Assembly (NCBI RefSeq): GCF_000526935.1 | Contig: NZ_JAHA01000004.1 | Coordinates: forward strand, 62,001 to 126,000 | DNA from: Butyrivibrio sp. FCS014 | Lineage (GTDB): Bacteria; Bacillota; Clostridia; Lachnospirales; Lachnospiraceae | Direction: 5' to 3' | Length of the DNA stretch: 64,000 bases | Shown: in pieces, positions 1 through 64,000 of the stretch | How positions within the stretch are numbered: the first letter of the stretch is position 1 | Layout of the letters: the number at the start of each line of letters is the position of its first letter | Translations under genes and position numbers: made by a program | Notes under the pieces: generated by a model | Database searches by the model: none | What the model was told of the DNA's origin: nothing | What the model saw: only the letters and a program-made list of their open reading frames with translations

Positions 1-7
1 ATCGAAA

Positions 8-646
8 ATGTATGTTGATCGACGCCCGGAAACATATGATTGTTTTCAAGCGGGTTTCTTCACGTGGTTTAATCAGCAGAATGTAGTATATAACCCATTT
101 GAGCGCATAAAGAAGTTCTTCCGTATTATGCCTGCAGAGTATGACTCTTATGATATGGTTGACTGCTTTTTATTCGCAAAATATATGTCTATCATAGGCA
201 AGGGCATTTTCTCACTGTCAGAAAACGATGTTAACACCTTACATTACGTGGACAGTATCCGTGATTCGGATATGACACTGCTCGCAATATGCTTCACATG
301 GATAATGCAGGGCTTCGAAGAGCCCGGTGATGCTATCAGCGCAGCCTGCCTTGGACACAACATCCGGCCTGTAATGCAAAGAAATTTACGGTCATATACT
401 CTGGAAGATGTTACTTGTGTAGGTGGGATACGTTTTTACGAAATTGGCGAATCTGAAGCAGATAAAGTTTATCTTAAACTTTTCATCATGTCAGATATGA
501 TAGATGACCTATGGATCCAGTTCAAGAAATCAGCAACGTCTACAGGCGGAGTATATATATCTGATCCATGGAACACACTAATAATCCCGACATATCAGGT
601 ATTGTATCTGAAACATGAAGATATGTATGAAATAAGGAAATGCTAG
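8..646 (+). CDS. Hypothetical protein, possibly 5'-truncated by window edge
   Basis: A 212-residue protein I do not recognise. The frame stays open upstream of this ATG to the window edge (the two preceding codons are sense), so the true start may lie outside. It is rich in aromatic and acidic residues, with one mildly hydrophobic stretch near the middle (DMTLLAICFTW) but no clear signal peptide or membrane helix, so it is probably cytoplasmic. It sits just upstream of the HicAB module but is separated from it by a promoter, so there is no sign that the two are one operon. No catalytic motif was seen and no function is assigned. Confidence 0.6.
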   Translation: MYVDRRPETYDCFQAGFFTWFNQQNVVYNPFERIKKFFRIMPAEYDSYDMVDCFLFAKYMSIIGKGIFSLSENDVNTLHYVDSIRDSDMTLLAICFTWIMQGFEEPGDAISAACLGHNIRPVMQRNLRSYTLEDVTCVGGIRFYEIGESEADKVYLKLFIMSDMIDDLWIQFKKSATSTGGVYISDPWNTLIIPTYQVLYLKHEDMYEIRKC

Positions 647-663
647 CTGTTACTCTGTTGGAA

Positions 664-692
664 TTGACGAGGTAGGGCTAAAGTGTTATATT
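664..692 (+). promoter_or_regulatory. Predicted sigma-A promoter of hicAB
   Basis: A -35 box TTGACG (664-669) and a -10 box TATATT (687-692) are separated by exactly 17 bp, about 30 bp upstream of the hicA start codon. The boxes are seen directly; promoter activity is inferred. Confidence 0.6.
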
Positions 693-712
693 GTAACTAG
701 AAAATAGTTGCA
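692..712. promoter_or_regulatory. Candidate HicB operator (inverted repeat)
   Basis: An inverted repeat with AACTA (695-699) and TAGTT (705-709) as core arms around a 5-nt spacer; TG/CA at the outer ends also pair. It lies directly over and downstream of the -10 box of the hicAB promoter. HicB proteins with ribbon-helix-helix domains repress their own promoters through such sites, so autoregulation is the likely role (inference). Confidence 0.5.
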
Positions 713-724
713 AGAGGAATTACT

Positions 725-985
725 GTGCCAAAGAAATCAAAATTACTAGAAAAAATACTGTCCAAACCCGCACCGACAAGTTTTACAATAAGAGAACTGG
801 ACGCACTTATGAAGCAATGTGGCTGCGAAAAGTTCGAGGGCGGAAGAGGATCAGGAATAGGCTATTATCATGTTGAAACCAAGCGCATCCTTCAATTTGA
901 CGGTCCACACCCAGGCAATGAGCTGTACAGGTATCATGTAAAGATGGTCATAGCATTTCTTAAGGAAGTAGGTGAGATAGAATGA
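725..985 (+). CDS. hicA: HicA-family toxin (mRNA interferase)
   Basis: An 86-residue HicA-type toxin, a small dsRBD-fold ribonuclease that cleaves mRNA when not bound by HicB. The family pattern is visible: an N-terminal helix, a glycine-rich turn before the candidate catalytic His49 (GYYHV), then a strand ending GPHPGNEL and a C-terminal helix. The start is GTG, preceded by AGAGGA at good spacing. It overlaps hicB by 4 nt (ATGA), so the pair is translationally coupled. Toxin before antitoxin is the usual HicAB order. Assignment rests on the fold pattern plus the HicB partner. Confidence 0.8.
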   Translation: MPKKSKLLEKILSKPAPTSFTIRELDALMKQCGCEKFEGGRGSGIGYYHVETKRILQFDGPHPGNELYRYHVKMVIAFLKEVGEIE

Positions 986-1329
986 TAAGTTCACTGATGG
1001 AATACAACGGATATCATGCAAAGGTAGAATTTGACCAGGAAGATCAGATTTTTATCGGTCATGTTCTCGGAATCAATGATTCTCTGAACTTTCATGGAGA
1101 ATCGGTAAAAGAGCTTTCCCAGTCAATGCATGACTGTATAGATAATTACCTGGATTACTGCAAAAAGATTGGTAAAGAGCCTGAGCGTGAGTTTAAAGGC
1201 TCCTTCAATGTCCGTATTAAACCCGAACAGCACAAGAAAATTGCATTATATGCTGCCAATGAAGGAATCACAATAAACCAGTTTGTATCCAGAGCTATTG
1301 ATGATGAACTGGACATCCTAGAAGGTTAG
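982..1329 (+). CDS. hicB: HicB-family antitoxin with ribbon-helix-helix domain
   Basis: A 115-residue antitoxin. Residues 1-70 form the partial RNase H-like HicB domain (YNGYHAKVEFDQEDQIFIGHV, with the typical GESVKEL segment). Residues 75-115 match an Arc/MetJ-type ribbon-helix-helix domain (FNVRIKPEQHKKIALYAANEG followed by INQFVSRAI) that should bind DNA. It should neutralise HicA and repress the shared promoter through the inverted repeat at 692-712. Its ATG overlaps the hicA stop. The following hairpin at 1401-1430 probably ends the transcript. Confidence 0.85.
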   Translation: MISSLMEYNGYHAKVEFDQEDQIFIGHVLGINDSLNFHGESVKELSQSMHDCIDNYLDYCKKIGKEPEREFKGSFNVRIKPEQHKKIALYAANEGITINQFVSRAIDDELDILEG

Positions 1330-1400
1330 CCCAAAGACGCAATATTTTTGTTAATTCGCCGATTCGAGAACTGATAACTAAAGATGGATTTTATAATGGA

Positions 1401-1430
1401 AAGGCCTTGATGACAAGGCTTTTCTTTATT
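1401..1430 (+). terminator. Rho-independent terminator after hicAB
   Basis: A hairpin with GCCTTG (1404-1409), loop ATGA, and CAAGGC (1414-1419), followed by TTTTCTTTATT. It lies 70 bp after hicB. Confidence 0.7.
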
Positions 1431-1452
1431 TGTTTCAACTATTAAAAAATAA

Positions 1453-1527
1453 GGGTATGAAACCTTTTCTGAGCAAATTAGATATGATGAGTTTAAAAAA
1501 GTTGTGGAGAAAATTAGGACATTATAA
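1453..1527 (+). pseudogene. Possible C-terminal gene remnant
   Basis: A short open stretch with no start codon translates to about 24 residues ending in a stop (GYETFSEQIRYDEF, then KKVVEKIRTL). It reads like the helical tail of a lost gene between the hicAB terminator and the GNAT-Nudix gene. The family is not recognised; chance is possible. Confidence 0.2.
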
Positions 1528-1608
1528 TCTGTAGAAGTGATTCATTTCGCTGATTAGATTTCAGTTAAAACTGACTAAGACAAACTAAAGATTTAGGGGC
1601 TGAACTAA

Positions 1609-2535
1609 GTGATAACTATTAAAGAATCAACATATGATGATATCAAGAATATACAAAACCTGTGGGCAGATGAAGACGTCATGCAGTATATCTGGCCAGG
1701 AGGATTGCATGAGACAGGGGAAGCAGTACGAGAATGGTTAGATAGATTCATATCTGCAAGACCAAAGCAAAATCATTATTCAATTTTTGAAGATGGCAAA
1801 TACTGCGGTGAGACTCAATATCGTATTGATTCGGAAACTAAAAATGCTTCTTTGGATATTAAGTTATTTGAATTTGCCAGGGGCCGAGGGATTGCAACGC
1901 AGGCGCTACTATACTCTATTCAAGAAGCTTTTAAACAAGGAGCTGAAAATCTGTGGGTTGATCCCCATCCAGCTAATGCCAAGGCAATAAATTTGTACCG
2001 TAAGTTGGGATTTATTCAGAAAGAAATGCCTGAGTATGTTATTGCTTTAGGAGAAGATCCTTCTCTTTATATTTACATGGAACTGGGTAAAAAAGAATTC
2101 AATGATAAGTTTGAAAAATCTTGCGGGGCAATAGTATACACTATAGACGGTGGAGTAATAAAATATCTTTTAGTTGAGGAAATGAGCGGATCTCACAGCT
2201 TTCCAAAAGGACATATGGAAGAAGGCGAGACTGAAATAGAAACTGCGCTTCGTGAAATAAAGGAAGAAACAAATCTGAAAGTCGAGTTAGACACTGAATT
2301 TAGAGCAAGCGAACAGTATACGCTTTCAGAAAAACCTGGAGTGACAAAGCAGGTAGTTTATTTCCTTGCTAAGTATAAAGACTCATCTCCGAGCATAACA
2401 AGACCAGACGAGGTCAAAGCTCTGAAGATTCTTAAACTTGAAGATGCTATCAATACCATAGAGTATGATAACAAAAAAGAGATGCTTAAAAAGGCTGATA
2501 GCTATCTTAAGAGTAAGGCAGAGAATACTTTTTAA
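1609..2535 (+). CDS. Fusion of GNAT N-acetyltransferase and Nudix hydrolase
   Basis: A 308-residue two-domain protein. Residues 1-155 are a GNAT acetyltransferase: the acetyl-CoA loop reads ARGRGIATQAL, and NAKAINLYRKLGF is the classic GNAT C-terminal segment. Residues 165-305 are a Nudix hydrolase whose box begins GHMEEGE and ends REIKEETNL; the usual Gly near the end of the box is Asn, while the metal-binding RExxEE core is intact. It resembles Ap4A-type Nudix enzymes (inference). The start is GTG with AGGGG upstream. The crcB gene follows after 32 bp, so the two may be co-transcribed. The acetyl acceptor and nucleotide substrate are unknown. Confidence 0.85.
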   Translation: MITIKESTYDDIKNIQNLWADEDVMQYIWPGGLHETGEAVREWLDRFISARPKQNHYSIFEDGKYCGETQYRIDSETKNASLDIKLFEFARGRGIATQALLYSIQEAFKQGAENLWVDPHPANAKAINLYRKLGFIQKEMPEYVIALGEDPSLYIYMELGKKEFNDKFEKSCGAIVYTIDGGVIKYLLVEEMSGSHSFPKGHMEEGETEIETALREIKEETNLKVELDTEFRASEQYTLSEKPGVTKQVVYFLAKYKDSSPSITRPDEVKALKILKLEDAINTIEYDNKKEMLKKADSYLKSKAENTF

Positions 2536-2567
2536 ATTTCAGTATATATGACAATAGAGAGGTTGAT

Positions 2568-2936
2568 ATGAATTTTCTATTTGTAGCACTTGGTGGTGCC
2601 TTGGGTGCAGTAGCGCGATATGCAATAAGTCTGATTCCTGTTAAGACTTATTTTCCGATATTAACTCTGATTACAAATATCCTCGGTGCCATACTAATTG
2701 GATTCGTTGTTGGAATTACCAGTAACCGAGAAAGTGTATCTGATAATACCATTCTTTTCTGGAAGACAGGGGTGTGTGGAGGTTTTACCACATTCTCTAC
2801 ATTTTCCCTTGAAGCTTTTAATTTGTTTGAGAAGAAACAATATATGAATGGCGGATTATATGTGGTACTGAGTTGTTGTTGCTGCATATTTGGAATTCTA
2901 TGCGGAAAGAAACTTGCGACGATAATAAAACTTTGA
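2568..2936 (+). CDS. crcB: Fluoride ion channel FluC/CrcB
   Basis: A 122-residue, four-helix membrane protein of the Fluc/CrcB family, which forms dual-topology dimers exporting fluoride. Family signatures are GGALGAVARY near the N-terminus, TNILGAILIG in helix 2, and the phenylalanine-box segment GGFTTFSTF in helix 3. An odd run of four cysteines (SCCCCIF) lies in the last helix. AGAGAGG precedes the ATG. Only one copy is present, consistent with a homodimer. I saw no fluoride riboswitch upstream; the gene closely follows the GNAT-Nudix gene. Confidence 0.93.
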   Translation: MNFLFVALGGALGAVARYAISLIPVKTYFPILTLITNILGAILIGFVVGITSNRESVSDNTILFWKTGVCGGFTTFSTFSLEAFNLFEKKQYMNGGLYVVLSCCCCIFGILCGKKLATIIKL

Positions 2937-2982
2937 ATTTCAGGATAATGAAATAAGCAAATCGGGATTAGTGGAGTAGAAC

Positions 2983-4185
2983 ATGGATAAAAAAAGGGCT
3001 TTGTCTGGCGCCATAATATTTATAACCCTGATGGGAATCGTAAGTCTGTTTTCGGACATGACTCATGAAGGCGCCAGAAGCATATTGGGCGAATATCTGA
3101 ACCTCGCAGGGGCATCCGCTACAACCATCGGATTTGTGTCCGGTATAGGAGAATTGTGCGGGTATTCACTAAGGCTCATATCCGGATTTATAGCAGATAA
3201 AACGAAGAAATACTGGACATTTGTTATCACAGGCTATGTAATACAGGCTCTGGCGATTCCTGCACTGGCACTCGTACCTGAACATGGCTGGATTTGGGCC
3301 TGCGGTCTTGTGATCCTGGAGCGTATCGGAAAAGCGATAAAAAAGCCTGCCAAAAACACATTGGTAAGCTTTGCGGCAAGCGAGATCGGAACCGGAAAAG
3401 GCTTTGCCTATCAGGAGTTTCTGGATCAGCTTGGCGCGTTTCTCGGACCGGTACTGCTTTTTGTAACAGCTCTTGTAAAAGGTACAGACGACCTTTTTAC
3501 AACATATAGAATCTCTTTTGCGATACTGCTTGTTCCTGCAATGATCACCATAGCTCTTGTTTTGACAGCAAAGATAAGATACCCTGATCCGGAGATCTTT
3601 GAAAAGCAGGAAGATAAACCGGCAAGCTTTGAATTCAGGAAGTCATTTGTTCTGTTCATGGCGGCCATCTGCTTTTTTGCTTTTGGCTTTGCAGACTTCA
3701 CCCTGATCACACTTCATTCGGCTAATACCGGAGCATTTAATGAATCCATGCTCAGCCTGCTATATGCTGGGGCAATGGCTGTGGATGCCTTTGCTGCACT
3801 ATTCTTTGGCTGGCTTTATGATAAGGTCGGGCTGAAGGCTCTGATCATTTCCACACTATGCAGCACATTCTTCTCATATTTTGTTTTTATGACTGGAAAT
3901 GCCTGGTTGATCGGAGCTGGGATAATTCTGTGGGGGATTGGAATGGGTGCGCAGGAAAGTATTATGAAAGCAGCTGTCAGCGGAATCGTCCCGCGTTCCA
4001 TGCGAAGCACCGGTTTCGGAATATTTGAGACAGGATTTGGTATTGCGTGGTTTCTGGGCAGTTGGCTTCTCGGTGCCCTGTATGATTTGAATCCTGTGTA
4101 TCTTGTCACTGTGTCTGTGGTATCACAGTTTCTGGCGATTGCATTTTATGTTTTATGCCTCCGGTGCAATAAGACAGAGTGCTAA
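2983..4185 (+). CDS. MFS transporter (MJ1317-like)
   Basis: A 400-residue major facilitator with about 11-12 predicted membrane helices. The N-terminal segment SLFSDMTHEGARSILGEYL and the loop DKTKKYW between helices 2 and 3 resemble the MJ1317-like MFS subgroup, whose substrates are mostly unknown. A second half-loop (YDKVGLKAL) marks the internal duplication. It is transcribed in the same direction as crcB with a 46-bp gap, and converges with the TetR gene beyond the repeat at 4226. Role is likely drug or metabolite export, but the sequence does not show the substrate. Confidence 0.85.
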   Translation: MDKKRALSGAIIFITLMGIVSLFSDMTHEGARSILGEYLNLAGASATTIGFVSGIGELCGYSLRLISGFIADKTKKYWTFVITGYVIQALAIPALALVPEHGWIWACGLVILERIGKAIKKPAKNTLVSFAASEIGTGKGFAYQEFLDQLGAFLGPVLLFVTALVKGTDDLFTTYRISFAILLVPAMITIALVLTAKIRYPDPEIFEKQEDKPASFEFRKSFVLFMAAICFFAFGFADFTLITLHSANTGAFNESMLSLLYAGAMAVDAFAALFFGWLYDKVGLKALIISTLCSTFFSYFVFMTGNAWLIGAGIILWGIGMGAQESIMKAAVSGIVPRSMRSTGFGIFETGFGIAWFLGSWLLGALYDLNPVYLVTVSVVSQFLAIAFYVLCLRCNKTEC

Positions 4186-4187
4186 CA

Positions 4188-4205
4188 ATTCCAGTTTGCT
4201 GGAAT
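4188..4205 (+). terminator. Perfect 7-bp hairpin after the MFS gene
   Basis: ATTCCAG (4188-4194), loop TTTG, CTGGAAT (4199-4205), starting 3 bp after the MFS stop. No immediate T-run follows (TTTT occurs at 4222-4225), so terminator function is plausible but weak. Confidence 0.35.
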
Positions 4206-4225
4206 GAGCATTATATCGGAATTTT

Positions 4226-4274
4226 ATGTTCTATTGGTGCTAAGGGAATTCCGGGGTCAAGCTTCATATGCGCA
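4226..4274 (+). repeat. Intergenic repeat, copy A (49 bp)
   Basis: Starts ATGTTCTATTGGTGCT and ends TATGCGCA. By direct comparison it matches copy C (23471-23519) at 38 of 49 positions, and copy B (6825-6874) more loosely. It lies between the convergent MFS and TetR genes. The central GGTCAAG resembles a tRNA T-arm but no tRNA can be folded around it. Confidence 0.7.
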
Positions 4275-4334
4275 AGAATTACTTCGTTTACGCCAGGAAG
4301 GATCATTTCTCATGTTAGAAGAGGTCCTTGTTAA

Positions 4335-4919
4335 TTATGGCAGTCTGCTCAAAGCGTTATCAAAGATATTTACGCAGATATCAGCCATTTGTTTTTCGTC
4401 TTCCTGCATCCCATCCCTGAACCAGCTTATGAGTATTTGTAAAATGGCAGCTTCGGCAGCAAGTCTGAGATACTTCTTTTCTGGGTCAGCTGTAGGATAG
4501 AGCCGCTCTGAGACCGCTTTTTCAAGAAAGAGTTCATTCTGAAGAATTCCGGCTTGGTCAAACAGAGATATTATATCTTTATCGTTTTTGACAGCCCGAA
4601 AAATATCTTCGAACCACAGATGTGGGTTTTCGTGCAGTTCGGGCTTTTCGCTGATCTCCGCTATACGCTTTATTATTTCATCCCCAAGCTCATGCAGGAT
4701 ATCTTCTTTATCTGTATAGTTTCGATAGAACGCCGTCCTTGATACTCCTGCACGGCGTACTATCTCGCTGATGGTGATCTTCTCATAAGGGTGTTCGCTC
4801 ATTAGATGCATAAGCGAAAGCTGCAGACACTCTCTTGTCAGCTGATTGGACTCCTTATTATTCATCCTCAGAACTTCTTTTTTTTGCATTTCTGTTAAAG
4901 ATTCTTTTGAGCTTTTCAT
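4335..4919 (-). CDS. TetR/AcrR-family regulator of the radical SAM gene
   Basis: A 194-residue TetR-type repressor. The DNA-binding helix-turn-helix is clear at about residues 45-85 (ITISEIVRRAGVSRTAFYRNYTD); the rest is a helical ligand-binding domain. The ATG at 4919 has GGGAG at correct spacing; a second in-frame ATG 18 codons on is possible. It is divergent from the radical SAM gene, and their shared 164-bp spacer carries inverted and direct GTTACA motifs, so it probably controls both itself and that gene. The inducer is unknown. Confidence 0.88.
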   Translation of the reverse strand: MKSSKESLTEMQKKEVLRMNNKESNQLTRECLQLSLMHLMSEHPYEKITISEIVRRAGVSRTAFYRNYTDKEDILHELGDEIIKRIAEISEKPELHENPHLWFEDIFRAVKNDKDIISLFDQAGILQNELFLEKAVSERLYPTADPEKKYLRLAAEAAILQILISWFRDGMQEDEKQMADICVNIFDNALSRLP

Positions 4920-4936
4920 TTTTTCTCCCTCTCGAC

Positions 4937-5043
4937 GTTACAAAAAATGCAAGAATGTAACATCGGTTCACTTAAACGAAATATTGTCATGTCCGATGGT
5001 AGAGCCATTGTTATTAATATGCTGTGGCGTTACACTTGTTACA
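4937..5043. promoter_or_regulatory. Putative operators between TetR and radical SAM genes
   Basis: GTTACA at 4937-4942 and TGTAAC at 4956-4961 form an inverted repeat with a 13-nt spacer, close to the TetR start. Two further direct GTTACA copies lie at 5029-5034 and 5038-5043, close to the radical SAM start. Four copies of one hexamer in a TetR-divergent spacer suggest repressor sites (inference). Confidence 0.5.
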
Positions 5044-5083
5044 TCAGAATAATTGTAGCATCGTTTGGGGAGGCATAACAAGT

Positions 5084-6571
5084 ATGGAATTAGCAAAAAA
5101 CATTTCTCACAAAGTACAAAGACAGGCTTTTAGCATACTGATTGACAGGTTCCTTGCAAATCTCGATAAAACGGAGAACAGGACTGCTACTTATCTTAAG
5201 CTTGTTGACCAGGCAGAGAAATTCTGGGGTAAAGATGGAGCCAGAAAAGAAAGCCTTGATAAAGTAAGAGCGGCATTTAAAGATCCGGATAACAGATGGG
5301 TTAAGTTTTTGAATAAAGTAATAGATGAGACAGATCCGCATGTTGCAAAGATGATGATGCTCAATCTTGGCTATGAGGCATTTTTCAGAGGCACAAAAAT
5401 GATCAGGGCAAACAGGGAAAAATACGGATGCAATATCCCATGGCTTATTCTTTTTGACCCTACAAGCGCCTGCAATATGCACTGTGCGGGATGCTGGTCA
5501 GGTACTTATGGACCTAAGCACAATCTGTCTTTTGAAGATATGGACAAAATCGTTACCCAGGGAAAAGAGCTGGGAGTATATCTTTACATGATGACAGGAG
5601 GAGAACCTCTTGTAAGGAAGAAAGATATCTTGAAACTGGCAGAAAAGCACAATGATGTTGAGTTCTCTATCTATACCAATTCAACACTTATTGATGAGGA
5701 TTTCTGTAAAGAAGTTGTAAGGCTTGGAAATCTCACATTCCAGCTTTCTATCGAGGGAACTCCTGAGACTAATGACGCAAGACGTGGCCTTGGTCATTAT
5801 GATGCAGTAATGAATGCCATGGATCTACTCAAAAAGTACGGAATAGTTTATGGAACTTCCATCTGCTATACAAGAAACAACATCGAGGCAGTGACTGATC
5901 CCAAGTTCATCGAGTTCATTGCTGAAAAAGGTGCTAGATTCGGATTTTTCTTCCACTACATGCCGGTTGGAAACAATGCTGTTCCTGAGCTTATGCCTAC
6001 AGTAGAGCAGCGAAAGAAGATGGTGGATCAGATAAGGTTCCTTAGAAGCGTCAAATGTGACCTGGGATTCTTCCCTATGGACTTCCAGAATGATGGTGAA
6101 GCTGTCGGTGGCTGCATCGCAGGCGGAAGAAACTATTTCCACATCAATTCAAGTGGAGATGCTGAACCATGCGTATTTGTCCACTTCTCCAACACCAATA
6201 TACATACACATTCAATACTTGAGATGCTTCAAAGTCCTCTTTTCATGGAATACCATAAGGGCCAGCCTTTCAATAAGAACCATTTAAGACCGTGCCCTAT
6301 GCTTGAAAATCCGGCTCTTTTAAGGGATATGGTCGAAAGATCAGAAGCTCATGGTACAAATGAAGAATCCGAAGAAAGTGTTGAGCATCTGTGTGCAAAG
6401 TGTGATGATTACGCAAAAGAGTGGGCGCCTGTAGCTGACGATATCTGGGCCGGACAGAAACACTATAAGAAGGCATATGAGAATTATGCAAAAAAGGATG
6501 AAAAGCCTCTAAACATAGTTGCATTTAAGCACAAACCCAGACAGCATCACTTTAAACATAAGAGAGCTTAA
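5084..6571 (+). CDS. Radical SAM protein with SPASM-like C-terminus
   Basis: A 495-residue radical SAM enzyme. A helical N-terminal region of about 120 residues precedes the cluster motif CNMHCAGCW, which binds the 4Fe-4S/SAM centre; the TGGEP motif that contacts SAM follows. The C-terminal third has extra cysteines (GGCIAGGR, AEPCVF, RPCPML, LCAKCDD), suggesting auxiliary iron-sulfur clusters as in SPASM proteins. The start chosen is ATG 5084, which has GGGGAGG upstream; an earlier GTG-type extension to 5024 lacks such a site. No peptide substrate gene is adjacent, so the reaction is unknown. A shorter relative lies at 45162. Confidence 0.85.
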   Translation: MELAKNISHKVQRQAFSILIDRFLANLDKTENRTATYLKLVDQAEKFWGKDGARKESLDKVRAAFKDPDNRWVKFLNKVIDETDPHVAKMMMLNLGYEAFFRGTKMIRANREKYGCNIPWLILFDPTSACNMHCAGCWSGTYGPKHNLSFEDMDKIVTQGKELGVYLYMMTGGEPLVRKKDILKLAEKHNDVEFSIYTNSTLIDEDFCKEVVRLGNLTFQLSIEGTPETNDARRGLGHYDAVMNAMDLLKKYGIVYGTSICYTRNNIEAVTDPKFIEFIAEKGARFGFFFHYMPVGNNAVPELMPTVEQRKKMVDQIRFLRSVKCDLGFFPMDFQNDGEAVGGCIAGGRNYFHINSSGDAEPCVFVHFSNTNIHTHSILEMLQSPLFMEYHKGQPFNKNHLRPCPMLENPALLRDMVERSEAHGTNEESEESVEHLCAKCDDYAKEWAPVADDIWAGQKHYKKAYENYAKKDEKPLNIVAFKHKPRQHHFKHKRA

Positions 6572-6636
6572 ATGCCTCGAATTTTATAGTATTGTTGTTT
6601 CATTTACCCTGTCGAATAAAGTTTTATACTTTTCTT

Positions 6637-6785
6637 TTTCTGATGCAAGGCAGGTTTACAATGATCGGATGTCCCAAACCGGATGAGGGAGATTACACTG
6701 AGAAACTGACAGAAGTTATCAGTAACAAGGACATAAGGGATGTTACTATTGCAAGGATGGAAATGCCATGCTGCGTCGGTCTATG
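6637..6785 (+). pseudogene. Remnant of a 4Fe-4S cluster protein
   Basis: The reading frame through ATG 6661 gives MIGCPKPDEGDYTEKL, then a helical stretch, then MEMPCCVGL. This matches the C-terminal part of a family of anaerobe 4Fe-4S binding proteins whose members usually read IGCPKLDxxDYxEKL and MEVPCCGG (from family knowledge). The N-terminal ferredoxin cysteine clusters are absent, and after PCC the sequence runs straight into a terminator hairpin. The gene therefore survives only as about 50 codons. It probably once belonged to the radical SAM module. Confidence 0.7.
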
Positions 6786-6824
6786 GTGTTCCGATGACTC
6801 ATATAGCGTCGGAACACTTTTTTT
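6786..6824 (+). terminator. Strong Rho-independent terminator
   Basis: GTGTTCCGA (6786-6794) pairs perfectly with TCGGAACAC (6809-6817), with a 14-nt loop, followed by seven Ts. It ends the radical SAM transcript and directly abuts repeat copy B. Confidence 0.88.
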
Positions 6825-6874
6825 ATGTTCTAATGGTGCTCCGTGAATCCCTGGAGCAAATTTCTGTAAGCGCG
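6825..6874 (+). repeat. Intergenic repeat, copy B (50 bp)
   Basis: Its first 30 bases (6825-6854, ATGTTCTAATGG to CCCTGG) are identical to copy C at 23471; the remainder still aligns (CAA, GTA and GCGC blocks). It begins immediately after the T-run of the terminator and lies downstream of the second TetR gene. Confidence 0.75.
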
Positions 6875-6919
6875 CCAATAATATATGTGGGAAATAACGG
6901 TTTACAGCTTCGTAAGAAT

Positions 6920-7474
6920 TCATTTATGGCTTTGTGCAATATTATTACAGGAATGATATATGACTTCAGCCAGATCATGTGTATCTGCGTCAAAATTATT
7001 GTGTATCCAAATCTTTATTACGTTAAGACTTCCATACATAATAAAGGTGTATACGTATCGCGCAGTGGGAATCTCATCTATTTCGGGAGCTGATTCCTGA
7101 ACATATTTCTGCACATTGGAAATAATGCTCTGCTGAAAGAGTTCGTTTTCCGGCTGGCAGAGGAGTACTCCAAAAGTGGTCCGATGCTCTTTTACATAAT
7201 TTAAAAATGCTTCGATGGATTCCATGGTGTTCATGGGACTGTCAATTTTTCTGAGGTTTTCGAAGGTCTTTTCGAGGACCTCTTTTTCTATGTCCTCCAA
7301 AAGTTCAAACTGGTCCTGATAATGGAGGTAGAACGTTGATCTGCTCATATCTGAAAGGTCGCATATTTCCTTTATGGTGATCTTTGAGACGGGCTTATTC
7401 TGCATAAGCTCCAGTAATGATTCTTTTAAGATCTTCTTTGTGATTACGGTTCTTCGGTTGTTCTTGGTCGCCAT
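6920..7474 (-). CDS. TetR/AcrR-family regulator of the GH53-like cluster
   Basis: A 184-residue TetR-type repressor. The helix-turn-helix is at about residues 27-62 (ITIKEICDLSDMSRSTFYLHY), followed by an all-helical effector domain. The start chosen is ATG 7474, supported by GGGAG 7 nt upstream; a longer frame to 7516 lacks a ribosome site. It is divergent from the glycosidase gene at 7641, with a promoter and a near-palindrome in between, so that cluster is its likely target. Its arrangement copies that of the TetR at 4335. Confidence 0.87.
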   Translation of the reverse strand: MATKNNRRTVITKKILKESLLELMQNKPVSKITIKEICDLSDMSRSTFYLHYQDQFELLEDIEKEVLEKTFENLRKIDSPMNTMESIEAFLNYVKEHRTTFGVLLCQPENELFQQSIISNVQKYVQESAPEIDEIPTARYVYTFIMYGSLNVIKIWIHNNFDADTHDLAEVIYHSCNNIAQSHK

Positions 7475-7563
7475 TATCCATCTCCCAAATCTAAAAAAAC
7501 TGTTAACTTCGTACACTTTTAAAAAATATGTATTGTTTACGACGTTTTAAAGAATATTGCAAG

Positions 7564-7592
7564 TTGTAAATAATACACGGTGTCCATATTAT
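7564..7592 (+). promoter_or_regulatory. Predicted promoter with TetR-type near-palindrome
   Basis: The -35 box TTGTAA (7564-7569) and the -10 box TATTAT (7587-7592) are 17 bp apart. A near-palindrome, ACACGGTGT (7575-7583), sits between the boxes, where a repressor would block RNA polymerase. It drives the cluster starting at 7641. Confidence 0.55.
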
Positions 7593-7640
7593 ACATACAG
7601 TGACTTGTTATTGCAAATGGAGATTTTTTGGAGGTTGTAA

Positions 7641-8984
7641 ATGAAGGAAAAAATGACAGGTTTTCTTGAAAGGTTAAAGAAAATGAAGACAGGCCATAAG
7701 GTAGGCCTTGCAATACTTCTGATAGTTATATGTGTTGTGCTTAAAGTTCTTACTGCTCAATTCTTATACACAGAAATCGGATACGCAGCGGCTGATAATA
7801 ATGAGAATTTCAGAATGGCGCTATCGGTCAGCCCGTTTACAGCAAGGGCTTTTGACGAAGGATACACCTATGAGTATGAAGGCAGGCAGATAAGCTCCAT
7901 AGAAGAACTGGAGCAGTTATATATAGATAAAGGCGCTACAGAAATGTATGTGCGCATAGCCACAAAGAGGCACATAACAGATGAGGATGTGACTGATGGA
8001 GAGGTTGATACCAATGCCAACGTTCATACTTTTGATCAGGCCATAGAGCTTTGCAAGCTGGCAGCCAAATTAAATATCCCTATTAATCCTGAGGTAATGT
8101 GTGCATACACCTACATGGATATGGAAAAGCAGCAGGCCCCAAAGTTTGATGAGTATCCCGAGCTTTTTGCTCTTCAAAATGGGAAGGACTGGTCTGAGCT
8201 TTCGCTAGATGAGATAAATATTCTGCTTAAAGCATATGGCAGGTTCCTGGCAAAAGAGATATTGAATACCGGATGCACAGTGGAGAACTGGAATCTTGGA
8301 AATGAAGCTAACTTTGGATTTGCAGGAGTCAGCCTTGGGCTTAAGACAGCTGTAAATGAAAAGCTTGCCGGAGTTCCGGATTTTATGAGATATCTACTCC
8401 CACTGTTTAATCCCGGATGGTTAGAGAAGAATATCTGGAGATACAATGCAAGCGAGTTTGCGGCTGTAAAAGAGGGAATCCTGGAAGCATACGAAGAACT
8501 CGGAATTGACTCCTCCAATGTTAAGTTTTCAACTCATATTGCAACTGTGGTTATGACTCCTAATTCCTGTGCAAGATATTTTAACTGCCTTGCAAAGAAT
8601 GGATATTCCGTGGATGTTGCGGGGATCAGCTATTATCCTAGTGCTCCATCCATGTATGCAGATTCCACGATTCTGTTTAAAAAGACTGTTATGGCCATAA
8701 ACAAAAAGTGCCATGTACCCGTGTTTATCGGAGAGTTTGCATATCCTTCAGGAGAGATGTCCGGGGCTTTTGCCGGATGGAACAAGGCTACAAAGGGATA
8801 TGCAAATACTGAAGATGGACAGGCAGCCATTTATAAAGATGTCATCGATTGGGGTAAAACCCATGGCGTTGCAGGCATCCGTTACTGGGCTGCCGACTAT
8901 GAAGACTGGGGAACAATGGGATTGTTTAATTTTGAGAATAAGCATGGCGTACCTAAGAAAAGCCTGCTTATGAATATTGATTAA
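7641..8984 (+). CDS. Membrane-anchored GH53-like (clan GH-A) glycoside hydrolase
   Basis: A 447-residue protein with a cytoplasmic basic N-terminus, one membrane anchor (about residues 22-42), then a TIM-barrel glycosidase. Clan GH-A landmarks are visible: WNLGNEANF with the proton-donor Glu222 after Asn, VAGISYYP, and FIGEFAYPS with nucleophile Glu365. The ending (RYWAADYEDW, LFNFENKHGVPKKSL) resembles GH53 endo-beta-1,4-galactanases. It would act outside the membrane on pectic side chains (inference). GGAGG precedes the ATG. It is the first gene of a three-gene run with two SDR proteins, divergent from a TetR. Confidence 0.72.
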   Translation: MKEKMTGFLERLKKMKTGHKVGLAILLIVICVVLKVLTAQFLYTEIGYAAADNNENFRMALSVSPFTARAFDEGYTYEYEGRQISSIEELEQLYIDKGATEMYVRIATKRHITDEDVTDGEVDTNANVHTFDQAIELCKLAAKLNIPINPEVMCAYTYMDMEKQQAPKFDEYPELFALQNGKDWSELSLDEINILLKAYGRFLAKEILNTGCTVENWNLGNEANFGFAGVSLGLKTAVNEKLAGVPDFMRYLLPLFNPGWLEKNIWRYNASEFAAVKEGILEAYEELGIDSSNVKFSTHIATVVMTPNSCARYFNCLAKNGYSVDVAGISYYPSAPSMYADSTILFKKTVMAINKKCHVPVFIGEFAYPSGEMSGAFAGWNKATKGYANTEDGQAAIYKDVIDWGKTHGVAGIRYWAADYEDWGTMGLFNFENKHGVPKKSLLMNID

Positions 8985-8997
8985 AGGAGATAAGTCG

Positions 8998-10011
8998 ATG
9001 AAAGTATTTATGATTGGTGGAACAGGACTGCTCGGAAGTGAAGCAGCCAAAGTGCTTATTGAGAGGGGACATGAAGTGACATCTGTTGCGTTACCTCCGC
9101 TTCCTCAGGGAGCTGTCTTGCCACCTGAAATGAAAATTGAATATGGCAACTATCTGGAGATGTCAGATGAAGAAATAAAGGGTTACATGGCCGGGTGTGA
9201 TGGATTTGTTTTTGCAGCCGGAGTGGATGAGAGAGTTGAAGGCCCTGCTCCAATCTATGATCTTTTCAAAAAGTACAATATAGATCCACTTAAGAGACTT
9301 CTTGCTATTGCCAAGGAGTGCGGTGTTAAGCATATTGCAATCTGTGGATCATACTTTTCCTATTTTGCCAAGACAAGGCCTGAACTTGAATTAACAAAGT
9401 GGCATCCGTACATAAGAAGCAGAATTGACCAGGAAGAGATAGCGATGTCTTTTGCCGGTGACGGCTTTGATGTAGCAGTTCTGGAGCTTCCATATATTTT
9501 CGGAACTCAGCCCGGAAGAAAGCCTGTATGGGTATTCCTTGTAGAACAGATCAGGAGCATGAAGAAAGCTACGCTATATCCCAAGGGCGGAACCACAATG
9601 GTAACAGTTCATCAGGTTGGACAGGCTCTGGCAGGAGCTCTTGAATACAACAAGGGAGGACACTGTTACCCAATCGGTTATTACAATATGACATGGAAAG
9701 AGATGCTTGCTATCGTTCATAAGTACCTTGGATGCGAGGGAAGAAAGGTTATCACAATACCTAACTGGATGTACGCTATGGGCGGAAAAAAGCTGATGAA
9801 GGAGCAGGCAGCAAAGAATATCCAGGGCGGACTTCATATGGTGAAGTTTACGGATCTTCAGTGCAGCAATCTCTTTATTGATAAGAAACTTGGATGCGAG
9901 CCGCTTCATGTTGAAGAGGACGACATTGACAGGGCAATCGGAGACTCAATTAAGCTCTGTGTCGATGTACTTGATGGCAAGGCAAAAGTAGTAGGAATGA
10001 AAGGCGAATGA
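8998..10011 (+). CDS. NAD(P)-dependent epimerase/SDR protein
   Basis: A 337-residue extended short-chain dehydrogenase-like protein. The Rossmann nucleotide loop is GGTGLLGSEAAK at residues 8-19. A canonical YxxxK catalytic pair is not obvious: the region GSYFSYFAK may hold it in an altered form, so activity may be atypical. The start is ATG 8998 with AAAGGAG 8 nt upstream. The glycosidase stop is 13 bp before and the second SDR gene follows by 1 bp, so all three form one operon. Substrate unknown; a sugar or sugar-like alcohol is a guess from context. Confidence 0.75.
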   Translation: MKVFMIGGTGLLGSEAAKVLIERGHEVTSVALPPLPQGAVLPPEMKIEYGNYLEMSDEEIKGYMAGCDGFVFAAGVDERVEGPAPIYDLFKKYNIDPLKRLLAIAKECGVKHIAICGSYFSYFAKTRPELELTKWHPYIRSRIDQEEIAMSFAGDGFDVAVLELPYIFGTQPGRKPVWVFLVEQIRSMKKATLYPKGGTTMVTVHQVGQALAGALEYNKGGHCYPIGYYNMTWKEMLAIVHKYLGCEGRKVITIPNWMYAMGGKKLMKEQAAKNIQGGLHMVKFTDLQCSNLFIDKKLGCEPLHVEEDDIDRAIGDSIKLCVDVLDGKAKVVGMKGE

Positions 10012-10012
10012 T

Positions 10013-11545
10013 ATGAGTGCGAATAAGTTACCGGTTGTTTTTATGACAGGTGCAGGTGGAGGAATGGGATTTGAGAGCTTTAAGCAGATGCTCCCTGACA
10101 TAGGTAAAATCTATGACCTCATTATTTTGGTGAGGGACAGTGAAAAGAATCATAACCTGTTTGACAGTTATGAAGGCAGGGAAGGTCTGTCCATTCGTTA
10201 TGGAGATCTTCTTAATAGGGATGATGTTTACGGATGTATTGCTGACAGCGACATGGTACTTCACATTGCAGCATTTGTGTCCCCTGCAGCAGACTATTAT
10301 CCAAAAAAAGCAATGCAGAATAATTACGGTTCTGTTGTGAATATGATAGAAGCCATAAAGAAGAGCGGTAAAGAGGATAGCTATAAGTTTGTATATATCG
10401 GAACCGTGGCAGAAACCGGTGACAGAATGCCACCTATACACTGGGGAAGGGTCGGGGATCCGATAAAGCCAAGTATGTTTGATTACTACGCGGTTTCCAA
10501 AGTTGCGGCAGAGCGCTACGTTATCGATAGTGGCCTAAATTACTGGGTATCTCTAAGGCAGACAGGAATCATCGGACCGGCTATGGCCAAGATCCGTGAT
10601 GCTATCCAGTTCCACAACTGCATTTTCAACGTGCTTGAGTATGCTTCTGACAGGGACAGCGGAAGAGCTATGAGAAATCTTGCAGCATTCGATGCCGATG
10701 GAACCCTGGATGAGAGTTTCTGGGGACACATCTACAATATTGGCGGCGGTGAGAGCTGCCGCGTGAGCACTTATGAAATGTACAAGGATATGTACGGTGT
10801 TCTGGGCTTTAAGAGCCTTGATCCGGTGATCGATCCAAAGATGTATGCCACAAGGAATTTCCATGGTCAGTATTATCTCGATTCCGACAAACTGGAGAAA
10901 TACCTTCATTTCAGAAGTGATTCCATGCAGTACTTTTATGACGCATATCTAAAGGACCTTGGCCGCGCAGTTACCGCAGGTAAAGTGATAACAAAGCTTC
11001 CCGGTGGTCAGAAACTCATGGGAAGTATTATAAAGTCAACCTTCAAAAAAGACTTAAATTCAGAGCATGGGACAAAGCACTGGCTGGATGAAAACATGGA
11101 AGACCATATCGATGCATACTGGGGCAGCAAAAAGGCCTGGGAAAAGCTTCCCAAAAAGCTGAGCCAGATGGAAGAATTTACTGATTGGGATAAAGTTGTA
11201 CACATAGACCATGGCTATGATGAATCCAAGCACGAATCAGAGCTTACTCTGGAGGATATGAAGAAAGCGGCGGAATTCAGAGGCGGCAGTTGTGATTCCA
11301 AAGAAATGAAGACCGGTGACTGGAAAACTCCCCTTGAGTTTACATGTCAGTTCGGACATCATTTTAAAGGCAGTCCACGCCTTATTCTTGAAGGTGGGCA
11401 CTGGTGTGATGAGTGCGAAAGAAAATCCTGGAACTACGGAATGAGAGCCAAAAAGGATAAGTTTTTCGCGCAGGTATGGAATCCGCTTCATGAAGAAAGC
11501 GAGCTTCGTGAGTATCCCAAGATGGTCTCGGAACTGGATATTTAA
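10013..11545 (+). CDS. SDR/epimerase with C-terminal zinc-finger-like domain
   Basis: A 510-residue fusion. Residues 1-330 are an extended SDR with nucleotide loop TGAGGGMG and the catalytic signature YYAVSK. Residues 330-430 are a charged, helical linker. Residues 443-470 hold a treble-clef-like metal site: Cys445, His449 or His450, then Cys465 and Cys468 in GGHWCDEC. Zinc fingers on SDR enzymes are unusual. It starts 1 bp after the previous stop. It converges with the AraC gene, the two stop codons overlapping. Function unknown; the domain may contact nucleic acid or simply stabilise the fold. Confidence 0.75.
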   Translation: MSANKLPVVFMTGAGGGMGFESFKQMLPDIGKIYDLIILVRDSEKNHNLFDSYEGREGLSIRYGDLLNRDDVYGCIADSDMVLHIAAFVSPAADYYPKKAMQNNYGSVVNMIEAIKKSGKEDSYKFVYIGTVAETGDRMPPIHWGRVGDPIKPSMFDYYAVSKVAAERYVIDSGLNYWVSLRQTGIIGPAMAKIRDAIQFHNCIFNVLEYASDRDSGRAMRNLAAFDADGTLDESFWGHIYNIGGGESCRVSTYEMYKDMYGVLGFKSLDPVIDPKMYATRNFHGQYYLDSDKLEKYLHFRSDSMQYFYDAYLKDLGRAVTAGKVITKLPGGQKLMGSIIKSTFKKDLNSEHGTKHWLDENMEDHIDAYWGSKKAWEKLPKKLSQMEEFTDWDKVVHIDHGYDESKHESELTLEDMKKAAEFRGGSCDSKEMKTGDWKTPLEFTCQFGHHFKGSPRLILEGGHWCDECERKSWNYGMRAKKDKFFAQVWNPLHEESELREYPKMVSELDI

Positions 11546-12723
11546 CTATTTCTGAACTCCTTTGGAGTCATTCCATATTTCTTTTTAAATACATTTTGAA
11601 AATAACTCTGTGTTGAGAAGCAAAGATACTCACTTATCTCGCTGATGCTTTTGTCAGTGAATTTAAGGAGGCTCTTTGCTTCTTCCAGTTTTCTGCGCAT
11701 TATATAACTGCTTATGTTAAATCCCAGTTCTCTTTTAAATTTTCGTGAAAGAGTGCTTCGGTCTATCCCAAGGTATGCGGCAACATCTTCTACTGAAATA
11801 TTCTGATTGACGTGGTTTGCTATGTACTGGATAGCCATATATATGTCCGTCTCCATTCCCTGAGGAATTTTGGATTCGGCTACACGCTTGGTAAAGTCCA
11901 TAACTGCCGTGGCATTAAGAAGAGTAACTGAAGAAGCGTCTGACATACGTTCAGCCTCCTGAATATACATATCTGACAATTGGTAGGCTGTTTCGATGTC
12001 AAGTCCACCTGAGATGGAGTGCCTGGTTACCAGGGCCATTGAAGCGATGAATATGTTTTTTGCCTGACGAAGTGAATCTGGAGCAACTTTTCCTTCATTT
12101 ATTCTGGGGATATTTCTGATCATGGCTTCAAGACCGGCAATATCACCGCGTTCCACGTAGCCATAGTATTCTTGTTCAAAGAAATATGTATCATGAAAGT
12201 TCTCAGTTTCTTTTCGCTCATACAGGGTGTTAGAATGGCTTTCTCCTACCTCCGCCTCCTTTTCTCTGTCAAAGAGGTTAAAAGTCTCATAAATGTCTAC
12301 GTAGTTACCGGTGAGTTCTTTATTGATCATGGCAAGAATATTCAAGAACTGTATGATTGAAAACTCCGGCGTCTGAACAAAAAACTCTCTGATCTTGTCT
12401 TTGTTTTCAATAGAAACACCATATTTTAGGATGATAGCGTCTATGAATTCATCAGTCACAGCCATACTGCTAACGGGACCTACAACAACAGCTTCATTGC
12501 TAAGATCGCTTCCTACATAGCCAATATGAAGCCCTTCTTCAGTCTGGTAATGGTATAGGCTGGTTGTGGACTTGCCAAGTATTCCGCTGATAGCAGAAGC
12601 CAGTTCAGTTGGCATATCTATTACCGGGAAAGAAAGAAGGCATACACTATCTTTGTAGTAGTGGATTGGAACATAGGTGGCATTATAGATGTAGCTTAAA
12701 GCCTGAAAAAATGCATTTTCCAT
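11542..12723 (-). CDS. AraC-family regulator of the rhamnose locus
   Basis: A 393-residue regulator with two C-terminal AraC helix-turn-helix motifs (about residues 300-393: ISVEDVAAYLGIDRSTLSRKF and ISEISEYLCFSTQSYFQNVF). The long N-terminal part is a sensor-like domain without recognised motifs. The start used is ATG 12723 (weak GAGG upstream); a TTG four codons earlier is possible. It diverges from the sugar transporter gene at 12862, and the spacer has direct repeats typical of AraC-type sites, so it probably activates the rhamnose operon in response to rhamnose or a rhamnoside. Confidence 0.85.
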   Translation of the reverse strand: MENAFFQALSYIYNATYVPIHYYKDSVCLLSFPVIDMPTELASAISGILGKSTTSLYHYQTEEGLHIGYVGSDLSNEAVVVGPVSSMAVTDEFIDAIILKYGVSIENKDKIREFFVQTPEFSIIQFLNILAMINKELTGNYVDIYETFNLFDREKEAEVGESHSNTLYERKETENFHDTYFFEQEYYGYVERGDIAGLEAMIRNIPRINEGKVAPDSLRQAKNIFIASMALVTRHSISGGLDIETAYQLSDMYIQEAERMSDASSVTLLNATAVMDFTKRVAESKIPQGMETDIYMAIQYIANHVNQNISVEDVAAYLGIDRSTLSRKFKRELGFNISSYIMRRKLEEAKSLLKFTDKSISEISEYLCFSTQSYFQNVFKKKYGMTPKEFRNS

Positions 12724-12747
12724 AGGAAACCTCAAATAGTCACAAAA

Positions 12748-12776
12748 TTACAATATTGCGTCATACTATTACAATA
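12748..12776. promoter_or_regulatory. Direct-repeat operator candidate for the AraC regulator
   Basis: TTACAATA occurs at 12748-12755 and again at 12769-12776, 21 bp apart (two helical turns), in the divergent spacer. AraC-type proteins bind tandem half-sites with this spacing. Role inferred. Confidence 0.5.
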
Positions 12777-12861
12777 ATGATAAGCGGGCTCCTGATAGAC
12801 TGTCAATAGAAAGAGAAATATGGCAAATAGCAAAAGCCGTGACAATAATCAGGAGGTTATT

Positions 12862-14268
12862 ATGGGAAGAAAAAAAGAACTTGGCGTGGATTCAATGGGA
12901 ATCCAGAAGACCATGAGGTTTGGAGATTTTTTGGGAGATGGAATTGGGCAGATACCGCTTAATGCACTAAGCTGTCTGGTAGGACAATTGACCTACTTCT
13001 ATACAGAAAAGGTCGGACTGGCTGCAGCATCTGTTGCTACAATGCTGATCATAGCCAAGATACTTGACGCTTTTACAGATCTTATCATGGGTAAGATCAT
13101 GGATTCAGTTCATTTTAAGGATGGTAAGGCAAGACCGTGGTTTAAGATAATGGCAATACCGGTTGCAGCGATCATGGTACTGCTTTTCACAGTTCCTGCA
13201 GGAGCTGCTTCGGGGCTTCAGGCGGGATATGTTCTTTTAACCAACATCCTTTGCACTGCTGTGGTTTATACTGCTGTTGCCATACCTTATGGTGCTATGA
13301 TGGCCATGAGGACAAACAGTGTTGAAGAACGAGGCAAAATGGGTATCTTCCGTGCAGTATTCGGTTATGCCATCGGTATGATCATAGCGATCGGTCTTAT
13401 ACCTATTACAAATGCCTTGGGGGGAAATCAGGCAGCGTGGATAAAGGTGGCAGTCATTATGGCAGCTATCTCAGCGTTTAGCATGATCGTTCTTTACAGA
13501 AGCTCAAAGGAAAATGGTTCAGAAGAAAAGAAGTCAGTGGATGAGCTGGAGGAAGAGAAGATGTCTTTTGCCCAGGAGATAGGTCTTTTGTTTAAAAACA
13601 AGTACTGGGTTCTGATGCTCGTTGCAAATCTTTTTATGAACATTTCTTATGGACTGTCCAGCTCAGGCGGAGCATATTATGCAAAATATATCCTCGGAAA
13701 TGACAACATTGTGGCACTTCTTGGTGCCGTTGGACTTATCCCGACTTTCCTTGGATTCATATTAGTTGGTCCGATGACAAAGAAATTCGGAATGGCAAAA
13801 ACATGTCTTATCGGCTGTGTTATTGGAATAGTTGGCTGCATCGCCCGTGTATTTACTCCTTACAGCCTTGTTTCATGTCTTGTCGGAGGAAGCATGGCAA
13901 CCTTTGCCAATATTCCGATCATGTGTCTTATGGGTGCAATGGTAAATAACTGTGTTGAGTACAATGACTGGAAGTTTGGAAAGAGAATGATCGGAATGAG
14001 TAACTCAGCAAGCTCTTTCGGATCAAAGATTGGTTCCGGAATCGGAGGATCACTTATTGGATGGATCCTTGGCGCATGTGGATTTATTTCCGGCGCAGCT
14101 GTTGCTGAGCAGCCAGCTGCAGTAAATGGCGGAATCTTTGCATTTTCAATCTATGTTCCACTGTTTTTGCTTGTTGTTATGGCAGTGATCTTTAGCCGTT
14201 ACGACCTGGAGAAGATTTATGGCAAGATCATGAGTGAGCTTAATGAGAGAAATAAGGAAGGAAAATGA
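12862..14268 (+). CDS. GPH-family sugar:cation symporter
   Basis: A 468-residue glycoside-pentoside-hexuronide (GPH/MFS_2) transporter with 12 predicted membrane helices. Family features include the N-terminal FGDFLGDGIGQIPLNAL and the later segment ANIPIMCLMGAMVNNCVEYNDW. The start chosen is ATG 12862, preceded by a perfect AGGAGG; an upstream ATG at 12820 lacks one. It is the first gene of the rhamnose operon and overlaps or abuts the rhamnosidase gene, so it likely imports rhamnose or short rhamnosides with Na+ or H+. Substrate is inferred from context only. Confidence 0.88.
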   Translation: MGRKKELGVDSMGIQKTMRFGDFLGDGIGQIPLNALSCLVGQLTYFYTEKVGLAAASVATMLIIAKILDAFTDLIMGKIMDSVHFKDGKARPWFKIMAIPVAAIMVLLFTVPAGAASGLQAGYVLLTNILCTAVVYTAVAIPYGAMMAMRTNSVEERGKMGIFRAVFGYAIGMIIAIGLIPITNALGGNQAAWIKVAVIMAAISAFSMIVLYRSSKENGSEEKKSVDELEEEKMSFAQEIGLLFKNKYWVLMLVANLFMNISYGLSSSGGAYYAKYILGNDNIVALLGAVGLIPTFLGFILVGPMTKKFGMAKTCLIGCVIGIVGCIARVFTPYSLVSCLVGGSMATFANIPIMCLMGAMVNNCVEYNDWKFGKRMIGMSNSASSFGSKIGSGIGGSLIGWILGACGFISGAAVAEQPAAVNGGIFAFSIYVPLFLLVVMAVIFSRYDLEKIYGKIMSELNERNKEGK

Positions 14269-14270
14269 TA

Positions 14271-16856
14271 ATGAAAGCTGTCAGACTAAGGTGCGAATAT
14301 TTAACTGATCCAATAGGAATAGATATAGTAAGACCCAGACTTTCATGGAACTGTGAAGGCGGCAATAAGCAGAGCGCATATCAGATCATTGCGAAAATGG
14401 AAGACGAAACCGTCTGGGATTCCGGGAAAGTGAACTCAGACCAGATGCACCTTGTGATCTGGGGCGGAGAAACACTTGGAAGTCGTGACAGGATTGAATG
14501 GACAGTAAAACTCTGGGACGAAAATGATATTGAGGGTGAAGAGAGTGATACTGCCTCTTTTGAGCTAGGTCTTTTAAATAACGATGACTGGAAGGCAAGA
14601 TGGATCACCGGAAATTATAAGGTAAACAAGAAGAACAGATACCCTGTTGACTGCTTCAGAAAAAGATTCTGGACCGGGGAAAAGAAAGTTAAATCAGCAA
14701 GAGCATATATGACTGCCTGTGGGATATATGAAGGAAGTATCAACGGAGACAGAATAGGTGAGTTCTGTCTGGCACCCGGAATTACTGATTACCGCAAAAG
14801 AGTCCAGTATCAGACCGCTGATATTACAGATAAGATTATCCAGGGAAAGAATGAAGTCTTTTTCATGCTGGCTGACGGATGGTACAGGGGCTCGGTCGGT
14901 GCCTGGGGAATGAAGAATTATTATGGCAGCGAAACGAAGCTCCTTGCCCAGATTGAGATCACATATGAGGATGGAGAGGTTCAGGTAATCTGCACTGATG
15001 AATCTTTTGAGTGGACAAATGAAGGGCCAATCCGCTTTGCAGATAACAAGGATGGAGAAAACTACGATGCCAGAAGAGAAGATTTTGAGAAGGCAAAGTG
15101 GTGGACTGCTAAGGAAACATACCACAATGTGATACCAACAGCATCCAACAATTTTGCACTCAAAGAGCAGGAGAGGTTATCTGTTAAGAATGTGATCAGG
15201 ACGCCTCAGGGGAAAACAATCTTTGACTTTGGCCAGAATATTGCAGGTTACGTGGAATTTGACGTTGTAGCTGATGAAGGGCAGCGTGTTTTCCTTCGCT
15301 TTGGAGAAAAGCTGGACGAGGCTGGAGAATTTACTCAGCACAATATTCAGTGTGTTAGAAAGAACCTCATCACACCACTTCAGCAGATAAAATACATATG
15401 TAAGGATGGACAGAACCACTATAAGACAAGATTCGCCATATTTGGCTTTCAGTATGTACTGGTGGAATCTGATGTTCATATTGATTTGGAGAACATGACT
15501 GCTATTGCGGTTTATTCTGATTTTGAAACGACCTTTAAGTTTGACAGTTCAAACAGGCTTCTGAACCAGTTTGTGCAGAATACACTCTGGTCGCTTAAGA
15601 ACAATTCCGCAGATCTTCCGACGGACTGCCCGACAAGAGAACGTCATGGCTGGAGCGGAGATGCCCAGATATTTATTGGCACTGCAGGTTATATGGTAAA
15701 CTACGCTCCTTTTGCCATGAAATATGAAACAGATCTCTGCGATTGGCAGACTAAAGACGGGTGCTTTCCTCAGATTGCACCGGAGGGTGGCACTGACTCA
15801 TATATGCGTGGAATGAACGGATCATCGGGATGGTCAGATGCGGGAGTAATCATTCCTTATCGCCTTTGGAAACAGAACGGGGATATCAGGATCATTGAAA
15901 AATATTATGATTCAATGAAAAAGTACGCCGGATATGTTATGGAACGCGCGGGAAAAGAGAGTCTGTTAAATTCAGAGAAGCATTCAGTAAAAGGAAAAGA
16001 AAAAAAGTATATTTACAACAACGGCCAGCACTATGGCGAGTGGGCAGAACCTTCAGATGTCCATGCCATGAGTTTTAAGGATTTCATAAAGTCACAGCCG
16101 GAGGTTTCAACAGCTTACATGAGCTATGTCATGACTCTTATGGTTGAGATTGCCGGTGCCCTTGGAAAAACAGAAGACATAAATCTTTACAAAGAGTATG
16201 CGGAAGGTGCAAAACGTGCCTATCAAAAGCTCGTTGAGGATCCAAAGTACTCTCTCGACACGGACAGACAGGCAAAACTCGTAAGACCTTTGTACTTTGG
16301 TATGCTTAATGAAAAACAGACTGAATATGCGAAAAAGAGACTGATAAAGGCTCTGGAAAACTATAAATGGAGAGTAGGAACAGGCTTTTTATCAACACCT
16401 CTTTTACCATATGTTCTTCAAGATATTGATATCGAATATGCTTATAAGCTTCTGGAGAATGAGGAAAAGCCCGGATGGCTTTCAATGCCGAAATCCGGAG
16501 CGACAACAATATGGGAAGACTGGGATGGACCGGATTCGAATAATGGAAAAGGCGGCGGAATCGCATCTTTGAACCACTACTCCAAGGGTGCTGTATGTCA
16601 GTGGATATTTGAGGCGATGTGTGGAATCAGGGTGGTTGGAGAAAATCATTTTATCATTGCACCTCACCCCGGCGGACACTTTGATTTTGCAGAGTTTTCA
16701 TATGACAGCGTATATGGAACAGTTTTCTGTAGATGGGATAAAAAAGATGATGGTGAGTACAGTTATCACATTGAAGTCCCGGCAAACACGGATGCAATGG
16801 TAATACTTCCGGGGAAAGAGGGATTGGAAGTAGGACCAGGTAAAGCAGATTTTTAA
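14271..16856 (+). CDS. Alpha-L-rhamnosidase, family GH78
   Basis: An 861-residue GH78 enzyme that hydrolyses terminal alpha-L-rhamnose. Two N-terminal beta domains (residues 1-330) precede the (alpha/alpha)6 barrel. The catalytic block DCPTRERHGWSGD supplies Asp452, Glu457 and Asp464, spaced exactly like the known Bacillus RhaB residues; Glu749 in TTIWEDW matches the fourth. No signal peptide, so the enzyme acts on imported oligosaccharides. ATG 14265 overlaps the transporter stop, but ATG 14271 has better spacing from AAGGAAGG. It is translationally coupled to the transporter. Confidence 0.94.
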   Translation: MKAVRLRCEYLTDPIGIDIVRPRLSWNCEGGNKQSAYQIIAKMEDETVWDSGKVNSDQMHLVIWGGETLGSRDRIEWTVKLWDENDIEGEESDTASFELGLLNNDDWKARWITGNYKVNKKNRYPVDCFRKRFWTGEKKVKSARAYMTACGIYEGSINGDRIGEFCLAPGITDYRKRVQYQTADITDKIIQGKNEVFFMLADGWYRGSVGAWGMKNYYGSETKLLAQIEITYEDGEVQVICTDESFEWTNEGPIRFADNKDGENYDARREDFEKAKWWTAKETYHNVIPTASNNFALKEQERLSVKNVIRTPQGKTIFDFGQNIAGYVEFDVVADEGQRVFLRFGEKLDEAGEFTQHNIQCVRKNLITPLQQIKYICKDGQNHYKTRFAIFGFQYVLVESDVHIDLENMTAIAVYSDFETTFKFDSSNRLLNQFVQNTLWSLKNNSADLPTDCPTRERHGWSGDAQIFIGTAGYMVNYAPFAMKYETDLCDWQTKDGCFPQIAPEGGTDSYMRGMNGSSGWSDAGVIIPYRLWKQNGDIRIIEKYYDSMKKYAGYVMERAGKESLLNSEKHSVKGKEKKYIYNNGQHYGEWAEPSDVHAMSFKDFIKSQPEVSTAYMSYVMTLMVEIAGALGKTEDINLYKEYAEGAKRAYQKLVEDPKYSLDTDRQAKLVRPLYFGMLNEKQTEYAKKRLIKALENYKWRVGTGFLSTPLLPYVLQDIDIEYAYKLLENEEKPGWLSMPKSGATTIWEDWDGPDSNNGKGGGIASLNHYSKGAVCQWIFEAMCGIRVVGENHFIIAPHPGGHFDFAEFSYDSVYGTVFCRWDKKDDGEYSYHIEVPANTDAMVILPGKEGLEVGPGKADF

Positions 16857-16886
16857 TGAAACACTAACAATAACAGGAGAAGAGAT

Positions 16887-19319
16887 ATGCAAAAGTATGA
16901 AAAAGAACACCGCGCTTTAGTGCTTAAAAATGCAGCTGAGTGTACCGTTCTGTTAAAAAATGATGGAAAGTTTCCCATTGATAAACCATGTAAGCTTGCA
17001 GCTTATGGTGCCGGCATGAGATACACAGTCATGGGCGGAACAGGATCCGGTGAGGTTAATACAAGATTTGCATATACCATCGAGCAGGGGCTGGAAAAAG
17101 CGGGCTTTGAGATAACAACTAAAAAATGGCTGGATGAGTATGACCAGGTCAGAAAAGTTGCAAAGAATACCTTTTACAAAAACCTGAAAAAAGAAGCAAA
17201 AGAAAAGCATGAGAATGTGATCATGTATGCCATGGGAAAGGAAATGACAGAACCATGGCATAGCATCCACATTGATAAGACGGGTGATACAGCTATTTAT
17301 GTTCTTTCCCGCAATTCCGGGGAGGGAAGCGACAGAGGGGTGGTAGAAGGAGATGTAAAGCTTGCTGCATCTGAAGTCAGAGACATTTTAGCACTTAACA
17401 AAATGTATGAGCGTTTCATGCTGGTGCTTAATGTAGGCGGAGCTGTCGATCTTTCTCCTGTAATGGAAGTTGGAAATATCCTTCTTTTATCTCAGCTTGG
17501 AACAGACTGCGGAAGAGCTCTTGCAGATATCCTCATTGGGAAGCAGAATCCTTCTGGAAAACTTACCACAACCTGGGCTTCTTATGAAGACTACTGTCAC
17601 GAAGGCACTTTTGGCGACTGGAATGACACAGAGTACAGAGAGGGAATATATGTAGGGTACAGGTATTTTGACACTGCGTGCAAAAAGCCTTTATTCTCAT
17701 TTGGGTATGGATTGTCTTACACCAGTTTTGAGCAGAAGGTGTTATCCGTAAGTGCATCTGGTGATTTTATAACCGTCAGCGTTAATGTGAAAAATGATGG
17801 AGACTATTCAGGAAAAGAGGTTGTTCAGGTATATGTCTCTTTGCCTGATGGAAAGCTTGATAAGGCATATCAGGAACTGGCAGGCTTTTCCAAGACATCT
17901 CTGCTGGAACCGGGATGCGAAGAACAGACAGACATTTCTTTCAGGCTCTCTGATCTATCATCCTATGATGAAGAGACCAGCGCATATATTCTTGAAAAGG
18001 GAGACTATATCATAAGGTGCGGAAACAGCTCGGACAACACAAATGTTGTTGCTGTGATAAATCTTGATGAAACCATATGTGTCACAAAAGCAAGGAATTG
18101 CCTTGGAGATCCAGGCTTTAAAGATCTTTTTATGGAAAGACATTCGAATGAGAGTATTCCGGAAGAAGTGCAGAAACTGACTATAAATTCTAATGACATA
18201 AATTGTACGGAACTAATATATGATGTCGAAGAAGACGTGGATGAAAGAGCTAAGTCATTAACGGATGAGGAGCTTGCTTATCTTGCGATAGGTAGTTTCA
18301 ACGAAAAGCAGAAAGGACTAAGTATCATCGGTAATGCTGCAACCCATGTCGCAGGTGCTGCGGGTGAAACCACATCCAAGCTTACCGGAAAAGGAATTAA
18401 ACCTCTTATTATGGCTGATGGTCCTGCAGGACTCAGACTTGCCAAAAAGTACTACGAGGATGAAAATGGAGCTCATGATGCCAGCGGTGCAGGAATGATC
18501 CCGGATAGTATGCTAGAAGTCATGAATCCTTTGGTTAAGTTCATAGCTTTAAAGGTAACAGGAGGAAAAAAGGCACCTAAAGGTGCAGTGATCAGAGAAC
18601 ACTATGCTACCAGAATCCCGATAGGAACAGCCATTGCCCAGAGCTTTAACACAGACCTTGCTTATAGCTTTGGGGATATGGTAGGAAGTGAAATGGAAGA
18701 GATGGGAATAAATCTCTGGCTTGCTCCTGCCCTGAATATTCACAGAAGCATACTATGCGGAAGAAATTTTGAATATTACTCTGAAGATCCATTGGTTTCC
18801 GGCCTCATTGCGGCGGCGGTGACCCAAGGTGTTCAGAAGCATAAAGGCTGTGGGACTACCATTAAACACTATGCTGCAAACAATGCAGAGACAAACCGTT
18901 ATTGCAATAACAGCCATGTAAGTGAACGTGCCATGCGTGAGATATATCTCCGCGGATTTGAAATCTGCGTAAGAAAATCACAGCCCAAAGCTGTGATGAC
19001 AAGCTACAACCTGCTTAACGGAACGCATACTTCTGAGCATAGAGGGCTGATACAGGATATTCTCAGATCAGAATTTGGGTTTAAAGGAATCGTCATGACT
19101 GACTGGGTTATGACTGTTATGGACAGCAAAAGATCCATTTACAGGAATGCGCTTTCAAATGAAGTGGCGGGCGCAGGTGGAGATCTGTTTATGCCTGGAG
19201 GAAAGAAGGATTATGAAAACGTGCTTTCTGCTATCAAGGAAGGTAAGCTCTCCAGGAGACAGATGGAAATCAACGCATCACGTGTTATCAGAATGGTAGA
19301 TGAAATGCTTATTTCTTGA
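16887..19319 (+). CDS. GH3 glycosidase with exchanged domain order
   Basis: An 810-residue GH3 beta-glycosidase with domains in permuted order. The usual C-terminal alpha/beta sandwich comes first (residues 1-280: GSGEVN loop, QNPSGKL, FSFGYGLSYTSF). A fibronectin III-like segment follows (about 285-385), and the (beta/alpha)8 barrel comes last (about 460-800) with the nucleophile Asp739 in VMTDW. Similar order is known in Butyrivibrio and Ruminococcus beta-glucosidases. It is cytoplasmic (no signal). It probably removes glucose or another beta-linked sugar from imported rhamnosides. AGGAGA precedes the ATG, 30 bp after the rhamnosidase. Confidence 0.92.
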   Translation: MQKYEKEHRALVLKNAAECTVLLKNDGKFPIDKPCKLAAYGAGMRYTVMGGTGSGEVNTRFAYTIEQGLEKAGFEITTKKWLDEYDQVRKVAKNTFYKNLKKEAKEKHENVIMYAMGKEMTEPWHSIHIDKTGDTAIYVLSRNSGEGSDRGVVEGDVKLAASEVRDILALNKMYERFMLVLNVGGAVDLSPVMEVGNILLLSQLGTDCGRALADILIGKQNPSGKLTTTWASYEDYCHEGTFGDWNDTEYREGIYVGYRYFDTACKKPLFSFGYGLSYTSFEQKVLSVSASGDFITVSVNVKNDGDYSGKEVVQVYVSLPDGKLDKAYQELAGFSKTSLLEPGCEEQTDISFRLSDLSSYDEETSAYILEKGDYIIRCGNSSDNTNVVAVINLDETICVTKARNCLGDPGFKDLFMERHSNESIPEEVQKLTINSNDINCTELIYDVEEDVDERAKSLTDEELAYLAIGSFNEKQKGLSIIGNAATHVAGAAGETTSKLTGKGIKPLIMADGPAGLRLAKKYYEDENGAHDASGAGMIPDSMLEVMNPLVKFIALKVTGGKKAPKGAVIREHYATRIPIGTAIAQSFNTDLAYSFGDMVGSEMEEMGINLWLAPALNIHRSILCGRNFEYYSEDPLVSGLIAAAVTQGVQKHKGCGTTIKHYAANNAETNRYCNNSHVSERAMREIYLRGFEICVRKSQPKAVMTSYNLLNGTHTSEHRGLIQDILRSEFGFKGIVMTDWVMTVMDSKRSIYRNALSNEVAGAGGDLFMPGGKKDYENVLSAIKEGKLSRRQMEINASRVIRMVDEMLIS

Positions 19320-19341
19320 CGCTTAGGAGTACTGTATCGAT

Positions 19342-20790
19342 ATGAATAAATATTTTCTTGCAATTGATATAGGCGCCTCCAGCGGGAGGCACATGATTGG
19401 CTGGTTAGAAGATGGGAAGATGATTCTCAGGGAGATCCACCGGTTTGATAACCATCAGCTTAAGAAAAATGGACATCTTGTGTGGGATTTGGATCATCTA
19501 TGGAAGGGGATCATCGAAGGTCTTAAGGAATGCAAAAGACAGAATATGATACCCGAGACCGTGGGGATTGATACCTGGGGCGTGGATTATGTACTTCTTG
19601 ATGAGAAGGGAGAGCTGATCGGCGATGCTGTGGCCTACAGGGACTTAAGGACTGAGGGCATGGACGATTTGATTTCTGCAATCATAAGCGAAAAAGAGCT
19701 CTATGAAAAGTGCGGAATACAGAAACAGTCCTTCAATACCATTTATCAACTGATGTCTCAAAAGGAGGATGATCCGGAAGTGCTTGAAAAAGCGGACGCA
19801 CTTCTTATGATACCGGATTATTTTAACTACAGGCTTACAAGTGTAAGAAAACAGGAATACACCAATGCCACAACCACAGGCCTAGTAAATGCAGGGACAA
19901 AGACCTGGGATAAAGAGCTTATTTCTATGCTGGGACTACCTCAGAATCTTTTCGGGGAGCTGTCAATGCCTGGCACTGTCGTTGGCTCTTTTACAAAAGA
20001 GATACAGGACGAGGTCGGGTATTGCGCAACAGTCATTCTTCCTGCAACCCATGATACAGGCTCTGCTTTTCTTGCGGTTCCTTCAAGGGATGAGAATTCG
20101 ATAATTCTATCCAGTGGAACCTGGAGCCTTTTGGGGATTGAGAACGAAGAGCCCATAACCACCGAGGCTGCAAGGCAGGAAAACCTTACCAATGAAGGCG
20201 GCGCCTGGTATAGATACAGATTCTTAAAGAACATCATGGGGCTCTGGATCATACAGTCCATAAGACGTGAGCTGAATGGTACAGAGTACGTTGAAGGAAG
20301 AAAGAGCGAATATGCTGATGGCAAAAAATACAGCTTTCCGGATCTGATAAGGCTGGCCAGGGGAAGTGAGAAATTTGTGGCTGATATTGATGTAAATGAT
20401 GAGCTCTTTCTTTCGCCGGTAAGCATGATAAATGCAATTAAAGTGTACTGCAAGGCTAAGAACCAGCCGGTACCGGAGTCGGTTGGGGAGATAATGCAGA
20501 CTGTCTACAGAGGTCTTTCTGCATGTTATGCAGATACTGTAAAGGAGATTGGTAAGATCACAGGAAAAGAAATCACATATGTGAATATCATAGGTGGAGG
20601 CTGTCAGGACACATATCTCAATGAACTTACTGCAAAAGCTACCGGACTTCCCGTATATGCAGGGCCAATTGAAGGTACAGCCATCGGAAATCTTGTGGTA
20701 CAGATGATAAATGCGGGGTTATTTAAGGATTTGCAGGATGCAAGAAACTGCATTTACGAGAGCTTTGAAATTCAGAAATATGGGGCATGA
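19342..20790 (+). CDS. rhaB: L-rhamnulokinase
   Basis: A 482-residue FGGY-family sugar kinase that phosphorylates L-rhamnulose at C1 using ATP. The N-terminal ATPase fold starts FLAIDIGASSGRHMIGW; TWGVDYVLLD is typical of RhaB, and the C-terminal signature GGGCQDTYLNELTA, then AGPIEGTAIGN, distinguishes it from other FGGY kinases. Length matches the family. It lies between the GH3 gene and rhaA in the same direction; AGGAG is about 12 nt upstream of the ATG. Confidence 0.95.
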   Translation: MNKYFLAIDIGASSGRHMIGWLEDGKMILREIHRFDNHQLKKNGHLVWDLDHLWKGIIEGLKECKRQNMIPETVGIDTWGVDYVLLDEKGELIGDAVAYRDLRTEGMDDLISAIISEKELYEKCGIQKQSFNTIYQLMSQKEDDPEVLEKADALLMIPDYFNYRLTSVRKQEYTNATTTGLVNAGTKTWDKELISMLGLPQNLFGELSMPGTVVGSFTKEIQDEVGYCATVILPATHDTGSAFLAVPSRDENSIILSSGTWSLLGIENEEPITTEAARQENLTNEGGAWYRYRFLKNIMGLWIIQSIRRELNGTEYVEGRKSEYADGKKYSFPDLIRLARGSEKFVADIDVNDELFLSPVSMINAIKVYCKAKNQPVPESVGEIMQTVYRGLSACYADTVKEIGKITGKEITYVNIIGGGCQDTYLNELTAKATGLPVYAGPIEGTAIGNLVVQMINAGLFKDLQDARNCIYESFEIQKYGA

Positions 20791-20870
20791 AAGTCTGGGA
20801 ATAAAAGCGAAATAAGATAATTAAACGATAAGGACGAGTTAATCCATACAAGATCAGGAGGAAATGAGAA

Positions 20871-22133
20871 ATGAGCTACACAGAAGCAAAAGAAAAATAT
20901 GCAGCAATTGGAATTGATACAGAAAAAGCAATCGAAAAGCTTAAAGAGGCAGAGATTGCCCTTCATTGCTGGCAGGGAGATGATGTCAGAGGCTTTGATA
21001 CAGATCCGGATAAGCCTCTGACAGGAGGAATCCAGACCACCGGAAATTATCCCGGAAGAGCAAGAACTCCAGAGGAGCTTATGGCAGATATCGATGAGGT
21101 AATAAAGCTGATTCCGGGAAGAGCCAAGATGAACCTTCATGCCTGCTATGCAATTTTTGATGATGAAAACGGAGGCTGGGTAGACAGAGATAAACTTGAG
21201 CCCAAACACTTTAAGAAGTGGGTGGATTTCTGCAAGGAGAGGAATCTGGGTTGTGATTTCAATCCTACCTTTTTCTCTCATCCTAAATGTGACCCGCTTA
21301 CCCTTTCTTCTCCAAACGAGGATACAAGAAAGTTCTGGATCGAGCATGGAAAGGCATGTATAAGAATTTCTCAGTACATCGCAGAAGAACTTGGCGAGAC
21401 CTGTGTCATGAACATCTGGACAGGAGATGGCTTCAAGGACATTCCTGCAGACCGTAAGGGACCAAGGGACAGATATAAGGATTCTATCGAGCAGATTCTT
21501 TCCGAACCCTTTGATTTTAATAAGGTTAAGCCCTGCGTTGAGTCAAAGGTTTTCGGAATTGGAGTAGAGTCCTATACAGTAGGTAGTGCTGAGTTCACAC
21601 TGTCTTTTGCAGCAACTCATTCTGACAAGTGCATTCCTCTTATGGACAACGGCCACTATCACCCTACAGAGGTTGTAAGTGACAAGATTCCTGCGCTCTT
21701 GTCTTTCTATCCAAACATTGCTCTTCACATCACAAGGCCGGTTCGTTGGGATTCAGACCACGTAGTTCTTTTTGATGATGAGACAAAGGAAATTGCAAAA
21801 GAGATTGTGCGCTGCGGCGGACTTGATGGCTCAGTATTTATGGCATTAGACTATTTTGATGCATCCATCAACAGGATAGGTGCCTGGGTAACTGGGTTTA
21901 GAAATACACAGAAAGCTCTTTTGAATGCTCTTCTTACACCTCATGAGGAGCTAAAAAAGCTGCAGGATGAATCGAACTTTACGAAGCTCATGATCATGCA
22001 GGAGGAGCTTAAGACCATGCCTTTCGGAGAGGTGTGGAATGAATACTGTGATAGATGTAAAGTTCCTCAGGATGGAAGTTGGTACCAGGAAATTGAGAGA
22101 TATGAAATCGACGTTCTTTCGAAGAGGGTCTGA
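20871..22133 (+). CDS. rhaA: L-rhamnose isomerase
   Basis: A 420-residue enzyme converting L-rhamnose to L-rhamnulose in a metal-dependent reaction. Full-length for the family (about 419). Recognisable segments are LHCWQGDDVRGF near the N-terminus, DRKGPRDRYKDSI, GIGVESYTVGSAEF and DNGHYHPTEVVSDK; the last carries metal and substrate ligands. AGGAGG precedes the ATG. The 80-bp gap from rhaB shows no terminator. Its stop overlaps the region just before rhaD, so the genes are co-transcribed. Confidence 0.96.
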   Translation: MSYTEAKEKYAAIGIDTEKAIEKLKEAEIALHCWQGDDVRGFDTDPDKPLTGGIQTTGNYPGRARTPEELMADIDEVIKLIPGRAKMNLHACYAIFDDENGGWVDRDKLEPKHFKKWVDFCKERNLGCDFNPTFFSHPKCDPLTLSSPNEDTRKFWIEHGKACIRISQYIAEELGETCVMNIWTGDGFKDIPADRKGPRDRYKDSIEQILSEPFDFNKVKPCVESKVFGIGVESYTVGSAEFTLSFAATHSDKCIPLMDNGHYHPTEVVSDKIPALLSFYPNIALHITRPVRWDSDHVVLFDDETKEIAKEIVRCGGLDGSVFMALDYFDASINRIGAWVTGFRNTQKALLNALLTPHEELKKLQDESNFTKLMIMQEELKTMPFGEVWNEYCDRCKVPQDGSWYQEIERYEIDVLSKRV

Positions 22134-22153
22134 TGATAGGAGATAAAAGGACA

Positions 22154-22978
22154 ATGAGAGTTTTAGATGCTGAGTTTACAAAGGGATTTATCAGAATGGC
22201 AAATGACGGCTGGGAACAGGGCTGGCATGAGAGAAACGGCGGAAATCTGTCTTACAGAATGAAGCCGGAAGAGGTGGAGCTGGTAAAAGAGGAGTTTAAG
22301 GCCGGAGAGTGGAAGGAAATTGGAACATCAGTGCCTGACCTTGCCGGAGAGTTTCTTATGGTAACAGGCTCTGGCAAGTTCTTCAGAAATGTTATAATAA
22401 AGCCTGAGGACAGCTTCGGAATTATTGAGCTTGACGAAGAAGGTGAGAACTACCGCGTTATGTGGGGGCTGGTCAATGGCGGGAGACCAACTTCTGAGTT
22501 GCCTTCACACCTTATGAACCATGAGGTGAAAAAACGTGTGACAAACGGAAAATACAGAGTAATCTATCATGCACATACCACAAATACCATTGCGTTGACA
22601 TTTGTGTTGCCACTTACAGATGAAGCTTTTACCAGAGAACTTTGGGAGATGGCGACTGAATGCCCTGTGGTATTCCCTGATGGAATAGGCGTAGTACCTT
22701 GGATGGTACCCGGGGGCAGAGAGATTGCTGTGGAAACCAGTAAGCTCATGGAAAAATATGATGTGGCTATCTGGGCTCATCATGGAATGTTTGCTGCCGG
22801 AGAAGATTTTGACCTTACCTTTGGACTTATGCATGCAGTTGAAAAGTCTGCAGAAATCCTCGTAAAAACGCTATCTATGACTGGCGCTAAGAGACAGACG
22901 ATAACACCAGACGATTTCAGGCATCTTGCTAAGGATTTTGCAGTTTCACTTCCGGAGAGGTTCCTTTTTGAAAAATAA
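22154..22978 (+). CDS. rhaD: Rhamnulose-1-phosphate aldolase
   Basis: A 274-residue class II aldolase that splits L-rhamnulose 1-phosphate into DHAP and L-lactaldehyde. Diagnostic segments are DGWEQGWHERNGGNLSYRM, the zinc site YHAHTTNTIAL and WAHHGMFAAG. The start chosen is ATG 22154, since family members begin there (MRVLDAEF) and AGGAG lies upstream; a frame start at 22133 overlapping the rhaA stop is possible. It completes the rhaBAD set, here in the order B-A-D. Confidence 0.95.
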   Translation: MRVLDAEFTKGFIRMANDGWEQGWHERNGGNLSYRMKPEEVELVKEEFKAGEWKEIGTSVPDLAGEFLMVTGSGKFFRNVIIKPEDSFGIIELDEEGENYRVMWGLVNGGRPTSELPSHLMNHEVKKRVTNGKYRVIYHAHTTNTIALTFVLPLTDEAFTRELWEMATECPVVFPDGIGVVPWMVPGGREIAVETSKLMEKYDVAIWAHHGMFAAGEDFDLTFGLMHAVEKSAEILVKTLSMTGAKRQTITPDDFRHLAKDFAVSLPERFLFEK

Positions 22979-22998
22979 CGCAAAAAAGGAGAGCGGCT

Positions 22999-23469
22999 AT
23001 GACAGATACAATTACACTTACTATCGGGAAACAGAAGAATATTGCACTTATCGCCCACGATGGGAAAAAGGCAGAGCTCATACAATGGTGCAAAGATAAT
23101 GCGGAAACTCTTAAGAACCACTTTTTATGTGGAACAGGTACGACAGCCCGAATGATAACCGATGCAACGAACCTGCCTGTAAGAGGCTATAACTCTGGTC
23201 CTTTGGGTGGAGATCAGCAGATTGGTGCGAAGATAGTAGAGGGCAAGATAGATTTTGTCATTTTCTTCTCTGATCCGCTTACTGCTGCACCTCATGATCC
23301 TGACGTAAAGGCGCTAATGAGAATTGCGCAGGTTTATGATATCCCTTTTGCCAACAACAAAGCCACAGCGGATTTCCTCATTCACTCAACTTTCATGGAT
23401 GAAGAGTACAATCACGATGTCATCAACTTTAAGCAGAATATAGCCAATAGAGCGGAAACGTTGTCATAA
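22999..23469 (+). CDS. mgsA: Methylglyoxal synthase
   Basis: A 156-residue methylglyoxal synthase, which converts DHAP to methylglyoxal and phosphate. Family motifs are IALIAHDGKK, the phosphate-binding CGTGTTA, and GPLGGDQQIG with the catalytic Asp; FFSDPL and PHDPD follow. AAAGGAG precedes the ATG, 20 bp after rhaD. As the last gene of the rhamnose operon it probably drains DHAP, feeding methylglyoxal/lactaldehyde toward 1,2-propanediol or lactate. That pathway role is inference from position. Confidence 0.95.
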   Translation: MTDTITLTIGKQKNIALIAHDGKKAELIQWCKDNAETLKNHFLCGTGTTARMITDATNLPVRGYNSGPLGGDQQIGAKIVEGKIDFVIFFSDPLTAAPHDPDVKALMRIAQVYDIPFANNKATADFLIHSTFMDEEYNHDVINFKQNIANRAETLS

Positions 23470-23470
23470 T

Positions 23471-23519
23471 ATGTTCTAATGGTGCTCCGTGAATCCCTGG
23501 TTCAAGTCCCGTATGCGCA
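23471..23519 (+). repeat. Intergenic repeat, copy C (49 bp)
   Basis: Starts one base after the mgsA stop. It shares its first 30 bases exactly with copy B and ends TATGCGCA like copy A. It contains GGTTCAAGTCCC, which resembles a tRNA T-arm 3' half, but the 5' arm does not pair and no cloverleaf is present. Confidence 0.75.
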
Positions 23520-23589
23520 TAAGTTAGCAATGCCGGAATACTAGAAGTCGCCTTTATCGATTTGTTATTTATTATTTATCGTATTTTAA

Positions 23590-23602
23590 CATAATAATGT
23601 TA
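23590..23602 (+). promoter_or_regulatory. Shared upstream motif CATAATAATGTTA
   Basis: This 13-mer ends 53 bp before the start of the GGDEF-EAL gene. The identical 13-mer occurs at 52870-52882, 51 bp before the chemoreceptor start, and 12 bases of it occur on the minus strand at 32633-32644 before a small gene. It contains a -10-like ATAAT, so it could be a shared promoter or binding site. Confidence 0.4.
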
Positions 23603-23654
23603 GAATTAAGTGTGAGTATCTAAAGCAAAGAACAAACAATAAGGCGAGTGTATC

Positions 23655-25868
23655 ATGAAATCAAAAAGGATCCATACTACTATCAGCATAGCCCTCCTTT
23701 TCCTGGTAATCTATCAGGGAGTCTTTTTGACGCCTGTTTATGCCTCGTCTGATTCTCCTGCTACAGAATTTACAGTCGGTGTGCCTGTAGACAGATGTCC
23801 TATGTTTTACATTGATAAAGACAACGGCAAGATTGCAGGAATCGGCGTTGATCTTATGGAATCCGCTGCCAAAGAAGCTGGTTTCAATGTCGCATTCAAA
23901 GCTATAAGTGAATCAAATCTTAAGGAAGCCCTTGATAGTACTGAGTACGATCTTGTTATGCCCTTTGGAAGTGCTGTTTCAAGTGCATCTGGTCAAGCGA
24001 CCATCGTATCGGACAATCTCATCCAGACCCCATTTACCCTTGTGACTACAGATAAGCACTCTATTTCTGACATAAATACCATCAGAGTAGGCATGCTAAA
24101 ATCACAGGGCGGAGTAGCAGAAACTGTAAAGCAGTTATACCCTGGAATAACGATAAACCTTTACAATTCCATGGCTGATTGCATTAAAGCGCTTAGAAAT
24201 GAAGAGGTAGATGCACTTTTACATAACTCATATGCGTGGAGCTATGTGCTTCAAAAGCCATCCTATAATGATTTTAAAGTACAGCCTTCTGCCATGTTTT
24301 CAATGGATTTTCGTGCCGGAACTCTTGAAACCCCAGAGGGAAAAAAACGAATTGAACTTCTGAACGAAGGAATTGCAGCTATTCCTGAAACCAAAAAACA
24401 GGCTATAGCCCTTGATTACACTACCAGAGATCTTTATGTATATACTTTTGAAGACTATCTCTACCAATATAAGTACTTCCTTATTATTGGGACTATCCTT
24501 TTTGCTGCTCTTGTTATAATGCTTGTCCTAAGACAGAAAGCATATTTTGAAGAGCAGAAGGAAAAGATGCGGATAATGGAGGATATCGATCCTCTCACTG
24601 GTGTGCTCAGCCACAATGGATTCCGTAAAAAAGTTGAGGAACTACTCACTAACAACCCTGATACACCGTATACGATATCCTATAACAACATAAAAGACTT
24701 TAAGTTCATCAACGACAGCTTTGGCTGGAAGGCCGGAGATGAGCTGTTAAAATTTTGGACTGAGAGAAGCCTTGAAGTACTTACCGATAAAGAAGCTATA
24801 GGAAGGTATGATGGAGATCATTTTGTTATCCTTCGATGTATTGGCGGCAATGAACAGATTCTTCAGGATGAAAAATATATTTTGACTCCTGTTCGCAATT
24901 ATTTTAGCGATCGTGGAAAAGACTTTGTTGTAAGGCTCTGTTCTGGTATTTATGTTCTTATGCCTGATGACTATAAAGACATAAACGTGGATAAGATGCT
25001 TGATTATGCCCGCATTGCAGAAAGAAAAGTCAGAGAATCCAAGAAAGAAGGATTTGAGTTTTATAACCCAAAGCAGTGGGACATGGGAAGGAAAAGTGCC
25101 GGTATCGCAAGTCGCCTTCCTGCAGCTATTGAGTCTGGGGAAATACAAGTATGGTATCAGCCACAGGTCAACTATAAGACTGGGATGATAACTGGTGCAG
25201 AGGCTCTTTGCCGCTGGAAAAGCAAGAAGGATGGAAACATTTCTCCGGGAGAATTTATTCCGGTTTTGGAAGATGCTGGGCTTATCTATGATCTTGACTG
25301 TCACGTTTGGGACACTGTGTGTAAGGATTTGAAGCGATGGAATGATCAGGGCAGACAACTGTGTGTATCAGTAAACCTATCAAGACTTGATATAGTAAAG
25401 AACCCTGATGTAGCCGACCACTTTAATACATTAAAAGAGTTCTATAACCTATTGCCTGGTCAACTTCGTATTGAGATAACGGAAAGCGCATATGTCGAAA
25501 ACTCCGATACCATCATCAAAACAACAACCAAACTTCGTGAAGCAGGCTTTGAAGTTGAAATGGACGACTTTGGAAGTGGTTACTCATCACTGAATATGTT
25601 AAAAGAAGTTATCCTTGATCGCATAAAGCTTGATCTTCGATTTATTACCGGTTCAGGTGACCAAAAGATGGGTCGGACAATACTTAGCTACATGGTCCAG
25701 ATGATCCATGCTATTGGAACTTCTATTATCGCAGAAGGTGTTGAGACACTGGAACAGGCTGATTTCCTCGGAAGTCTTGGATGTGAGGAAATGCAGGGAT
25801 ATTATTTCTACAAGCCTATGCCGGTAGATGAGTTTGAAGAATTAACGGCATATCCAACAAAGAAATAA
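23655..25868 (+). CDS. SBP3-type sensor, degenerate GGDEF and EAL protein
   Basis: A 737-residue membrane signalling protein. A signal sequence or anchor (residues 10-30) is followed by an extracellular solute-binding family 3-like domain (about 35-255), one membrane helix (about 274-292), a GGDEF domain (about 310-460) and an EAL domain (about 475-730). GGDEF is degraded to DGDHF, so c-di-GMP synthesis is unlikely. EAL keeps EALCR, VNLSR, ITES, DDFGSG, IKLD and EGVE, so phosphodiesterase activity is likely. It should link an external small molecule to c-di-GMP breakdown. It is single, with no partner gene. Confidence 0.88.
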   Translation: MKSKRIHTTISIALLFLVIYQGVFLTPVYASSDSPATEFTVGVPVDRCPMFYIDKDNGKIAGIGVDLMESAAKEAGFNVAFKAISESNLKEALDSTEYDLVMPFGSAVSSASGQATIVSDNLIQTPFTLVTTDKHSISDINTIRVGMLKSQGGVAETVKQLYPGITINLYNSMADCIKALRNEEVDALLHNSYAWSYVLQKPSYNDFKVQPSAMFSMDFRAGTLETPEGKKRIELLNEGIAAIPETKKQAIALDYTTRDLYVYTFEDYLYQYKYFLIIGTILFAALVIMLVLRQKAYFEEQKEKMRIMEDIDPLTGVLSHNGFRKKVEELLTNNPDTPYTISYNNIKDFKFINDSFGWKAGDELLKFWTERSLEVLTDKEAIGRYDGDHFVILRCIGGNEQILQDEKYILTPVRNYFSDRGKDFVVRLCSGIYVLMPDDYKDINVDKMLDYARIAERKVRESKKEGFEFYNPKQWDMGRKSAGIASRLPAAIESGEIQVWYQPQVNYKTGMITGAEALCRWKSKKDGNISPGEFIPVLEDAGLIYDLDCHVWDTVCKDLKRWNDQGRQLCVSVNLSRLDIVKNPDVADHFNTLKEFYNLLPGQLRIEITESAYVENSDTIIKTTTKLREAGFEVEMDDFGSGYSSLNMLKEVILDRIKLDLRFITGSGDQKMGRTILSYMVQMIHAIGTSIIAEGVETLEQADFLGSLGCEEMQGYYFYKPMPVDEFEELTAYPTKK

Positions 25869-25940
25869 AGCCAATAAAGAACGATGTCAGACAGGGGGTT
25901 CACTTCCCGCTGGAACGCGCTGCTAACGCAAATATCATTG

Positions 25941-25960
25941 CACAAAATTCCTCTTTTGTG
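25941..25960. promoter_or_regulatory. Inverted repeat before the recombinase gene
   Basis: CACAAAA (25941-25947), six-base loop, TTTTGTG (25954-25960). It lies 35 bp upstream of the tyrosine recombinase start; it could be an operator. No terminator T-run follows. Confidence 0.35.
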
Positions 25961-25995
25961 TTACGATTATTTTAGAAAAGCGGAGGAGTTAAGTC

Positions 25996-27081
25996 ATGGG
26001 TGAAAATTCAGAATATTACAATTCATTGAGGCAGAAACGCCGTAAAGATACTGAAAGCATTAAAAACATTCTTCCTCAGCATACACATGGATTTGTTGAG
26101 GAATGTCTTCTCAAATATCAGGAAAGCACCGCTTTAAATTATGCGCAGGATATTCTATTTTTCTACGGATTTCTCAAGGAAAAGAATCCCCTGTGCAAGA
26201 ATCTTGAAATCAAAGATATCCCCTTTGAAGTTGTCGAAAATCTTGGTCCTCAGGACATCAATGAATTCCAAAATTATGTTGCATCAGGCCACAAACCGGA
26301 TAAAAAAGGCAATGTAAAGCCTGCTAAAGAACGTGCAATTGCAAGAAAAATGGCGGCTGTGCGGAATTACTATAAATATCTGATCAAATATGACTATCTT
26401 AAGATTGATCCCACAGTGAAAGCTGCTGTAAAGAAGAAAGAAAAGGTAAAGAAAGATATCCGAAGGCTGTATCCTGACCAGGTTCAGCTTCTAATGGATT
26501 CTGTCGCAGCTGTGAATTCTGCTAGTTACCATTCCAAAGTTATGTCTGAACCTACTGCAAAAAGAGATCTGGCAATTGTAACTCTTCTGTTAAATACTGG
26601 AATCCGCGTCTCGGAATGTGCAGGGCTTGATCTTTCAGATATAAATTTTGATGAAAATACAATTACTATCGTCAGAAAAGGCGGCGATGAAGATCATCTC
26701 TACATAAACGAGATTATCCGGAATACGCTAAGGGATTATATCAATCATGAACGCCCTACCCTACTCAATGATTCTGAAGAACCTGCTCTCTTCATATCTC
26801 TTCAGCATAAGCGTTTATCGATAAGAAGCATCCAATATATGATTTCAAAATATGGAAAAAACACAGGACTTACTCAAAAACTCACCCCTCATAAGCTCCG
26901 TAGAACGTATGGTACAGCGCTTTATAACAGAACAAGTGATATTTATATGGTTGCTGATGTTCTGGGACATAAAGACGTAAATACGACTGTTAAACACTAT
27001 GCTGCTATAGAAGAAGAACATAAAAGACAGGCATCCCAGGTAGACGTTTATGGAACTGATGATAACCAGGATAATGATTAA
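25996..27081 (+). CDS. Tyrosine recombinase (XerC/D-like integrase)
   Basis: A 361-residue tyrosine recombinase. Residues 30-145 form the SAM-like core-binding domain; residues 165-350 are the catalytic domain. The catalytic set is visible: Arg in NTGIRVSE, Lys in VRKGGDE, HKLRRT (His and Arg), GHKDVNTT (His) and the nucleophile Tyr in VKHYAA. A basic insert (HKPDKKGNVKPAKER) and an acidic tail are unusual relative to XerC/D. AGGAG precedes the ATG. No phage or conjugation genes are adjacent, but an array of short repeats follows directly, perhaps its target sites. Confidence 0.9.
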   Translation: MGENSEYYNSLRQKRRKDTESIKNILPQHTHGFVEECLLKYQESTALNYAQDILFFYGFLKEKNPLCKNLEIKDIPFEVVENLGPQDINEFQNYVASGHKPDKKGNVKPAKERAIARKMAAVRNYYKYLIKYDYLKIDPTVKAAVKKKEKVKKDIRRLYPDQVQLLMDSVAAVNSASYHSKVMSEPTAKRDLAIVTLLLNTGIRVSECAGLDLSDINFDENTITIVRKGGDEDHLYINEIIRNTLRDYINHERPTLLNDSEEPALFISLQHKRLSIRSIQYMISKYGKNTGLTQKLTPHKLRRTYGTALYNRTSDIYMVADVLGHKDVNTTVKHYAAIEEEHKRQASQVDVYGTDDNQDND

Positions 27082-27100
27082 ATTGCACACACTACAGTGC

Positions 27101-27235
27101 CCGGTTTTTTACAATTTTAGCTTTAATCCATGCGGCTTTTTACAGATTTATCTTTAAAAGTACGGCTTTTTACATTTTCAAGCTTTATTTTTTAAAGTTA
27201 AAAAGTGTAAAAAGCCGTATTTTTGACTTTTTACA
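27101..27235. repeat. Iteron-like repeats after the recombinase
   Basis: Direct copies of a core, CGGCTTTTTACA, begin at 27102 (variant), 27133, 27163 and 27224 (variant). Their spacings are 31, 30 and 61 bp, i.e. multiples of about three helical turns. One inverted copy (27206-27219) pairs perfectly over 14 bp with 27161-27174. The rest of the 27082-27568 spacer also holds the tandem repeat at 27291 and a doubtful small ORF. Possible recombinase or replication-protein sites. Confidence 0.7.
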
Positions 27236-27290
27236 CTCCTATCTTTAAACATATTACAAGTTTAGCTTAAACCGACATAAAGCTTGGCAG

Positions 27291-27316
27291 AGACTATCAA
27301 AGCAGACTATCAAAGC
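27291..27316. repeat. Perfect tandem duplication of 13 bp
   Basis: AGACTATCAAAGC occurs twice head-to-tail (27291-27303 and 27304-27316), downstream of the iteron-like array. It could be a slippage product or part of a binding site. Confidence 0.8.
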
Positions 27317-27320
27317 GATT

Positions 27321-27485
27321 ATGGCAACTATTCGCAAAACGCAGATTTATCGAACAGTAATAGCTCAAGCGCTCGCTTTAGGCAAAATTGAATTTACAAC
27401 ATCGCAAAACTCCCTAAATCAGTTTAATAAATTCTTTCGAATTGTTAACACCATTTTTAGAATATCTAGTATATACTCATATTAG
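27321..27485 (+). CDS. Doubtful 54-residue ORF
   Basis: An ATG-started ORF (MATIRKTQIYRTVIAQALAL and onward, rich in Asn, Gln, Ile and Phe) fills the spacer after the tandem repeat. The composition is protein-like, but no ribosome-binding site precedes it and I recognise no family. It may be a decayed fragment. Confidence 0.2.
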   Translation: MATIRKTQIYRTVIAQALALGKIEFTTSQNSLNQFNKFFRIVNTIFRISSIYSY

Positions 27486-27568
27486 AAGCTACAAGATATT
27501 GTATTTTTATTTCAAAGTATCGAGTCATAATGTAAATTTATTTCCTTCGTACAATGGAGGACGTGCCC

Positions 27569-27751
27569 ATGTACAGTTCAAGCTCATCAACCTGTTACTA
27601 TCACAAGAATTCTCCAAAGATCATAGATACCATAAGGATACATGACAAATACTTTGACGTTTCTGTTGTCAAAGAAAAAGTTATTTTGATCGCATCTGCA
27701 TCTGCTATTGTAAGTAGCCTGCTTGCAGCATTTGCAGTAATAATGTTCTGA
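27569..27751 (+). CDS. Small single-pass membrane protein (60 aa)
   Basis: A 60-residue protein with a serine-rich, cysteine-containing N-terminus (MYSSSSSTCYYH), a charged middle (IRIHDKYFDVSVVKEK) and a C-terminal membrane helix (VILIASASAIVSSLLAAFAVIMF). A strong GGAGG lies 8 nt before ATG 27569, which argues for real translation. It stands alone between the repeat array and a terminator. It may be a membrane regulator or a type I-toxin-like peptide; neither is shown by the sequence. Confidence 0.6.
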   Translation: MYSSSSSTCYYHKNSPKIIDTIRIHDKYFDVSVVKEKVILIASASAIVSSLLAAFAVIMF

Positions 27752-27767
27752 TCAAGTATGAACATTA

Positions 27768-27836
27768 AGCACCCTTGAGAGGTGCTCTTTGCCTACAAAA
27801 AACGAAGATGCCTGCCATCACGGGTATCTTCGTTTT
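27768..27836. terminator. Terminator pair between convergent genes
   Basis: A first hairpin (AGCACC 27768-27773 with GGTGCT 27781-27786) is followed by a long stem: AAAACGAAGAT (27799-27809) with ATCTTCGTTTT (27826-27836), extended by GCC/GGG-type pairs. A T-run lies on one strand and an A-run on the other, so it can stop both the small membrane protein gene and the helicase gene. Confidence 0.85.
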
Positions 27837-27882
27837 CATCTTTTATACTTGAAAAACTCTTTTCTCAGTTCCAGATATCTTT

Positions 27883-30027
27883 CTACCTGAATATCCTCAT
27901 CCCCATATTAAACGCCACAGGATAAAGGAAAATTTTCTCATCCCCGGAATCGAATCGCACGGAGAACTTTAATGGAATCTCGTCATCATCGTAAGATACG
28001 TCTATTATGGTGCCTTCGCCGTATTTTGACTGAGTCACCCTTTCGCCGATTATCAGCTGTTCCGGAATCTCCGCCGGAGCAGCCGCTGTTTTAGGCTTTT
28101 TCTTTTTAAGCAGCATTGTTGGCTCCTTCAGCGTAGCTTTCCTCTTTTTAACTTCCGTTTTCTCTTTTTCCTTGCCGGTCAGCTCTTTTACAAATACCGA
28201 CGCAGCATCGTCGTACTTAAAGATGTTCAGCCTCTCCCTGGCTCTTGTCATTCCCACGTAAAAGATCCTTCGCTCTTCCTCAAAATCTCGTCTGTCCTGA
28301 GTGGTAGCCGATCTGTCTTTTTCCCTGAAGACCTTAGTTGGGAATACACCATTTATCACGTCGATCAGGATGACTGAATCATATTCAAGGCCCTTACTGG
28401 AATGAATAGTGGACAAAATAAATTTGGCACTGTAATCAGGGCTCTTTTCCGCAAGAAGAAGTCTTAGCTCCTCCAGCCTTGCAAGGAATGACTCTATAGT
28501 CTTCTCATGCATGGCCAGCATTTTGAGAATGAATATCTTGTTTGTATCAATATTGTTGGCCTTAAGATATTCGCCGTATCCCATATAGTTTTCAAGCCTG
28601 TTGATGGCCTTGTATGGCGCTTCAAAAGCCATATTCCTGAAATGTGTCCGCAGGGATCTGCAGTTCCCCAGGACTCGCTTGTTGATATCTATATATTCAG
28701 CAGCATCCCAGATTCCAATGTGACGTTCATCTGCAATCTCGCACATGGCCTCAGCGTCTGGCTTCCTAAGAAATGCCTGGAACTTGAAGTAGATCTTCAA
28801 AAACAGCTCCGGATCCGCCGGGTAAAGAGCGAACTTAAGCATATTCACGATATCCACAACTACTCTGTGGGTAAAGAATGCCATATCAACGTTCTTGATC
28901 CTGTAAGGCACGTTCTCCCGTTCAAGGATATCCACCAGCGGCAGGATACTCTCATTATCCCTATATAGCACCGCTGTCTGGGATTCAGTGTCCTTTGCCA
29001 CCTTTAAAAGATAGCTATACTGGGCCTCTCTTGCATTCAACAGAGTTATCGTTATATCGCTCTGCGGCTCTTTCGTGGCACACATGTGCTTTTCATGACG
29101 ATCTTTGTTACGCTGGATGAACCTGTCTGCAGCCTCAACAATCTTGGCATTTGATCTGTAGTTTTTGTCCATGACAAGAACCTTTGCTCCGGGATGCTCT
29201 CTCTCAAAGTTAAGGAGCGCTTCCGGGTAAGCCGCTCTGAAGCCGTAGATACTCTGATCTTCGTCTCCCACCATGAAGAGATTGCCCTTTGCTCCGGACA
29301 AAAGAGATATGATCATATGCTGGATCTTAGATGTATCCTGAGCTTCATCAACACAGATATATCTGTACTCATTCTGATAGTAAGCCAGGAGCTCTTTTGA
29401 CCCCTTAAGCATCCTGTAGGCATATATCATCTGATCGTCATAGTCCATAAGGCTTCTGGCCTTGAGTTCACTGTTATAAGCAGTGTATATTCCGAAAAGA
29501 TCGATCCCCTGGTCTCTCCCCAGTTGCTCTATCTCCTTCTCTTCAAGGCACATATTCTTGCAATAGGTAATAAGCGTCCTAATGCCTTTGATATCACTTT
29601 CAGTCGGATATTCTCCTACCACCTTTACAAATATGTCTGTCAGCAGCTTTCCGGTTATTTTCTCATCTGTGACCAGTTCAAAAGAGCTTTTGCCGATGAT
29701 CCTCCCATAATGAGCAATTATCTTGGCGCAAATCCCGTTAATGGTACGAAATTCGAGCTTTTCTGACATCTCCTCGCCAAACAGGCACTTAAACCTGTCA
29801 GACATATCCCTTGTGGCAGCCACGGTATATGTCAGGGTAAGGATGTGCTCCGGTTCTATTCCCCTGCAGTAGAGCATATATCCGAGGCGGTTGACAAGTA
29901 CGGTAGTCTTTCCGCTTCCCGGAACCGCTAGCAGCAGAACCGGACCATCTATTGTCCGAACCGCTTCCTTTTGCTGTTCATTCAGTTTTTGGCCATATTC
30001 GGCCCAGAAATCCATATCCGAAATCAA
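27883..30027 (-). CDS. UvrD/PcrA-like superfamily 1 DNA helicase
   Basis: A 714-residue ATP-dependent 3'-5' DNA helicase. Motifs in order: Q-motif region LNEQQKEAV, Walker A AVPGSGKTT, TLTYTVAATRDM, Walker B VDEAQDTS, GDEDQSIYGFRAA, KNYRSN, HSSKGLEYD and VGMTRARERL. A lysine-rich linker and a PcrA-type C-terminal domain (GERVTQSKYGEGTIIDV) follow. The frame extends to 30165 but would then overlap the next gene; TTG 30027 has AGAGG 6 nt upstream and is preferred, with ATG 30015 an alternative. Role: DNA repair or replication-fork clearing. Confidence 0.9.
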   Translation of the reverse strand: MISDMDFWAEYGQKLNEQQKEAVRTIDGPVLLLAVPGSGKTTVLVNRLGYMLYCRGIEPEHILTLTYTVAATRDMSDRFKCLFGEEMSEKLEFRTINGICAKIIAHYGRIIGKSSFELVTDEKITGKLLTDIFVKVVGEYPTESDIKGIRTLITYCKNMCLEEKEIEQLGRDQGIDLFGIYTAYNSELKARSLMDYDDQMIYAYRMLKGSKELLAYYQNEYRYICVDEAQDTSKIQHMIISLLSGAKGNLFMVGDEDQSIYGFRAAYPEALLNFEREHPGAKVLVMDKNYRSNAKIVEAADRFIQRNKDRHEKHMCATKEPQSDITITLLNAREAQYSYLLKVAKDTESQTAVLYRDNESILPLVDILERENVPYRIKNVDMAFFTHRVVVDIVNMLKFALYPADPELFLKIYFKFQAFLRKPDAEAMCEIADERHIGIWDAAEYIDINKRVLGNCRSLRTHFRNMAFEAPYKAINRLENYMGYGEYLKANNIDTNKIFILKMLAMHEKTIESFLARLEELRLLLAEKSPDYSAKFILSTIHSSKGLEYDSVILIDVINGVFPTKVFREKDRSATTQDRRDFEEERRIFYVGMTRARERLNIFKYDDAASVFVKELTGKEKEKTEVKKRKATLKEPTMLLKKKKPKTAAAPAEIPEQLIIGERVTQSKYGEGTIIDVSYDDDEIPLKFSVRFDSGDEKIFLYPVAFNMGMRIFR

Positions 30028-30149
30028 AAGAATCCTCTTTTCACGTAAAAAAATATACCTACGGCGAAAAATGCCGCAGGTATATAATAAAAGATTTCCA
30101 AGACTAAACGCAACTTGTGTTTTCTGTCTGTTTATATAAATATCACGGC

Positions 30150-30521
30150 TTATTCTGCTTTCCAAAGACCGTGGAGGTTGCAGTATGCATATACGCCAAC
30201 CACTGAATCGCCCTCAGTAAGCAGGAATTCTGCGCAGGGCTTCTCCTCAGGCTTAAGGAACTTTCTCTGGGCACCCTTTGCGGTCTCAACAGCGATCCAC
30301 TCTATGAAGTGTTCAGGGATCATAGGATGCTCAACCGATCCGACAGTAACAGTAACTTTATTGCCCTCAACTGTAAATACAGGCACGTGCTTCTCAACTG
30401 CTCCATCAGATGTTCCGGGAACCAGCTCTTTCATCTGCTGTCCGCAGCAAGTCATTGGAGCACCTGACTCCTTGATCATTTCTACAAAATTGCCACAAAG
30501 TTCACATACATAGAATTTCAT
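30150..30521 (-). CDS. dfx: Desulfoferrodoxin-type superoxide reductase
   Basis: A 123-residue two-iron superoxide reductase, reducing superoxide to peroxide in anaerobes without making oxygen. Centre I is the rubredoxin-like site Cys6, Cys9, Cys25, Cys26. Centre II ligands are His45, His65, His71, Cys114 and His117 (YCNLHGLW). All expected ligands are present. AGGTG precedes the ATG. It probably has its own promoter, since a TATAAT-like box lies on the minus strand about 70 bp upstream. Acts in the cytoplasm with rubredoxin as donor. Confidence 0.95.
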   Translation of the reverse strand: MKFYVCELCGNFVEMIKESGAPMTCCGQQMKELVPGTSDGAVEKHVPVFTVEGNKVTVTVGSVEHPMIPEHFIEWIAVETAKGAQRKFLKPEEKPCAEFLLTEGDSVVGVYAYCNLHGLWKAE

Positions 30522-30632
30522 AAGAGCACCTCCGGTTTTAAATCAGCTATAAGTATTTTTCCTCTTTCATATATAGTGAGGGTAGATTTTATTATAGCAT
30601 TATTGACCATCTTTTCATAGATGATTTAACGG

Positions 30633-30780
30633 TCATTCGAAGATTTTGTTCGCTGTCCCGGTGCCCCAAAAGATAGTAGTCTTCGCCTCATCTACTGCTT
30701 CTTCAACTTCATGACCATATTTGCCAGCGACATACTCACATATCCCACCTTTGCAATATATTTTAACATAATTCTATTGC
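30633..30780 (-). pseudogene. Possible decayed gene fragment in the dfx-ogt spacer
   Basis: In the 383-bp spacer 30522-30904, one minus-strand frame is open for about 48 codons and protein-like (YCKGGICEYVAGKYG, then EEAVDEAKTTIFWGTGTANK), ending in TGA at 30633, but it has no start codon. It may be a gene tail. The family is not recognised. The rest of the spacer holds only the presumed promoters of dfx and ogt. Confidence 0.25.
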
Positions 30781-30904
30781 TTTATCGCATGGTAATCCAC
30801 CAAATAAAGTTTACATTTGAGATCAAATTATGTTCGAATTTGTTGCTTTACGGTGCATAATGATATTGTTAATAAGAGACTCTTCTTAAAAAAGGCGGAA
30901 AAAC

Positions 30905-31420
30905 ATGGACTATATTCATCACTACGACTCGCCTCTTGGCGGGATTACCCTGGCCAGCGACGGAAATGCGCTGATTGGCCTGTGGTTCGACGGGCAAAAA
31001 TACTATGCTGATACCCTTAATAATGAATATGAAGAGAAATCCCTGCCTGTATTTGATCAGACAGATAAATGGCTGGATATATACTTTAGCGGCAAGGATC
31101 CTGCTTTTACACCCCAGCTTACCATGAGAGGCACTCCCTTCCGCAAAACGGTCTGGGAAATCCTGCTCAAAATCCCCTTTGGCCAGACCATGACCTACGG
31201 AGAGATCGCGGACAGAATCGCAAAGCAAACCGGCCGCTCCCGCATGTCCGCCCAGGCTGTCGGAGGAGCAGTAGGTCATAATCCCATCTCCCTGATCATT
31301 CCCTGTCATCGCGTTATAGGCGCAGACGGCAGTCTCACCGGATACGCCGGCGGAATAGACAGGAAGATCAAACTGCTTTCCCTGGAAAAGGTTTCCGGTC
31401 CTCTTTCGCTCCCCTCATAG
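30905..31420 (+). CDS. ogt: Methylated-DNA--protein-cysteine methyltransferase
   Basis: A 171-residue suicide repair protein that removes methyl groups from O6-methylguanine. The active-site motif is IPCHRV with acceptor Cys134; the helix-turn-helix segment TMTYGEIADRIAKQ, with AVGGAVGHNP, inserts into DNA. The N-terminal domain (YDSPLGGITLASDG) is typical of Ogt. AAAGGCGG precedes the ATG. A single gene, not fused to an Ada domain. Confidence 0.95.
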   Translation: MDYIHHYDSPLGGITLASDGNALIGLWFDGQKYYADTLNNEYEEKSLPVFDQTDKWLDIYFSGKDPAFTPQLTMRGTPFRKTVWEILLKIPFGQTMTYGEIADRIAKQTGRSRMSAQAVGGAVGHNPISLIIPCHRVIGADGSLTGYAGGIDRKIKLLSLEKVSGPLSLPS

Positions 31421-31423
31421 CAT

Positions 31424-31450
31424 GAAAAAAAGACCGGCGGTAAGCCGATC
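31424..31450 (-). terminator. Rho-independent terminator of the phosphatase gene
   Basis: On the minus strand, GATCGGC, loop TTACC and GCCGGTC form a 7-bp stem with one G-T pair, followed by seven Ts (plus-strand A-run 31425-31431). Confidence 0.65.
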
Positions 31451-31517
31451 CTCATTGTCCAAAAATATGCGGCAATTTTAGAAAATGCCCTGTGGCAAAA
31501 TTGTAAATATGTTTTTG

Positions 31518-32303
31518 TCAGTGTCTCTGGTCCATGTTTTCAAATCGCTCGCAGAACCGCGCCGCAAAAGAAGGCTTCTCTTTTCCCAGAGTAAGGTGGG
31601 TTATATCTCCTATTTGCAAGGCCCTGAATATGGCGATTCCTTTTTCCCGCTCTTCGGTTACAAGCTCTGTTACAGAGGTTGGTGCCATGGCCAGGTACTG
31701 CAGCAAAACAAAGGGCGAGATGTTCCACAGATGAGATAATATAACACACGTTACGCCAAAATGGCAGAAGAATGCTACCGTTTTCTCATTCCCTGCAGTT
31801 GCTTCGTACAGGTTTTTGTTTCGTCGATACCCATTCTTATCAAGAAACTCGTCAAAGCACTTTACAATATGGTCATACACTTCCACAGTGTTTGAAGCTT
31901 TGGCAATATCAGATGAGCGCCACCCGTTAACATCAAAGAGCTCCGGATGCACTCCATAATACGACGGCATCATGTCCCACGCTATGCGCTTTTCATACAG
32001 TCCGGTGTCCTCATTTTTCTTTAATTCGTTCTTAAATGCCGAGCGGGTCTCCTCTTTAGCGAGGTTTCCATCAAACACCGCAGGAAATTCCTGAAGCCAT
32101 TCCAAAGTCTTAGCTTCCATTCCCAGCTCTTTTAACGAATAATCCAGAGTTTCCCCGGCTCTTCCGAGAGGCGAAACGTATACTTCGTCAATCCCGAGCC
32201 TGTCTATACTTTCAGCCAGCAGCCGCGCTTCCGTTTTTCCCTTCTGTGTAAGCCCGTCAATCTCATAATCAGGGTCTCCATGTCTTATAAACAGCAGTCT
32301 CAT
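31518..32303 (-). CDS. Histidine phosphatase superfamily protein
   Basis: A 261-residue branch-1 histidine phosphatase (phosphoglycerate-mutase fold). The phospho-accepting His is in the N-terminal LLFIRHGDPDYE; the supporting Arg lies in SPLGRAGET and a second His in FFCHFGVT. It is longer than typical small members (about 200), with an insert around residues 90-150. AAGGAGA precedes the ATG. It is a lone gene with its own terminator. Substrate is not evident from the sequence. Confidence 0.85.
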   Translation of the reverse strand: MRLLFIRHGDPDYEIDGLTQKGKTEARLLAESIDRLGIDEVYVSPLGRAGETLDYSLKELGMEAKTLEWLQEFPAVFDGNLAKEETRSAFKNELKKNEDTGLYEKRIAWDMMPSYYGVHPELFDVNGWRSSDIAKASNTVEVYDHIVKCFDEFLDKNGYRRNKNLYEATAGNEKTVAFFCHFGVTCVILSHLWNISPFVLLQYLAMAPTSVTELVTEEREKGIAIFRALQIGDITHLTLGKEKPSFAARFCERFENMDQRH

Positions 32304-32418
32304 CGCATTCTCCTTCTACCAACATTCTTTCCTATATAATACAATAGCGGTCCTCGTATTATCTACGAAGACCGCTGCAATACTCTTCATATGACCATAT
32401 CATGTTAAATTTGGCAGT

Positions 32419-32592
32419 TTATTTCATGCCTTCCCAAAGTCGTTCACGTTCAGTAAAGGCAACTGTCGACTGTTTGGAAATCTCAGGCTTTATCTCCTTC
32501 TCACTTACGTCATCCGTAAACAGTGCTTCTTTTTCCTTGGCTACTGCAATCTCCTCTTCTTTTGTGACATGAGTTCTGTGTTCATCTAACAT
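32419..32592 (-). CDS. Small acidic/basic soluble protein (57 aa)
   Basis: A 57-residue ORF too short for most gene finders, beginning MLDEHRTHVTKEEE and ending FTERERLWEGMK. It is highly charged, cysteine-free and predicted helical. GGGAGG lies 8 nt upstream of its ATG. Its upstream region carries the ATAATAATGTTA motif seen before two signalling genes, which supports expression. No family is recognised. Confidence 0.55.
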   Translation of the reverse strand: MLDEHRTHVTKEEEIAVAKEKEALFTDDVSEKEIKPEISKQSTVAFTERERLWEGMK

Positions 32593-32632
32593 AATCTTGC
32601 CCTCCCAAAAAGGATAATATGATGTTTCTTTA

Positions 32633-32644
32633 TAACATTATTAT
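32633..32644 (-). promoter_or_regulatory. Shared upstream motif ATAATAATGTTA (minus strand)
   Basis: Twelve of the 13 bases found before the genes at 23655 and 52933 occur here on the minus strand, ending 41 bp before the start of the 57-residue gene. A TATAAT box is included. Confidence 0.4.
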
Positions 32645-32739
32645 ACTTCTAATTACGCTTTTTGGCAGTCATTCTGATAAAATTATATTAGAACTTCATA
32701 GCGCTTTTCACCACAATACCAACAGCAAGGAGGCCGCCA

Positions 32740-33540
32740 ATGATCAAGACTGTTTACATCGAAGATATGGACCATCTTTATGAGCTTCTCAACGAACAGG
32801 AATTCAGAACAGATCTTAAGAGGAACCGCAATCTCTTCGTCTACCGCGGCCAGCCTGATGCTTCCTTTGTGCTTACAACAAGCCTTGCCAGGAATTGCAA
32901 GGGCAAGAGAAAAGAGCTTGAGCCCTGTATGCTGAGGAATTTCACCAAGTACGCCGTGCTGGAAGAGCCTTCAATTGAGAATTCCGTGTGGAAGCAGATG
33001 ATCTTCGGCCAGCACCACGGCCTTCCCACAAGACTTCTTGACTGGTCCTTCTCTCCTCTCATTGCCCTGCACTTTTCAGTAACCGAAAGTGATATGGAGG
33101 ATATGGAGAAAAGAGACAGCGTGGTCTGGCGCACAGACATTCACGAGCTTCATGATCTGCTCCCCCAAAAATACAAGGAAATCTCCCGAAAATACAACAC
33201 TACTGTTTTTTCCGTGGATATGCTCTCCGAAGCCTGTGAAAGCCTGGATATGTATGATAATGACATGGGTTCTTCGGCGATGCTCATGATCGAGCCGCCT
33301 TCAGTAGACGTACGTATCGTAAATCAGTATTCCTTCTTCTCGGTAATTCCAAACGATATGCAGGATATTGAAGGCTTTCTTGATAAACACACCGAAAAGA
33401 CCGTGCGCTATGTGATAAAAAAAGAAATCCGCTGGCAGATAAGGGATATGCTTGATCACCAGAATGTATCCGAACGAATTGTCTATCCCGGTCTTGACGG
33501 ACTTTCAAGATGGCTCGGGCGCCACTATTATGTCCGCTGA
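32740..33540 (+). CDS. FRG-domain protein
   Basis: A 266-residue protein with the FRG domain, named after its Phe-Arg-Gly-type motif. The N-terminal third carries FVYRGQPDASF and SLARNCKGK; the conserved QHHGLPTRLLDWSFSPLIALHFSV follows at about residues 88-111. Biochemical function of FRG domains is not settled; some occur in mobile or defence-related loci. AAGGAGG precedes the ATG. Its 3' end overlaps the convergent transporter gene by 13 bp. Confidence 0.85.
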   Translation: MIKTVYIEDMDHLYELLNEQEFRTDLKRNRNLFVYRGQPDASFVLTTSLARNCKGKRKELEPCMLRNFTKYAVLEEPSIENSVWKQMIFGQHHGLPTRLLDWSFSPLIALHFSVTESDMEDMEKRDSVVWRTDIHELHDLLPQKYKEISRKYNTTVFSVDMLSEACESLDMYDNDMGSSAMLMIEPPSVDVRIVNQYSFFSVIPNDMQDIEGFLDKHTEKTVRYVIKKEIRWQIRDMLDHQNVSERIVYPGLDGLSRWLGRHYYVR

Positions 33541-34475
33541 CGCCCGGTGTTGACTATTATGATCCCCAGTGCTACCAATAGCAGCGCCGCAAGCCCTGTA
33601 AAAGAGAAGGCCTCGTTGTTTTCTCCAAGAAACAACGCCGAGAGAACAACACCCATTACAGGGTTCATAAATCCAAATATGGACACTCTGCTGACGGGAT
33701 TGTGCTTAAGAAGAACTCCCCACAGCGTGTACGCTCCCGCTGATATGAATCCCATATAAATCAGATTGGCAAAGCATGCTGTGCTATAAAACACCAACTG
33801 CCCGCCCATTATCATACCCACTCCGTACAGCACAAGGCCGCCAAGCATAAACTGATATCCGCTTAAAGTAACGGGATTTTCATATTTGGAAAAGATTTTG
33901 ATGCAACAGGAAGAAAATGCATAAAACAAGGCAGCGATCAGCATTGCGCCTTCTCCCTGAAAAGTAATCGCTCCGCCGCTTACAAGGCCCTTAACTCCGC
34001 CAAGGATCATTACAATTCCGGAAAAGCCCACAAGACACCCAATAACTTTCCTCAACGTAAGACTTTCTAGTCTGAATACATAAACAGCCACAATAATAGC
34101 CAGGAAATTCCCCGAAGCATTAATGATCGAACCTCTGACTCCGCTGATATTAGCCAGCGACATAAAAAAGAAAAAGTACTGTCCAATTGTCTGCAAAAGA
34201 GCCAGAGCCGCGATGTACTTAAATGAGCTCTTCTTCGGGATAAGCGCGTTTCTCGATAGAACGGAACCGAAAAGGACCGTCATTCCGCCGGCAATCATGA
34301 ACCTCGCACCGGCCAGCATCAGTCTTGATGCCGTATCCTCTGCGGGTATTTTAAACAAATCATATGCTATTTTAATCGCCGGAGATGCGCTTCCCCACAG
34401 TACGCAGCAAAACAGTGCTGTTGCAAATACAACGGGAAGGTATGTCCAGATATTCTTTTTACCTGTATCTTTCAT
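33528..34475 (-). CDS. EamA-family (DMT) transporter
   Basis: A 315-residue drug/metabolite transporter with ten predicted membrane helices arranged as two EamA repeats (about residues 15-155 and 170-305). The motif region GSASPAIKIAYDL in the first helix and GVVLSALFLGE near the end fit the family. Substrate unknown; such proteins often export metabolites or amino acids. It converges with the FRG gene. Confidence 0.88.
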   Translation of the reverse strand: MKDTGKKNIWTYLPVVFATALFCCVLWGSASPAIKIAYDLFKIPAEDTASRLMLAGARFMIAGGMTVLFGSVLSRNALIPKKSSFKYIAALALLQTIGQYFFFFMSLANISGVRGSIINASGNFLAIIVAVYVFRLESLTLRKVIGCLVGFSGIVMILGGVKGLVSGGAITFQGEGAMLIAALFYAFSSCCIKIFSKYENPVTLSGYQFMLGGLVLYGVGMIMGGQLVFYSTACFANLIYMGFISAGAYTLWGVLLKHNPVSRVSIFGFMNPVMGVVLSALFLGENNEAFSFTGLAALLLVALGIIIVNTGRQRT

Positions 34476-34665
34476 AATCCCCTGCCTTCACAGATCATCA
34501 ATATTTTTCATTTTATCACTAACCATGACCACCTGATACACTTATACCCCCTCCAATTAAGAATCAATTAATAATTACGCAAGGTTCAGCTTAAGACTTA
34601 TCGGCTTCATCGCAGTAAAGTATCTATAGCAGCACACGTAAACGATTAAGTAAGAGGGGCAGAAA

Positions 34666-36051
34666 ATGATCAGAATAATAAAAGAACACAGGAAACTACT
34701 TTTGATAACCACCGCTGCCATCACGATAGCAGCCATTGGCGGCTTTTCTATCAGCACAAAGGCCGCAATGTCAGTAGACGCATACGTCGTTGACAAAGGA
34801 GCCATAGACAGCGAGATTGAGGTCAACGGAAACGTGGAGAGCAATGTGACCATGGTCTACTATTCGGAGGTCTCCGCAAAAATAGGAAGTATCAACGTCA
34901 AAGAAGGAGACTTTGTCAAAAAAGGCGATGTCATCATCTCCTACGATCGCAAAGAGCTTGAGCGTCTGGAAACCCTGGCAGAACTTAAAGCCAAGGCCGA
35001 CCTTGGAAGTTATAACAACTCAATACAGATGGGTGGCCGAACAGCAGGGCTCTATTCCGAAGCCAGGACAAACCTGGCAGTTCTCGATCAGCAGATAGCA
35101 GACACCGAAGCCGCGATCACACAGACCCAGAACAGGCTGGCCGAGAGAAAAGCTTCTCTCGCGGACTTTGGCGCAAAGCTTCAGATATCTCTTATCGATT
35201 GGGCGGACAAGCCCGATTCCGACGAGTACGAGAACCTTCAAAAGCTGGTACAGACCAATGCCTATGAACAGCAATATGCAGATGATATCGTTAAAATGCA
35301 GGAAGAATTGAATGCTCTGAATACACAGCTTGCTGAGTACAAAGAATATAAAGCAGTAATGACCAGCCAAAAAGCTGCCACTGTCACAGGTCTTTTGACA
35401 TCAGGTGCCAAGGAACAGCTTGAGGCAGTAAAAGAGTCCAATGAGCTGTCAACAAATCTGGAACTGGAAGACTACGCCAAAGCCAAAGAAGGGATAAAAG
35501 CTGAATTTGACGGCATCGTAACCCGGATTGATACAGTTGAAGGCAGTGATGTTTCCAAAGGAACACAGCTTCTCACCCTTAAGTCTATATCAGATATTGT
35601 TATCAAAAGTACAGTAAATAAATATGATATAGTGAATGTTGAAGAAGGTCAGCCGGCCACTGTACGCGTCAAAAACAAGGACTATGCCGGCAAAGTTTCC
35701 CGTATAGAAAAAATGACGAGGGATTCCGGTACAGGCACCGGAGTTGGCATAGAGATAACCCTTGATAAACCGGACAGCGACATAATCCTTGGGTTGGAGG
35801 CCAAATCCAGGATCCATACCTCTAACCTCACAGAAGTAACCCGCATTCCCCTAGAAGCCCTTAACGAGGACGAGGAAGGAAGCTATGTCTTTGTCGCTGT
35901 AGACGGAAAGGCCGCAAAAGAGTTTGTGGAATGTGGCGTCAGAAATGACGATATGGTCGAGATCGTATCCGGTCTTGATGAAGGAAACCTTGTGGTATGG
36001 AAGGATTCCGAGGAAATAACTGACGGAATGGGCGTAAAGGTGAACAAATAA
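34666..36051 (+). CDS. HlyD/MacA-like efflux adaptor
   Basis: A 461-residue membrane-anchored adaptor. One N-terminal helix (residues 10-32) is followed by a barrel-sandwich (lipoyl-like) half, a long coiled coil (about 100-260), the second lipoyl half (EFDGIVTRIDTVEGSDVSKG) and beta-barrel segments. In monoderms such adaptors couple an ABC exporter to external substrates. GAGGGG precedes the ATG. Its stop overlaps the ATPase start by one base, and permease, response regulator and kinase follow, so this is one export-and-sensing operon. Confidence 0.87.
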   Translation: MIRIIKEHRKLLLITTAAITIAAIGGFSISTKAAMSVDAYVVDKGAIDSEIEVNGNVESNVTMVYYSEVSAKIGSINVKEGDFVKKGDVIISYDRKELERLETLAELKAKADLGSYNNSIQMGGRTAGLYSEARTNLAVLDQQIADTEAAITQTQNRLAERKASLADFGAKLQISLIDWADKPDSDEYENLQKLVQTNAYEQQYADDIVKMQEELNALNTQLAEYKEYKAVMTSQKAATVTGLLTSGAKEQLEAVKESNELSTNLELEDYAKAKEGIKAEFDGIVTRIDTVEGSDVSKGTQLLTLKSISDIVIKSTVNKYDIVNVEEGQPATVRVKNKDYAGKVSRIEKMTRDSGTGTGVGIEITLDKPDSDIILGLEAKSRIHTSNLTEVTRIPLEALNEDEEGSYVFVAVDGKAAKEFVECGVRNDDMVEIVSGLDEGNLVVWKDSEEITDGMGVKVNK

Positions 36052-36869
36052 TGGCATCAGAAAAGCAGATAATACTAAGTGCAAAAGATCTTTCCAAAAC
36101 ATTTTCCAATGACTCTGTTCAGCAGCATGTGCTGAAAAACCTGAATATTTCCATATATAAAGGGGATTTCACCGTCATAATGGGCAATTCCGGTTCCGGT
36201 AAAAGTACTCTCCTGTACGCTCTCTCCGGCATGGACCGCCCCAGCATGGGAACCGTCTCCTATTTTACTGACGATGCGGGAAAAGAGACAGATATTTCCA
36301 ATTACAGCAACGACAAGCTCGCAATGTTCAGAAGAGACCATGTGGGCTTCGTCTTCCAGCAGAACTATCTTAACGACAGCATGAGCGCTCTTGATAACGT
36401 AATGGTCTGCGGGCTTTTGAAGAACAAGGACCGAAAGGCTCTTGCAAGCAAGGCAAAAGAGCTGCTTTCCAGCGTCGAGATCGGTGAAAGTGACTACCGG
36501 AAATTCCCCACACAGTTATCAGGCGGCCAACAGCAGAGAGTTGCCGTAGTCAGGGGTGTAATAAACAGTCCGGAGGTTCTTTTTGCCGATGAACCTACAG
36601 GTGCTCTTAACTCCCAAAACACGGAAAATGTCCTCAATATCCTTACTGATCTGTATAACAACGGTCAGAGCATAGTCATGGTAACACATACCATTAAGGC
36701 TGCTGAGCGTGGAAACAGGATCATTTATCTGGCAGACGGGATTATCAGTGATGAAATAGATCTTGGCCCCTATGCCGGAGATTACAAAGATGATTCCAAC
36801 CCCAGGCTTGAAGAAGCCCGTGAGCGTCATCAGCGCCTCAAGAACTTCCTACAGGATATGGGCTGGTAA
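36051..36869 (+). CDS. MacB/LolD-type ABC transporter ATPase
   Basis: A 272-residue ATP-binding subunit. Walker A GNSGSGKST, Q-loop FVFQQNYL, signature LSGGQQQR, Walker B VLFADEPTGAL and the switch His in VTHTIKAA are all intact. The A-loop region and length fit the MacB/LolD-type exporters that work by mechanotransmission with FtsX-like permeases. It overlaps the adaptor stop (TAATG) and precedes the permease by 29 bp. Confidence 0.93.
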   Translation: MASEKQIILSAKDLSKTFSNDSVQQHVLKNLNISIYKGDFTVIMGNSGSGKSTLLYALSGMDRPSMGTVSYFTDDAGKETDISNYSNDKLAMFRRDHVGFVFQQNYLNDSMSALDNVMVCGLLKNKDRKALASKAKELLSSVEIGESDYRKFPTQLSGGQQQRVAVVRGVINSPEVLFADEPTGALNSQNTENVLNILTDLYNNGQSIVMVTHTIKAAERGNRIIYLADGIISDEIDLGPYAGDYKDDSNPRLEEARERHQRLKNFLQDMGW

Positions 36870-36898
36870 TCCTGATCTGATTTTGAAAGGAAAATACA

Positions 36899-39277
36899 GT
36901 GTACAGATTCTTCTTTATCGCAAAGAATAACATAAAAAAACAAAAGAGCGACATGATCACGTTCTTTATATTGTCCTCTCTGTCAGCGCTCTTCATCTTT
37001 ATTAGCGCCTCGTTTCTTGCCGACACCGGGAAAGTCATCGATACCAACAGAGAAAAGATCAATTCCGCAGACATCCTGGTCATTGCGGGCTATAGCGAAC
37101 CGGTCATCTCAAAACTTGAAGAGATCATAAAGGGCAATGTATATCTTAAAAACTATGAAACTGAGAATTACCTGGCTCTCGTCTCCAAGTACAGACTTAA
37201 GGGAAATAAGAACTGGATCGAATACCCTTTCTATTTAAGCAGTTATGAAAAGCCATCCACAATACAGACCATGAGCATAGATGCTTCCGGCTTTTCCGGT
37301 AATGAGGTGGTAATCCCCATCTCTTTAAGTACATCATTTAAGGTTGGGGACACTTTGCAGCTTAAGGTCGGTGACAATATTTATAACCTGAAAATAGCAG
37401 GATACAATGAAGATAACTTCTTCTGCTCTCCCTTGAACCTGGGCATTTATAAAATGCAGGTATCAGACAAACTGTACGAAACCATCCTGTTTGAAAATCC
37501 CAAAAACGCTTCGGAAGGCAGATATCTAAAGTCTCAACTGACAGATACCGCCCAAAAGAAGCATATTGACACAAACGCTCTTGCAGATGAACTTGGCGAT
37601 GATCTTATGAACTGGTATAACGACTATTCGGCCGCCCATCCGGAAACCGCGATGGTGGATATCAACATCGTCCCTGCGGATCTCATGAAGACCGGCGCCA
37701 TGATCCTGCCTCTTATTTTTGTGGCAATGACCTTTCTTTTTGCGATCATCATGCTTGCAATAGCGATTGTTATTATAAATTTCAGCGTAAAGAACTTCAT
37801 CATGACCAACATGAAAAACACAGCAATCATGGAGGCTTCCGGCTACACAATCCGTGAACTTGTGCTGATCCTTTTATTCCAGCTTCTGTTAGTATCCGGC
37901 ATCGGAGCTGTTGTGGGGATTGTTCTTGGTGCGCTGCTTATTGACAAAATAGGCATCATCATACTTATCACCCTTGGGCTTAGATGGAATCAGCCGGTAA
38001 GCGCAGCTGTTGCCCTTTCTGTATTTTGGGGCATATGCTTCCTTATCTCAGTTCTGACTGTATATCTTGGACGGGAATACAGCAAGGTAAGCGTTCTTTC
38101 TGCCTTAAGGGGCGGTGTAAATACTCACAATTTCAAGAAAAACTACTTTTCTTTTGACAAGAGCTCTTTTCCCATATCCGTAACATTGGCATTAAAGGAG
38201 ACCTTCGGAAAATTCAGAAACCAGCTGGGGGTCATATTCATCATGATGATACTCTCACTCTCAACCATTGTCGCTTTTGGTATGATGGATACCTACGGAT
38301 CGGATGAAGGCGTGCTTGAAATGGGCGGTTTTGATGTCTACGACGCGTTCTTTTCCGGTGATGAGTCCATGGAAAACACCGTCAGAAGCATGAAGACTGT
38401 AGAAAATACCAGAAGAGAGATATGGATGAGTGTCAATTACTACTACAAAAGGAACAAACAGTCTCTCACTACCAGAGCTTTCACTGATACCTCGACCATT
38501 ATCGGCGGTTCTGTCCTGGAAGGACGCTGGCCCAAACACCCAAACGAAGTTTTACTTTCCACAAATTCCGCCACAAGACTGGGCGCCTCCCTTGGAGATG
38601 TAGTCACCGTCAAAAACGACATGGCCGAAGAATCCTATATTGTCTGCGGTATTGGTCAGACCATGAACAACATGGGAATGATGGCCTTTATGACAACCGA
38701 TGGTCTCTCCAAAGTTACCGCCCTCCCCGATTCAATGAGTGTTTGTGTTAACTTTAAGCCCGGTGTTACCTTTGCTGAATTTGAAAAAGAGTTTAAAGAT
38801 GCTTATCCGGAAGTGGCTGTAACCGATTATGCTGAGGCAGCCCACCAGACTGTAGGCCTTATCACAGGTGGAATGAAGGCATTTGCCTTCTTTGTTACTC
38901 TGCTTACTATACTGATAGTCGCCTTTGTCGAGTCACTTATAGTTCGTACCAACATTAACAGGCAATGGCGAAATCTTGGTGTCAGCAAAGCGCTAGGCTT
39001 TACCTCCCGCCAGCTCATAGGACAGGTCATGCTGTCCAATTTACCGGCTATACTCATCGGCGTAATGACAGGCCTTTTACTCTCTCCGATTCTTGGAAGC
39101 AAACTGATGGTAAGCACCCTGGCTATATTCGGATTTAAGAAGATCAACTTCAACATTGACCCATTGTCATACCTGTTTACAGCTGTGATCATATGCGGTG
39201 TAGCCCTTGCAACCGCCGCCATCATGGGGCGCAGGATAAAGAGCCTTGAACCTGTAAAGATGATCACCGAAGAATAG
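36899..39277 (+). CDS. FtsX-type ABC permease with large extracellular domains
   Basis: A 792-residue permease with an N-terminal helix (about 20-42), a large external domain, FtsX helix sets at about 270-400 and again at about 660-785, and a second external domain between. This duplicated layout matches permeases of BceAB-like and MacB-like exporters of antimicrobial peptides. The start is GTG with GAAAGG upstream. It lies in the operon with the adaptor, ATPase, response regulator and kinase, so peptide or antibiotic resistance is a plausible role. Confidence 0.87.
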   Translation: MYRFFFIAKNNIKKQKSDMITFFILSSLSALFIFISASFLADTGKVIDTNREKINSADILVIAGYSEPVISKLEEIIKGNVYLKNYETENYLALVSKYRLKGNKNWIEYPFYLSSYEKPSTIQTMSIDASGFSGNEVVIPISLSTSFKVGDTLQLKVGDNIYNLKIAGYNEDNFFCSPLNLGIYKMQVSDKLYETILFENPKNASEGRYLKSQLTDTAQKKHIDTNALADELGDDLMNWYNDYSAAHPETAMVDINIVPADLMKTGAMILPLIFVAMTFLFAIIMLAIAIVIINFSVKNFIMTNMKNTAIMEASGYTIRELVLILLFQLLLVSGIGAVVGIVLGALLIDKIGIIILITLGLRWNQPVSAAVALSVFWGICFLISVLTVYLGREYSKVSVLSALRGGVNTHNFKKNYFSFDKSSFPISVTLALKETFGKFRNQLGVIFIMMILSLSTIVAFGMMDTYGSDEGVLEMGGFDVYDAFFSGDESMENTVRSMKTVENTRREIWMSVNYYYKRNKQSLTTRAFTDTSTIIGGSVLEGRWPKHPNEVLLSTNSATRLGASLGDVVTVKNDMAEESYIVCGIGQTMNNMGMMAFMTTDGLSKVTALPDSMSVCVNFKPGVTFAEFEKEFKDAYPEVAVTDYAEAAHQTVGLITGGMKAFAFFVTLLTILIVAFVESLIVRTNINRQWRNLGVSKALGFTSRQLIGQVMLSNLPAILIGVMTGLLLSPILGSKLMVSTLAIFGFKKINFNIDPLSYLFTAVIICGVALATAAIMGRRIKSLEPVKMITEE

Positions 39278-39314
39278 TCACTATGTGTTACAATAATCCA
39301 TACGGAGATAAACT

Positions 39315-40028
39315 ATGCATTACAACTGTCTTATTGTGGATGACGAAATTGAACTTGCCAGGATGACTGCGGAATACTTCAGAATGTTTGAAGTATCCAC
39401 AGAATATGTGGACAGCGCTGCAGCCTGTCTTCAGTTCTTTGACGATGGCAACACCGCAGACCTCATTCTTCTGGATATCAACCTGGGAGATGGCTCAGGG
39501 TTTGAGGTCTGTAAGAAACTCCGCGAAGAGATGCAGCTTCCGATCCTGTTTATAAGCGCGCGGCAGAGCGATGATGATGTTCTTATTGCCCTGTCCATCG
39601 GCGGCGACGATTATATCAAAAAGCCCTACAGCTTATCTGTACTTCTGGCCAAGGTCAAGGTCAATCTAAAGCGCATTGCCCAGATTAAGGAGGCCCAAAG
39701 TGCTGTAGTTCTCCCTGCCGATAAGGATGCAGCCGAAGAGGACGCCGGCTTTTTTATGGATTATCCCACCATGTCCGTGATCGTAAACGGCAGAAGCATC
39801 CCATTAAAAGCCAAAGAATATGCGCTGCTTGATTGCCTCTACAAGCACCGCGACACGATAGTCAAGAAGGAGGTCCTTTTTGATGAGGTGTGGGGAGATG
39901 CATTCTTCAGCGACAGCACTCTTAACGTACATATAAGAAAACTGCGGGAAAAAATTGAAGAAACCCCCAATGAGCCAAAGCTCATAAAAACTGTTTGGGG
40001 AACCGGATATATATTAGAGCTATCATGA
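39315..40028 (+). CDS. OmpR-family response regulator
   Basis: A 237-residue response regulator. The receiver domain (1-120) has the acidic pair VDDE, the phosphorylated Asp in LILLDINLGDGSG, and the Lys in IKKPYS. The C-terminal winged helix (140-235) has ALLDCLYKHRDTIVKKEVLFDEVW and NVHIRKLREKI. It overlaps the kinase start by 4 bp. It probably regulates the efflux operon upstream in response to substrate. Confidence 0.93.
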   Translation: MHYNCLIVDDEIELARMTAEYFRMFEVSTEYVDSAAACLQFFDDGNTADLILLDINLGDGSGFEVCKKLREEMQLPILFISARQSDDDVLIALSIGGDDYIKKPYSLSVLLAKVKVNLKRIAQIKEAQSAVVLPADKDAAEEDAGFFMDYPTMSVIVNGRSIPLKAKEYALLDCLYKHRDTIVKKEVLFDEVWGDAFFSDSTLNVHIRKLREKIEETPNEPKLIKTVWGTGYILELS

Positions 40029-41353
40029 AAAGTTTAAGGCGAATATTCATTTCTTTTACCATATTTATGATCATCATATTCATCCTGTTCTTCAACCAGA
40101 GCAGGAAAATGAACTTTGGAAAAAGAGACATCGTATACTACAACGATCTGCTCCATCAGGTAAGTCTTGATATTGAAAACGGCGTTGCCGAAAGCGCTGT
40201 TGAAGATAAATACACCTGCCGGATCATACTTTCCAAGGAACTTGACGATCCCGAGCTCTCAAAGCTCTATGCCATCGGCGCTCTGGTCCTGGACCTTAAC
40301 GTAAACGGTGAGTATGTTGGCAAGGTGGCCTGGAATGACAGAGAAGAAACCTACAACAATACCAGGTATCAGGTTTTAAAAGTCGCAGTATTGCTGTGGA
40401 CCGCAGTTCTTTGCTGCGGCTATCTTCTGCTGCTGTATATGTACTCAGTCTTTATTAAACCCATCGAAGAACTTAAGGATTTTGCCACAGACATCGCAAA
40501 AGGCGAACTGGATAAACCTCTTCCCATTCGCAAAACAAATATGTTCGGTAGCTTTGTGGAGGGCTTTGATCTCATGCGTGAACAGCTGAAACTCTCCATC
40601 GACAGAGAGCGCTCTTCAGAGATTGCAAGAAAAGAGCTTATTCAAGGCCTCAGTCACGATATAAAGACTCCCCTTGCCGTAATCAATGCCACCTGTGAAG
40701 TCTTAGAGCTTAAATATACAAGGAAAATAAAAGAACTGTCATCCACACCATCGAAAGGTGCAAATGACAGTCATATTTCAGAATGCACTGATACTCTTGA
40801 AAAAATCAGGACCATATCCGACAAGACCGGCACTGTCAGCGCTCTTATCAGCGATGTCATGCACGCCAGTCTTGAAGATATGGAAAAGATCGACATAAAT
40901 GTTACTGAAGAAAGCTCTTTAATCCTGGAGGAGAGAATAAAGAGCCTGTCTTCCTTTGGAAATATCATTCTCAAAAACCATATCCACCCCTGCCTCGTTT
41001 ACATGGACAGGCAGCGCATGGAGCAGGTTCTGGATAATGTCATTGGCAACTCCGCTAAATATGCCGGTACAGATATCACTGTCTCTTTTTCCGAATCTGA
41101 AGGTGTTCCCCTTGAAAACGGGAAAAACTGCAGTTATATCAAGATCAGAATTCGTGACAACGGTCCCGGAGTAGACAAAGACGACCTTCCTCTCATCGCC
41201 GAGAAGTACTACCGCGGCAAAAACGCCACAGACAAATCAGGATACGGGCTTGGCATGTACCTTTGCAAAATGTACATGAACAGGCAGGGCGGAGGTATGG
41301 AATACTACAACGATAACGGTTTTGTTGTCGAACTGGCTCTTCGGAAAGTCTGA
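40025..41353 (+). CDS. Sensor histidine kinase
   Basis: A 442-residue membrane kinase. Two helices (about 8-26 and 121-143) flank an extracellular sensor of about 95 residues. HAMP-like linker, then the H-box LSHDIKTPL, N-box VIGNSAKYA, and G-boxes RDNGPGV and GYGLGMYLCKMYM. The start used, ATG 40025, overlaps the regulator stop as ATGA. The kinase also carries a 20-residue Ser/Thr-rich insert between H-box and N-box (SSTPSKGANDS). Pair of the regulator at 39315. Confidence 0.92.
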   Translation: MKSLRRIFISFTIFMIIIFILFFNQSRKMNFGKRDIVYYNDLLHQVSLDIENGVAESAVEDKYTCRIILSKELDDPELSKLYAIGALVLDLNVNGEYVGKVAWNDREETYNNTRYQVLKVAVLLWTAVLCCGYLLLLYMYSVFIKPIEELKDFATDIAKGELDKPLPIRKTNMFGSFVEGFDLMREQLKLSIDRERSSEIARKELIQGLSHDIKTPLAVINATCEVLELKYTRKIKELSSTPSKGANDSHISECTDTLEKIRTISDKTGTVSALISDVMHASLEDMEKIDINVTEESSLILEERIKSLSSFGNIILKNHIHPCLVYMDRQRMEQVLDNVIGNSAKYAGTDITVSFSESEGVPLENGKNCSYIKIRIRDNGPGVDKDDLPLIAEKYYRGKNATDKSGYGLGMYLCKMYMNRQGGGMEYYNDNGFVVELALRKV

Positions 41354-41357
41354 AATA

Positions 41358-41369
41358 GTCCCTGGGGAC
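41358..41369. repeat. Possible REP-like palindrome
   Basis: GTCCC, TG, GGGAC forms a short palindrome between the convergent kinase and lon genes, followed by GGAGTCATGG. Similar GTCCCxxGGGACxGAGTCA sequences occur as scattered palindromic repeats in Clostridia (general knowledge). Only one copy was seen in this window, so repeat status is unproven. Confidence 0.3.
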
Positions 41370-41381
41370 GGAGTCATGGGC

Positions 41382-43652
41382 TCATTTTACTCCGGTTCTT
41401 TCAAGCACCTCTTCCACCGTCTTTACCGGTATTATCTCCAAATTCTCTTTTACCTCATCCGCAACATCTATAAGATCCTGCTCATTGTCCACAGGGATAA
41501 ATGCAGTCTTAACGCCGCTCCTGAGCGCCGCCATGAGCTTCTCGGGAAGCCCGCCAATTGGCATCACAAGGCCTCTAAGCGATACCTCGCCGGTCATGGC
41601 AATCTTGGGATCAACATCATGTCCCGTCACAAGGGATGCAATGGCTGTAGTCATGGTGATTCCCGCAGAAGGTCCGTCCTTGGGAACTGCCCCGTCCGGC
41701 ACATGAATGTGAAGATCGTTCTCAACAAACATATTTGCCTTATCAGGGAAAAGAGATTTCACAAGGCTCACAGCTATCTGAGCGGATTCCTTCATCACAT
41801 CACCAAGTTTACCGGTTATGATGATGTTTCCTTTTCCCTTGGTAAACAGCGTCTCAATGTAGAGAATCTCGCCGCCCACCGGTGTCCAGGCCATTCCGGT
41901 CACCACTCCGGCCTTTTGCCTATCGGGCACGCATTCTCTGTGCACCGGTCTCATATCAAGGTCGGTCCTGAGCTGCTCTTTGGTGATGGACAGCTTTTCT
42001 TTTCCGCCCTTGGAGATCAGTACAGCAGCCCCTCTGCAGAGGGAGTCGATTCTTTTTCTAAGTCCTCTTACTCCAGCCTCTCTGGTATACTCTTCGATTA
42101 TTGTTTCCAGGATCTCATCTGATACCTCAAGTGCATCCTCCGAGATTCCCATTGCAGACATGGACTTGGGCAAAAGATGCTTTCTTGCTATCTTCAGTTT
42201 CTCGTCAGGCGTGTAACCTGTAAAATTGATCACTTCCATTCTGTTAAGAAGTGGCTGAGGTATTGTATCCACGCTGTTCGCTGTACAGATGAACATTACA
42301 TCCGAAAGATCGTAGGGAACGTTCATGTAGTGATCCGTAAAGGTGTTGTTCTGCTCGGGATCAAGCACCTCCAAAAGTGCGCTGGCCGGATCTCCGTTAT
42401 AGGACTGGGACAGTTTATCGATCTCATCCAGCACCATAACAGGGTTTGTAACACCGCTCTTGCTAATGGCATCCATGATCCTTCCGGGCATGGCTCCTAT
42501 ATAAGTTCTGCGATGACCTCGTATATCAGCCTCATCTCTGATACCGCCAAGGCTTACACGAACATATTCCCTTCCGAGACTCTTGGCTATGCTCTTACCG
42601 ATACTGGTTTTACCGGTACCGGGTGCTCCTACGAAAAGAAGGATCGAACCGGACTGCTGTTTCTTAAGATTCATAACGGCAATCTGCTGGACAATACGCT
42701 TTTTAACCTTATCAAGACCGTAATGGTCCTCATCAAGGATCTTCTCGGCTTCAGAAAGGTCGATGTGCTCCGCCTCCTGCTTCTTCCAGGAAAGCCCGGT
42801 CACAAAGTCCAGATAATCATAAAGCATGCCTGTCTCGGGGCTGTTCTTTCCTTCCTGCTTGAGCCTGTCCAGGACCTTTCTTGCCTCTTTTTCCGCATCC
42901 TCATTCATGCCGGCTTCATCGATTTTCTTTTCAAACTTCTGAATATCGGTCTGATTTTCAGGGTGCATCTCATCAAGCTCTTTTTGCAGGTATTCCATCT
43001 GCTTCTTGATGGCAGACTCACGGTACATATCCTTGTATTCCTGCTCTTGAGCGGTAGCGGCATCTGTTGTGACTTTGGCAACTTCCACGAATTCCACAAC
43101 AGCCTTCTCCATCATCTCAAGACGCTTTGCCGCGCTGTCTTCCGCAAGGATCCTGTACTTATCGTCGTTGCTGTTCTTCATCCAGTAGGATACGGCTGCC
43201 GTCAGCTCTCCCACTGTATTCATGTTGTCGATCATCATGTTGAAAAAGCCGGCATACTGGAACCTTGACGATAAGTCTTTTACCTCGTCCTTGAGACGAG
43301 CGAGCACTTCCTGCTCCCTTGCCTGATCCACAGCGTCGCTGTCAGGCCTTCTTGATATACTAAGCTCAATGTTATGCCTCGGATCGATGGACACCTCGTC
43401 GATATTCACGCGGTTATTCACCTTTACAACTATATATCCGTCAGAGCTTATGTTGCTGAGAATTCCCGAAACACCGATTGGATAGAAATTATCCTCCGTC
43501 ATGTCATTTCTCTTCTGAAAGGTCTTATTCTGCAAAAGAACTACCTTTTCTCCCTGAACGGCTCTGCCGCCGAGACTCTTGAATTCATCTGTCTGGAAGT
43601 AGAGATTTCCTTCTGAAATAAGTTGTTTATTATATACCGGAACTACTATCAT
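41382..43652 (-). CDS. lon: ATP-dependent protease Lon
   Basis: A 756-residue Lon protease for misfolded and regulatory proteins. The N-terminal substrate-binding domain covers about 1-190 and is divergent; a coiled coil leads to AAA+ (Walker A GAPGTGKTS, Walker B VMVLDEIDK, arginine-finger region RVSLGGIRDEADIRGHRRTY split by a turn). The protease domain has Ser in PKDGPSAGI and Lys in GGLPEKL. AAGGAGG precedes the ATG. A perfect CIRCE lies 22 bp upstream, so HrcA heat-shock control is likely. Confidence 0.95.
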   Translation of the reverse strand: MIVVPVYNKQLISEGNLYFQTDEFKSLGGRAVQGEKVVLLQNKTFQKRNDMTEDNFYPIGVSGILSNISSDGYIVVKVNNRVNIDEVSIDPRHNIELSISRRPDSDAVDQAREQEVLARLKDEVKDLSSRFQYAGFFNMMIDNMNTVGELTAAVSYWMKNSNDDKYRILAEDSAAKRLEMMEKAVVEFVEVAKVTTDAATAQEQEYKDMYRESAIKKQMEYLQKELDEMHPENQTDIQKFEKKIDEAGMNEDAEKEARKVLDRLKQEGKNSPETGMLYDYLDFVTGLSWKKQEAEHIDLSEAEKILDEDHYGLDKVKKRIVQQIAVMNLKKQQSGSILLFVGAPGTGKTSIGKSIAKSLGREYVRVSLGGIRDEADIRGHRRTYIGAMPGRIMDAISKSGVTNPVMVLDEIDKLSQSYNGDPASALLEVLDPEQNNTFTDHYMNVPYDLSDVMFICTANSVDTIPQPLLNRMEVINFTGYTPDEKLKIARKHLLPKSMSAMGISEDALEVSDEILETIIEEYTREAGVRGLRKRIDSLCRGAAVLISKGGKEKLSITKEQLRTDLDMRPVHRECVPDRQKAGVVTGMAWTPVGGEILYIETLFTKGKGNIIITGKLGDVMKESAQIAVSLVKSLFPDKANMFVENDLHIHVPDGAVPKDGPSAGITMTTAIASLVTGHDVDPKIAMTGEVSLRGLVMPIGGLPEKLMAALRSGVKTAFIPVDNEQDLIDVADEVKENLEIIPVKTVEEVLERTGVK

Positions 43653-43674
43653 GGTTATCCTCCTTGTCTCGTTG

Positions 43675-43701
43675 TTAGCACTCCGCGTCGTTGAGTGCTA
43701 A
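43675..43701. promoter_or_regulatory. CIRCE element (HrcA operator) upstream of lon
   Basis: TTAGCACTC (43675-43683), 9-bp spacer, GAGTGCTAA (43693-43701): an exact match to the CIRCE consensus. HrcA bound here would repress lon at normal temperature. Confidence 0.93.
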
Positions 43702-43793
43702 CGCCTTGGTAAAAAAATAAAGCGAATCTGTATTGAACGCTTTACAAAACCTTTACACTTGTCTAAGATATGTACATGATATTAGCACCAACT

Positions 43794-43807
43794 TTGACAG
43801 GTGTCAA
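43794..43807. promoter_or_regulatory. Perfect palindrome, likely TetR operator
   Basis: TTGACA, GG, TGTCAA (43794-43807) lies 23 bp upstream of the TetR gene at 43831. A perfect palindrome at this site suggests autoregulation (inference); TTGACA could also serve as a -35 box. Confidence 0.5.
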
Positions 43808-43830
43808 CGTTTATTTGATGAGGAAATAAA

Positions 43831-44385
43831 ATGTACCAGGGATGCAATAAAACCGCCCTTTGTTCACAAAATAACATCGCAGAGGGCTTCTATGCACTGC
43901 TTCAGGAAAAAGAATATTCGAAGATCACAGCCAGTGAGATATGCAAGAAGTCCGGAGTTTCCCGTCAGACTTTCTACTCTCTTTTTTCTTCCAAGGAGAA
44001 TATTGTCGCATTTATTCTGTCGAAAGAATACTCCTTTAACCCAAACGAAGAGTGTAAATGTTCCGGAACTCCCACTCTTAAGGAGCTCAGTAAAGGTTTT
44101 TCGTCCTTTATCGTTCAGAAAAGCGATTTTATAGACCTTCTGGAGAAGAACAATATCATATACCTGATGCAGGAAACCCTGTATGACAGCTTCAACACCT
44201 GTGGCGGCAATGATGGCTGTTTGCAGGTTGACCCCACTCTTTCTTCGGACCTGGCAATTGATTTTGTCGCCTCAGGCCTTACCACCATTGCCAAGCACTA
44301 CGTCAAGAACAAATCCGAGATCTCCTGCGCTCAGCTGGAAAAAATGATCTATGTTCTCTTCAGTGGAGAATACTTTGAAAAATAA
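43831..44385 (+). CDS. TetR/AcrR-family regulator
   Basis: A 184-residue TetR-type regulator. The helix-turn-helix is at about 30-62 (ITASEICKKSGVSRQTFYSLFSS). The C-terminal domain is unusually cysteine-rich (ECKCSG, TCGGNDGC), hinting at redox or metal sensing. AGGAA precedes the ATG. It diverges from lon across the CIRCE spacer, and a palindrome sits just upstream. No obvious co-transcribed target follows; a terminator ends the gene. Confidence 0.85.
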   Translation: MYQGCNKTALCSQNNIAEGFYALLQEKEYSKITASEICKKSGVSRQTFYSLFSSKENIVAFILSKEYSFNPNEECKCSGTPTLKELSKGFSSFIVQKSDFIDLLEKNNIIYLMQETLYDSFNTCGGNDGCLQVDPTLSSDLAIDFVASGLTTIAKHYVKNKSEISCAQLEKMIYVLFSGEYFEK

Positions 44386-44398
44386 AACACAAAAAGAG

Positions 44399-44442
44399 GG
44401 GTGCCTGTCGGACTATCATCCAACGGCACCCAATTTGTTTTT
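44399..44442. terminator. Bidirectional terminator after the TetR gene
   Basis: GGGTGCC (44399-44405) pairs with GGCACCC (44425-44431), followed by AATTTGTTTTT. It lies between the convergent TetR and PspC genes. Confidence 0.8.
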
Positions 44443-44444
44443 AC

Positions 44445-44660
44445 TTACTGATTGTCATTGTCATATTTGCTTACATAATCAGGACGGTTATCCATTAGTA
44501 ATGTTCCGATAATATAAGCCGGAATTCCGATTCCTCCCGAAACCGAAAATACAACCCACAGAAGTCTTACTATGGTAGGATCAATTCCAAAATATTCGGC
44601 AACTCCGCCGCATACACCAAAGAGCTTTCTGTCGTTGCTTCTGTATAATTTTTTTTCCAT
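44445..44660 (-). CDS. PspC-domain protein
   Basis: A 71-residue PspC-domain protein. MEKKLYRSNDRKLFGVCGGVAEYFGIDPTIVRLLW carries the family signature (split here by function: basic start, CGGVAEYFG, IVRLLWV), followed by one membrane helix (VFSVSGGIGIPAYIIGTLLM). AAGGAGG precedes ATG 44660; the longer frame to 44756 lacks such a site. PspC proteins bind the membrane and modulate envelope-stress responses. Standalone gene. Confidence 0.9.
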   Translation of the reverse strand: MEKKLYRSNDRKLFGVCGGVAEYFGIDPTIVRLLWVVFSVSGGIGIPAYIIGTLLMDNRPDYVSKYDNDNQ

Positions 44661-44819
44661 ATCATTCACCTCCTTAAGGTTTGTTCCCATCAAAATGGTT
44701 TTATATGTTGTTCTGATTATAGTGTATAGCCAAAACCCACGTATATACATCATCACTTTGGCGTATTACAGCAGTTTATTCCCCGTTTTCTGCAATTTCA
44801 TTCGCCCCGGGTATCTAAG

Positions 44820-45026
44820 TCACTGATTGCCAAGCCTGGCCAGAATCTCTGCGGCCTTCTCACTGCCGTGTTTTGCTGCGTAGGACGCCCATTTCTTTGC
44901 CTTTATAAAGTTGGGTTTTTCTTCAAAAGAGCCTTTGAAGTAACCGACAGCGATTTCTTCCGCAGCCTCTATGCTCCCTTTTCCCGCCTTATCTATCAAA
45001 TCCAGTAATTTCTGTTTTTTATCCAT
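44820..45026 (-). CDS. Small Sel1-like helical repeat protein
   Basis: A 68-residue protein made of about two Sel1/TPR-like helical hairpins (EAAEEIAVGYFKGSFEE and KAKKWASYAAKHGSEKA). GAGAGA precedes the ATG. Sel1 repeats usually mediate protein contacts; one or two units alone would be an unusually short version. No partner is evident next to it. Confidence 0.65.
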   Translation of the reverse strand: MDKKQKLLDLIDKAGKGSIEAAEEIAVGYFKGSFEEKPNFIKAKKWASYAAKHGSEKAAEILARLGNQ

Positions 45027-45086
45027 ATTCTCTCTCTTTCATTTCCCTGAAAATAATTTGTTTATATATTATACACGTAAAGTATA

Positions 45087-45115
45087 TTGACTTTTTATAT
45101 TTAATTGTATACAAT
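45087..45115 (+). promoter_or_regulatory. Promoter with palindromic operator before radical SAM gene
   Basis: -35 TTGACT (45087-45092), 17-bp spacer, -10 TACAAT (45110-45115). The perfect 12-bp palindrome ATTGTATACAAT (45104-45115) overlaps the -10 box, ideal for repressor control. Confidence 0.6.
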
Positions 45116-45161
45116 CTAATTTGTGTAATTCTAGTACCAGTATAATAAAAGGGGATTAGTC

Positions 45162-46253
45162 ATGGAAAATTTCGACATTCAGGCATATATGACCAAAGGC
45201 GTAGAGAGAATTGTCGCCGATGCCATCAAGGCCACATTTAAGGATCCAACAGAGAGCCTGTTCATGGCCCAGTTTGCAATGGCCAGCAAATCAGCAACCA
45301 AGCGCCGCAAGAAAGCCCAGGAAAACGGTGAAAATATTCCGCCATTCCTTATAGCCAGCATCACCAGTAGCTGTAATCTGCACTGCGCAGGATGTTATTC
45401 CCGTTGCAATAACGCAACCACCGATACAGAGCCTGTAGAACAACTTACTTCCGGCGATTGGGGTAAAATTTTCAGCGAAGCTGACGATCTTGGCATAAGC
45501 TTTATATTGCTTGCCGGAGGAGAGCCGCTTCTTAGACGCGACGTTATCGATACAGCCTGCAAGTATCCGAACATTCTTTTCCCTGTATTTACCAACGGAA
45601 CCTATATGGCTGACACATACATGGAACTCTTTGACAAGCACAGAAATCTCATCCCTGTTATGAGTATCGAGGGCAACAAAGAGGCTACAGATTCAAGGCG
45701 CGGAGATGGTGTTTATGACAAACTCATCTCGAATATGGATGAACTCAAGGACCGCGGCCTTATCTATGGCGCTTCCGTGACTGTCACAACCGAGAATATA
45801 AATGAAGTAACTTCAGACAGCTTTATAAACAGCCTTAAGGACAGGGGCTGTAAACTGATAATTTACGTAGAATATGTTCCTGTTACAGACGAGAGTACCC
45901 ATCTCGCACCCGGAGATGAAGAAAGAGACTATCTCACTGGAGAAATTGCAAGGCTTCGCAAAGAATGCCCCGAGATGGTATTTGTATCCTTCCCCGGGGA
46001 CGAGAAGAGCTCCGGTGGCTGCATCGCCGCAGGAAGAGGCTTCTTTCACATTAACTCCCACGGCGGAGCAGAGCCCTGTCCCTTCTCACCATACTCAGAT
46101 ATAAATGTAAAAAAGACTTCTCTTAGAGAAGCACTTAATTCTCCTCTGTTCGTGAAGCTTCGTGAGGGCGGATATCTCCTTGAGGAACATAACGGTGGAT
46201 GCGTTCTTTACAACATACATGAGGAAGTGTCACAATTATTAGTAAATACATGA
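45162..46253 (+). CDS. Radical SAM protein (related to the one at 5084)
   Basis: A 363-residue radical SAM enzyme. The cluster motif is CNLHCAGCY with further cysteines just after (SRCNN); LAGGEPLL follows. The C-terminal part (GGCIAAGRGFFHINSHGGAEPCPFSP, written here in pieces: GGCIAAGR, FHINSHGG, AEPCPF) closely parallels the protein at 5084, but it lacks that protein's N-terminal helical region and last cysteine cluster. GGGG precedes the ATG. A mutarotase gene follows almost at once. Reaction unknown; the palindromic promoter suggests regulated expression. Confidence 0.85.
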   Translation: MENFDIQAYMTKGVERIVADAIKATFKDPTESLFMAQFAMASKSATKRRKKAQENGENIPPFLIASITSSCNLHCAGCYSRCNNATTDTEPVEQLTSGDWGKIFSEADDLGISFILLAGGEPLLRRDVIDTACKYPNILFPVFTNGTYMADTYMELFDKHRNLIPVMSIEGNKEATDSRRGDGVYDKLISNMDELKDRGLIYGASVTVTTENINEVTSDSFINSLKDRGCKLIIYVEYVPVTDESTHLAPGDEERDYLTGEIARLRKECPEMVFVSFPGDEKSSGGCIAAGRGFFHINSHGGAEPCPFSPYSDINVKKTSLREALNSPLFVKLREGGYLLEEHNGGCVLYNIHEEVSQLLVNT

Positions 46254-46270
46254 TAAGAGAGGTGCCAACC

Positions 46271-47137
46271 GTGGAACACACCCTTAGGAACAGTACATAC
46301 GAATTACAAGTATCCGAACATGGAGCAGAAATCAGATCACTTAAAAAACATGGCAAAGAGCTTATGTGGCAGGCAGATCCCAGGTTCTGGGGCCGTACTT
46401 CACCGATTCTTTTCCCTGTAGTTGGAAACTTCTACGGAAAAGAGTTCAGATATGAAGGCAGGACATATAAGATGTCTCAGCACGGGTTTGCCAGAGACAG
46501 AGATTTTAAGCTGATAAATGCTTCAGAAAAAGGGCTTTTGTTTGAACTTGAGTCTAACGAGGATACTCTGGCCGCATATCCTTTTGAGTTTGTTCTGCAG
46601 ATAGGATATCAGCTGAACGAAAACGGCGTAACAATTTCCTGGACTGTCAAAAACCCTGCGGAAAAAGAGCTCCTTTTCTCAATCGGGGGTCACCCGGCAT
46701 TCAACTGTGATCTTGGGAACTCGAAGCTTGCATTCTTCAAGGATGGTGCGCCGGTTTCCGGTAACCTTAAGTCCGGCGTTCTTGCCAATGACGGAAGCGG
46801 ATGCGTATGCGACAGAATAGACAAATATGCTCTTGAAAACGGGCAACTTCGCCTCTCTAAGGAATTATTCGATATTGACACTATTATACTTGAGGACAGG
46901 CAGGTAGATGAAGTTGCCCTGCTGACTTTAGATAATGAAGAACAGGTCCGCGTTAGATTTGATGCCCCCATTGTAGGCATATGGTCTCCCGCCGGCCAAA
47001 ATGCACCTTTTGTGTGCATAGAGCCCTGGTATGGCCGCTGCGACAGAGCCGGGTTCAATAAAGAACTCTCCGAGAGAGAACACGGAAACCGCCTCAATCC
47101 CGGAGAGATATTTGAAGTATCATATTCAATCAGCTGA
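46271..47137 (+). CDS. Aldose 1-epimerase (mutarotase) family protein
   Basis: A 288-residue galactose-mutarotase-like protein (LacX/YihR-type) interconverting sugar anomers. Typical segments are EHGAEIRSLKKHGKELMW, FPVVGNFYG, QHGFARDRDF with a catalytic-type His, and GGHPAFNCDL with another. The start chosen is GTG 46271 with AGAGAGG 8 nt upstream; the frame also allows ATG 46250, overlapping the radical SAM stop. Sugar specificity is not evident. Confidence 0.88.
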   Translation: MEHTLRNSTYELQVSEHGAEIRSLKKHGKELMWQADPRFWGRTSPILFPVVGNFYGKEFRYEGRTYKMSQHGFARDRDFKLINASEKGLLFELESNEDTLAAYPFEFVLQIGYQLNENGVTISWTVKNPAEKELLFSIGGHPAFNCDLGNSKLAFFKDGAPVSGNLKSGVLANDGSGCVCDRIDKYALENGQLRLSKELFDIDTIILEDRQVDEVALLTLDNEEQVRVRFDAPIVGIWSPAGQNAPFVCIEPWYGRCDRAGFNKELSEREHGNRLNPGEIFEVSYSIS

Positions 47138-47142
47138 TCTGA

Positions 47143-49503
47143 TTACAGCACATCCGCGAATCCACGTTCCGGAAGTGGCTTGAAGAAGTAATATCCCTGA
47201 ATATAGTCGCAACCCGCAGCTCGCAAAAATGCGAGCTGTTCTTCTGTCTCAACACCTTCGGCTGTTACTGTTGCCCCTATGGAATGAGCCAGATTGATGG
47301 TAGAAACAATTATGGCTTCCGCCTTATCATTTATGCCGATTTTCCTGATAAATCCGATATCGAGCTTGATCACATCAAAATCAAAGGTTTCAAGCATGGA
47401 CAGGGAACTCATTCCGCTTCCGAAGTCATCCAAAAGGATCTTGATGCCTTTGTTCTTCATTTTCTCAAGGTATTCCATGGATTTGGCTTCAAGGTCGGCA
47501 TAGGCAGACTCGGTTACCTCAAACCTTATTAAAGAAGGGTCTATCTTCTTGTCTTTGATGCGCTCGAAAATACTCTCAATAAAATGCGGGTCGTAAAAGT
47601 CTACTCTTGAGAGATTTATGGCGCAGGGGACATTTCTTTTCCCTTCCCTGGTACGCTCCGCCAGAAAATCAATCCCACATCCAAGCATAAAGCTATCCAA
47701 AGATGACATCTTGCCCTCAGACTCAATAACCGGTACAAAATCGCCCGGGGATACCATTCCAAGATCTCTGTGATTCCATCTGATAAGCATCTCCGCACTG
47801 ACAACCTCACCGGTTCTGGCATCGACAATAGGCTGATAGTAAGGGTGGAATTCCCTGTCGGATATGCCTCTCTCAAAGTCTGCCAGAAAGAATCGCTGTT
47901 TCACATAGCTTTCCTTCAGGGTATCATCATAATATGCGTACAGACGGTTTCCTTTTCCGGTCCTTATTGTCTTTTCAGCCAGCTTTGCTCCAGCAACGAG
48001 ATGCGTAATTTCCTTACCTGGGCCGCTTATGGAATAAATACCGCATCTGATCTCATAATTGTATTCCTTGGATTCGATATGGAATACCTGATTGCAAACA
48101 GCCTTCATATTTTTGTCTTTTAGATTTTCATCTGCGGTTATCAACACAAAGTGGTCGCTTTCAAGTCTTCCGAGAAGTATCGGCTTTAGATATTTCTTTA
48201 AAATATCCCTGGTCTGGAATATTACCATGTCGCCGCTCTGATCTCCAAACAGCTCATTGACTACCTTAAAGCCCTTTACATTGGTATAAACCAGTGAATA
48301 GTGGTCATCCTCCTTAAGCTCGGAAATAAAGAGCCTTGCCCTCTCCATAAATCCGGTTCTTGCATACTCATCTGTCATCCAGTCATGATCGAGGGCTGTT
48401 GTAATATCAAAAAATACAATGAGAAACCAATCAGGGTATCCCGGAACCTCCCGCACTCTGACATTTTTAGCTCTGCGCCCCTTGGGTGTATCAACATGAA
48501 CCGTCCTTACATAATCTCCGTTTTCCTTCAGCTCTTTCAGAATAACAGGGATGGTTACCTGATCCAGGAAATTTTCCCGTTCCTCATCCACAACATACTG
48601 GGACATCTTAAAGCAGATATCTTTAAATCTTAATCTGCTCTCCGCAAATACTTTGCCCAGGTCACCACTTAGATAATAAACTTCGCATACTTCCGTTTTC
48701 TTATTGACAGATACAACCATGTCATAACCATCCGCAAGAAGGGTCTTTATAACAGGCTGTTCAAAATAACCCATATAAGGAACGATTGTTCCGGGCTTCA
48801 AAGGGCTCCTCTTCCCGTCTTCTATAACCTCTCCGATGCCCTTAAACTTTGTTTTTCCGTTCTTGATCTTGAAGTAGCTTCCGTCAGTAATAAGATAGAA
48901 GCGCCTTCCATAGCTGTCAGGAAGAATAACATCATTAATAAGGTCCATTCCATCAACCTTAATCTTTTTGACTTCCTCAGCATGGGGGATAATCTGAATA
49001 TTTGAAAGATCAAGTCCGGGTAAAAACCGGACGTAGTTAGGATCCGCAGCTTCACCATGAAGCTCCGGAACAAGATATACGCTATAGGCGGCATTTATGG
49101 AACCGGCTCCGAGGCCGATGATAATGCCTTTATAATCAAGAAGCGCATCTTTAAGATTTAAGCGTCTCATAAATGTAAGCTGAGTCGGCGTATGACCGCC
49201 TGCCAGATAGATCACATCAGCTTTGGAAATATATCCTGATAACGCGTCTTCCGGGTCTTCTTCCAGTATATGGACCTCATTTACCTTCAGATCTGCTTTC
49301 TCAAAAGCATTAAGCAGGGATCTTAACTGACTTTCATTTTCCTCGGTTGCTGCCGGATCACAGGGAACATAAAGAATATTGGCCGCGCCTGGCCATTCTT
49401 TTTTGAGATCCTCAAAAAAGCCATAGCACTCAGACGGTGCCTCTTTTCCATAAGCAACCGTTTCCGGAATAGAAATAAAACTACTTGTCAGATATACAAC
49501 CAT
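47143..49503 (-). CDS. S51-peptidase-like / GGDEF / EAL fusion protein
   Basis: A 786-residue cytoplasmic protein. Residues 1-225 resemble peptidase S51 (dipeptidase E/class I amidotransferase fold): AGGHTPTQL, GLGAGS and IIPH are present, but the nucleophile Ser of GxSAG is Gly132, so the domain is probably a sensor. A PAS-like linker (about 290-395) follows, then GGDEF (410-530) degraded to ESDHF, then EAL (545-780) with EML, NLSR, VTES, DDFGSG, IKLD and EGVE, likely an active c-di-GMP phosphodiesterase. ATG 49503 has AGGA upstream and matches the S51 domain start. It follows the DUF3737 gene. Confidence 0.82.
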   Translation of the reverse strand: MVVYLTSSFISIPETVAYGKEAPSECYGFFEDLKKEWPGAANILYVPCDPAATEENESQLRSLLNAFEKADLKVNEVHILEEDPEDALSGYISKADVIYLAGGHTPTQLTFMRRLNLKDALLDYKGIIIGLGAGSINAAYSVYLVPELHGEAADPNYVRFLPGLDLSNIQIIPHAEEVKKIKVDGMDLINDVILPDSYGRRFYLITDGSYFKIKNGKTKFKGIGEVIEDGKRSPLKPGTIVPYMGYFEQPVIKTLLADGYDMVVSVNKKTEVCEVYYLSGDLGKVFAESRLRFKDICFKMSQYVVDEERENFLDQVTIPVILKELKENGDYVRTVHVDTPKGRRAKNVRVREVPGYPDWFLIVFFDITTALDHDWMTDEYARTGFMERARLFISELKEDDHYSLVYTNVKGFKVVNELFGDQSGDMVIFQTRDILKKYLKPILLGRLESDHFVLITADENLKDKNMKAVCNQVFHIESKEYNYEIRCGIYSISGPGKEITHLVAGAKLAEKTIRTGKGNRLYAYYDDTLKESYVKQRFFLADFERGISDREFHPYYQPIVDARTGEVVSAEMLIRWNHRDLGMVSPGDFVPVIESEGKMSSLDSFMLGCGIDFLAERTREGKRNVPCAINLSRVDFYDPHFIESIFERIKDKKIDPSLIRFEVTESAYADLEAKSMEYLEKMKNKGIKILLDDFGSGMSSLSMLETFDFDVIKLDIGFIRKIGINDKAEAIIVSTINLAHSIGATVTAEGVETEEQLAFLRAAGCDYIQGYYFFKPLPERGFADVL

Positions 49504-49572
49504 AATTGCATTCCTCAAGAATTGAAAAATGAAGTGGGCAGTATCATGTGAGCGGTACATAGATACATGTTG

Positions 49573-50406
49573 TTAAATAATAACTACTTCCCCTTTTGCA
49601 TTGGGGTCATCCATAATAATCTCATTAACGGCCGGAACTGTAATCCTTCCACTAAGCGGATTTTTAATACTAATAACAGGCGTTATTATTGATGCATCCA
49701 CCTCTGACTTCTCAAAAGCAAAGTCTGCCGCTTCCATCTTGCAGTTGATCAGCTTAAGGTTCTTGCAGTAGCACAAAGGCTGAGTGCCGCTGATCACGCA
49801 GTTCTCAAAGGTTACATTCTCACAGTACCAGGCAAGATACTCGCCTTTGACAATGCTGTTTCTAACAACTACATTCTTGGCATGCCAGAAGGCATCTTTT
49901 GTGTCAAAGTTACAATTATCGAACTCAGAATCAGTTATATACTGAAAAGAATATTTACCCTTAAGCGACACATTGTCAAATCGCAATCTGTCGGATCTTA
50001 GCATAAAATACTCACTCTCTGCAGAGCTGTCCTTCATTGCAATCTCTTTTACCGACCAGCCGAATTCGGGCGATATGATATCGCATCCGCCTATCCTGAC
50101 ATCCGAGCATTCTCTAAGGGCTTTTATCCCGTGAAGCCTCGTGTCAGTGATGGTTACATTTGTGCTGTACCAGAGTGCTGCCCTGCATTTATCTGTCATC
50201 TCACTGCCGGAGATCTTTAAATTATCGTCATGCCAGAAGGGATATCTTAGGTTAAAAAAGCTGTCTCTGACTTCGACATTACGGCACTCTTTCAGTGCGC
50301 TCTCCCCATCTGCCGGCCCGTCAAATGTGCATTTTTCAACCAAAATACCGTCTCTTCCATATAGTGCTCGCTCTTCATCAAGCGTCTTCTCCTTAATCGC
50401 ATCCAT
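49573..50406 (-). CDS. DUF3737-family beta-helix protein
   Basis: A 277-residue protein of the DUF3737 family, seemingly a right-handed parallel beta-helix. Repeating units of about 20 residues are visible (for example KECRNVEVRDSFF, WYSTNVTITDTRL, WHAKNVVVRNSIV, WYCENVTFENCVI). Tryptophan and cysteine residues recur at the turns. No signal peptide. AAGGGA precedes the ATG. It is upstream of and co-oriented with the S51/GGDEF/EAL gene with a 69-bp gap. Function unknown. Confidence 0.85.
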   Translation of the reverse strand: MDAIKEKTLDEERALYGRDGILVEKCTFDGPADGESALKECRNVEVRDSFFNLRYPFWHDDNLKISGSEMTDKCRAALWYSTNVTITDTRLHGIKALRECSDVRIGGCDIISPEFGWSVKEIAMKDSSAESEYFMLRSDRLRFDNVSLKGKYSFQYITDSEFDNCNFDTKDAFWHAKNVVVRNSIVKGEYLAWYCENVTFENCVISGTQPLCYCKNLKLINCKMEAADFAFEKSEVDASIITPVISIKNPLSGRITVPAVNEIIMDDPNAKGEVVII

Positions 50407-50489
50407 CCGTTTATTCCCTTTTTATTATCATCTGTAAACGATTTACTTCTTATATTATAATGCAAAAAAACGTTTATTCCCACAAAATC

Positions 50490-50518
50490 TTGTAAACATA
50501 AATTGTGCGCGATATAAT
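50490..50518 (+). promoter_or_regulatory. Predicted sigma-A promoter of the DUF2156 gene
   Basis: -35 TTGTAA (50490-50495), 17-bp spacer, perfect -10 TATAAT (50513-50518), about 43 bp before the start at 50561. Confidence 0.7.
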
Positions 50519-50560
50519 AGCGGTAATCGCGTCGAAATGAACATTTATGAGGTAAAAATT

Positions 50561-51532
50561 ATGAAATTTAAAACACCTGAGTTTGATGAAGCCGCCAGGC
50601 TCTCTGAAATATACTCTCTTAGAGACAATAAAACCTGTGACAGTACCGTTCTGGACACCTACATTTGGAAGTACTACTACAATACGAAAGTATACATGGA
50701 GGACAACAGTGCTGCGCTTCTTCTTATGAAGAACGAGGGCGAATACTTTTCTGCCATGCCCTACTGCCGTGAGGATGAATTAAAAGACTATTTCCAGAAA
50801 CTTCAGGACTATTTCAATAACGAGTTAAAAAAGCCGCTTAAGATCTATCTTGCAGATGAAGATGCCGTGGAAGCACTTGGGCTTAAGGACAATCCCGACT
50901 ATCTTGTAAAGGAAGAGCCAAATCTGAAGGATTATCTCTACGATGCCGAAGCTCTTCGTACCCTTGCGGGAAAAAAATACCAGAAAAAGCGAAACCTTGT
51001 AAATAAATTCATGAGAGAATACGAGGGCCGCTGGGAGTACAAGACCATGTGCTGTTCTGATGAATATTTCCTGGAAGAATTCATGAACAAGTGGGTTTCA
51101 GCCAAGCAGGAGGACGACTCTGAGAATCAGGATACCCTTCTTTTTGAAAAGGACGGAGTGATCGATATCCTCAGGAACTGCGATAAGCTGACCTTTACTG
51201 TAGGCGGTATTTTTATTGATGATGTGCTTGAAGCCTTTGCAATAGGTTCTTACAATAAGAGAGAGAAGATGGTCGTTGTAAGTATAGAAAAAGGCAACTC
51301 GGAAATCCCCGGAATCTATCAGGCCATTAATCAGCTCTTTTTACAGAATTCCTATCCTGATGCGGTTTTGGTCAATCGCGAAGATGATATGGGAATTGAA
51401 GGCCTTCGCCAGGCCAAAGAGAGCTATAACCCTGTAGGTTTTGCTCAAAAATACATGGTTCTGCAGACAAACTTCTGTGGAGCAGAAAACGCAACGACAG
51501 ACTATTATGAAAGCGAAACAGCCGGGAAATGA
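50561..51532 (+). CDS. DUF2156 (LPG-synthase C-terminal-like) protein
   Basis: A 323-residue protein resembling the C-terminal GNAT-like domain of phosphatidylglycerol lysyltransferases (DUF2156), without their membrane domain. Visible family features are KYYYNTKVY, KKYQKKRNLVNKFMREY and GIYQAINQLFLQN. ATG 50561 is favoured over 50537 because of the upstream GAGGT. Its stop overlaps the next GNAT gene by 4 bp, so both are made together. Soluble relatives in Clostridia often have no known substrate. Confidence 0.82.
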   Translation: MKFKTPEFDEAARLSEIYSLRDNKTCDSTVLDTYIWKYYYNTKVYMEDNSAALLLMKNEGEYFSAMPYCREDELKDYFQKLQDYFNNELKKPLKIYLADEDAVEALGLKDNPDYLVKEEPNLKDYLYDAEALRTLAGKKYQKKRNLVNKFMREYEGRWEYKTMCCSDEYFLEEFMNKWVSAKQEDDSENQDTLLFEKDGVIDILRNCDKLTFTVGGIFIDDVLEAFAIGSYNKREKMVVVSIEKGNSEIPGIYQAINQLFLQNSYPDAVLVNREDDMGIEGLRQAKESYNPVGFAQKYMVLQTNFCGAENATTDYYESETAGK

Positions 51533-52176
51533 TTGAAATCTGTGCTGATAAACAGGCCACAAGGCCACTCTACGAAGAGGCTTTTGATGACTCGCCGGAA
51601 TTCGTGGATTACTACTATGAGGACAAGTGCATAGACAATACCATATTTGTAAGTCGCGAAGGTGGACGGATCGTGGCCATGCTTCATCTTAACCCATTTA
51701 CGATGAGCATTTGCGGACGGGAATCCAAAGTTTACTACGTTGTCGCTGTGGCAACCACGGCATCCGAACGCCACAAAGGGCATATGACAAGGCTCTTCGA
51801 TGCCGCTCTTTCGCACATGAAGGCGGAGGAGATCCCCTTCTGCTTCCTGCTTCCTGTAGACGAAAGCATATACTCATGGCTAGGCTTTGAGACCATTACA
51901 GACTTCCGCTCTGACAGAATTGAGGATTACAGCAAAATTCAGAGTTCTTTTGATATATACTGTATACAGAACGAGGATTATCTTCGCCGTATGGCAAAAG
52001 AAACAGCTCTTGACGCCCTGGACAAAGGGGAAGTCCTCCCGGATTCACCGGTGATAATGGCCAAGGTTACCGATCTTGCAAAGCTCTCGGCTATAGCGGA
52101 AAGATCTTTTGCCGATGAGAAGCAGGCACTGGCATGGCTGAAAAGCAAGCGCATTTATATATGTGAAGAAGTCTAG
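51529..52176 (+). CDS. GNAT family N-acetyltransferase
   Basis: A 215-residue acetyltransferase. The acetyl-CoA site is VAVATTASERHKGHMTRLF, followed by FCFLLPVDESIYSWLGFE, as in Eis-like GNAT proteins. It overlaps the DUF2156 gene (ATGA). Together the two GNAT-fold proteins may modify the same target. No ribosome site of its own is obvious, in keeping with coupled translation. Confidence 0.85.
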   Translation: MIEICADKQATRPLYEEAFDDSPEFVDYYYEDKCIDNTIFVSREGGRIVAMLHLNPFTMSICGRESKVYYVVAVATTASERHKGHMTRLFDAALSHMKAEEIPFCFLLPVDESIYSWLGFETITDFRSDRIEDYSKIQSSFDIYCIQNEDYLRRMAKETALDALDKGEVLPDSPVIMAKVTDLAKLSAIAERSFADEKQALAWLKSKRIYICEEV

Positions 52177-52224
52177 TTTCAACAAATATATATGTTATAT
52201 ATCAAATATATAAGGAGAATATAA

Positions 52225-52839
52225 ATGTCAAAAGAAATATGGCGCCCCGGAAATATGCTGTACCCCATACCCGCAGTAATGGTAAGCTGCCAGCGTGAGG
52301 GAGAGAAACCCAACATCATAACCGTAGCCTGGGCCGGCAATGTCTGCAGTTCTCCAGCTATGCTGTCAATTTCTGTCAGAAAAGAGCGATATTCCTATGA
52401 CATCATCAAAGAAACCGGCCAGTTTGTAGTAAACCTCACAAGTAAGAAGCTGACCAAAGCCTGTGACTGGTGCGGCGTCCGCTCCGGCAAGGATTATGAC
52501 AAATATAAGGAGATGGGACTGACTCCTCAAAGATCCATAATGATAGATGCCCCGGGAATTGCTGAAAGTCCCGTGAATATCGAGTGTAAGGTCCATTCCG
52601 TTGTGGAGCTCGGAAGCCATGATCTCTTTATCGCAGAGGTTGTATGTGTAACTGTAGACGACAAATATCTCGATGAAAAGCAGCGTTTTGATATGAAAAA
52701 AGCCGGGCTTGTTGCCTATTCTCACGGCGAGTATTTCGAACTGGGGGATAAGCTCGGTAAATTCGGATATAGCGTGGCCAAAAAGCCCCCAAAGAACAAA
52801 CCAAAAGCCAAACACAAAGCAGGAAAATCAAAAAAATAA
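52225..52839 (+). CDS. Flavin reductase-like (FMN-binding split barrel) protein
   Basis: A 204-residue flavoprotein of the flavin reductase-like family. The FMN-binding region is NIITVAWAGNVCSSPAMLSISVR (read as two parts: NIITVAWAGN, PAMLSISVR), with FVVNL and a later VVCVTVDDKY. The C-terminal 30 residues are a lysine-rich tail (PPKNKPKAKHKAGK). AAGGAG precedes the ATG. In anaerobes these proteins move electrons among flavins, NAD(P)H and iron-sulfur proteins; partner unknown. Confidence 0.9.
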   Translation: MSKEIWRPGNMLYPIPAVMVSCQREGEKPNIITVAWAGNVCSSPAMLSISVRKERYSYDIIKETGQFVVNLTSKKLTKACDWCGVRSGKDYDKYKEMGLTPQRSIMIDAPGIAESPVNIECKVHSVVELGSHDLFIAEVVCVTVDDKYLDEKQRFDMKKAGLVAYSHGEYFELGDKLGKFGYSVAKKPPKNKPKAKHKAGKSKK

Positions 52840-52869
52840 AAATTAATCATTATTTAATTGATTGCAACT

Positions 52870-52882
52870 CATAATAATGTTA
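52870..52882 (+). promoter_or_regulatory. Shared upstream motif CATAATAATGTTA
   Basis: Identical to 23590-23602 and 51 bp before the chemoreceptor start, nearly the same distance as at the GGDEF-EAL gene (53 bp). Confidence 0.4.
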
Positions 52883-52932
52883 ACAATAGAATTAGAATGT
52901 TTATCGACTTTTGGTTCTATAGGAGGTTCTCT

Positions 52933-54399
52933 ATGACTCTTCAGGAAAAACAGGTTTATGAGAGCAATCGTCTGGCATTTATTTTCGCCTTGATAATCCA
53001 GGTTTTTGAGATAATATCCACCGTGGTTTACCAGGCCGAACGTGTGGGTATTCTCAATACCACAATCATGGTTATTCTCCAGATCATTATTCTTATTGCA
53101 GCCATAATAGGCTACTACGTTTACGGTCGACAAATTCTGGGACGTTATATTCAGATGACTACACTGGCATTAAGTTATCTTGTCGTAATGGTAGGATCGG
53201 TCCACGTAGCTTATCTTTGGGCATTTGGCCCCGGAATACTCATCCTGTCACTCCTATACTCCGATAAACAGATAACTTTTATAACCTCCGGAATCATAGT
53301 TGCTATAAACATCATATTTGTTCCCCTGTTTTTTATATGGGCGACAGATGTAAGCGCAAGAAGATTTCAGGTTCTTACAGATACATTCTTTGCTATAATG
53401 CTTTCCCTCATGGCTGTATTCTATGTCAGGCTCTCCAGTAAACAGAATCAGGAGACTCTTGAGGAGATAAAAGAAGCTTCAATTCAACAGCAAAAGGACG
53501 CACAGATAATTCAGTCCATTGGTGAACAGATTGCCAATAAGCTCGAAGATGCCAATGAATCCATGGAATCTCTTTCGGAAAAAGTCACCTCCAGCGCAGA
53601 AGCCTCCGAGCAGATCTCTCAGTCAGTAACGCTTACCGCTGAGGCTATTCAGACCCAGACCGAAATGAACTCCAATATCACCGATTCACTTGAGCATATC
53701 GCCGACCAATCCAAAGCCATGAAGGCCAATGCCGACGAAGTTACCGCAAATATAACAGATGGAAATGCCCTTGTAAAAGAACTTCGTGCCAAATCTGATG
53801 AAGCCTCCACAATCAATGCAGAGACAGCGGAAATGACTGCCAACCTTCAGCATTCGGCAGATACGGTAAAAGAAATCGTAGACACCATACTTAGCATTTC
53901 AGGCCAGACAAATCTTCTCGCACTTAATGCTTCCATCGAAGCTGCAAGAGCTGGCGACGCAGGAAAAGGATTTGCGGTTGTAGCCGACGAGATCAGGCAG
54001 CTTTCCGAGCATACAAAAGAGTCTGCAAACCAGATTGCAACCACCATTGATGATTTGATCAATAAGGTCAATACTGCATCCCAGAACATGGAAAAGAGCG
54101 TGGCTTCTGCCAATGAACAAAGCGAGATAATTGCGGCTACAGGCGAGAAATTCGAGGCAATTCTTGAAAAAGTTACCAATTTGACCAATGGAGTCAGCGC
54201 CATTTCAAGCAATGTAGACGCCTGCGTAGAAGCTAACACCAGAGTCATGGACGCAATCAGCAACCTCTCTGCAACATCGGAGGAGGTTGCGGCATCGTCT
54301 CAGTCCAGCATAGAAATCAGCAAGGATTGCGAGAAAGATATGCTAAATACAAAGGAAATACTAAAGGAAATCCTCAATATAAGTCGAAACAGCAGATAG
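52933..54399 (+). CDS. Methyl-accepting chemotaxis protein
   Basis: A 488-residue chemoreceptor. Five to six membrane helices fill residues 12-175, with no large extracellular domain, so it senses within the membrane or cytoplasm. A coiled coil follows directly, without a clear HAMP domain, then the signalling tip [18 protein letters not shown] and [11 protein letters not shown]. The start used is ATG 52933 with AGGAGG 7 nt upstream; a longer frame to 52858 has none. No chemotaxis kinase is adjacent. Confidence 0.93.
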
Positions 54400-54413
54400 A
54401 GAGCTAAAAGCAG

Positions 54414-54445
54414 AGCCGAGGCCATTTATTTAGCCTCGGCTTAAT
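54414..54445. terminator. Strong terminator between chemoreceptor and rsmH
   Basis: AGCCGAGGC (54414-54422), a 10-nt loop, then GCCTCGGCT (54433-54441) and TAATTT. Nine paired bases between convergent genes. Confidence 0.85.
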
Positions 54446-55492
54446 TTATGCCTTTATCGCCCATCGCATCTTTGTTGACTTGCTTCTTGGATTTAATCGG
54501 CACTCCTCTGCGGAGGGCCTTATAACATCCTCAGCCACACTGCTGTAAACTCCCGCCTTGGCAAACTCTTTAAAGGACTTCTTTACCAGCCTGTCCTCCC
54601 CGGAGTGAAAAGTAAGAATCGCAATCCTTCCGCCTGGATTGAGAATTCCCGGAAGCTTGTCCAGAAACGCATAGAGCACTTCAAATTCACTGTTTACATC
54701 GATCCTGAGCGCCTGAAACACCCTTGCACAGGATTTTTTTATCTCCATAGCTCTATCTTCTTTGGGGATCTTCCACAGCGCATCTTCTATAGCTTTCCTC
54801 AGGGCCGTAGTGGTGTCCATGGGATCGCCCTTTTTCATCAACGAAAACACCTTATCGGCTATTTCCTTGGCATAGGGCTCATCCGAATTCTCTACCATCA
54901 TGCCCACGAATTCTTCTTTTGTCAGATTATGAAGCCTTTCAGCGGCAGATTCACCATGTTCCGGATCAAGCCGCAGATCCAGCGGGCCATCCGTCTTGTA
55001 AGAAAACCCTCTTTTAGGGTCGTCTATCTGCATGGAAGATACTCCAAGATCTGCCAGAACAAAGTCAAACTTCCCCTCTTCTGCTGCGACCTTATCAATG
55101 TTTGCAAAATTGATCAGGCGGAATCCGAAGATATCCTCACCATACCCGGCATCCCGAATCCTTGCCACAGTTTTTGTTGACTCAATCGGATCAACATCCA
55201 ATCCCGTAAGATGACCTTGACCCTCCAGTTTCTCCAGCATCTTTCTGCTGTGCCCGCCATATCCCAAAGTACAATCAAGCCCTCGCTGTCCCGGTTTGAT
55301 ATCAAGAAAATCCAATATTTCTTTGACCATAATGGAAATGTGCATCCCTGCAGGGGTTGAGCCCTTTGAGATAACATGCGTTACCGTATCTTTATACTTC
55401 TCAGGATCCATTTCCTTATACTTTTCTTCAAATCTTTTGGGATATTTACCCGAATAATGAGCTCTTCTTTTGTGCTGTTTTTCCTCCATAAT
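54446..55492 (-). CDS. rsmH: 16S rRNA (cytosine1402-N4)-methyltransferase (RsmH/MraW)
   Basis: A 348-residue SAM-dependent methyltransferase for N4-C1402 of 16S rRNA. Motifs: GLDCTLGYGGHSRKML (SAM site), VLADLGVSSMQIDDPKRGFSY, LDLRL and ILTFHSGEDRLVKKSF. It has a charged N-terminal extension of about 45 residues (EEKQHKRRAHYSGKYP) and stands alone, away from the usual mraZ-ftsL-mur cluster, so it may be a second RsmH. GAGAGG precedes ATG 55492; the frame upstream to 55570 has no such site. Confidence 0.9.
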   Translation of the reverse strand: MMEEKQHKRRAHYSGKYPKRFEEKYKEMDPEKYKDTVTHVISKGSTPAGMHISIMVKEILDFLDIKPGQRGLDCTLGYGGHSRKMLEKLEGQGHLTGLDVDPIESTKTVARIRDAGYGEDIFGFRLINFANIDKVAAEEGKFDFVLADLGVSSMQIDDPKRGFSYKTDGPLDLRLDPEHGESAAERLHNLTKEEFVGMMVENSDEPYAKEIADKVFSLMKKGDPMDTTTALRKAIEDALWKIPKEDRAMEIKKSCARVFQALRIDVNSEFEVLYAFLDKLPGILNPGGRIAILTFHSGEDRLVKKSFKEFAKAGVYSSVAEDVIRPSAEECRLNPRSKSTKMRWAIKA

Positions 55493-55516
55493 TTCCTCTC
55501 CGTATCTAAATAAAGA

Positions 55517-55575
55517 CTTCCTCCCATCCGATATAAATATCAGAAAGGAGGAAGATAAGTTATGAATCATCTTCC
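55517..55575. promoter_or_regulatory. Competing hairpins in the rsmH leader
   Basis: CTTCCTCC (55517-55524) can pair with GGAGGAAG (55547-55554), while GGAAGAT (55550-55556) can pair with ATCTTCC (55569-55575). The middle segment is shared, so the two stems exclude each other, as in attenuators. On the minus strand this is the 5' leader of rsmH. On the plus strand, AGGAGG and an ATG at 55562 start a 7-codon ORF (MNHLPKR). Function not proven. Confidence 0.4.
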
Positions 55576-55584
55576 AAAAAGATA

Positions 55585-55627
55585 AAGTACCGTCACTGCG
55601 GCAGGATCCCGGTGGCGGTACTTTTTT
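55585..55627. terminator. Terminator of the PepF operon
   Basis: AAGTACCGTCAC (55585-55596) pairs over 12 bp (one G-T) with GTGGCGGTACTT (55612-55623). T-runs occur on both sides (TTTTTT on plus, TTTATCTTTTT on minus), so it can stop transcription both ways. Confidence 0.8.
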
Positions 55628-55635
55628 GTTGCTTT

Positions 55636-57591
55636 TTATCTCTTTGTAAGCTTCTCATACTCATCAACCAGACTGGAATAGTACTCCAGCGCATAGTTAT
55701 AAGTCTCTGAATCAAGAGGGTCAATGCCTGCTGTGCTAAGAAGATCGACCGGTGAAGCACTTCCGCCCCTCTTTAGAAACTCCAGATAGTCATCCACAGC
55801 TCCGGTTTCCCCGGAAGAGATGCGTTCAGCTATAGAAGCTGCATACGCCACATCGGCAGCATACTGGTAAACATAATATACATAGTAGAAGTGAGGGATC
55901 TCCGACCAATAATAGCGATATTCCTCCGGATATTCCACTTCTCCGCCTCTGTACTCATTACAGAGTTCAACCCATTTGTCCCCCAGAGCCTCTGCGTCAA
56001 GGGCACCTCCGGCTTCAACAGTCTTGTACATATAATCCTCGAACTCAGAAAACATCATCTGGGTAAAGAACGTTCCGTTGAACATATAGAGGGCATTTTC
56101 CAGATAGTAAAGCCTTTCCTCGTTGTTCCGGGCTTTATTCATCATATAGTTATAGTACAAAAGCTCATTAGTAGTTGATGCCACTTCCTGGGTAAATATG
56201 GTAGGGTCGCTGTACATAGAAGGCTGATTGCGGTTTGCCAGCTCATCATAGCACGCATGCCCCATCTCATGAGCAATGGTGCTGACATCATCCGGCTGCC
56301 CGTAATAATTGAAAAGAACCCACGGAAGATATTCTGTTCCCATCTGAGTTTCAAAAGCCCCGGAGACCTTATTATCAGCAGGATACACATCAACATGTCC
56401 ACTGGTGATGATCTCGCGAAAAAGAGCTATATACTCCTCTCCCAGTACAGACAAAGCCTCTGTAACTTCATCCACCGCATCATCATAGCCTGTAATACCG
56501 GGATAATAATACGAAGTAAGCCCCGAGATATGATACGGCCTTTGAACATCAAGCCCAAGGGCTTCCTTGTGCAATCTCAAATATCTCTTATATTCCGGAA
56601 TTCCCTTATGAGCCGCATCGACCAACATGTAATATACATCCGTATCAAGGTCATAGTCATCAAGAGCCTCTTCCAGAGTAGTATCAAAATCCGCAATCTG
56701 CGCATTGGCATATGCCTGATTGCAGTTTTCTTCCAAAAGCGTTGCAAATGTATTCTCGTAAGTCTTGTTTTTACTGATCCTTGTCTTATAAGCGGAATAT
56801 TTGAAATCCTCACTGTAATTTCCGCCAATAATCTGCTGATAGAGCTCTTCGGTCAATTGTTCTTCTCTGCCGTTTGGCATAGTTATCGTCGGATGCGGAA
56901 TCTCGACTTCATTCAAAATATCAAACAGCTGGCTTGGATAGCCAAAGCCAATCGAGGCTTCAGCGAGGACCATGGTCTGATCCTCTGTAAGAGGCTCGCT
57001 ATCCGGGTCAGTATATTCCCTTACCCAATACTCCCATCCATCAAAAATCGGATCTGAAAAAATCTTCTGCCTTTCTTCAAGAGACATTTGATAAATTTCA
57101 GGAATCGCAAATGCATTTTTCTTGCTCTCTTCCACATTCATGGTGGCAATCTTGGAGTTCATGTTCTTATATATGGCATTGGTTGGATCAAGACTTTCTC
57201 CAAGGTGCGCATACGTATATAATCTGCACTGAATCTCAGTAAGCTCTGTCAAATAGGCAAACTCCATGAAATCATGTATGCTTTTAGCATTATTAAGTTT
57301 ACCTTTAAATTCATCGTATTTGCCAAGCATTTCCCATGCTTTATCGTAATCGGCCTGCCATTCTTCCGGGGAGGCATAAATCTGCTCAAGATCCCAGGTT
57401 ACCGGGTATGCCTCCTTGTTTTTATCCACTGCCAGGCTCACATTTTGATTTTGACCCTGGCTCTGATCTTGACCGTCATACTCATATCCATAATCAGTAC
57501 CGGCCGGTATCATCGTTATACCGGATCCGGCAACCGCAATGGTCATTGCAGCCACAAGCAGGCATGATGCTGCCCTTTTTCCTACTCCCAC
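55636..57591 (-). CDS. Exported M3-family (oligoendopeptidase F-like) metallopeptidase
   Basis: A 651-residue zinc peptidase of family M3. Residues 1-24 look like a signal peptide (basic start, VAAMTIAVAGSG), followed by a Gln/Asp/Gly-rich stretch, then the PepF fold. The zinc motif is IAHEMGHACYDEL, and the downstream Glu ligand is in FTQEVASTTNELL. PepF enzymes are usually cytoplasmic; a secreted form is less common and may feed on extracellular peptides. The start is GTG with AGGA upstream, last of three genes in one run. Confidence 0.9.
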   Translation of the reverse strand: MGVGKRAASCLLVAAMTIAVAGSGITMIPAGTDYGYEYDGQDQSQGQNQNVSLAVDKNKEAYPVTWDLEQIYASPEEWQADYDKAWEMLGKYDEFKGKLNNAKSIHDFMEFAYLTELTEIQCRLYTYAHLGESLDPTNAIYKNMNSKIATMNVEESKKNAFAIPEIYQMSLEERQKIFSDPIFDGWEYWVREYTDPDSEPLTEDQTMVLAEASIGFGYPSQLFDILNEVEIPHPTITMPNGREEQLTEELYQQIIGGNYSEDFKYSAYKTRISKNKTYENTFATLLEENCNQAYANAQIADFDTTLEEALDDYDLDTDVYYMLVDAAHKGIPEYKRYLRLHKEALGLDVQRPYHISGLTSYYYPGITGYDDAVDEVTEALSVLGEEYIALFREIITSGHVDVYPADNKVSGAFETQMGTEYLPWVLFNYYGQPDDVSTIAHEMGHACYDELANRNQPSMYSDPTIFTQEVASTTNELLYYNYMMNKARNNEERLYYLENALYMFNGTFFTQMMFSEFEDYMYKTVEAGGALDAEALGDKWVELCNEYRGGEVEYPEEYRYYWSEIPHFYYVYYVYQYAADVAYAASIAERISSGETGAVDDYLEFLKRGGSASPVDLLSTAGIDPLDSETYNYALEYYSSLVDEYEKLTKR

Positions 57592-57618
57592 GTTTAATTC
57601 CTCTTTTCTTCTATATTA

Positions 57619-58101
57619 TTATTGGGTTTTTTGGATGTTGTACTTCTTCATAAGACGCCTAAAAAATATTGGCTGCACAAGAAATATCAGAACAAAACCT
57701 ACAACAAGGCATATTATAAGCGAATGCAGAAACATTGGCCAAAAGGAAATCTGTGCCATTCCACCGCTTTGCTTCATTGCCATAAAATACGCCAATCCCA
57801 CCATGACAAGGGTGATCACAGGTGTATAAATTAGATTTGATATTAGGGCTTCTACGCATCTGGTACTGAATTTCCCGGGAATCATCCCCCTCTTTACCGT
57901 CAGATCGTTAGTAATCTTTCCGATGGGAATAAAAAAGCCCATAACCAATGCAATTATGGCGCTGCATACAAAGCTGACAAGAAATCCCACAATTGTAAAA
58001 TGCCCTGATGTTAAAGTTCCCACCAAAGCCATCACAAAGCTCATGGTCAATCCCATCCTGACACTCATTTCTCGACCAATCTTCCTCATCTGCTCTTCCA
58101 T
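57619..58101 (-). CDS. Four-helix membrane protein (DUF2798-like)
   Basis: A 160-residue protein with four predicted membrane helices (about 14-34, 40-58, 90-112 and 125-148), with short charged loops (GKITNDLTVKRG between the pairs). The two-fold pattern fits DUF2798-type proteins, but that match is tentative. GGAGG precedes the ATG. It lies between the RsbW-like ATPase and the PepF gene, with gaps of 25 and 27 bp. Function unknown. Confidence 0.65.
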   Translation of the reverse strand: MEEQMRKIGREMSVRMGLTMSFVMALVGTLTSGHFTIVGFLVSFVCSAIIALVMGFFIPIGKITNDLTVKRGMIPGKFSTRCVEALISNLIYTPVITLVMVGLAYFMAMKQSGGMAQISFWPMFLHSLIICLVVGFVLIFLVQPIFFRRLMKKYNIQKTQ

Positions 58102-58126
58102 ATGAATCCTCCTGTTTGGGGCACAA

Positions 58127-58537
58127 TTAAGAAAGTTTCTTCTCTATCCTGAAAATATTCTTGTTATCTTCTCTCCTGTAATCCGTAGCATCCATACTCT
58201 TTTTTACTATATATATTCCAAGGCCACCGATCTGGCGCTCTTCGGCTGACAGAGTCACATCCGGATCCTCCTTCTCCAAAGGATTGTACGGAATACCCTC
58301 ATCTGTAAATGTTATTGCAACCGCAGATCCATCCGCAGTCTTCTCTATCCTGATGGAAGACGGTCCCTCTTTTCCCTCATATGCGTAGCTGGCGATATTG
58401 ACATAGATTTCCTCTACAGCCACATCTATTTGCATTTGCTCCTTCATAGGGCAATCCATTGCCTCCAGCTCAGCGTCAATAAAGGCAAGTACATCGTCAA
58501 GATTATCTACTTTTGCAACAATGTTAATCTCTTTCAT
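58127..58537 (-). CDS. RsbW/SpoIIAB-like ATP-binding protein
   Basis: A 136-residue GHKL-type ATPase domain. The N-box region is VAVEEIYVNIASYAY, then the ATP-lid motifs FTDEGIPYNPL and GGLGIYIVKKSMD, as in anti-sigma factor kinases such as RsbW and SpoIIAB. It could phosphorylate a STAS protein, for example the one at 63091, but no sigma factor gene is near. GGAGC precedes the ATG. First gene of a run of three with the membrane protein and the peptidase. Confidence 0.88.
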   Translation of the reverse strand: MKEINIVAKVDNLDDVLAFIDAELEAMDCPMKEQMQIDVAVEEIYVNIASYAYEGKEGPSSIRIEKTADGSAVAITFTDEGIPYNPLEKEDPDVTLSAEERQIGGLGIYIVKKSMDATDYRREDNKNIFRIEKKLS

Positions 58538-58604
58538 ACATTAGCTCCTAATAGGCTTTTAGATGTGTTATGCTATTCTTAATGGAATAAGCGAGGTTCA
58601 TATT

Positions 58605-59369
58605 ATGTATATAAATGTTCGAAAACATATATTGTCAAACGCAATCCTCGGAGTTGCACTTGTAAAGATACTGGCTGCCTTTCTGGAATTTGCTTTGAGG
58701 CTGATTCTAAGAGGCCGCCAATACAGCTCTCCGGACATGCTGGATGCCATTTTATGGAACTGTCAGCTGGCAATTTCCGGAATACAGATTATTGTCACTG
58801 CTTTTATTTTCTACTATTCATGGAAAAAACTCAACCACTACATCAACACCGTTCCAAAGGAGGATCGAGACAGTATGGGAGAACTCCAGAAGGAGTTTCT
58901 TGGGGACAAAATCGCATCCCTATCTGTTTCTTCAGTAAACCGCCTGCAGCAGCTTTGGGCTGTTATTTTCATTGGAGCGGAAATGCTTTACGTTTTTACA
59001 TCCATAATGTATCGCCGTTTCATCGGAATGTTGATGGATGCCCTCTCCGGAAGCTCCAGCCTTACTGATGGCACTTTTGTGATGTTATATAACATGACCC
59101 ACGGCTTTAAATATCTTGAGATGCTCTCGGCAATTCTTCTGGGTGTCGTCATGACAGGAATCTTTCTTAATGACCGTGCCATGAAACTGTCTTCATTTGC
59201 GATTCTGGCTCTTTTCCTCATTTCATTTGCGGTATTGCAGATGCAGACCGTAAACCTTATGGGTCGAGAAGTCGGTATAGTCTGGACATCCATTATCTAC
59301 CACATCACTGAAACGGTTGGCCTTGTTCTTCTTTCACTTTATCTGTCCAGGCATTACAAGGGCCTGTAA
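58605..59369 (+). CDS. Multi-pass membrane protein of unknown function
   Basis: A 254-residue protein with about six predicted membrane helices. No recognised motif. The ATG at 58605 has GAGG 10 nt upstream; the frame could start at 58563 without a ribosome site. It diverges from the RsbW-like gene by 67 bp and converges with the gene at 59401. One cytoplasmic loop is charged (KKLNHYINTVPKEDRDSM). Confidence 0.65.
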   Translation: MYINVRKHILSNAILGVALVKILAAFLEFALRLILRGRQYSSPDMLDAILWNCQLAISGIQIIVTAFIFYYSWKKLNHYINTVPKEDRDSMGELQKEFLGDKIASLSVSSVNRLQQLWAVIFIGAEMLYVFTSIMYRRFIGMLMDALSGSSSLTDGTFVMLYNMTHGFKYLEMLSAILLGVVMTGIFLNDRAMKLSSFAILALFLISFAVLQMQTVNLMGREVGIVWTSIIYHITETVGLVLLSLYLSRHYKGL

Positions 59370-59400
59370 GCATATTTCACCTACAGGTCACTTATTATCG

Positions 59401-59736
59401 TCAGTCATTATCCGCATCCGGTTCAAGTCCAAAAGCGATCCGGACCTGCCGATCCAATACCTCCTCCGACATGTCAAAGCCCAGCGCATCTATATCATCC
59501 ATAACTCCTATCTGAGCATACTTTTCATTGTCGGTACAGCTGATAACCATGTACGGGCGATTGTCCTCTTCGAACTTCGCCTGATCAACACGGTAAAATT
59601 TATCGCCATACTTAAAGGTCCGCCTAAGCCCAAACTTTTCCCGGTTCTTTTCATTAATATCCAGCGGTACAGCGCCGTTTTTCTCAAACAGCAACTCCAC
59701 CAAAACCAGCATCTTCTCGATCTCGTCTTCTGTCAT
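59401..59736 (-). CDS. Hypothetical protein (111 aa)
   Basis: A 111-residue acidic, soluble protein. The middle looks like a beta-rich fold (RRTFKYGDKFYRVDQAKFEED, then YMVISCTDNEKYAQIG). No family is recognised. GGAG precedes the ATG, 26 bp after the HAD-like gene, so the two are probably one transcript. Confidence 0.6.
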   Translation of the reverse strand: MTEDEIEKMLVLVELLFEKNGAVPLDINEKNREKFGLRRTFKYGDKFYRVDQAKFEEDNRPYMVISCTDNEKYAQIGVMDDIDALGFDMSEEVLDRQVRIAFGLEPDADND

Positions 59737-59762
59737 GCCTGTTTTTGCTCCTCACAAACATA

Positions 59763-60242
59763 TCAATTGTTATTTTCTTCTATTTTGCGCACCCGCTCAG
59801 CTTCATCCAGGACTTTCTGTACCCAATCCGGGTCCGGATCACATATTCTCAGGACTCTATAGCCATAACTTCTGGCATTCTGCTGAACTACCTCTTCATC
59901 ATCAATGTGAAGCGATATTCGATAGTGGCTTGGCATTTTCTGCGGCAAAGTAACATCACGATCTCCCTGAACTTCTCTTTTGTGTCTATATCCATTGACA
60001 ATCTGGTCGAAGTGAATATTGTAATGCCTAAAAAGTGCATTTATATAAACTTCAGTCCTGAAAGAAGAGGTATATACCCACACTTCAAACCCCCGTCGTT
60101 GAAGTTCATGGATAAGCTCTACCGTTCCTTTCCTTAACCGTTCAGGGAACATTCTATTGAGGGGGAACCGGAGTTCCGGCTCCACCTCAAAGTTGTCCGG
60201 CGAAACAAACAAAACCTCATCTAAGTCAAACGAAATTTTCAT
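59763..60242 (-). CDS. HAD-superfamily hydrolase
   Basis: A 159-residue HAD-like phosphatase. Motif I is SFDLDEVLF (Asp nucleophile and Asp+2), motif II is VYTSSFR, a Lys occurs in LPQK, and motif IV is HIDDEEVV. Small cap region only, so the substrate may be a large or protein-bound phosphate. AAGGAAG precedes the ATG. It is followed by the hypothetical gene at 59736. Confidence 0.82.
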   Translation of the reverse strand: MKISFDLDEVLFVSPDNFEVEPELRFPLNRMFPERLRKGTVELIHELQRRGFEVWVYTSSFRTEVYINALFRHYNIHFDQIVNGYRHKREVQGDRDVTLPQKMPSHYRISLHIDDEEVVQQNARSYGYRVLRICDPDPDWVQKVLDEAERVRKIEENNN

Positions 60243-60281
60243 GTTGCTTCCTTTTTACATAATTACACTTCTATTGTAACA

Positions 60282-62996
60282 TTATTTTGATAATCTGCGT
60301 TGTTTTCTAAGTGATCTCCTATATGAAACCAGAGCAGCAAAGCAGATAACCGCAAGAACAAGTGCTATAAATGTAATTATCGCAAACCTTATGATCAGTT
60401 TATTTATATTAATCGCCTCATATGCAATCGCATATTCTGAGAATTTGTCTGTCTTAAATGTAATGGTTGTAGGGTCATCTGTTCCAATATCATCCAGTAT
60501 ATCTACAGATCCATTATGATATCTGAGCACACAGAACTTTCTTCCTGCCTTCTGATACTCTTCAGGAATCGGAATCATAACCTCCAGCTCCGCTGCAGTA
60601 TTATTGATGATCGATGATGTTCCGTCGCTTGTCTTCATGATAAGGAAGTCGAAATAGGTGATTGCCTTATATCCAACCTTCTTCTGCATGGCCGACTTAA
60701 TGGAAGTATCAACATACTCGGAATTCTCGCTGATATCCACATTAAAGGATATTGGCGTACCGGTAAGCACAGCAAACTTCTCGTCATCAGAGAGCGTCTC
60801 AGCAACTACACGCTCAAAATTAAGCAGTGTCGGCTTGCTGTAATACAGCTCTTCCGATGTTTCCTGAGGATTTTCCGCATAAGAGTTATTGATTGTTATC
60901 TGCAATGTTCCGTCTTCAAATGCCTCTCTGAGCATAGGATATACAGCGTCATCCCTGATAAGTCTCTTAACGGTTTCCTCGTCAAGATTATGCTTGGCCA
61001 TTACGCCTGTTGTAACGATGGTGCCGTCTGTTGTCGGGCTTTCATCTGCCGGCGTATAAACATCCTCGTCATATTCCTCGCCCTCAAGACTATCCTGCTT
61101 CGGAACCTCGGCATCAATGATCTGCTGCTCGGGAACAGCACCTTCTGCAGCAGTTTTTTCATTATATTCTGTCTTCTGGACAGGCTCTGCCTTCTTGGTT
61201 GTTGCCGATTTAGCAGTCTGAGAGTTTTTAGAGGAAGGCTGCGGTGCGGGTGCAGGTTTTTTCTCAAAGCTTACTGTAATGGTATGCCCGCCGCGAATAT
61301 TGTTGAAAGTATAGCTAGATACAGCACCTATATTCTTTCCGTCAATAATAACAGCAGATATGTTATAATCAGCCTGCGGAACCATGTTGTAAGTCAGACT
61401 TGCCCCCTCAGGAACCAAATAATCGCCGCTTGGTATGATGGATCCTCCCGCATTGGTAATGCCGGAAACCAGCTTATATGTCGTGGCATTCTTCTTCTTA
61501 AAGTTTGCAACAACATTTATGTCGCTCTTAATCTCATTGATAGTATACTTGGCATCCCTCGATACAACCTGACTGTTTATGGTCCATCCTGTAAACTCAT
61601 ATCCATCATATGCCTGTGCTCTGAGTTCAACCTTAGTTCCCTTGTTATAGGTGCCTGCACCTTCGTATTTTCCTGTATCCTGAGGATAAACCGATACATT
61701 AACATTGCATTTATCCCTGCTGAATACAGCCTGGATGTTCCTGTCACTTGTAATATTATTCAGCTCCAATGAAGAAGCTTTGCTGATGGTCTTGCCATTC
61801 TCTACAAAACCTTCAAAGGAATAGTTTGCCTTTGCTTTGGCGGTAAGCGTTATCTTTCCGCCATAAGGTACGCTGGCACTGTCTGTAATGGTTCCACCGT
61901 CCCCGATGTTTACTGATGTTCTTACATAACAAGTGTTTCTTGAAAAAACAGCCTCAATATTTCTGTCTTCTTTAATATTTGAAATGGTAACCTGCCTTGC
62001 ATTTGAAATAAGAGCCTTTCCTTCATACCACCCTTCAAAATTAAAGTTATTATTGGGAGATGCGGAAATAGTACAGCTTCCGCCGTCTTTTACAGCTCCT
62101 CCGCCGGCAACAGCTCCGCCCTCAGAGGGGTTTGCGCCAACATATACATAATGATCTACTGCACTTATAGTTACGATGGCACTGTCCGTTACTGATGAAT
62201 CCTGAACAGATGTAGCTATGACCGCAAAAGAACCGGATGTTTCATCACTACTTATCTGAAGAAGTCCATCACCATTTATAGTAGTACCGGTACTCTGCTG
62301 TCCGGCTATTGACCATACAACGGCTTCATTATATCCATTACCACCCGAAACAGCAGCCTGAAATTTATAGCTCTTTCCTGTCGGAAGCGAAACTGAACCG
62401 GGAGTGATATCGACGCTTGAAACATATGGCTCATTTGCTTTAATGGTCATTGTTACAAGAACTTCCGCTCTGTGATGTCGCCTGTAATCGTTAAGTGAAA
62501 AGAACTGATACTTTGCAGTGTACTTACCTGCAGGAAGATTCGTATTGGGCTTAATTGAAAATGTCGTTGTTGCTCCGGGCTCAAGATCCCTCTCCCCTTT
62601 TACGAGAGCAACGTCAAAAGCCGTACTCTCATCAAATTCTTCCCAAGTAAGCGGTATAGTTGTAAGACCGATGTTAACTATACCTATTTGTTTATCGCTT
62701 ATGCTGGTTCCCTGATACACACTGCCAAAATCCACATTTGGTGTATAGCAGGTCAAATCATAATTATCAAACGGATCTGACTGTTCTTCCTGCTGACGCT
62801 CAGGCTCAGGTTCAGTAACCTCCTGTTCTGTAACAGGTTCCGGAACAGTTTCCTCAATAGTATTCTCCGGATAATCGCCGCCCTCTTCAGCATATACTCT
62901 GATGATCTGAACCGCTGTAATACTGGACACGACTACGCAAGCTATCAATAGCACCGCGCATATTCTGATAAACACATTCTGCAAAGATTCTTTCAT
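60282..62996 (-). CDS. Large surface protein with InlB-type repeats
   Basis: A 904-residue exported protein. A signal or anchor helix (about 10-32) is followed by a Pro/Glu-rich stalk (35-80), two immunoglobulin-like domains (about 80-185 and 190-280, the second Big-like), four divergent InlB B-repeats of about 68 residues each (about 280-545; repeated NFEGWYEG, SFEGFVENG, EFTGWTINS and RNIEAVFSR), a Thr/Ala/Glu-rich linker, a 200-residue C-terminal domain, and a membrane helix with a basic tail (YRRSLRKQRR). No LPXTG motif. It is likely an adhesin or cell-surface scaffold. Confidence 0.85.
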   Translation of the reverse strand: MKESLQNVFIRICAVLLIACVVVSSITAVQIIRVYAEEGGDYPENTIEETVPEPVTEQEVTEPEPERQQEEQSDPFDNYDLTCYTPNVDFGSVYQGTSISDKQIGIVNIGLTTIPLTWEEFDESTAFDVALVKGERDLEPGATTTFSIKPNTNLPAGKYTAKYQFFSLNDYRRHHRAEVLVTMTIKANEPYVSSVDITPGSVSLPTGKSYKFQAAVSGGNGYNEAVVWSIAGQQSTGTTINGDGLLQISSDETSGSFAVIATSVQDSSVTDSAIVTISAVDHYVYVGANPSEGGAVAGGGAVKDGGSCTISASPNNNFNFEGWYEGKALISNARQVTISNIKEDRNIEAVFSRNTCYVRTSVNIGDGGTITDSASVPYGGKITLTAKAKANYSFEGFVENGKTISKASSLELNNITSDRNIQAVFSRDKCNVNVSVYPQDTGKYEGAGTYNKGTKVELRAQAYDGYEFTGWTINSQVVSRDAKYTINEIKSDINVVANFKKKNATTYKLVSGITNAGGSIIPSGDYLVPEGASLTYNMVPQADYNISAVIIDGKNIGAVSSYTFNNIRGGHTITVSFEKKPAPAPQPSSKNSQTAKSATTKKAEPVQKTEYNEKTAAEGAVPEQQIIDAEVPKQDSLEGEEYDEDVYTPADESPTTDGTIVTTGVMAKHNLDEETVKRLIRDDAVYPMLREAFEDGTLQITINNSYAENPQETSEELYYSKPTLLNFERVVAETLSDDEKFAVLTGTPISFNVDISENSEYVDTSIKSAMQKKVGYKAITYFDFLIMKTSDGTSSIINNTAAELEVMIPIPEEYQKAGRKFCVLRYHNGSVDILDDIGTDDPTTITFKTDKFSEYAIAYEAININKLIIRFAIITFIALVLAVICFAALVSYRRSLRKQRRLSK

Positions 62997-63044
62997 TCCT
63001 CATTTCCCTCTCTAAAAAATACTTTTTGACATTCAATCAGTCCT

Positions 63045-63082
63045 ATAAAACAATAAGCAAAAGGCCAGGCCTCTTGCTTATT
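63045..63082 (-). terminator. Terminator after the STAS gene
   Basis: AATAAGCAA (63052-63060) pairs with TTGCTTATT (63074-63082) around a GGCC-containing loop. On the minus strand it is followed by TGTTTTAT. It separates the STAS gene from the surface-protein gene. Confidence 0.65.
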
Positions 63083-63090
63083 GGGTTGTT

Positions 63091-63387
63091 TTACTCGATT
63101 GTAAGGATGTCGACGAATCCGGTTACTTCAAAGATCTCATTGATCTCTTCGCCTACATTCTTGATGACCATGCTACCCTGCTTGTTCATCACCTTCTGAG
63201 CTGAGAGAAGAACTCTCAATCCGGCAGATGAGATGTATTCCAGCTTGGAGAAATCAAATTCAAGCTTCTCTATTCCCTCGAGAGCTGTCTTAAGCTCGTC
63301 GTCCAACTGTGGAGCAGTTGTAGTATCAAGTCTTCCCTCCAACGCTACTGTAAGGTCTTTTCCGTTTGCAATTTTGTTGATAGTCAT
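63091..63387 (-). CDS. STAS-domain anti-sigma factor antagonist-like protein
   Basis: A 98-residue single STAS domain like SpoIIAA/RsbV. The regulated phosphorylation site is in YISSAGLRVL (Ser53/Ser54). Such proteins free their partner when unphosphorylated. GGAG precedes the ATG. It is 26 bp downstream of the degenerate ATPase-like gene at 63414, a likely binding partner. Confidence 0.92.
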   Translation of the reverse strand: MTINKIANGKDLTVALEGRLDTTTAPQLDDELKTALEGIEKLEFDFSKLEYISSAGLRVLLSAQKVMNKQGSMVIKNVGEEINEIFEVTGFVDILTIE

Positions 63388-63413
63388 AAAAGTGTCTCCT
63401 CTCTAAATAAGAT

Positions 63414-64000
63414 TCATGAATTAAGGTCATAAACTATTGTTATATCTATTCGATCGCCCTTAACACCCACAAGGACGTCTTTCGCAAGACTAGCTACGAT
63501 GGACTTCTCCAACTCATCCCAGGCTTCTTTTGCGCTGTCATTACCATCCAGGGCATCCGTCAGCGCGTCCTTATACTCGTATAACGACCACATAATACCG
63601 GAATCAGCCATTCCTTCTACGCTTCCGTACATACCCATGGTACCATAATTTACGTACCCGCCGCCATATTTTTGCTGTAAACTCATAACTTCTGAATAGT
63701 TAAGAAGGCTATTCTCGATAATATCGCTTACCTTGCCCATAAAGCCATGTACAGATGTGTTTTCCTTGTCTGTTGCGATTTTCAGAAGACTGTCCTTTTT
63801 GGAGGCATCCATCTCTGTCTTGCCTGTTAACCTTAAAGCACATTCTTCTTTATACTTCTCGAACCAGACTTCAGCATGATAGTCCATAGTCATAGACTTT
63901 AGCATTCCCAGGGTTTCCTCAAAAAGAAGCTTCATATGAAGCGTATCCTTCGGGGAAAGCTGCAGGCTTTCTATAAGGTCATCGCCCTTTTCCAGAGTTT
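63414..64000 (-). CDS. Degenerate GHKL-ATPase-like protein, cut by window edge
   Basis: The frame is open to the window edge, so the N-terminus is missing; at least 195 residues are seen. LHMKLLFEETLGMLKSM resembles the N-box helix of RsbW/SpoIIAB ATPases but has Gly where the essential Asn should be, and a strand pair follows (EVWFEKYKEECALRL). The C-terminal part is helical and specific to this family, ending KDVLVGVKGDRIDITIVYDLNS (with the STAS gene directly after). It is probably a non-catalytic partner of the STAS protein. Confidence 0.65.
   Translation of the reverse strand, partial: TLEKGDDLIESLQLSPKDTLHMKLLFEETLGMLKSMTMDYHAEVWFEKYKEECALRLTGKTEMDASKKDSLLKIATDKENTSVHGFMGKVSDIIENSLLNYSEVMSLQQKYGGGYVNYGTMGMYGSVEGMADSGIMWSLYEYKDALTDALDGNDSAKEAWDELEKSIVASLAKDVLVGVKGDRIDITIVYDLNS

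Follow-up and report, generated by a model that had tools for sequence, protein, structure and literature searches.

Can a peptidase-type domain that lacks its nucleophile act as the input module of a c-di-GMP-degrading enzyme? This question is raised by a gene of Butyrivibrio sp. FCS014 located in the window, i.e. the whole 64,000-nucleotide stretch analyzed here (positions 62,001 to 126,000 of contig NZ_JAHA01000004.1). A preliminary description, made from the sequence alone, had interpreted the encoded 786 aa protein as a catalytically dead S51 peptidase domain linked through a PAS-like segment to a degenerate GGDEF domain and an apparently active EAL domain, and had proposed this as a new signalling design. 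The features are as follows, in window coordinates:

47143..49503, minus strand: whole gene, encoding S51-type, PAS-like, degenerate GGDEF and EAL parts (786 aa)
48814..49503, minus strand: S51-type (class I amidotransferase-like) domain, residues 1–230
49108..49110, minus strand: codon GGA, encoding Gly132 in the position of the nucleophile Ser
48982..48984, minus strand: His174, the expected catalytic His, retained
48883..48885, minus strand: Asp207, retained, likely the third residue of the ancestral triad (deduced role as triad acid)
48394..48813, minus strand: PAS-like segment, residues 231–370 (from the model and Foldseek)
47977..48390, minus strand: degenerate GGDEF domain, residues 372–509 (Pfam PF00990, E 9.4e-11)
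48162-48148, minus strand: ESDHF in the place of the GGDEF motif, residues 448–452
47176..47880, minus strand: EAL domain, residues 542–776, catalytic residues retained (Pfam PF00563, E 1.7e-70)
49573..50406, minus strand: upstream neighbour DUF3737 (beta-helix like), on the same strand with a gap of 69 nt

By eye, a GAGGA sequence is found at 49516-49512, ahead of the ATG of the S51-EAL gene. No membrane segment was seen in the 786 aa protein, the highest mean hydropathy over 19 residues being 1.6. The upstream DUF3737 gene showed no sign of belonging to an S51-EAL system.

Residues 1–230 were predicted with high confidence to adopt the S51 fold, with peptidase E as the best solved-structure match, and both this fold and the Pfam profile (score above the curated cut-off) place the protein in Peptidase S51, in agreement with the preliminary description. 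The Ser-His-Asp/Glu triad of an active S51 serine peptidase is nonetheless incomplete, as Gly132 occupies the nucleophile position although His174 and Asp207 are present. The loss of the nucleophile was confirmed by a profile comparison over residues 39–178, in which Gly132 paired with the Ser of the GESAG motif found in 29 further S51 proteins of the order (E 4.9e-16, probability 98.6), and by the fused relatives from the matches listed and the genome-scan loci, 128/159 of which have Ser in this column. Asp207 is likely to be the triad acid, as suggested by its alignment to an Asp in the peptidase E DR_1070 from Deinococcus and by its fit to the published Ser-His-Glu/Asp order, given in the available parts of the sources as Ser120-His157-Glu192 for PepE and Ser133-His168-Asp196 for MccG (PMC9239234), and Ser134-His170-Asp198 for Orf2 (PMC11078827).

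A PAS-like nature of the linking segment was suggested by the model of residues 225–376 (pLDDT 80.2), which matched LOV/PAS structures in Foldseek with an E-value of 3.1e-5, although with a TM score of only 0.47 and without a Pfam PAS match. In the GGDEF domain, ESDHF replaces the diguanylate cyclase motif GG(D/E)EF, the TIGR00254 score (33.4 bits) is under the cut-off of 37.4, and the motif was found in none of the 159 unique fused proteins, so that the domain was rightly called degenerate. The EAL domain scored 237.5 bits against a profile cut-off of 31.3 and contains E571, N630, E662, D692, D693, K713, E749 and Q769, corresponding to the catalytic residues of active, RocR-type enzymes. All eight are retained in 31/31 proteins lacking the S51 nucleophile Ser (Ser-less proteins), and the site is also complete in the Ser-bearing proteins (127 or 128 of 128 per residue, with one gap). 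The EAL part is predicted, as was suggested from the start, to hydrolyze c-di-GMP; because its site is intact in every Ser-less protein and the GGDEF motif is absent throughout, c-di-GMP breakdown would be the sole plausible c-di-GMP output.

A search with the full-length protein returned 284 proteins at E <= 0.001, and 104 of the best 120 carried all three Pfam labels, the architecture search for S51 with EAL thus revealing a fused family. In the nucleophile column, the 121 proteins comprising the best 120 of 284 and the query showed 95 Ser, 23 Gly and 1 Asn, the residue being absent in two. The survey was extended to 173 fused sequences, made up of library proteins >660 aa (up to P0121) and loci frames of at least 700 aa, which gave 159 unique proteins once identical or contained ones were removed; among these, drawn from the matches listed and the loci, 128 had Ser, 28 Gly, 2 Asn and 1 Cys. 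By record title, members are mainly from Butyrivibrio and Lachnospiraceae, many of them of rumen or gut origin, with occasional MAGs of Clostridiales, Clostridiaceae, Clostridium and Eubacterium. A single-assembly artefact was rejected as the origin of the fusion, since near full-length matches to the S51 and PAS parts (E <= 1e-50) occur in 33/79 genomes of the window's genus (44/79 with any match at E <= 0.001) and 55 of the 64 loci from the genome scan contain a frame of 780 aa or more. A sequencing slip was likewise rejected as the cause of the missing Ser, as Gly is also found in several genomes that are from isolates by record title, i.e. Butyrivibrio sp. AE3009 (L067), INlla16 (L073), WCD3002 (L096) and MC2013 (L104), and Lachnospiraceae bacterium P6A3 (L108), although the window protein itself has a single close copy among the matches listed, P0002 (97% identity). 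One genome holds a fused gene copy (L033/L132) that looks broken, as it stops at 662 aa within the EAL domain.

The distribution of Ser was then mapped on a tree of residues 231–786, from which the S51 columns had been excluded (quick LG+G4, with long branches warned). The Ser/non-Ser label required 15 changes on this S51-free tree, against an average of 28.6 for shuffled labels, and at least 8 of the 15 were forced by branches with SH-aLRT >= 95, which is the safer number given the quick tree and its long branches. Sister pairs with and without Ser include P0009/P0026, P0045/P0086 and L070/P0073. The changes would be mostly losses, since the 88 subfamily members that are not c-di-GMP fusions have Ser without exception (see below). 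The Ser codon is AGT or AGC in 31/36 sequences with DNA, a single step from Gly or Asn codons, so that the change is easy where tolerated. As read from these sequences, the architecture is an S51-to-GGDEF-EAL fusion with recurrent nucleophile loss, the window protein being one losing lineage. The proposal of a "dead" S51 domain as a signalling design was therefore upheld in that a sensor role is the most likely reading, but not in making deadness the rule, as most members in both surveys carry Ser.

Proteins of the same S51 subfamily without c-di-GMP domains were collected using the S51 part of P0110 as query (best 120 of 121 matches). Among the matches listed, 78 are fusions of about 635 aa with an ATP-grasp part (P0155–P0235 except P0193, P0194 and P0233), and 10 others comprise nine stand-alone S51 proteins and one kinase fusion. 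Ser at the nucleophile position is present in 78/78 ATP-grasp fusions and 10/10 others vs 152/184 EAL fusions (the 159 unique proteins and 25 further ones that were not dereplicated), giving a Fisher p of 2.6e-6 on rows that are related and not independent. His174 is retained in 182/184 EAL fusions and 88/88 other subfamily proteins, and Asp207 in 184/184 EAL fusions, 78/78 ATP-grasp fusions and 9/10 others. In an S51 tree with the 184 EAL fusions thinned to 79, the 78 ATP-grasp fusions to 14, and the 10 others, a branch with an SH-aLRT of 97 separated the EAL fusions from all other rows, in keeping with S51 having been joined to the EAL part once.

The ATP-grasp part of the representative P0162 is common to 78/78 fusions (over more than 80% of its length in 76); its nearest PDB entry is the L-amino acid ligase 4wd3 (E 5.6e-7), and its ATP-grasp Pfam score of 26.8 is just below the cut-off of 27. 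The invariant Ser together with a partner close to L-amino acid ligase suggests that these fusions are presumably enzymes, and raises the question of whether the maker and the cutter of one bond are held in one chain. A dipeptide-making partner would suit a dipeptide-cutting S51 domain, and by analogy our guess is that the ligand in the c-di-GMP branch may be dipeptide-like; this partner is the sole independent pointer towards the peptide sensing tentatively put forward in the preliminary description. Against this guess, the window's genome has no close homologue of the ATP-grasp part; in the genus it was matched in 30/79 genomes at E <= 0.001, with only G316, G429 and G418 below 1e-20. In two genomes of the genus Butyrivibrio (L146, L147), the ATP-grasp part stands alone and adjoins, by eye, a MATE-type exporter-like gene, a pair that perhaps makes and exports a dipeptide-like product. 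Other fusions were also seen: P0152 (460 aa, 7 member sequences) joins the same S51 subfamily to cytidylate kinase, and another S51 subfamily with Ser retained is joined, by eye, to methyltransferase-like parts in L038, L040 and L041 and to kinase- and acetyltransferase-like parts in L039. NCBIfam profiles on the stand-alone relatives and a PDB sequence search with one of them gave no useful match.

Constraint on the S51 domain after loss of Ser was assessed in the 31 Ser-less proteins kept for the tree, all of which have a full-length S51 domain. Asp207, Asn137 and Ser197 are retained in 31/31, His174 and Glu151 in 29/31, His104 in 27/31 (lost in 4/31) and Glu147 in 23/31 (altered in 8/31, six times to Asp). 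Among 48 unique coding sequences, seven pairs had an EAL dS < 1, one of them Ser-less. In this sole measurable Ser-less pair (L106/L108, Gly/Gly), dN/dS was 0.09 at dS 1.23 for S51 and 0.02 at dS 0.98 for EAL, which in this one pair points to purifying selection on the Ser-less S51 domain rather than free decay. In the Butyrivibrio clade with fixed topology, the S51/EAL branch-length ratio was 2.53 (bootstrap 2.14–3.06) in Ser-less lineages vs 1.79 (1.54–2.11) in Ser lineages, without a rise in the PAS/EAL ratio (1.63 vs 1.85). The higher S51/EAL ratio fits a somewhat weaker or changed constraint on S51 after Ser loss and, like the changes at His104, Glu147 and His174 in some Ser-less proteins, counts against a receptor role.

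On balance, we consider it probable that the window protein is a soluble c-di-GMP phosphodiesterase in which the nucleophile-less S51 domain binds a small peptide-like ligand uncut and signals through the PAS-like and GGDEF parts to the EAL domain; binding, ligand class, direction of control and EAL activity are all predicted. The ligand, a dipeptide or amino-acid conjugate, would enter the ancestral active site, upon which the S51 domain would close, the PAS-like link and GGDEF-EAL dimer would shift, and c-di-GMP breakdown would be altered, with a consequent change in attachment or motility. Control from S51 to EAL is suggested by a nucleophile that decays in S51 and an EAL site that never does. 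The full Ser-His-Asp set of most members would also suit the reverse, trigger-enzyme logic in the Ser-bearing proteins, with c-di-GMP bound by EAL switching the peptidase. This would leave Ser-less members, including the window protein, with a dead output, yet their EAL residues are kept in 31/31, which makes a signal from S51 to EAL most likely there; trigger-enzyme logic appears highly improbable on this evidence, although it may still hold for the Ser-bearing members. Hardly any credence can be given to continued cutting through another nucleophile or an activated water: Ser135 lies three residues past Gly132, within GLGAGS, and His174 and Asp207 remain, but position 135 is Ala in 11/31 of the Ser-less proteins, and proteins with Ser132 have Ser135 just as often (98/128), so that it is no replacement.

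That the nucleophile was lost many times and the S51 part evolves faster afterwards would be expected if S51 were only a structural or dimerization piece of the phosphodiesterase, binding no ligand and free to drift at this position. The retention of Asp207, Asn137 and, with two exceptions, His174 after loss would be unexpected for a scaffold, and these residues sit in motifs that also occur in the 88 subfamily members lacking a c-di-GMP domain, making a purely structural role rather unlikely. The same acceleration relative to EAL could mark the Ser-less domains as decaying remnants on their way to loss; given their full length in every Ser-less tree row, the low dN/dS of the single measurable pair and the S51 fold modelled with high confidence for the window protein, we regard this as improbable. 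Returning to the receptor reading, a tentative and rather doubtful extension is that the family consists of self-timing receptors, in which members with Ser destroy the peptide-like signal to which they respond, making the c-di-GMP response self-terminating, and Ser-less members respond for as long as the ligand lasts. If so, evolution would have flipped this switch at least 8 times.

The genome yielded no S51 match other than the window protein, so a second S51 enzyme is not available there. Its c-di-GMP network is large, with 30 EAL matches and 63 for GGDEF, fragments being included in these counts. Gene neighbours were rejected as a guide to the ligand, as none common to the whole fused family was found and neighbours are shared within sub-clades only. 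The window also encodes a second GGDEF-EAL protein (23643-25868, plus strand), with SBP_bac_3, GGDEF and EAL all above cut-off and a signal- or membrane-like N-terminus ahead of a family 3 solute-binding domain of the amino-acid binding type; two putative amino-acid- or peptide-related c-di-GMP inputs lie within 25 kb of each other.

Compared with Peptidase E/MEROPS S51 proteins (Salmonella PepE, 6a4r and 1fy2; MccG; Streptomyces Orf2), the window protein differs in its Gly at the nucleophile position and its fusion to PAS-like, GGDEF and EAL parts. No link to a signalling output was seen for the peptidase-inactive proteins of S51 "clade II" or, going by its title, for the pseudo-CphB entry of Pseudobacteroides cellulosolvens (PDB 7uqv). 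The S51-ATP-grasp fusions share the S51 subfamily and conserved residues, and differ by their invariant Ser and their partner. An amidotransferase-1-like domain also serves as regulator input in CdhR and GbdR, GATase-1-type AraC regulators answering to small amines according to the available part of PMC5806209; these belong to another subfamily, compared here by description, and have a DNA-binding output instead of c-di-GMP breakdown, and the window protein has no AraC DNA-binding Pfam domain. The output half is that of degenerate-GGDEF, PAS-sensor phosphodiesterases such as DibA, DosP and GepA, which were the best NCBIfam matches although far below cut-off (DibA best, with 213 bits; best PDB match 5m3c), the difference being that an S51 sensor here takes the place of known inputs such as membrane or haem sensors. 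Among the open-access papers listed, none was found to describe S51 together with GGDEF/EAL. Sensor-EAL proteins being an already known kind, the new part would be the S51 sensor and its recurrent shift from enzyme-like to nucleophile-free.

Only a minority of the inputs of c-di-GMP enzymes are known. The S51-EAL family would provide a soluble and well-folded predicted sensor of known enzyme ancestry, so that candidate ligands can be guessed from the substrates of the enzymes. With one catalytic residue lost repeatedly while the remaining site and the output site are kept, it may represent a natural experiment in the passage from enzyme to receptor, and would offer a foothold in the c-di-GMP signalling of rumen Butyrivibrio.
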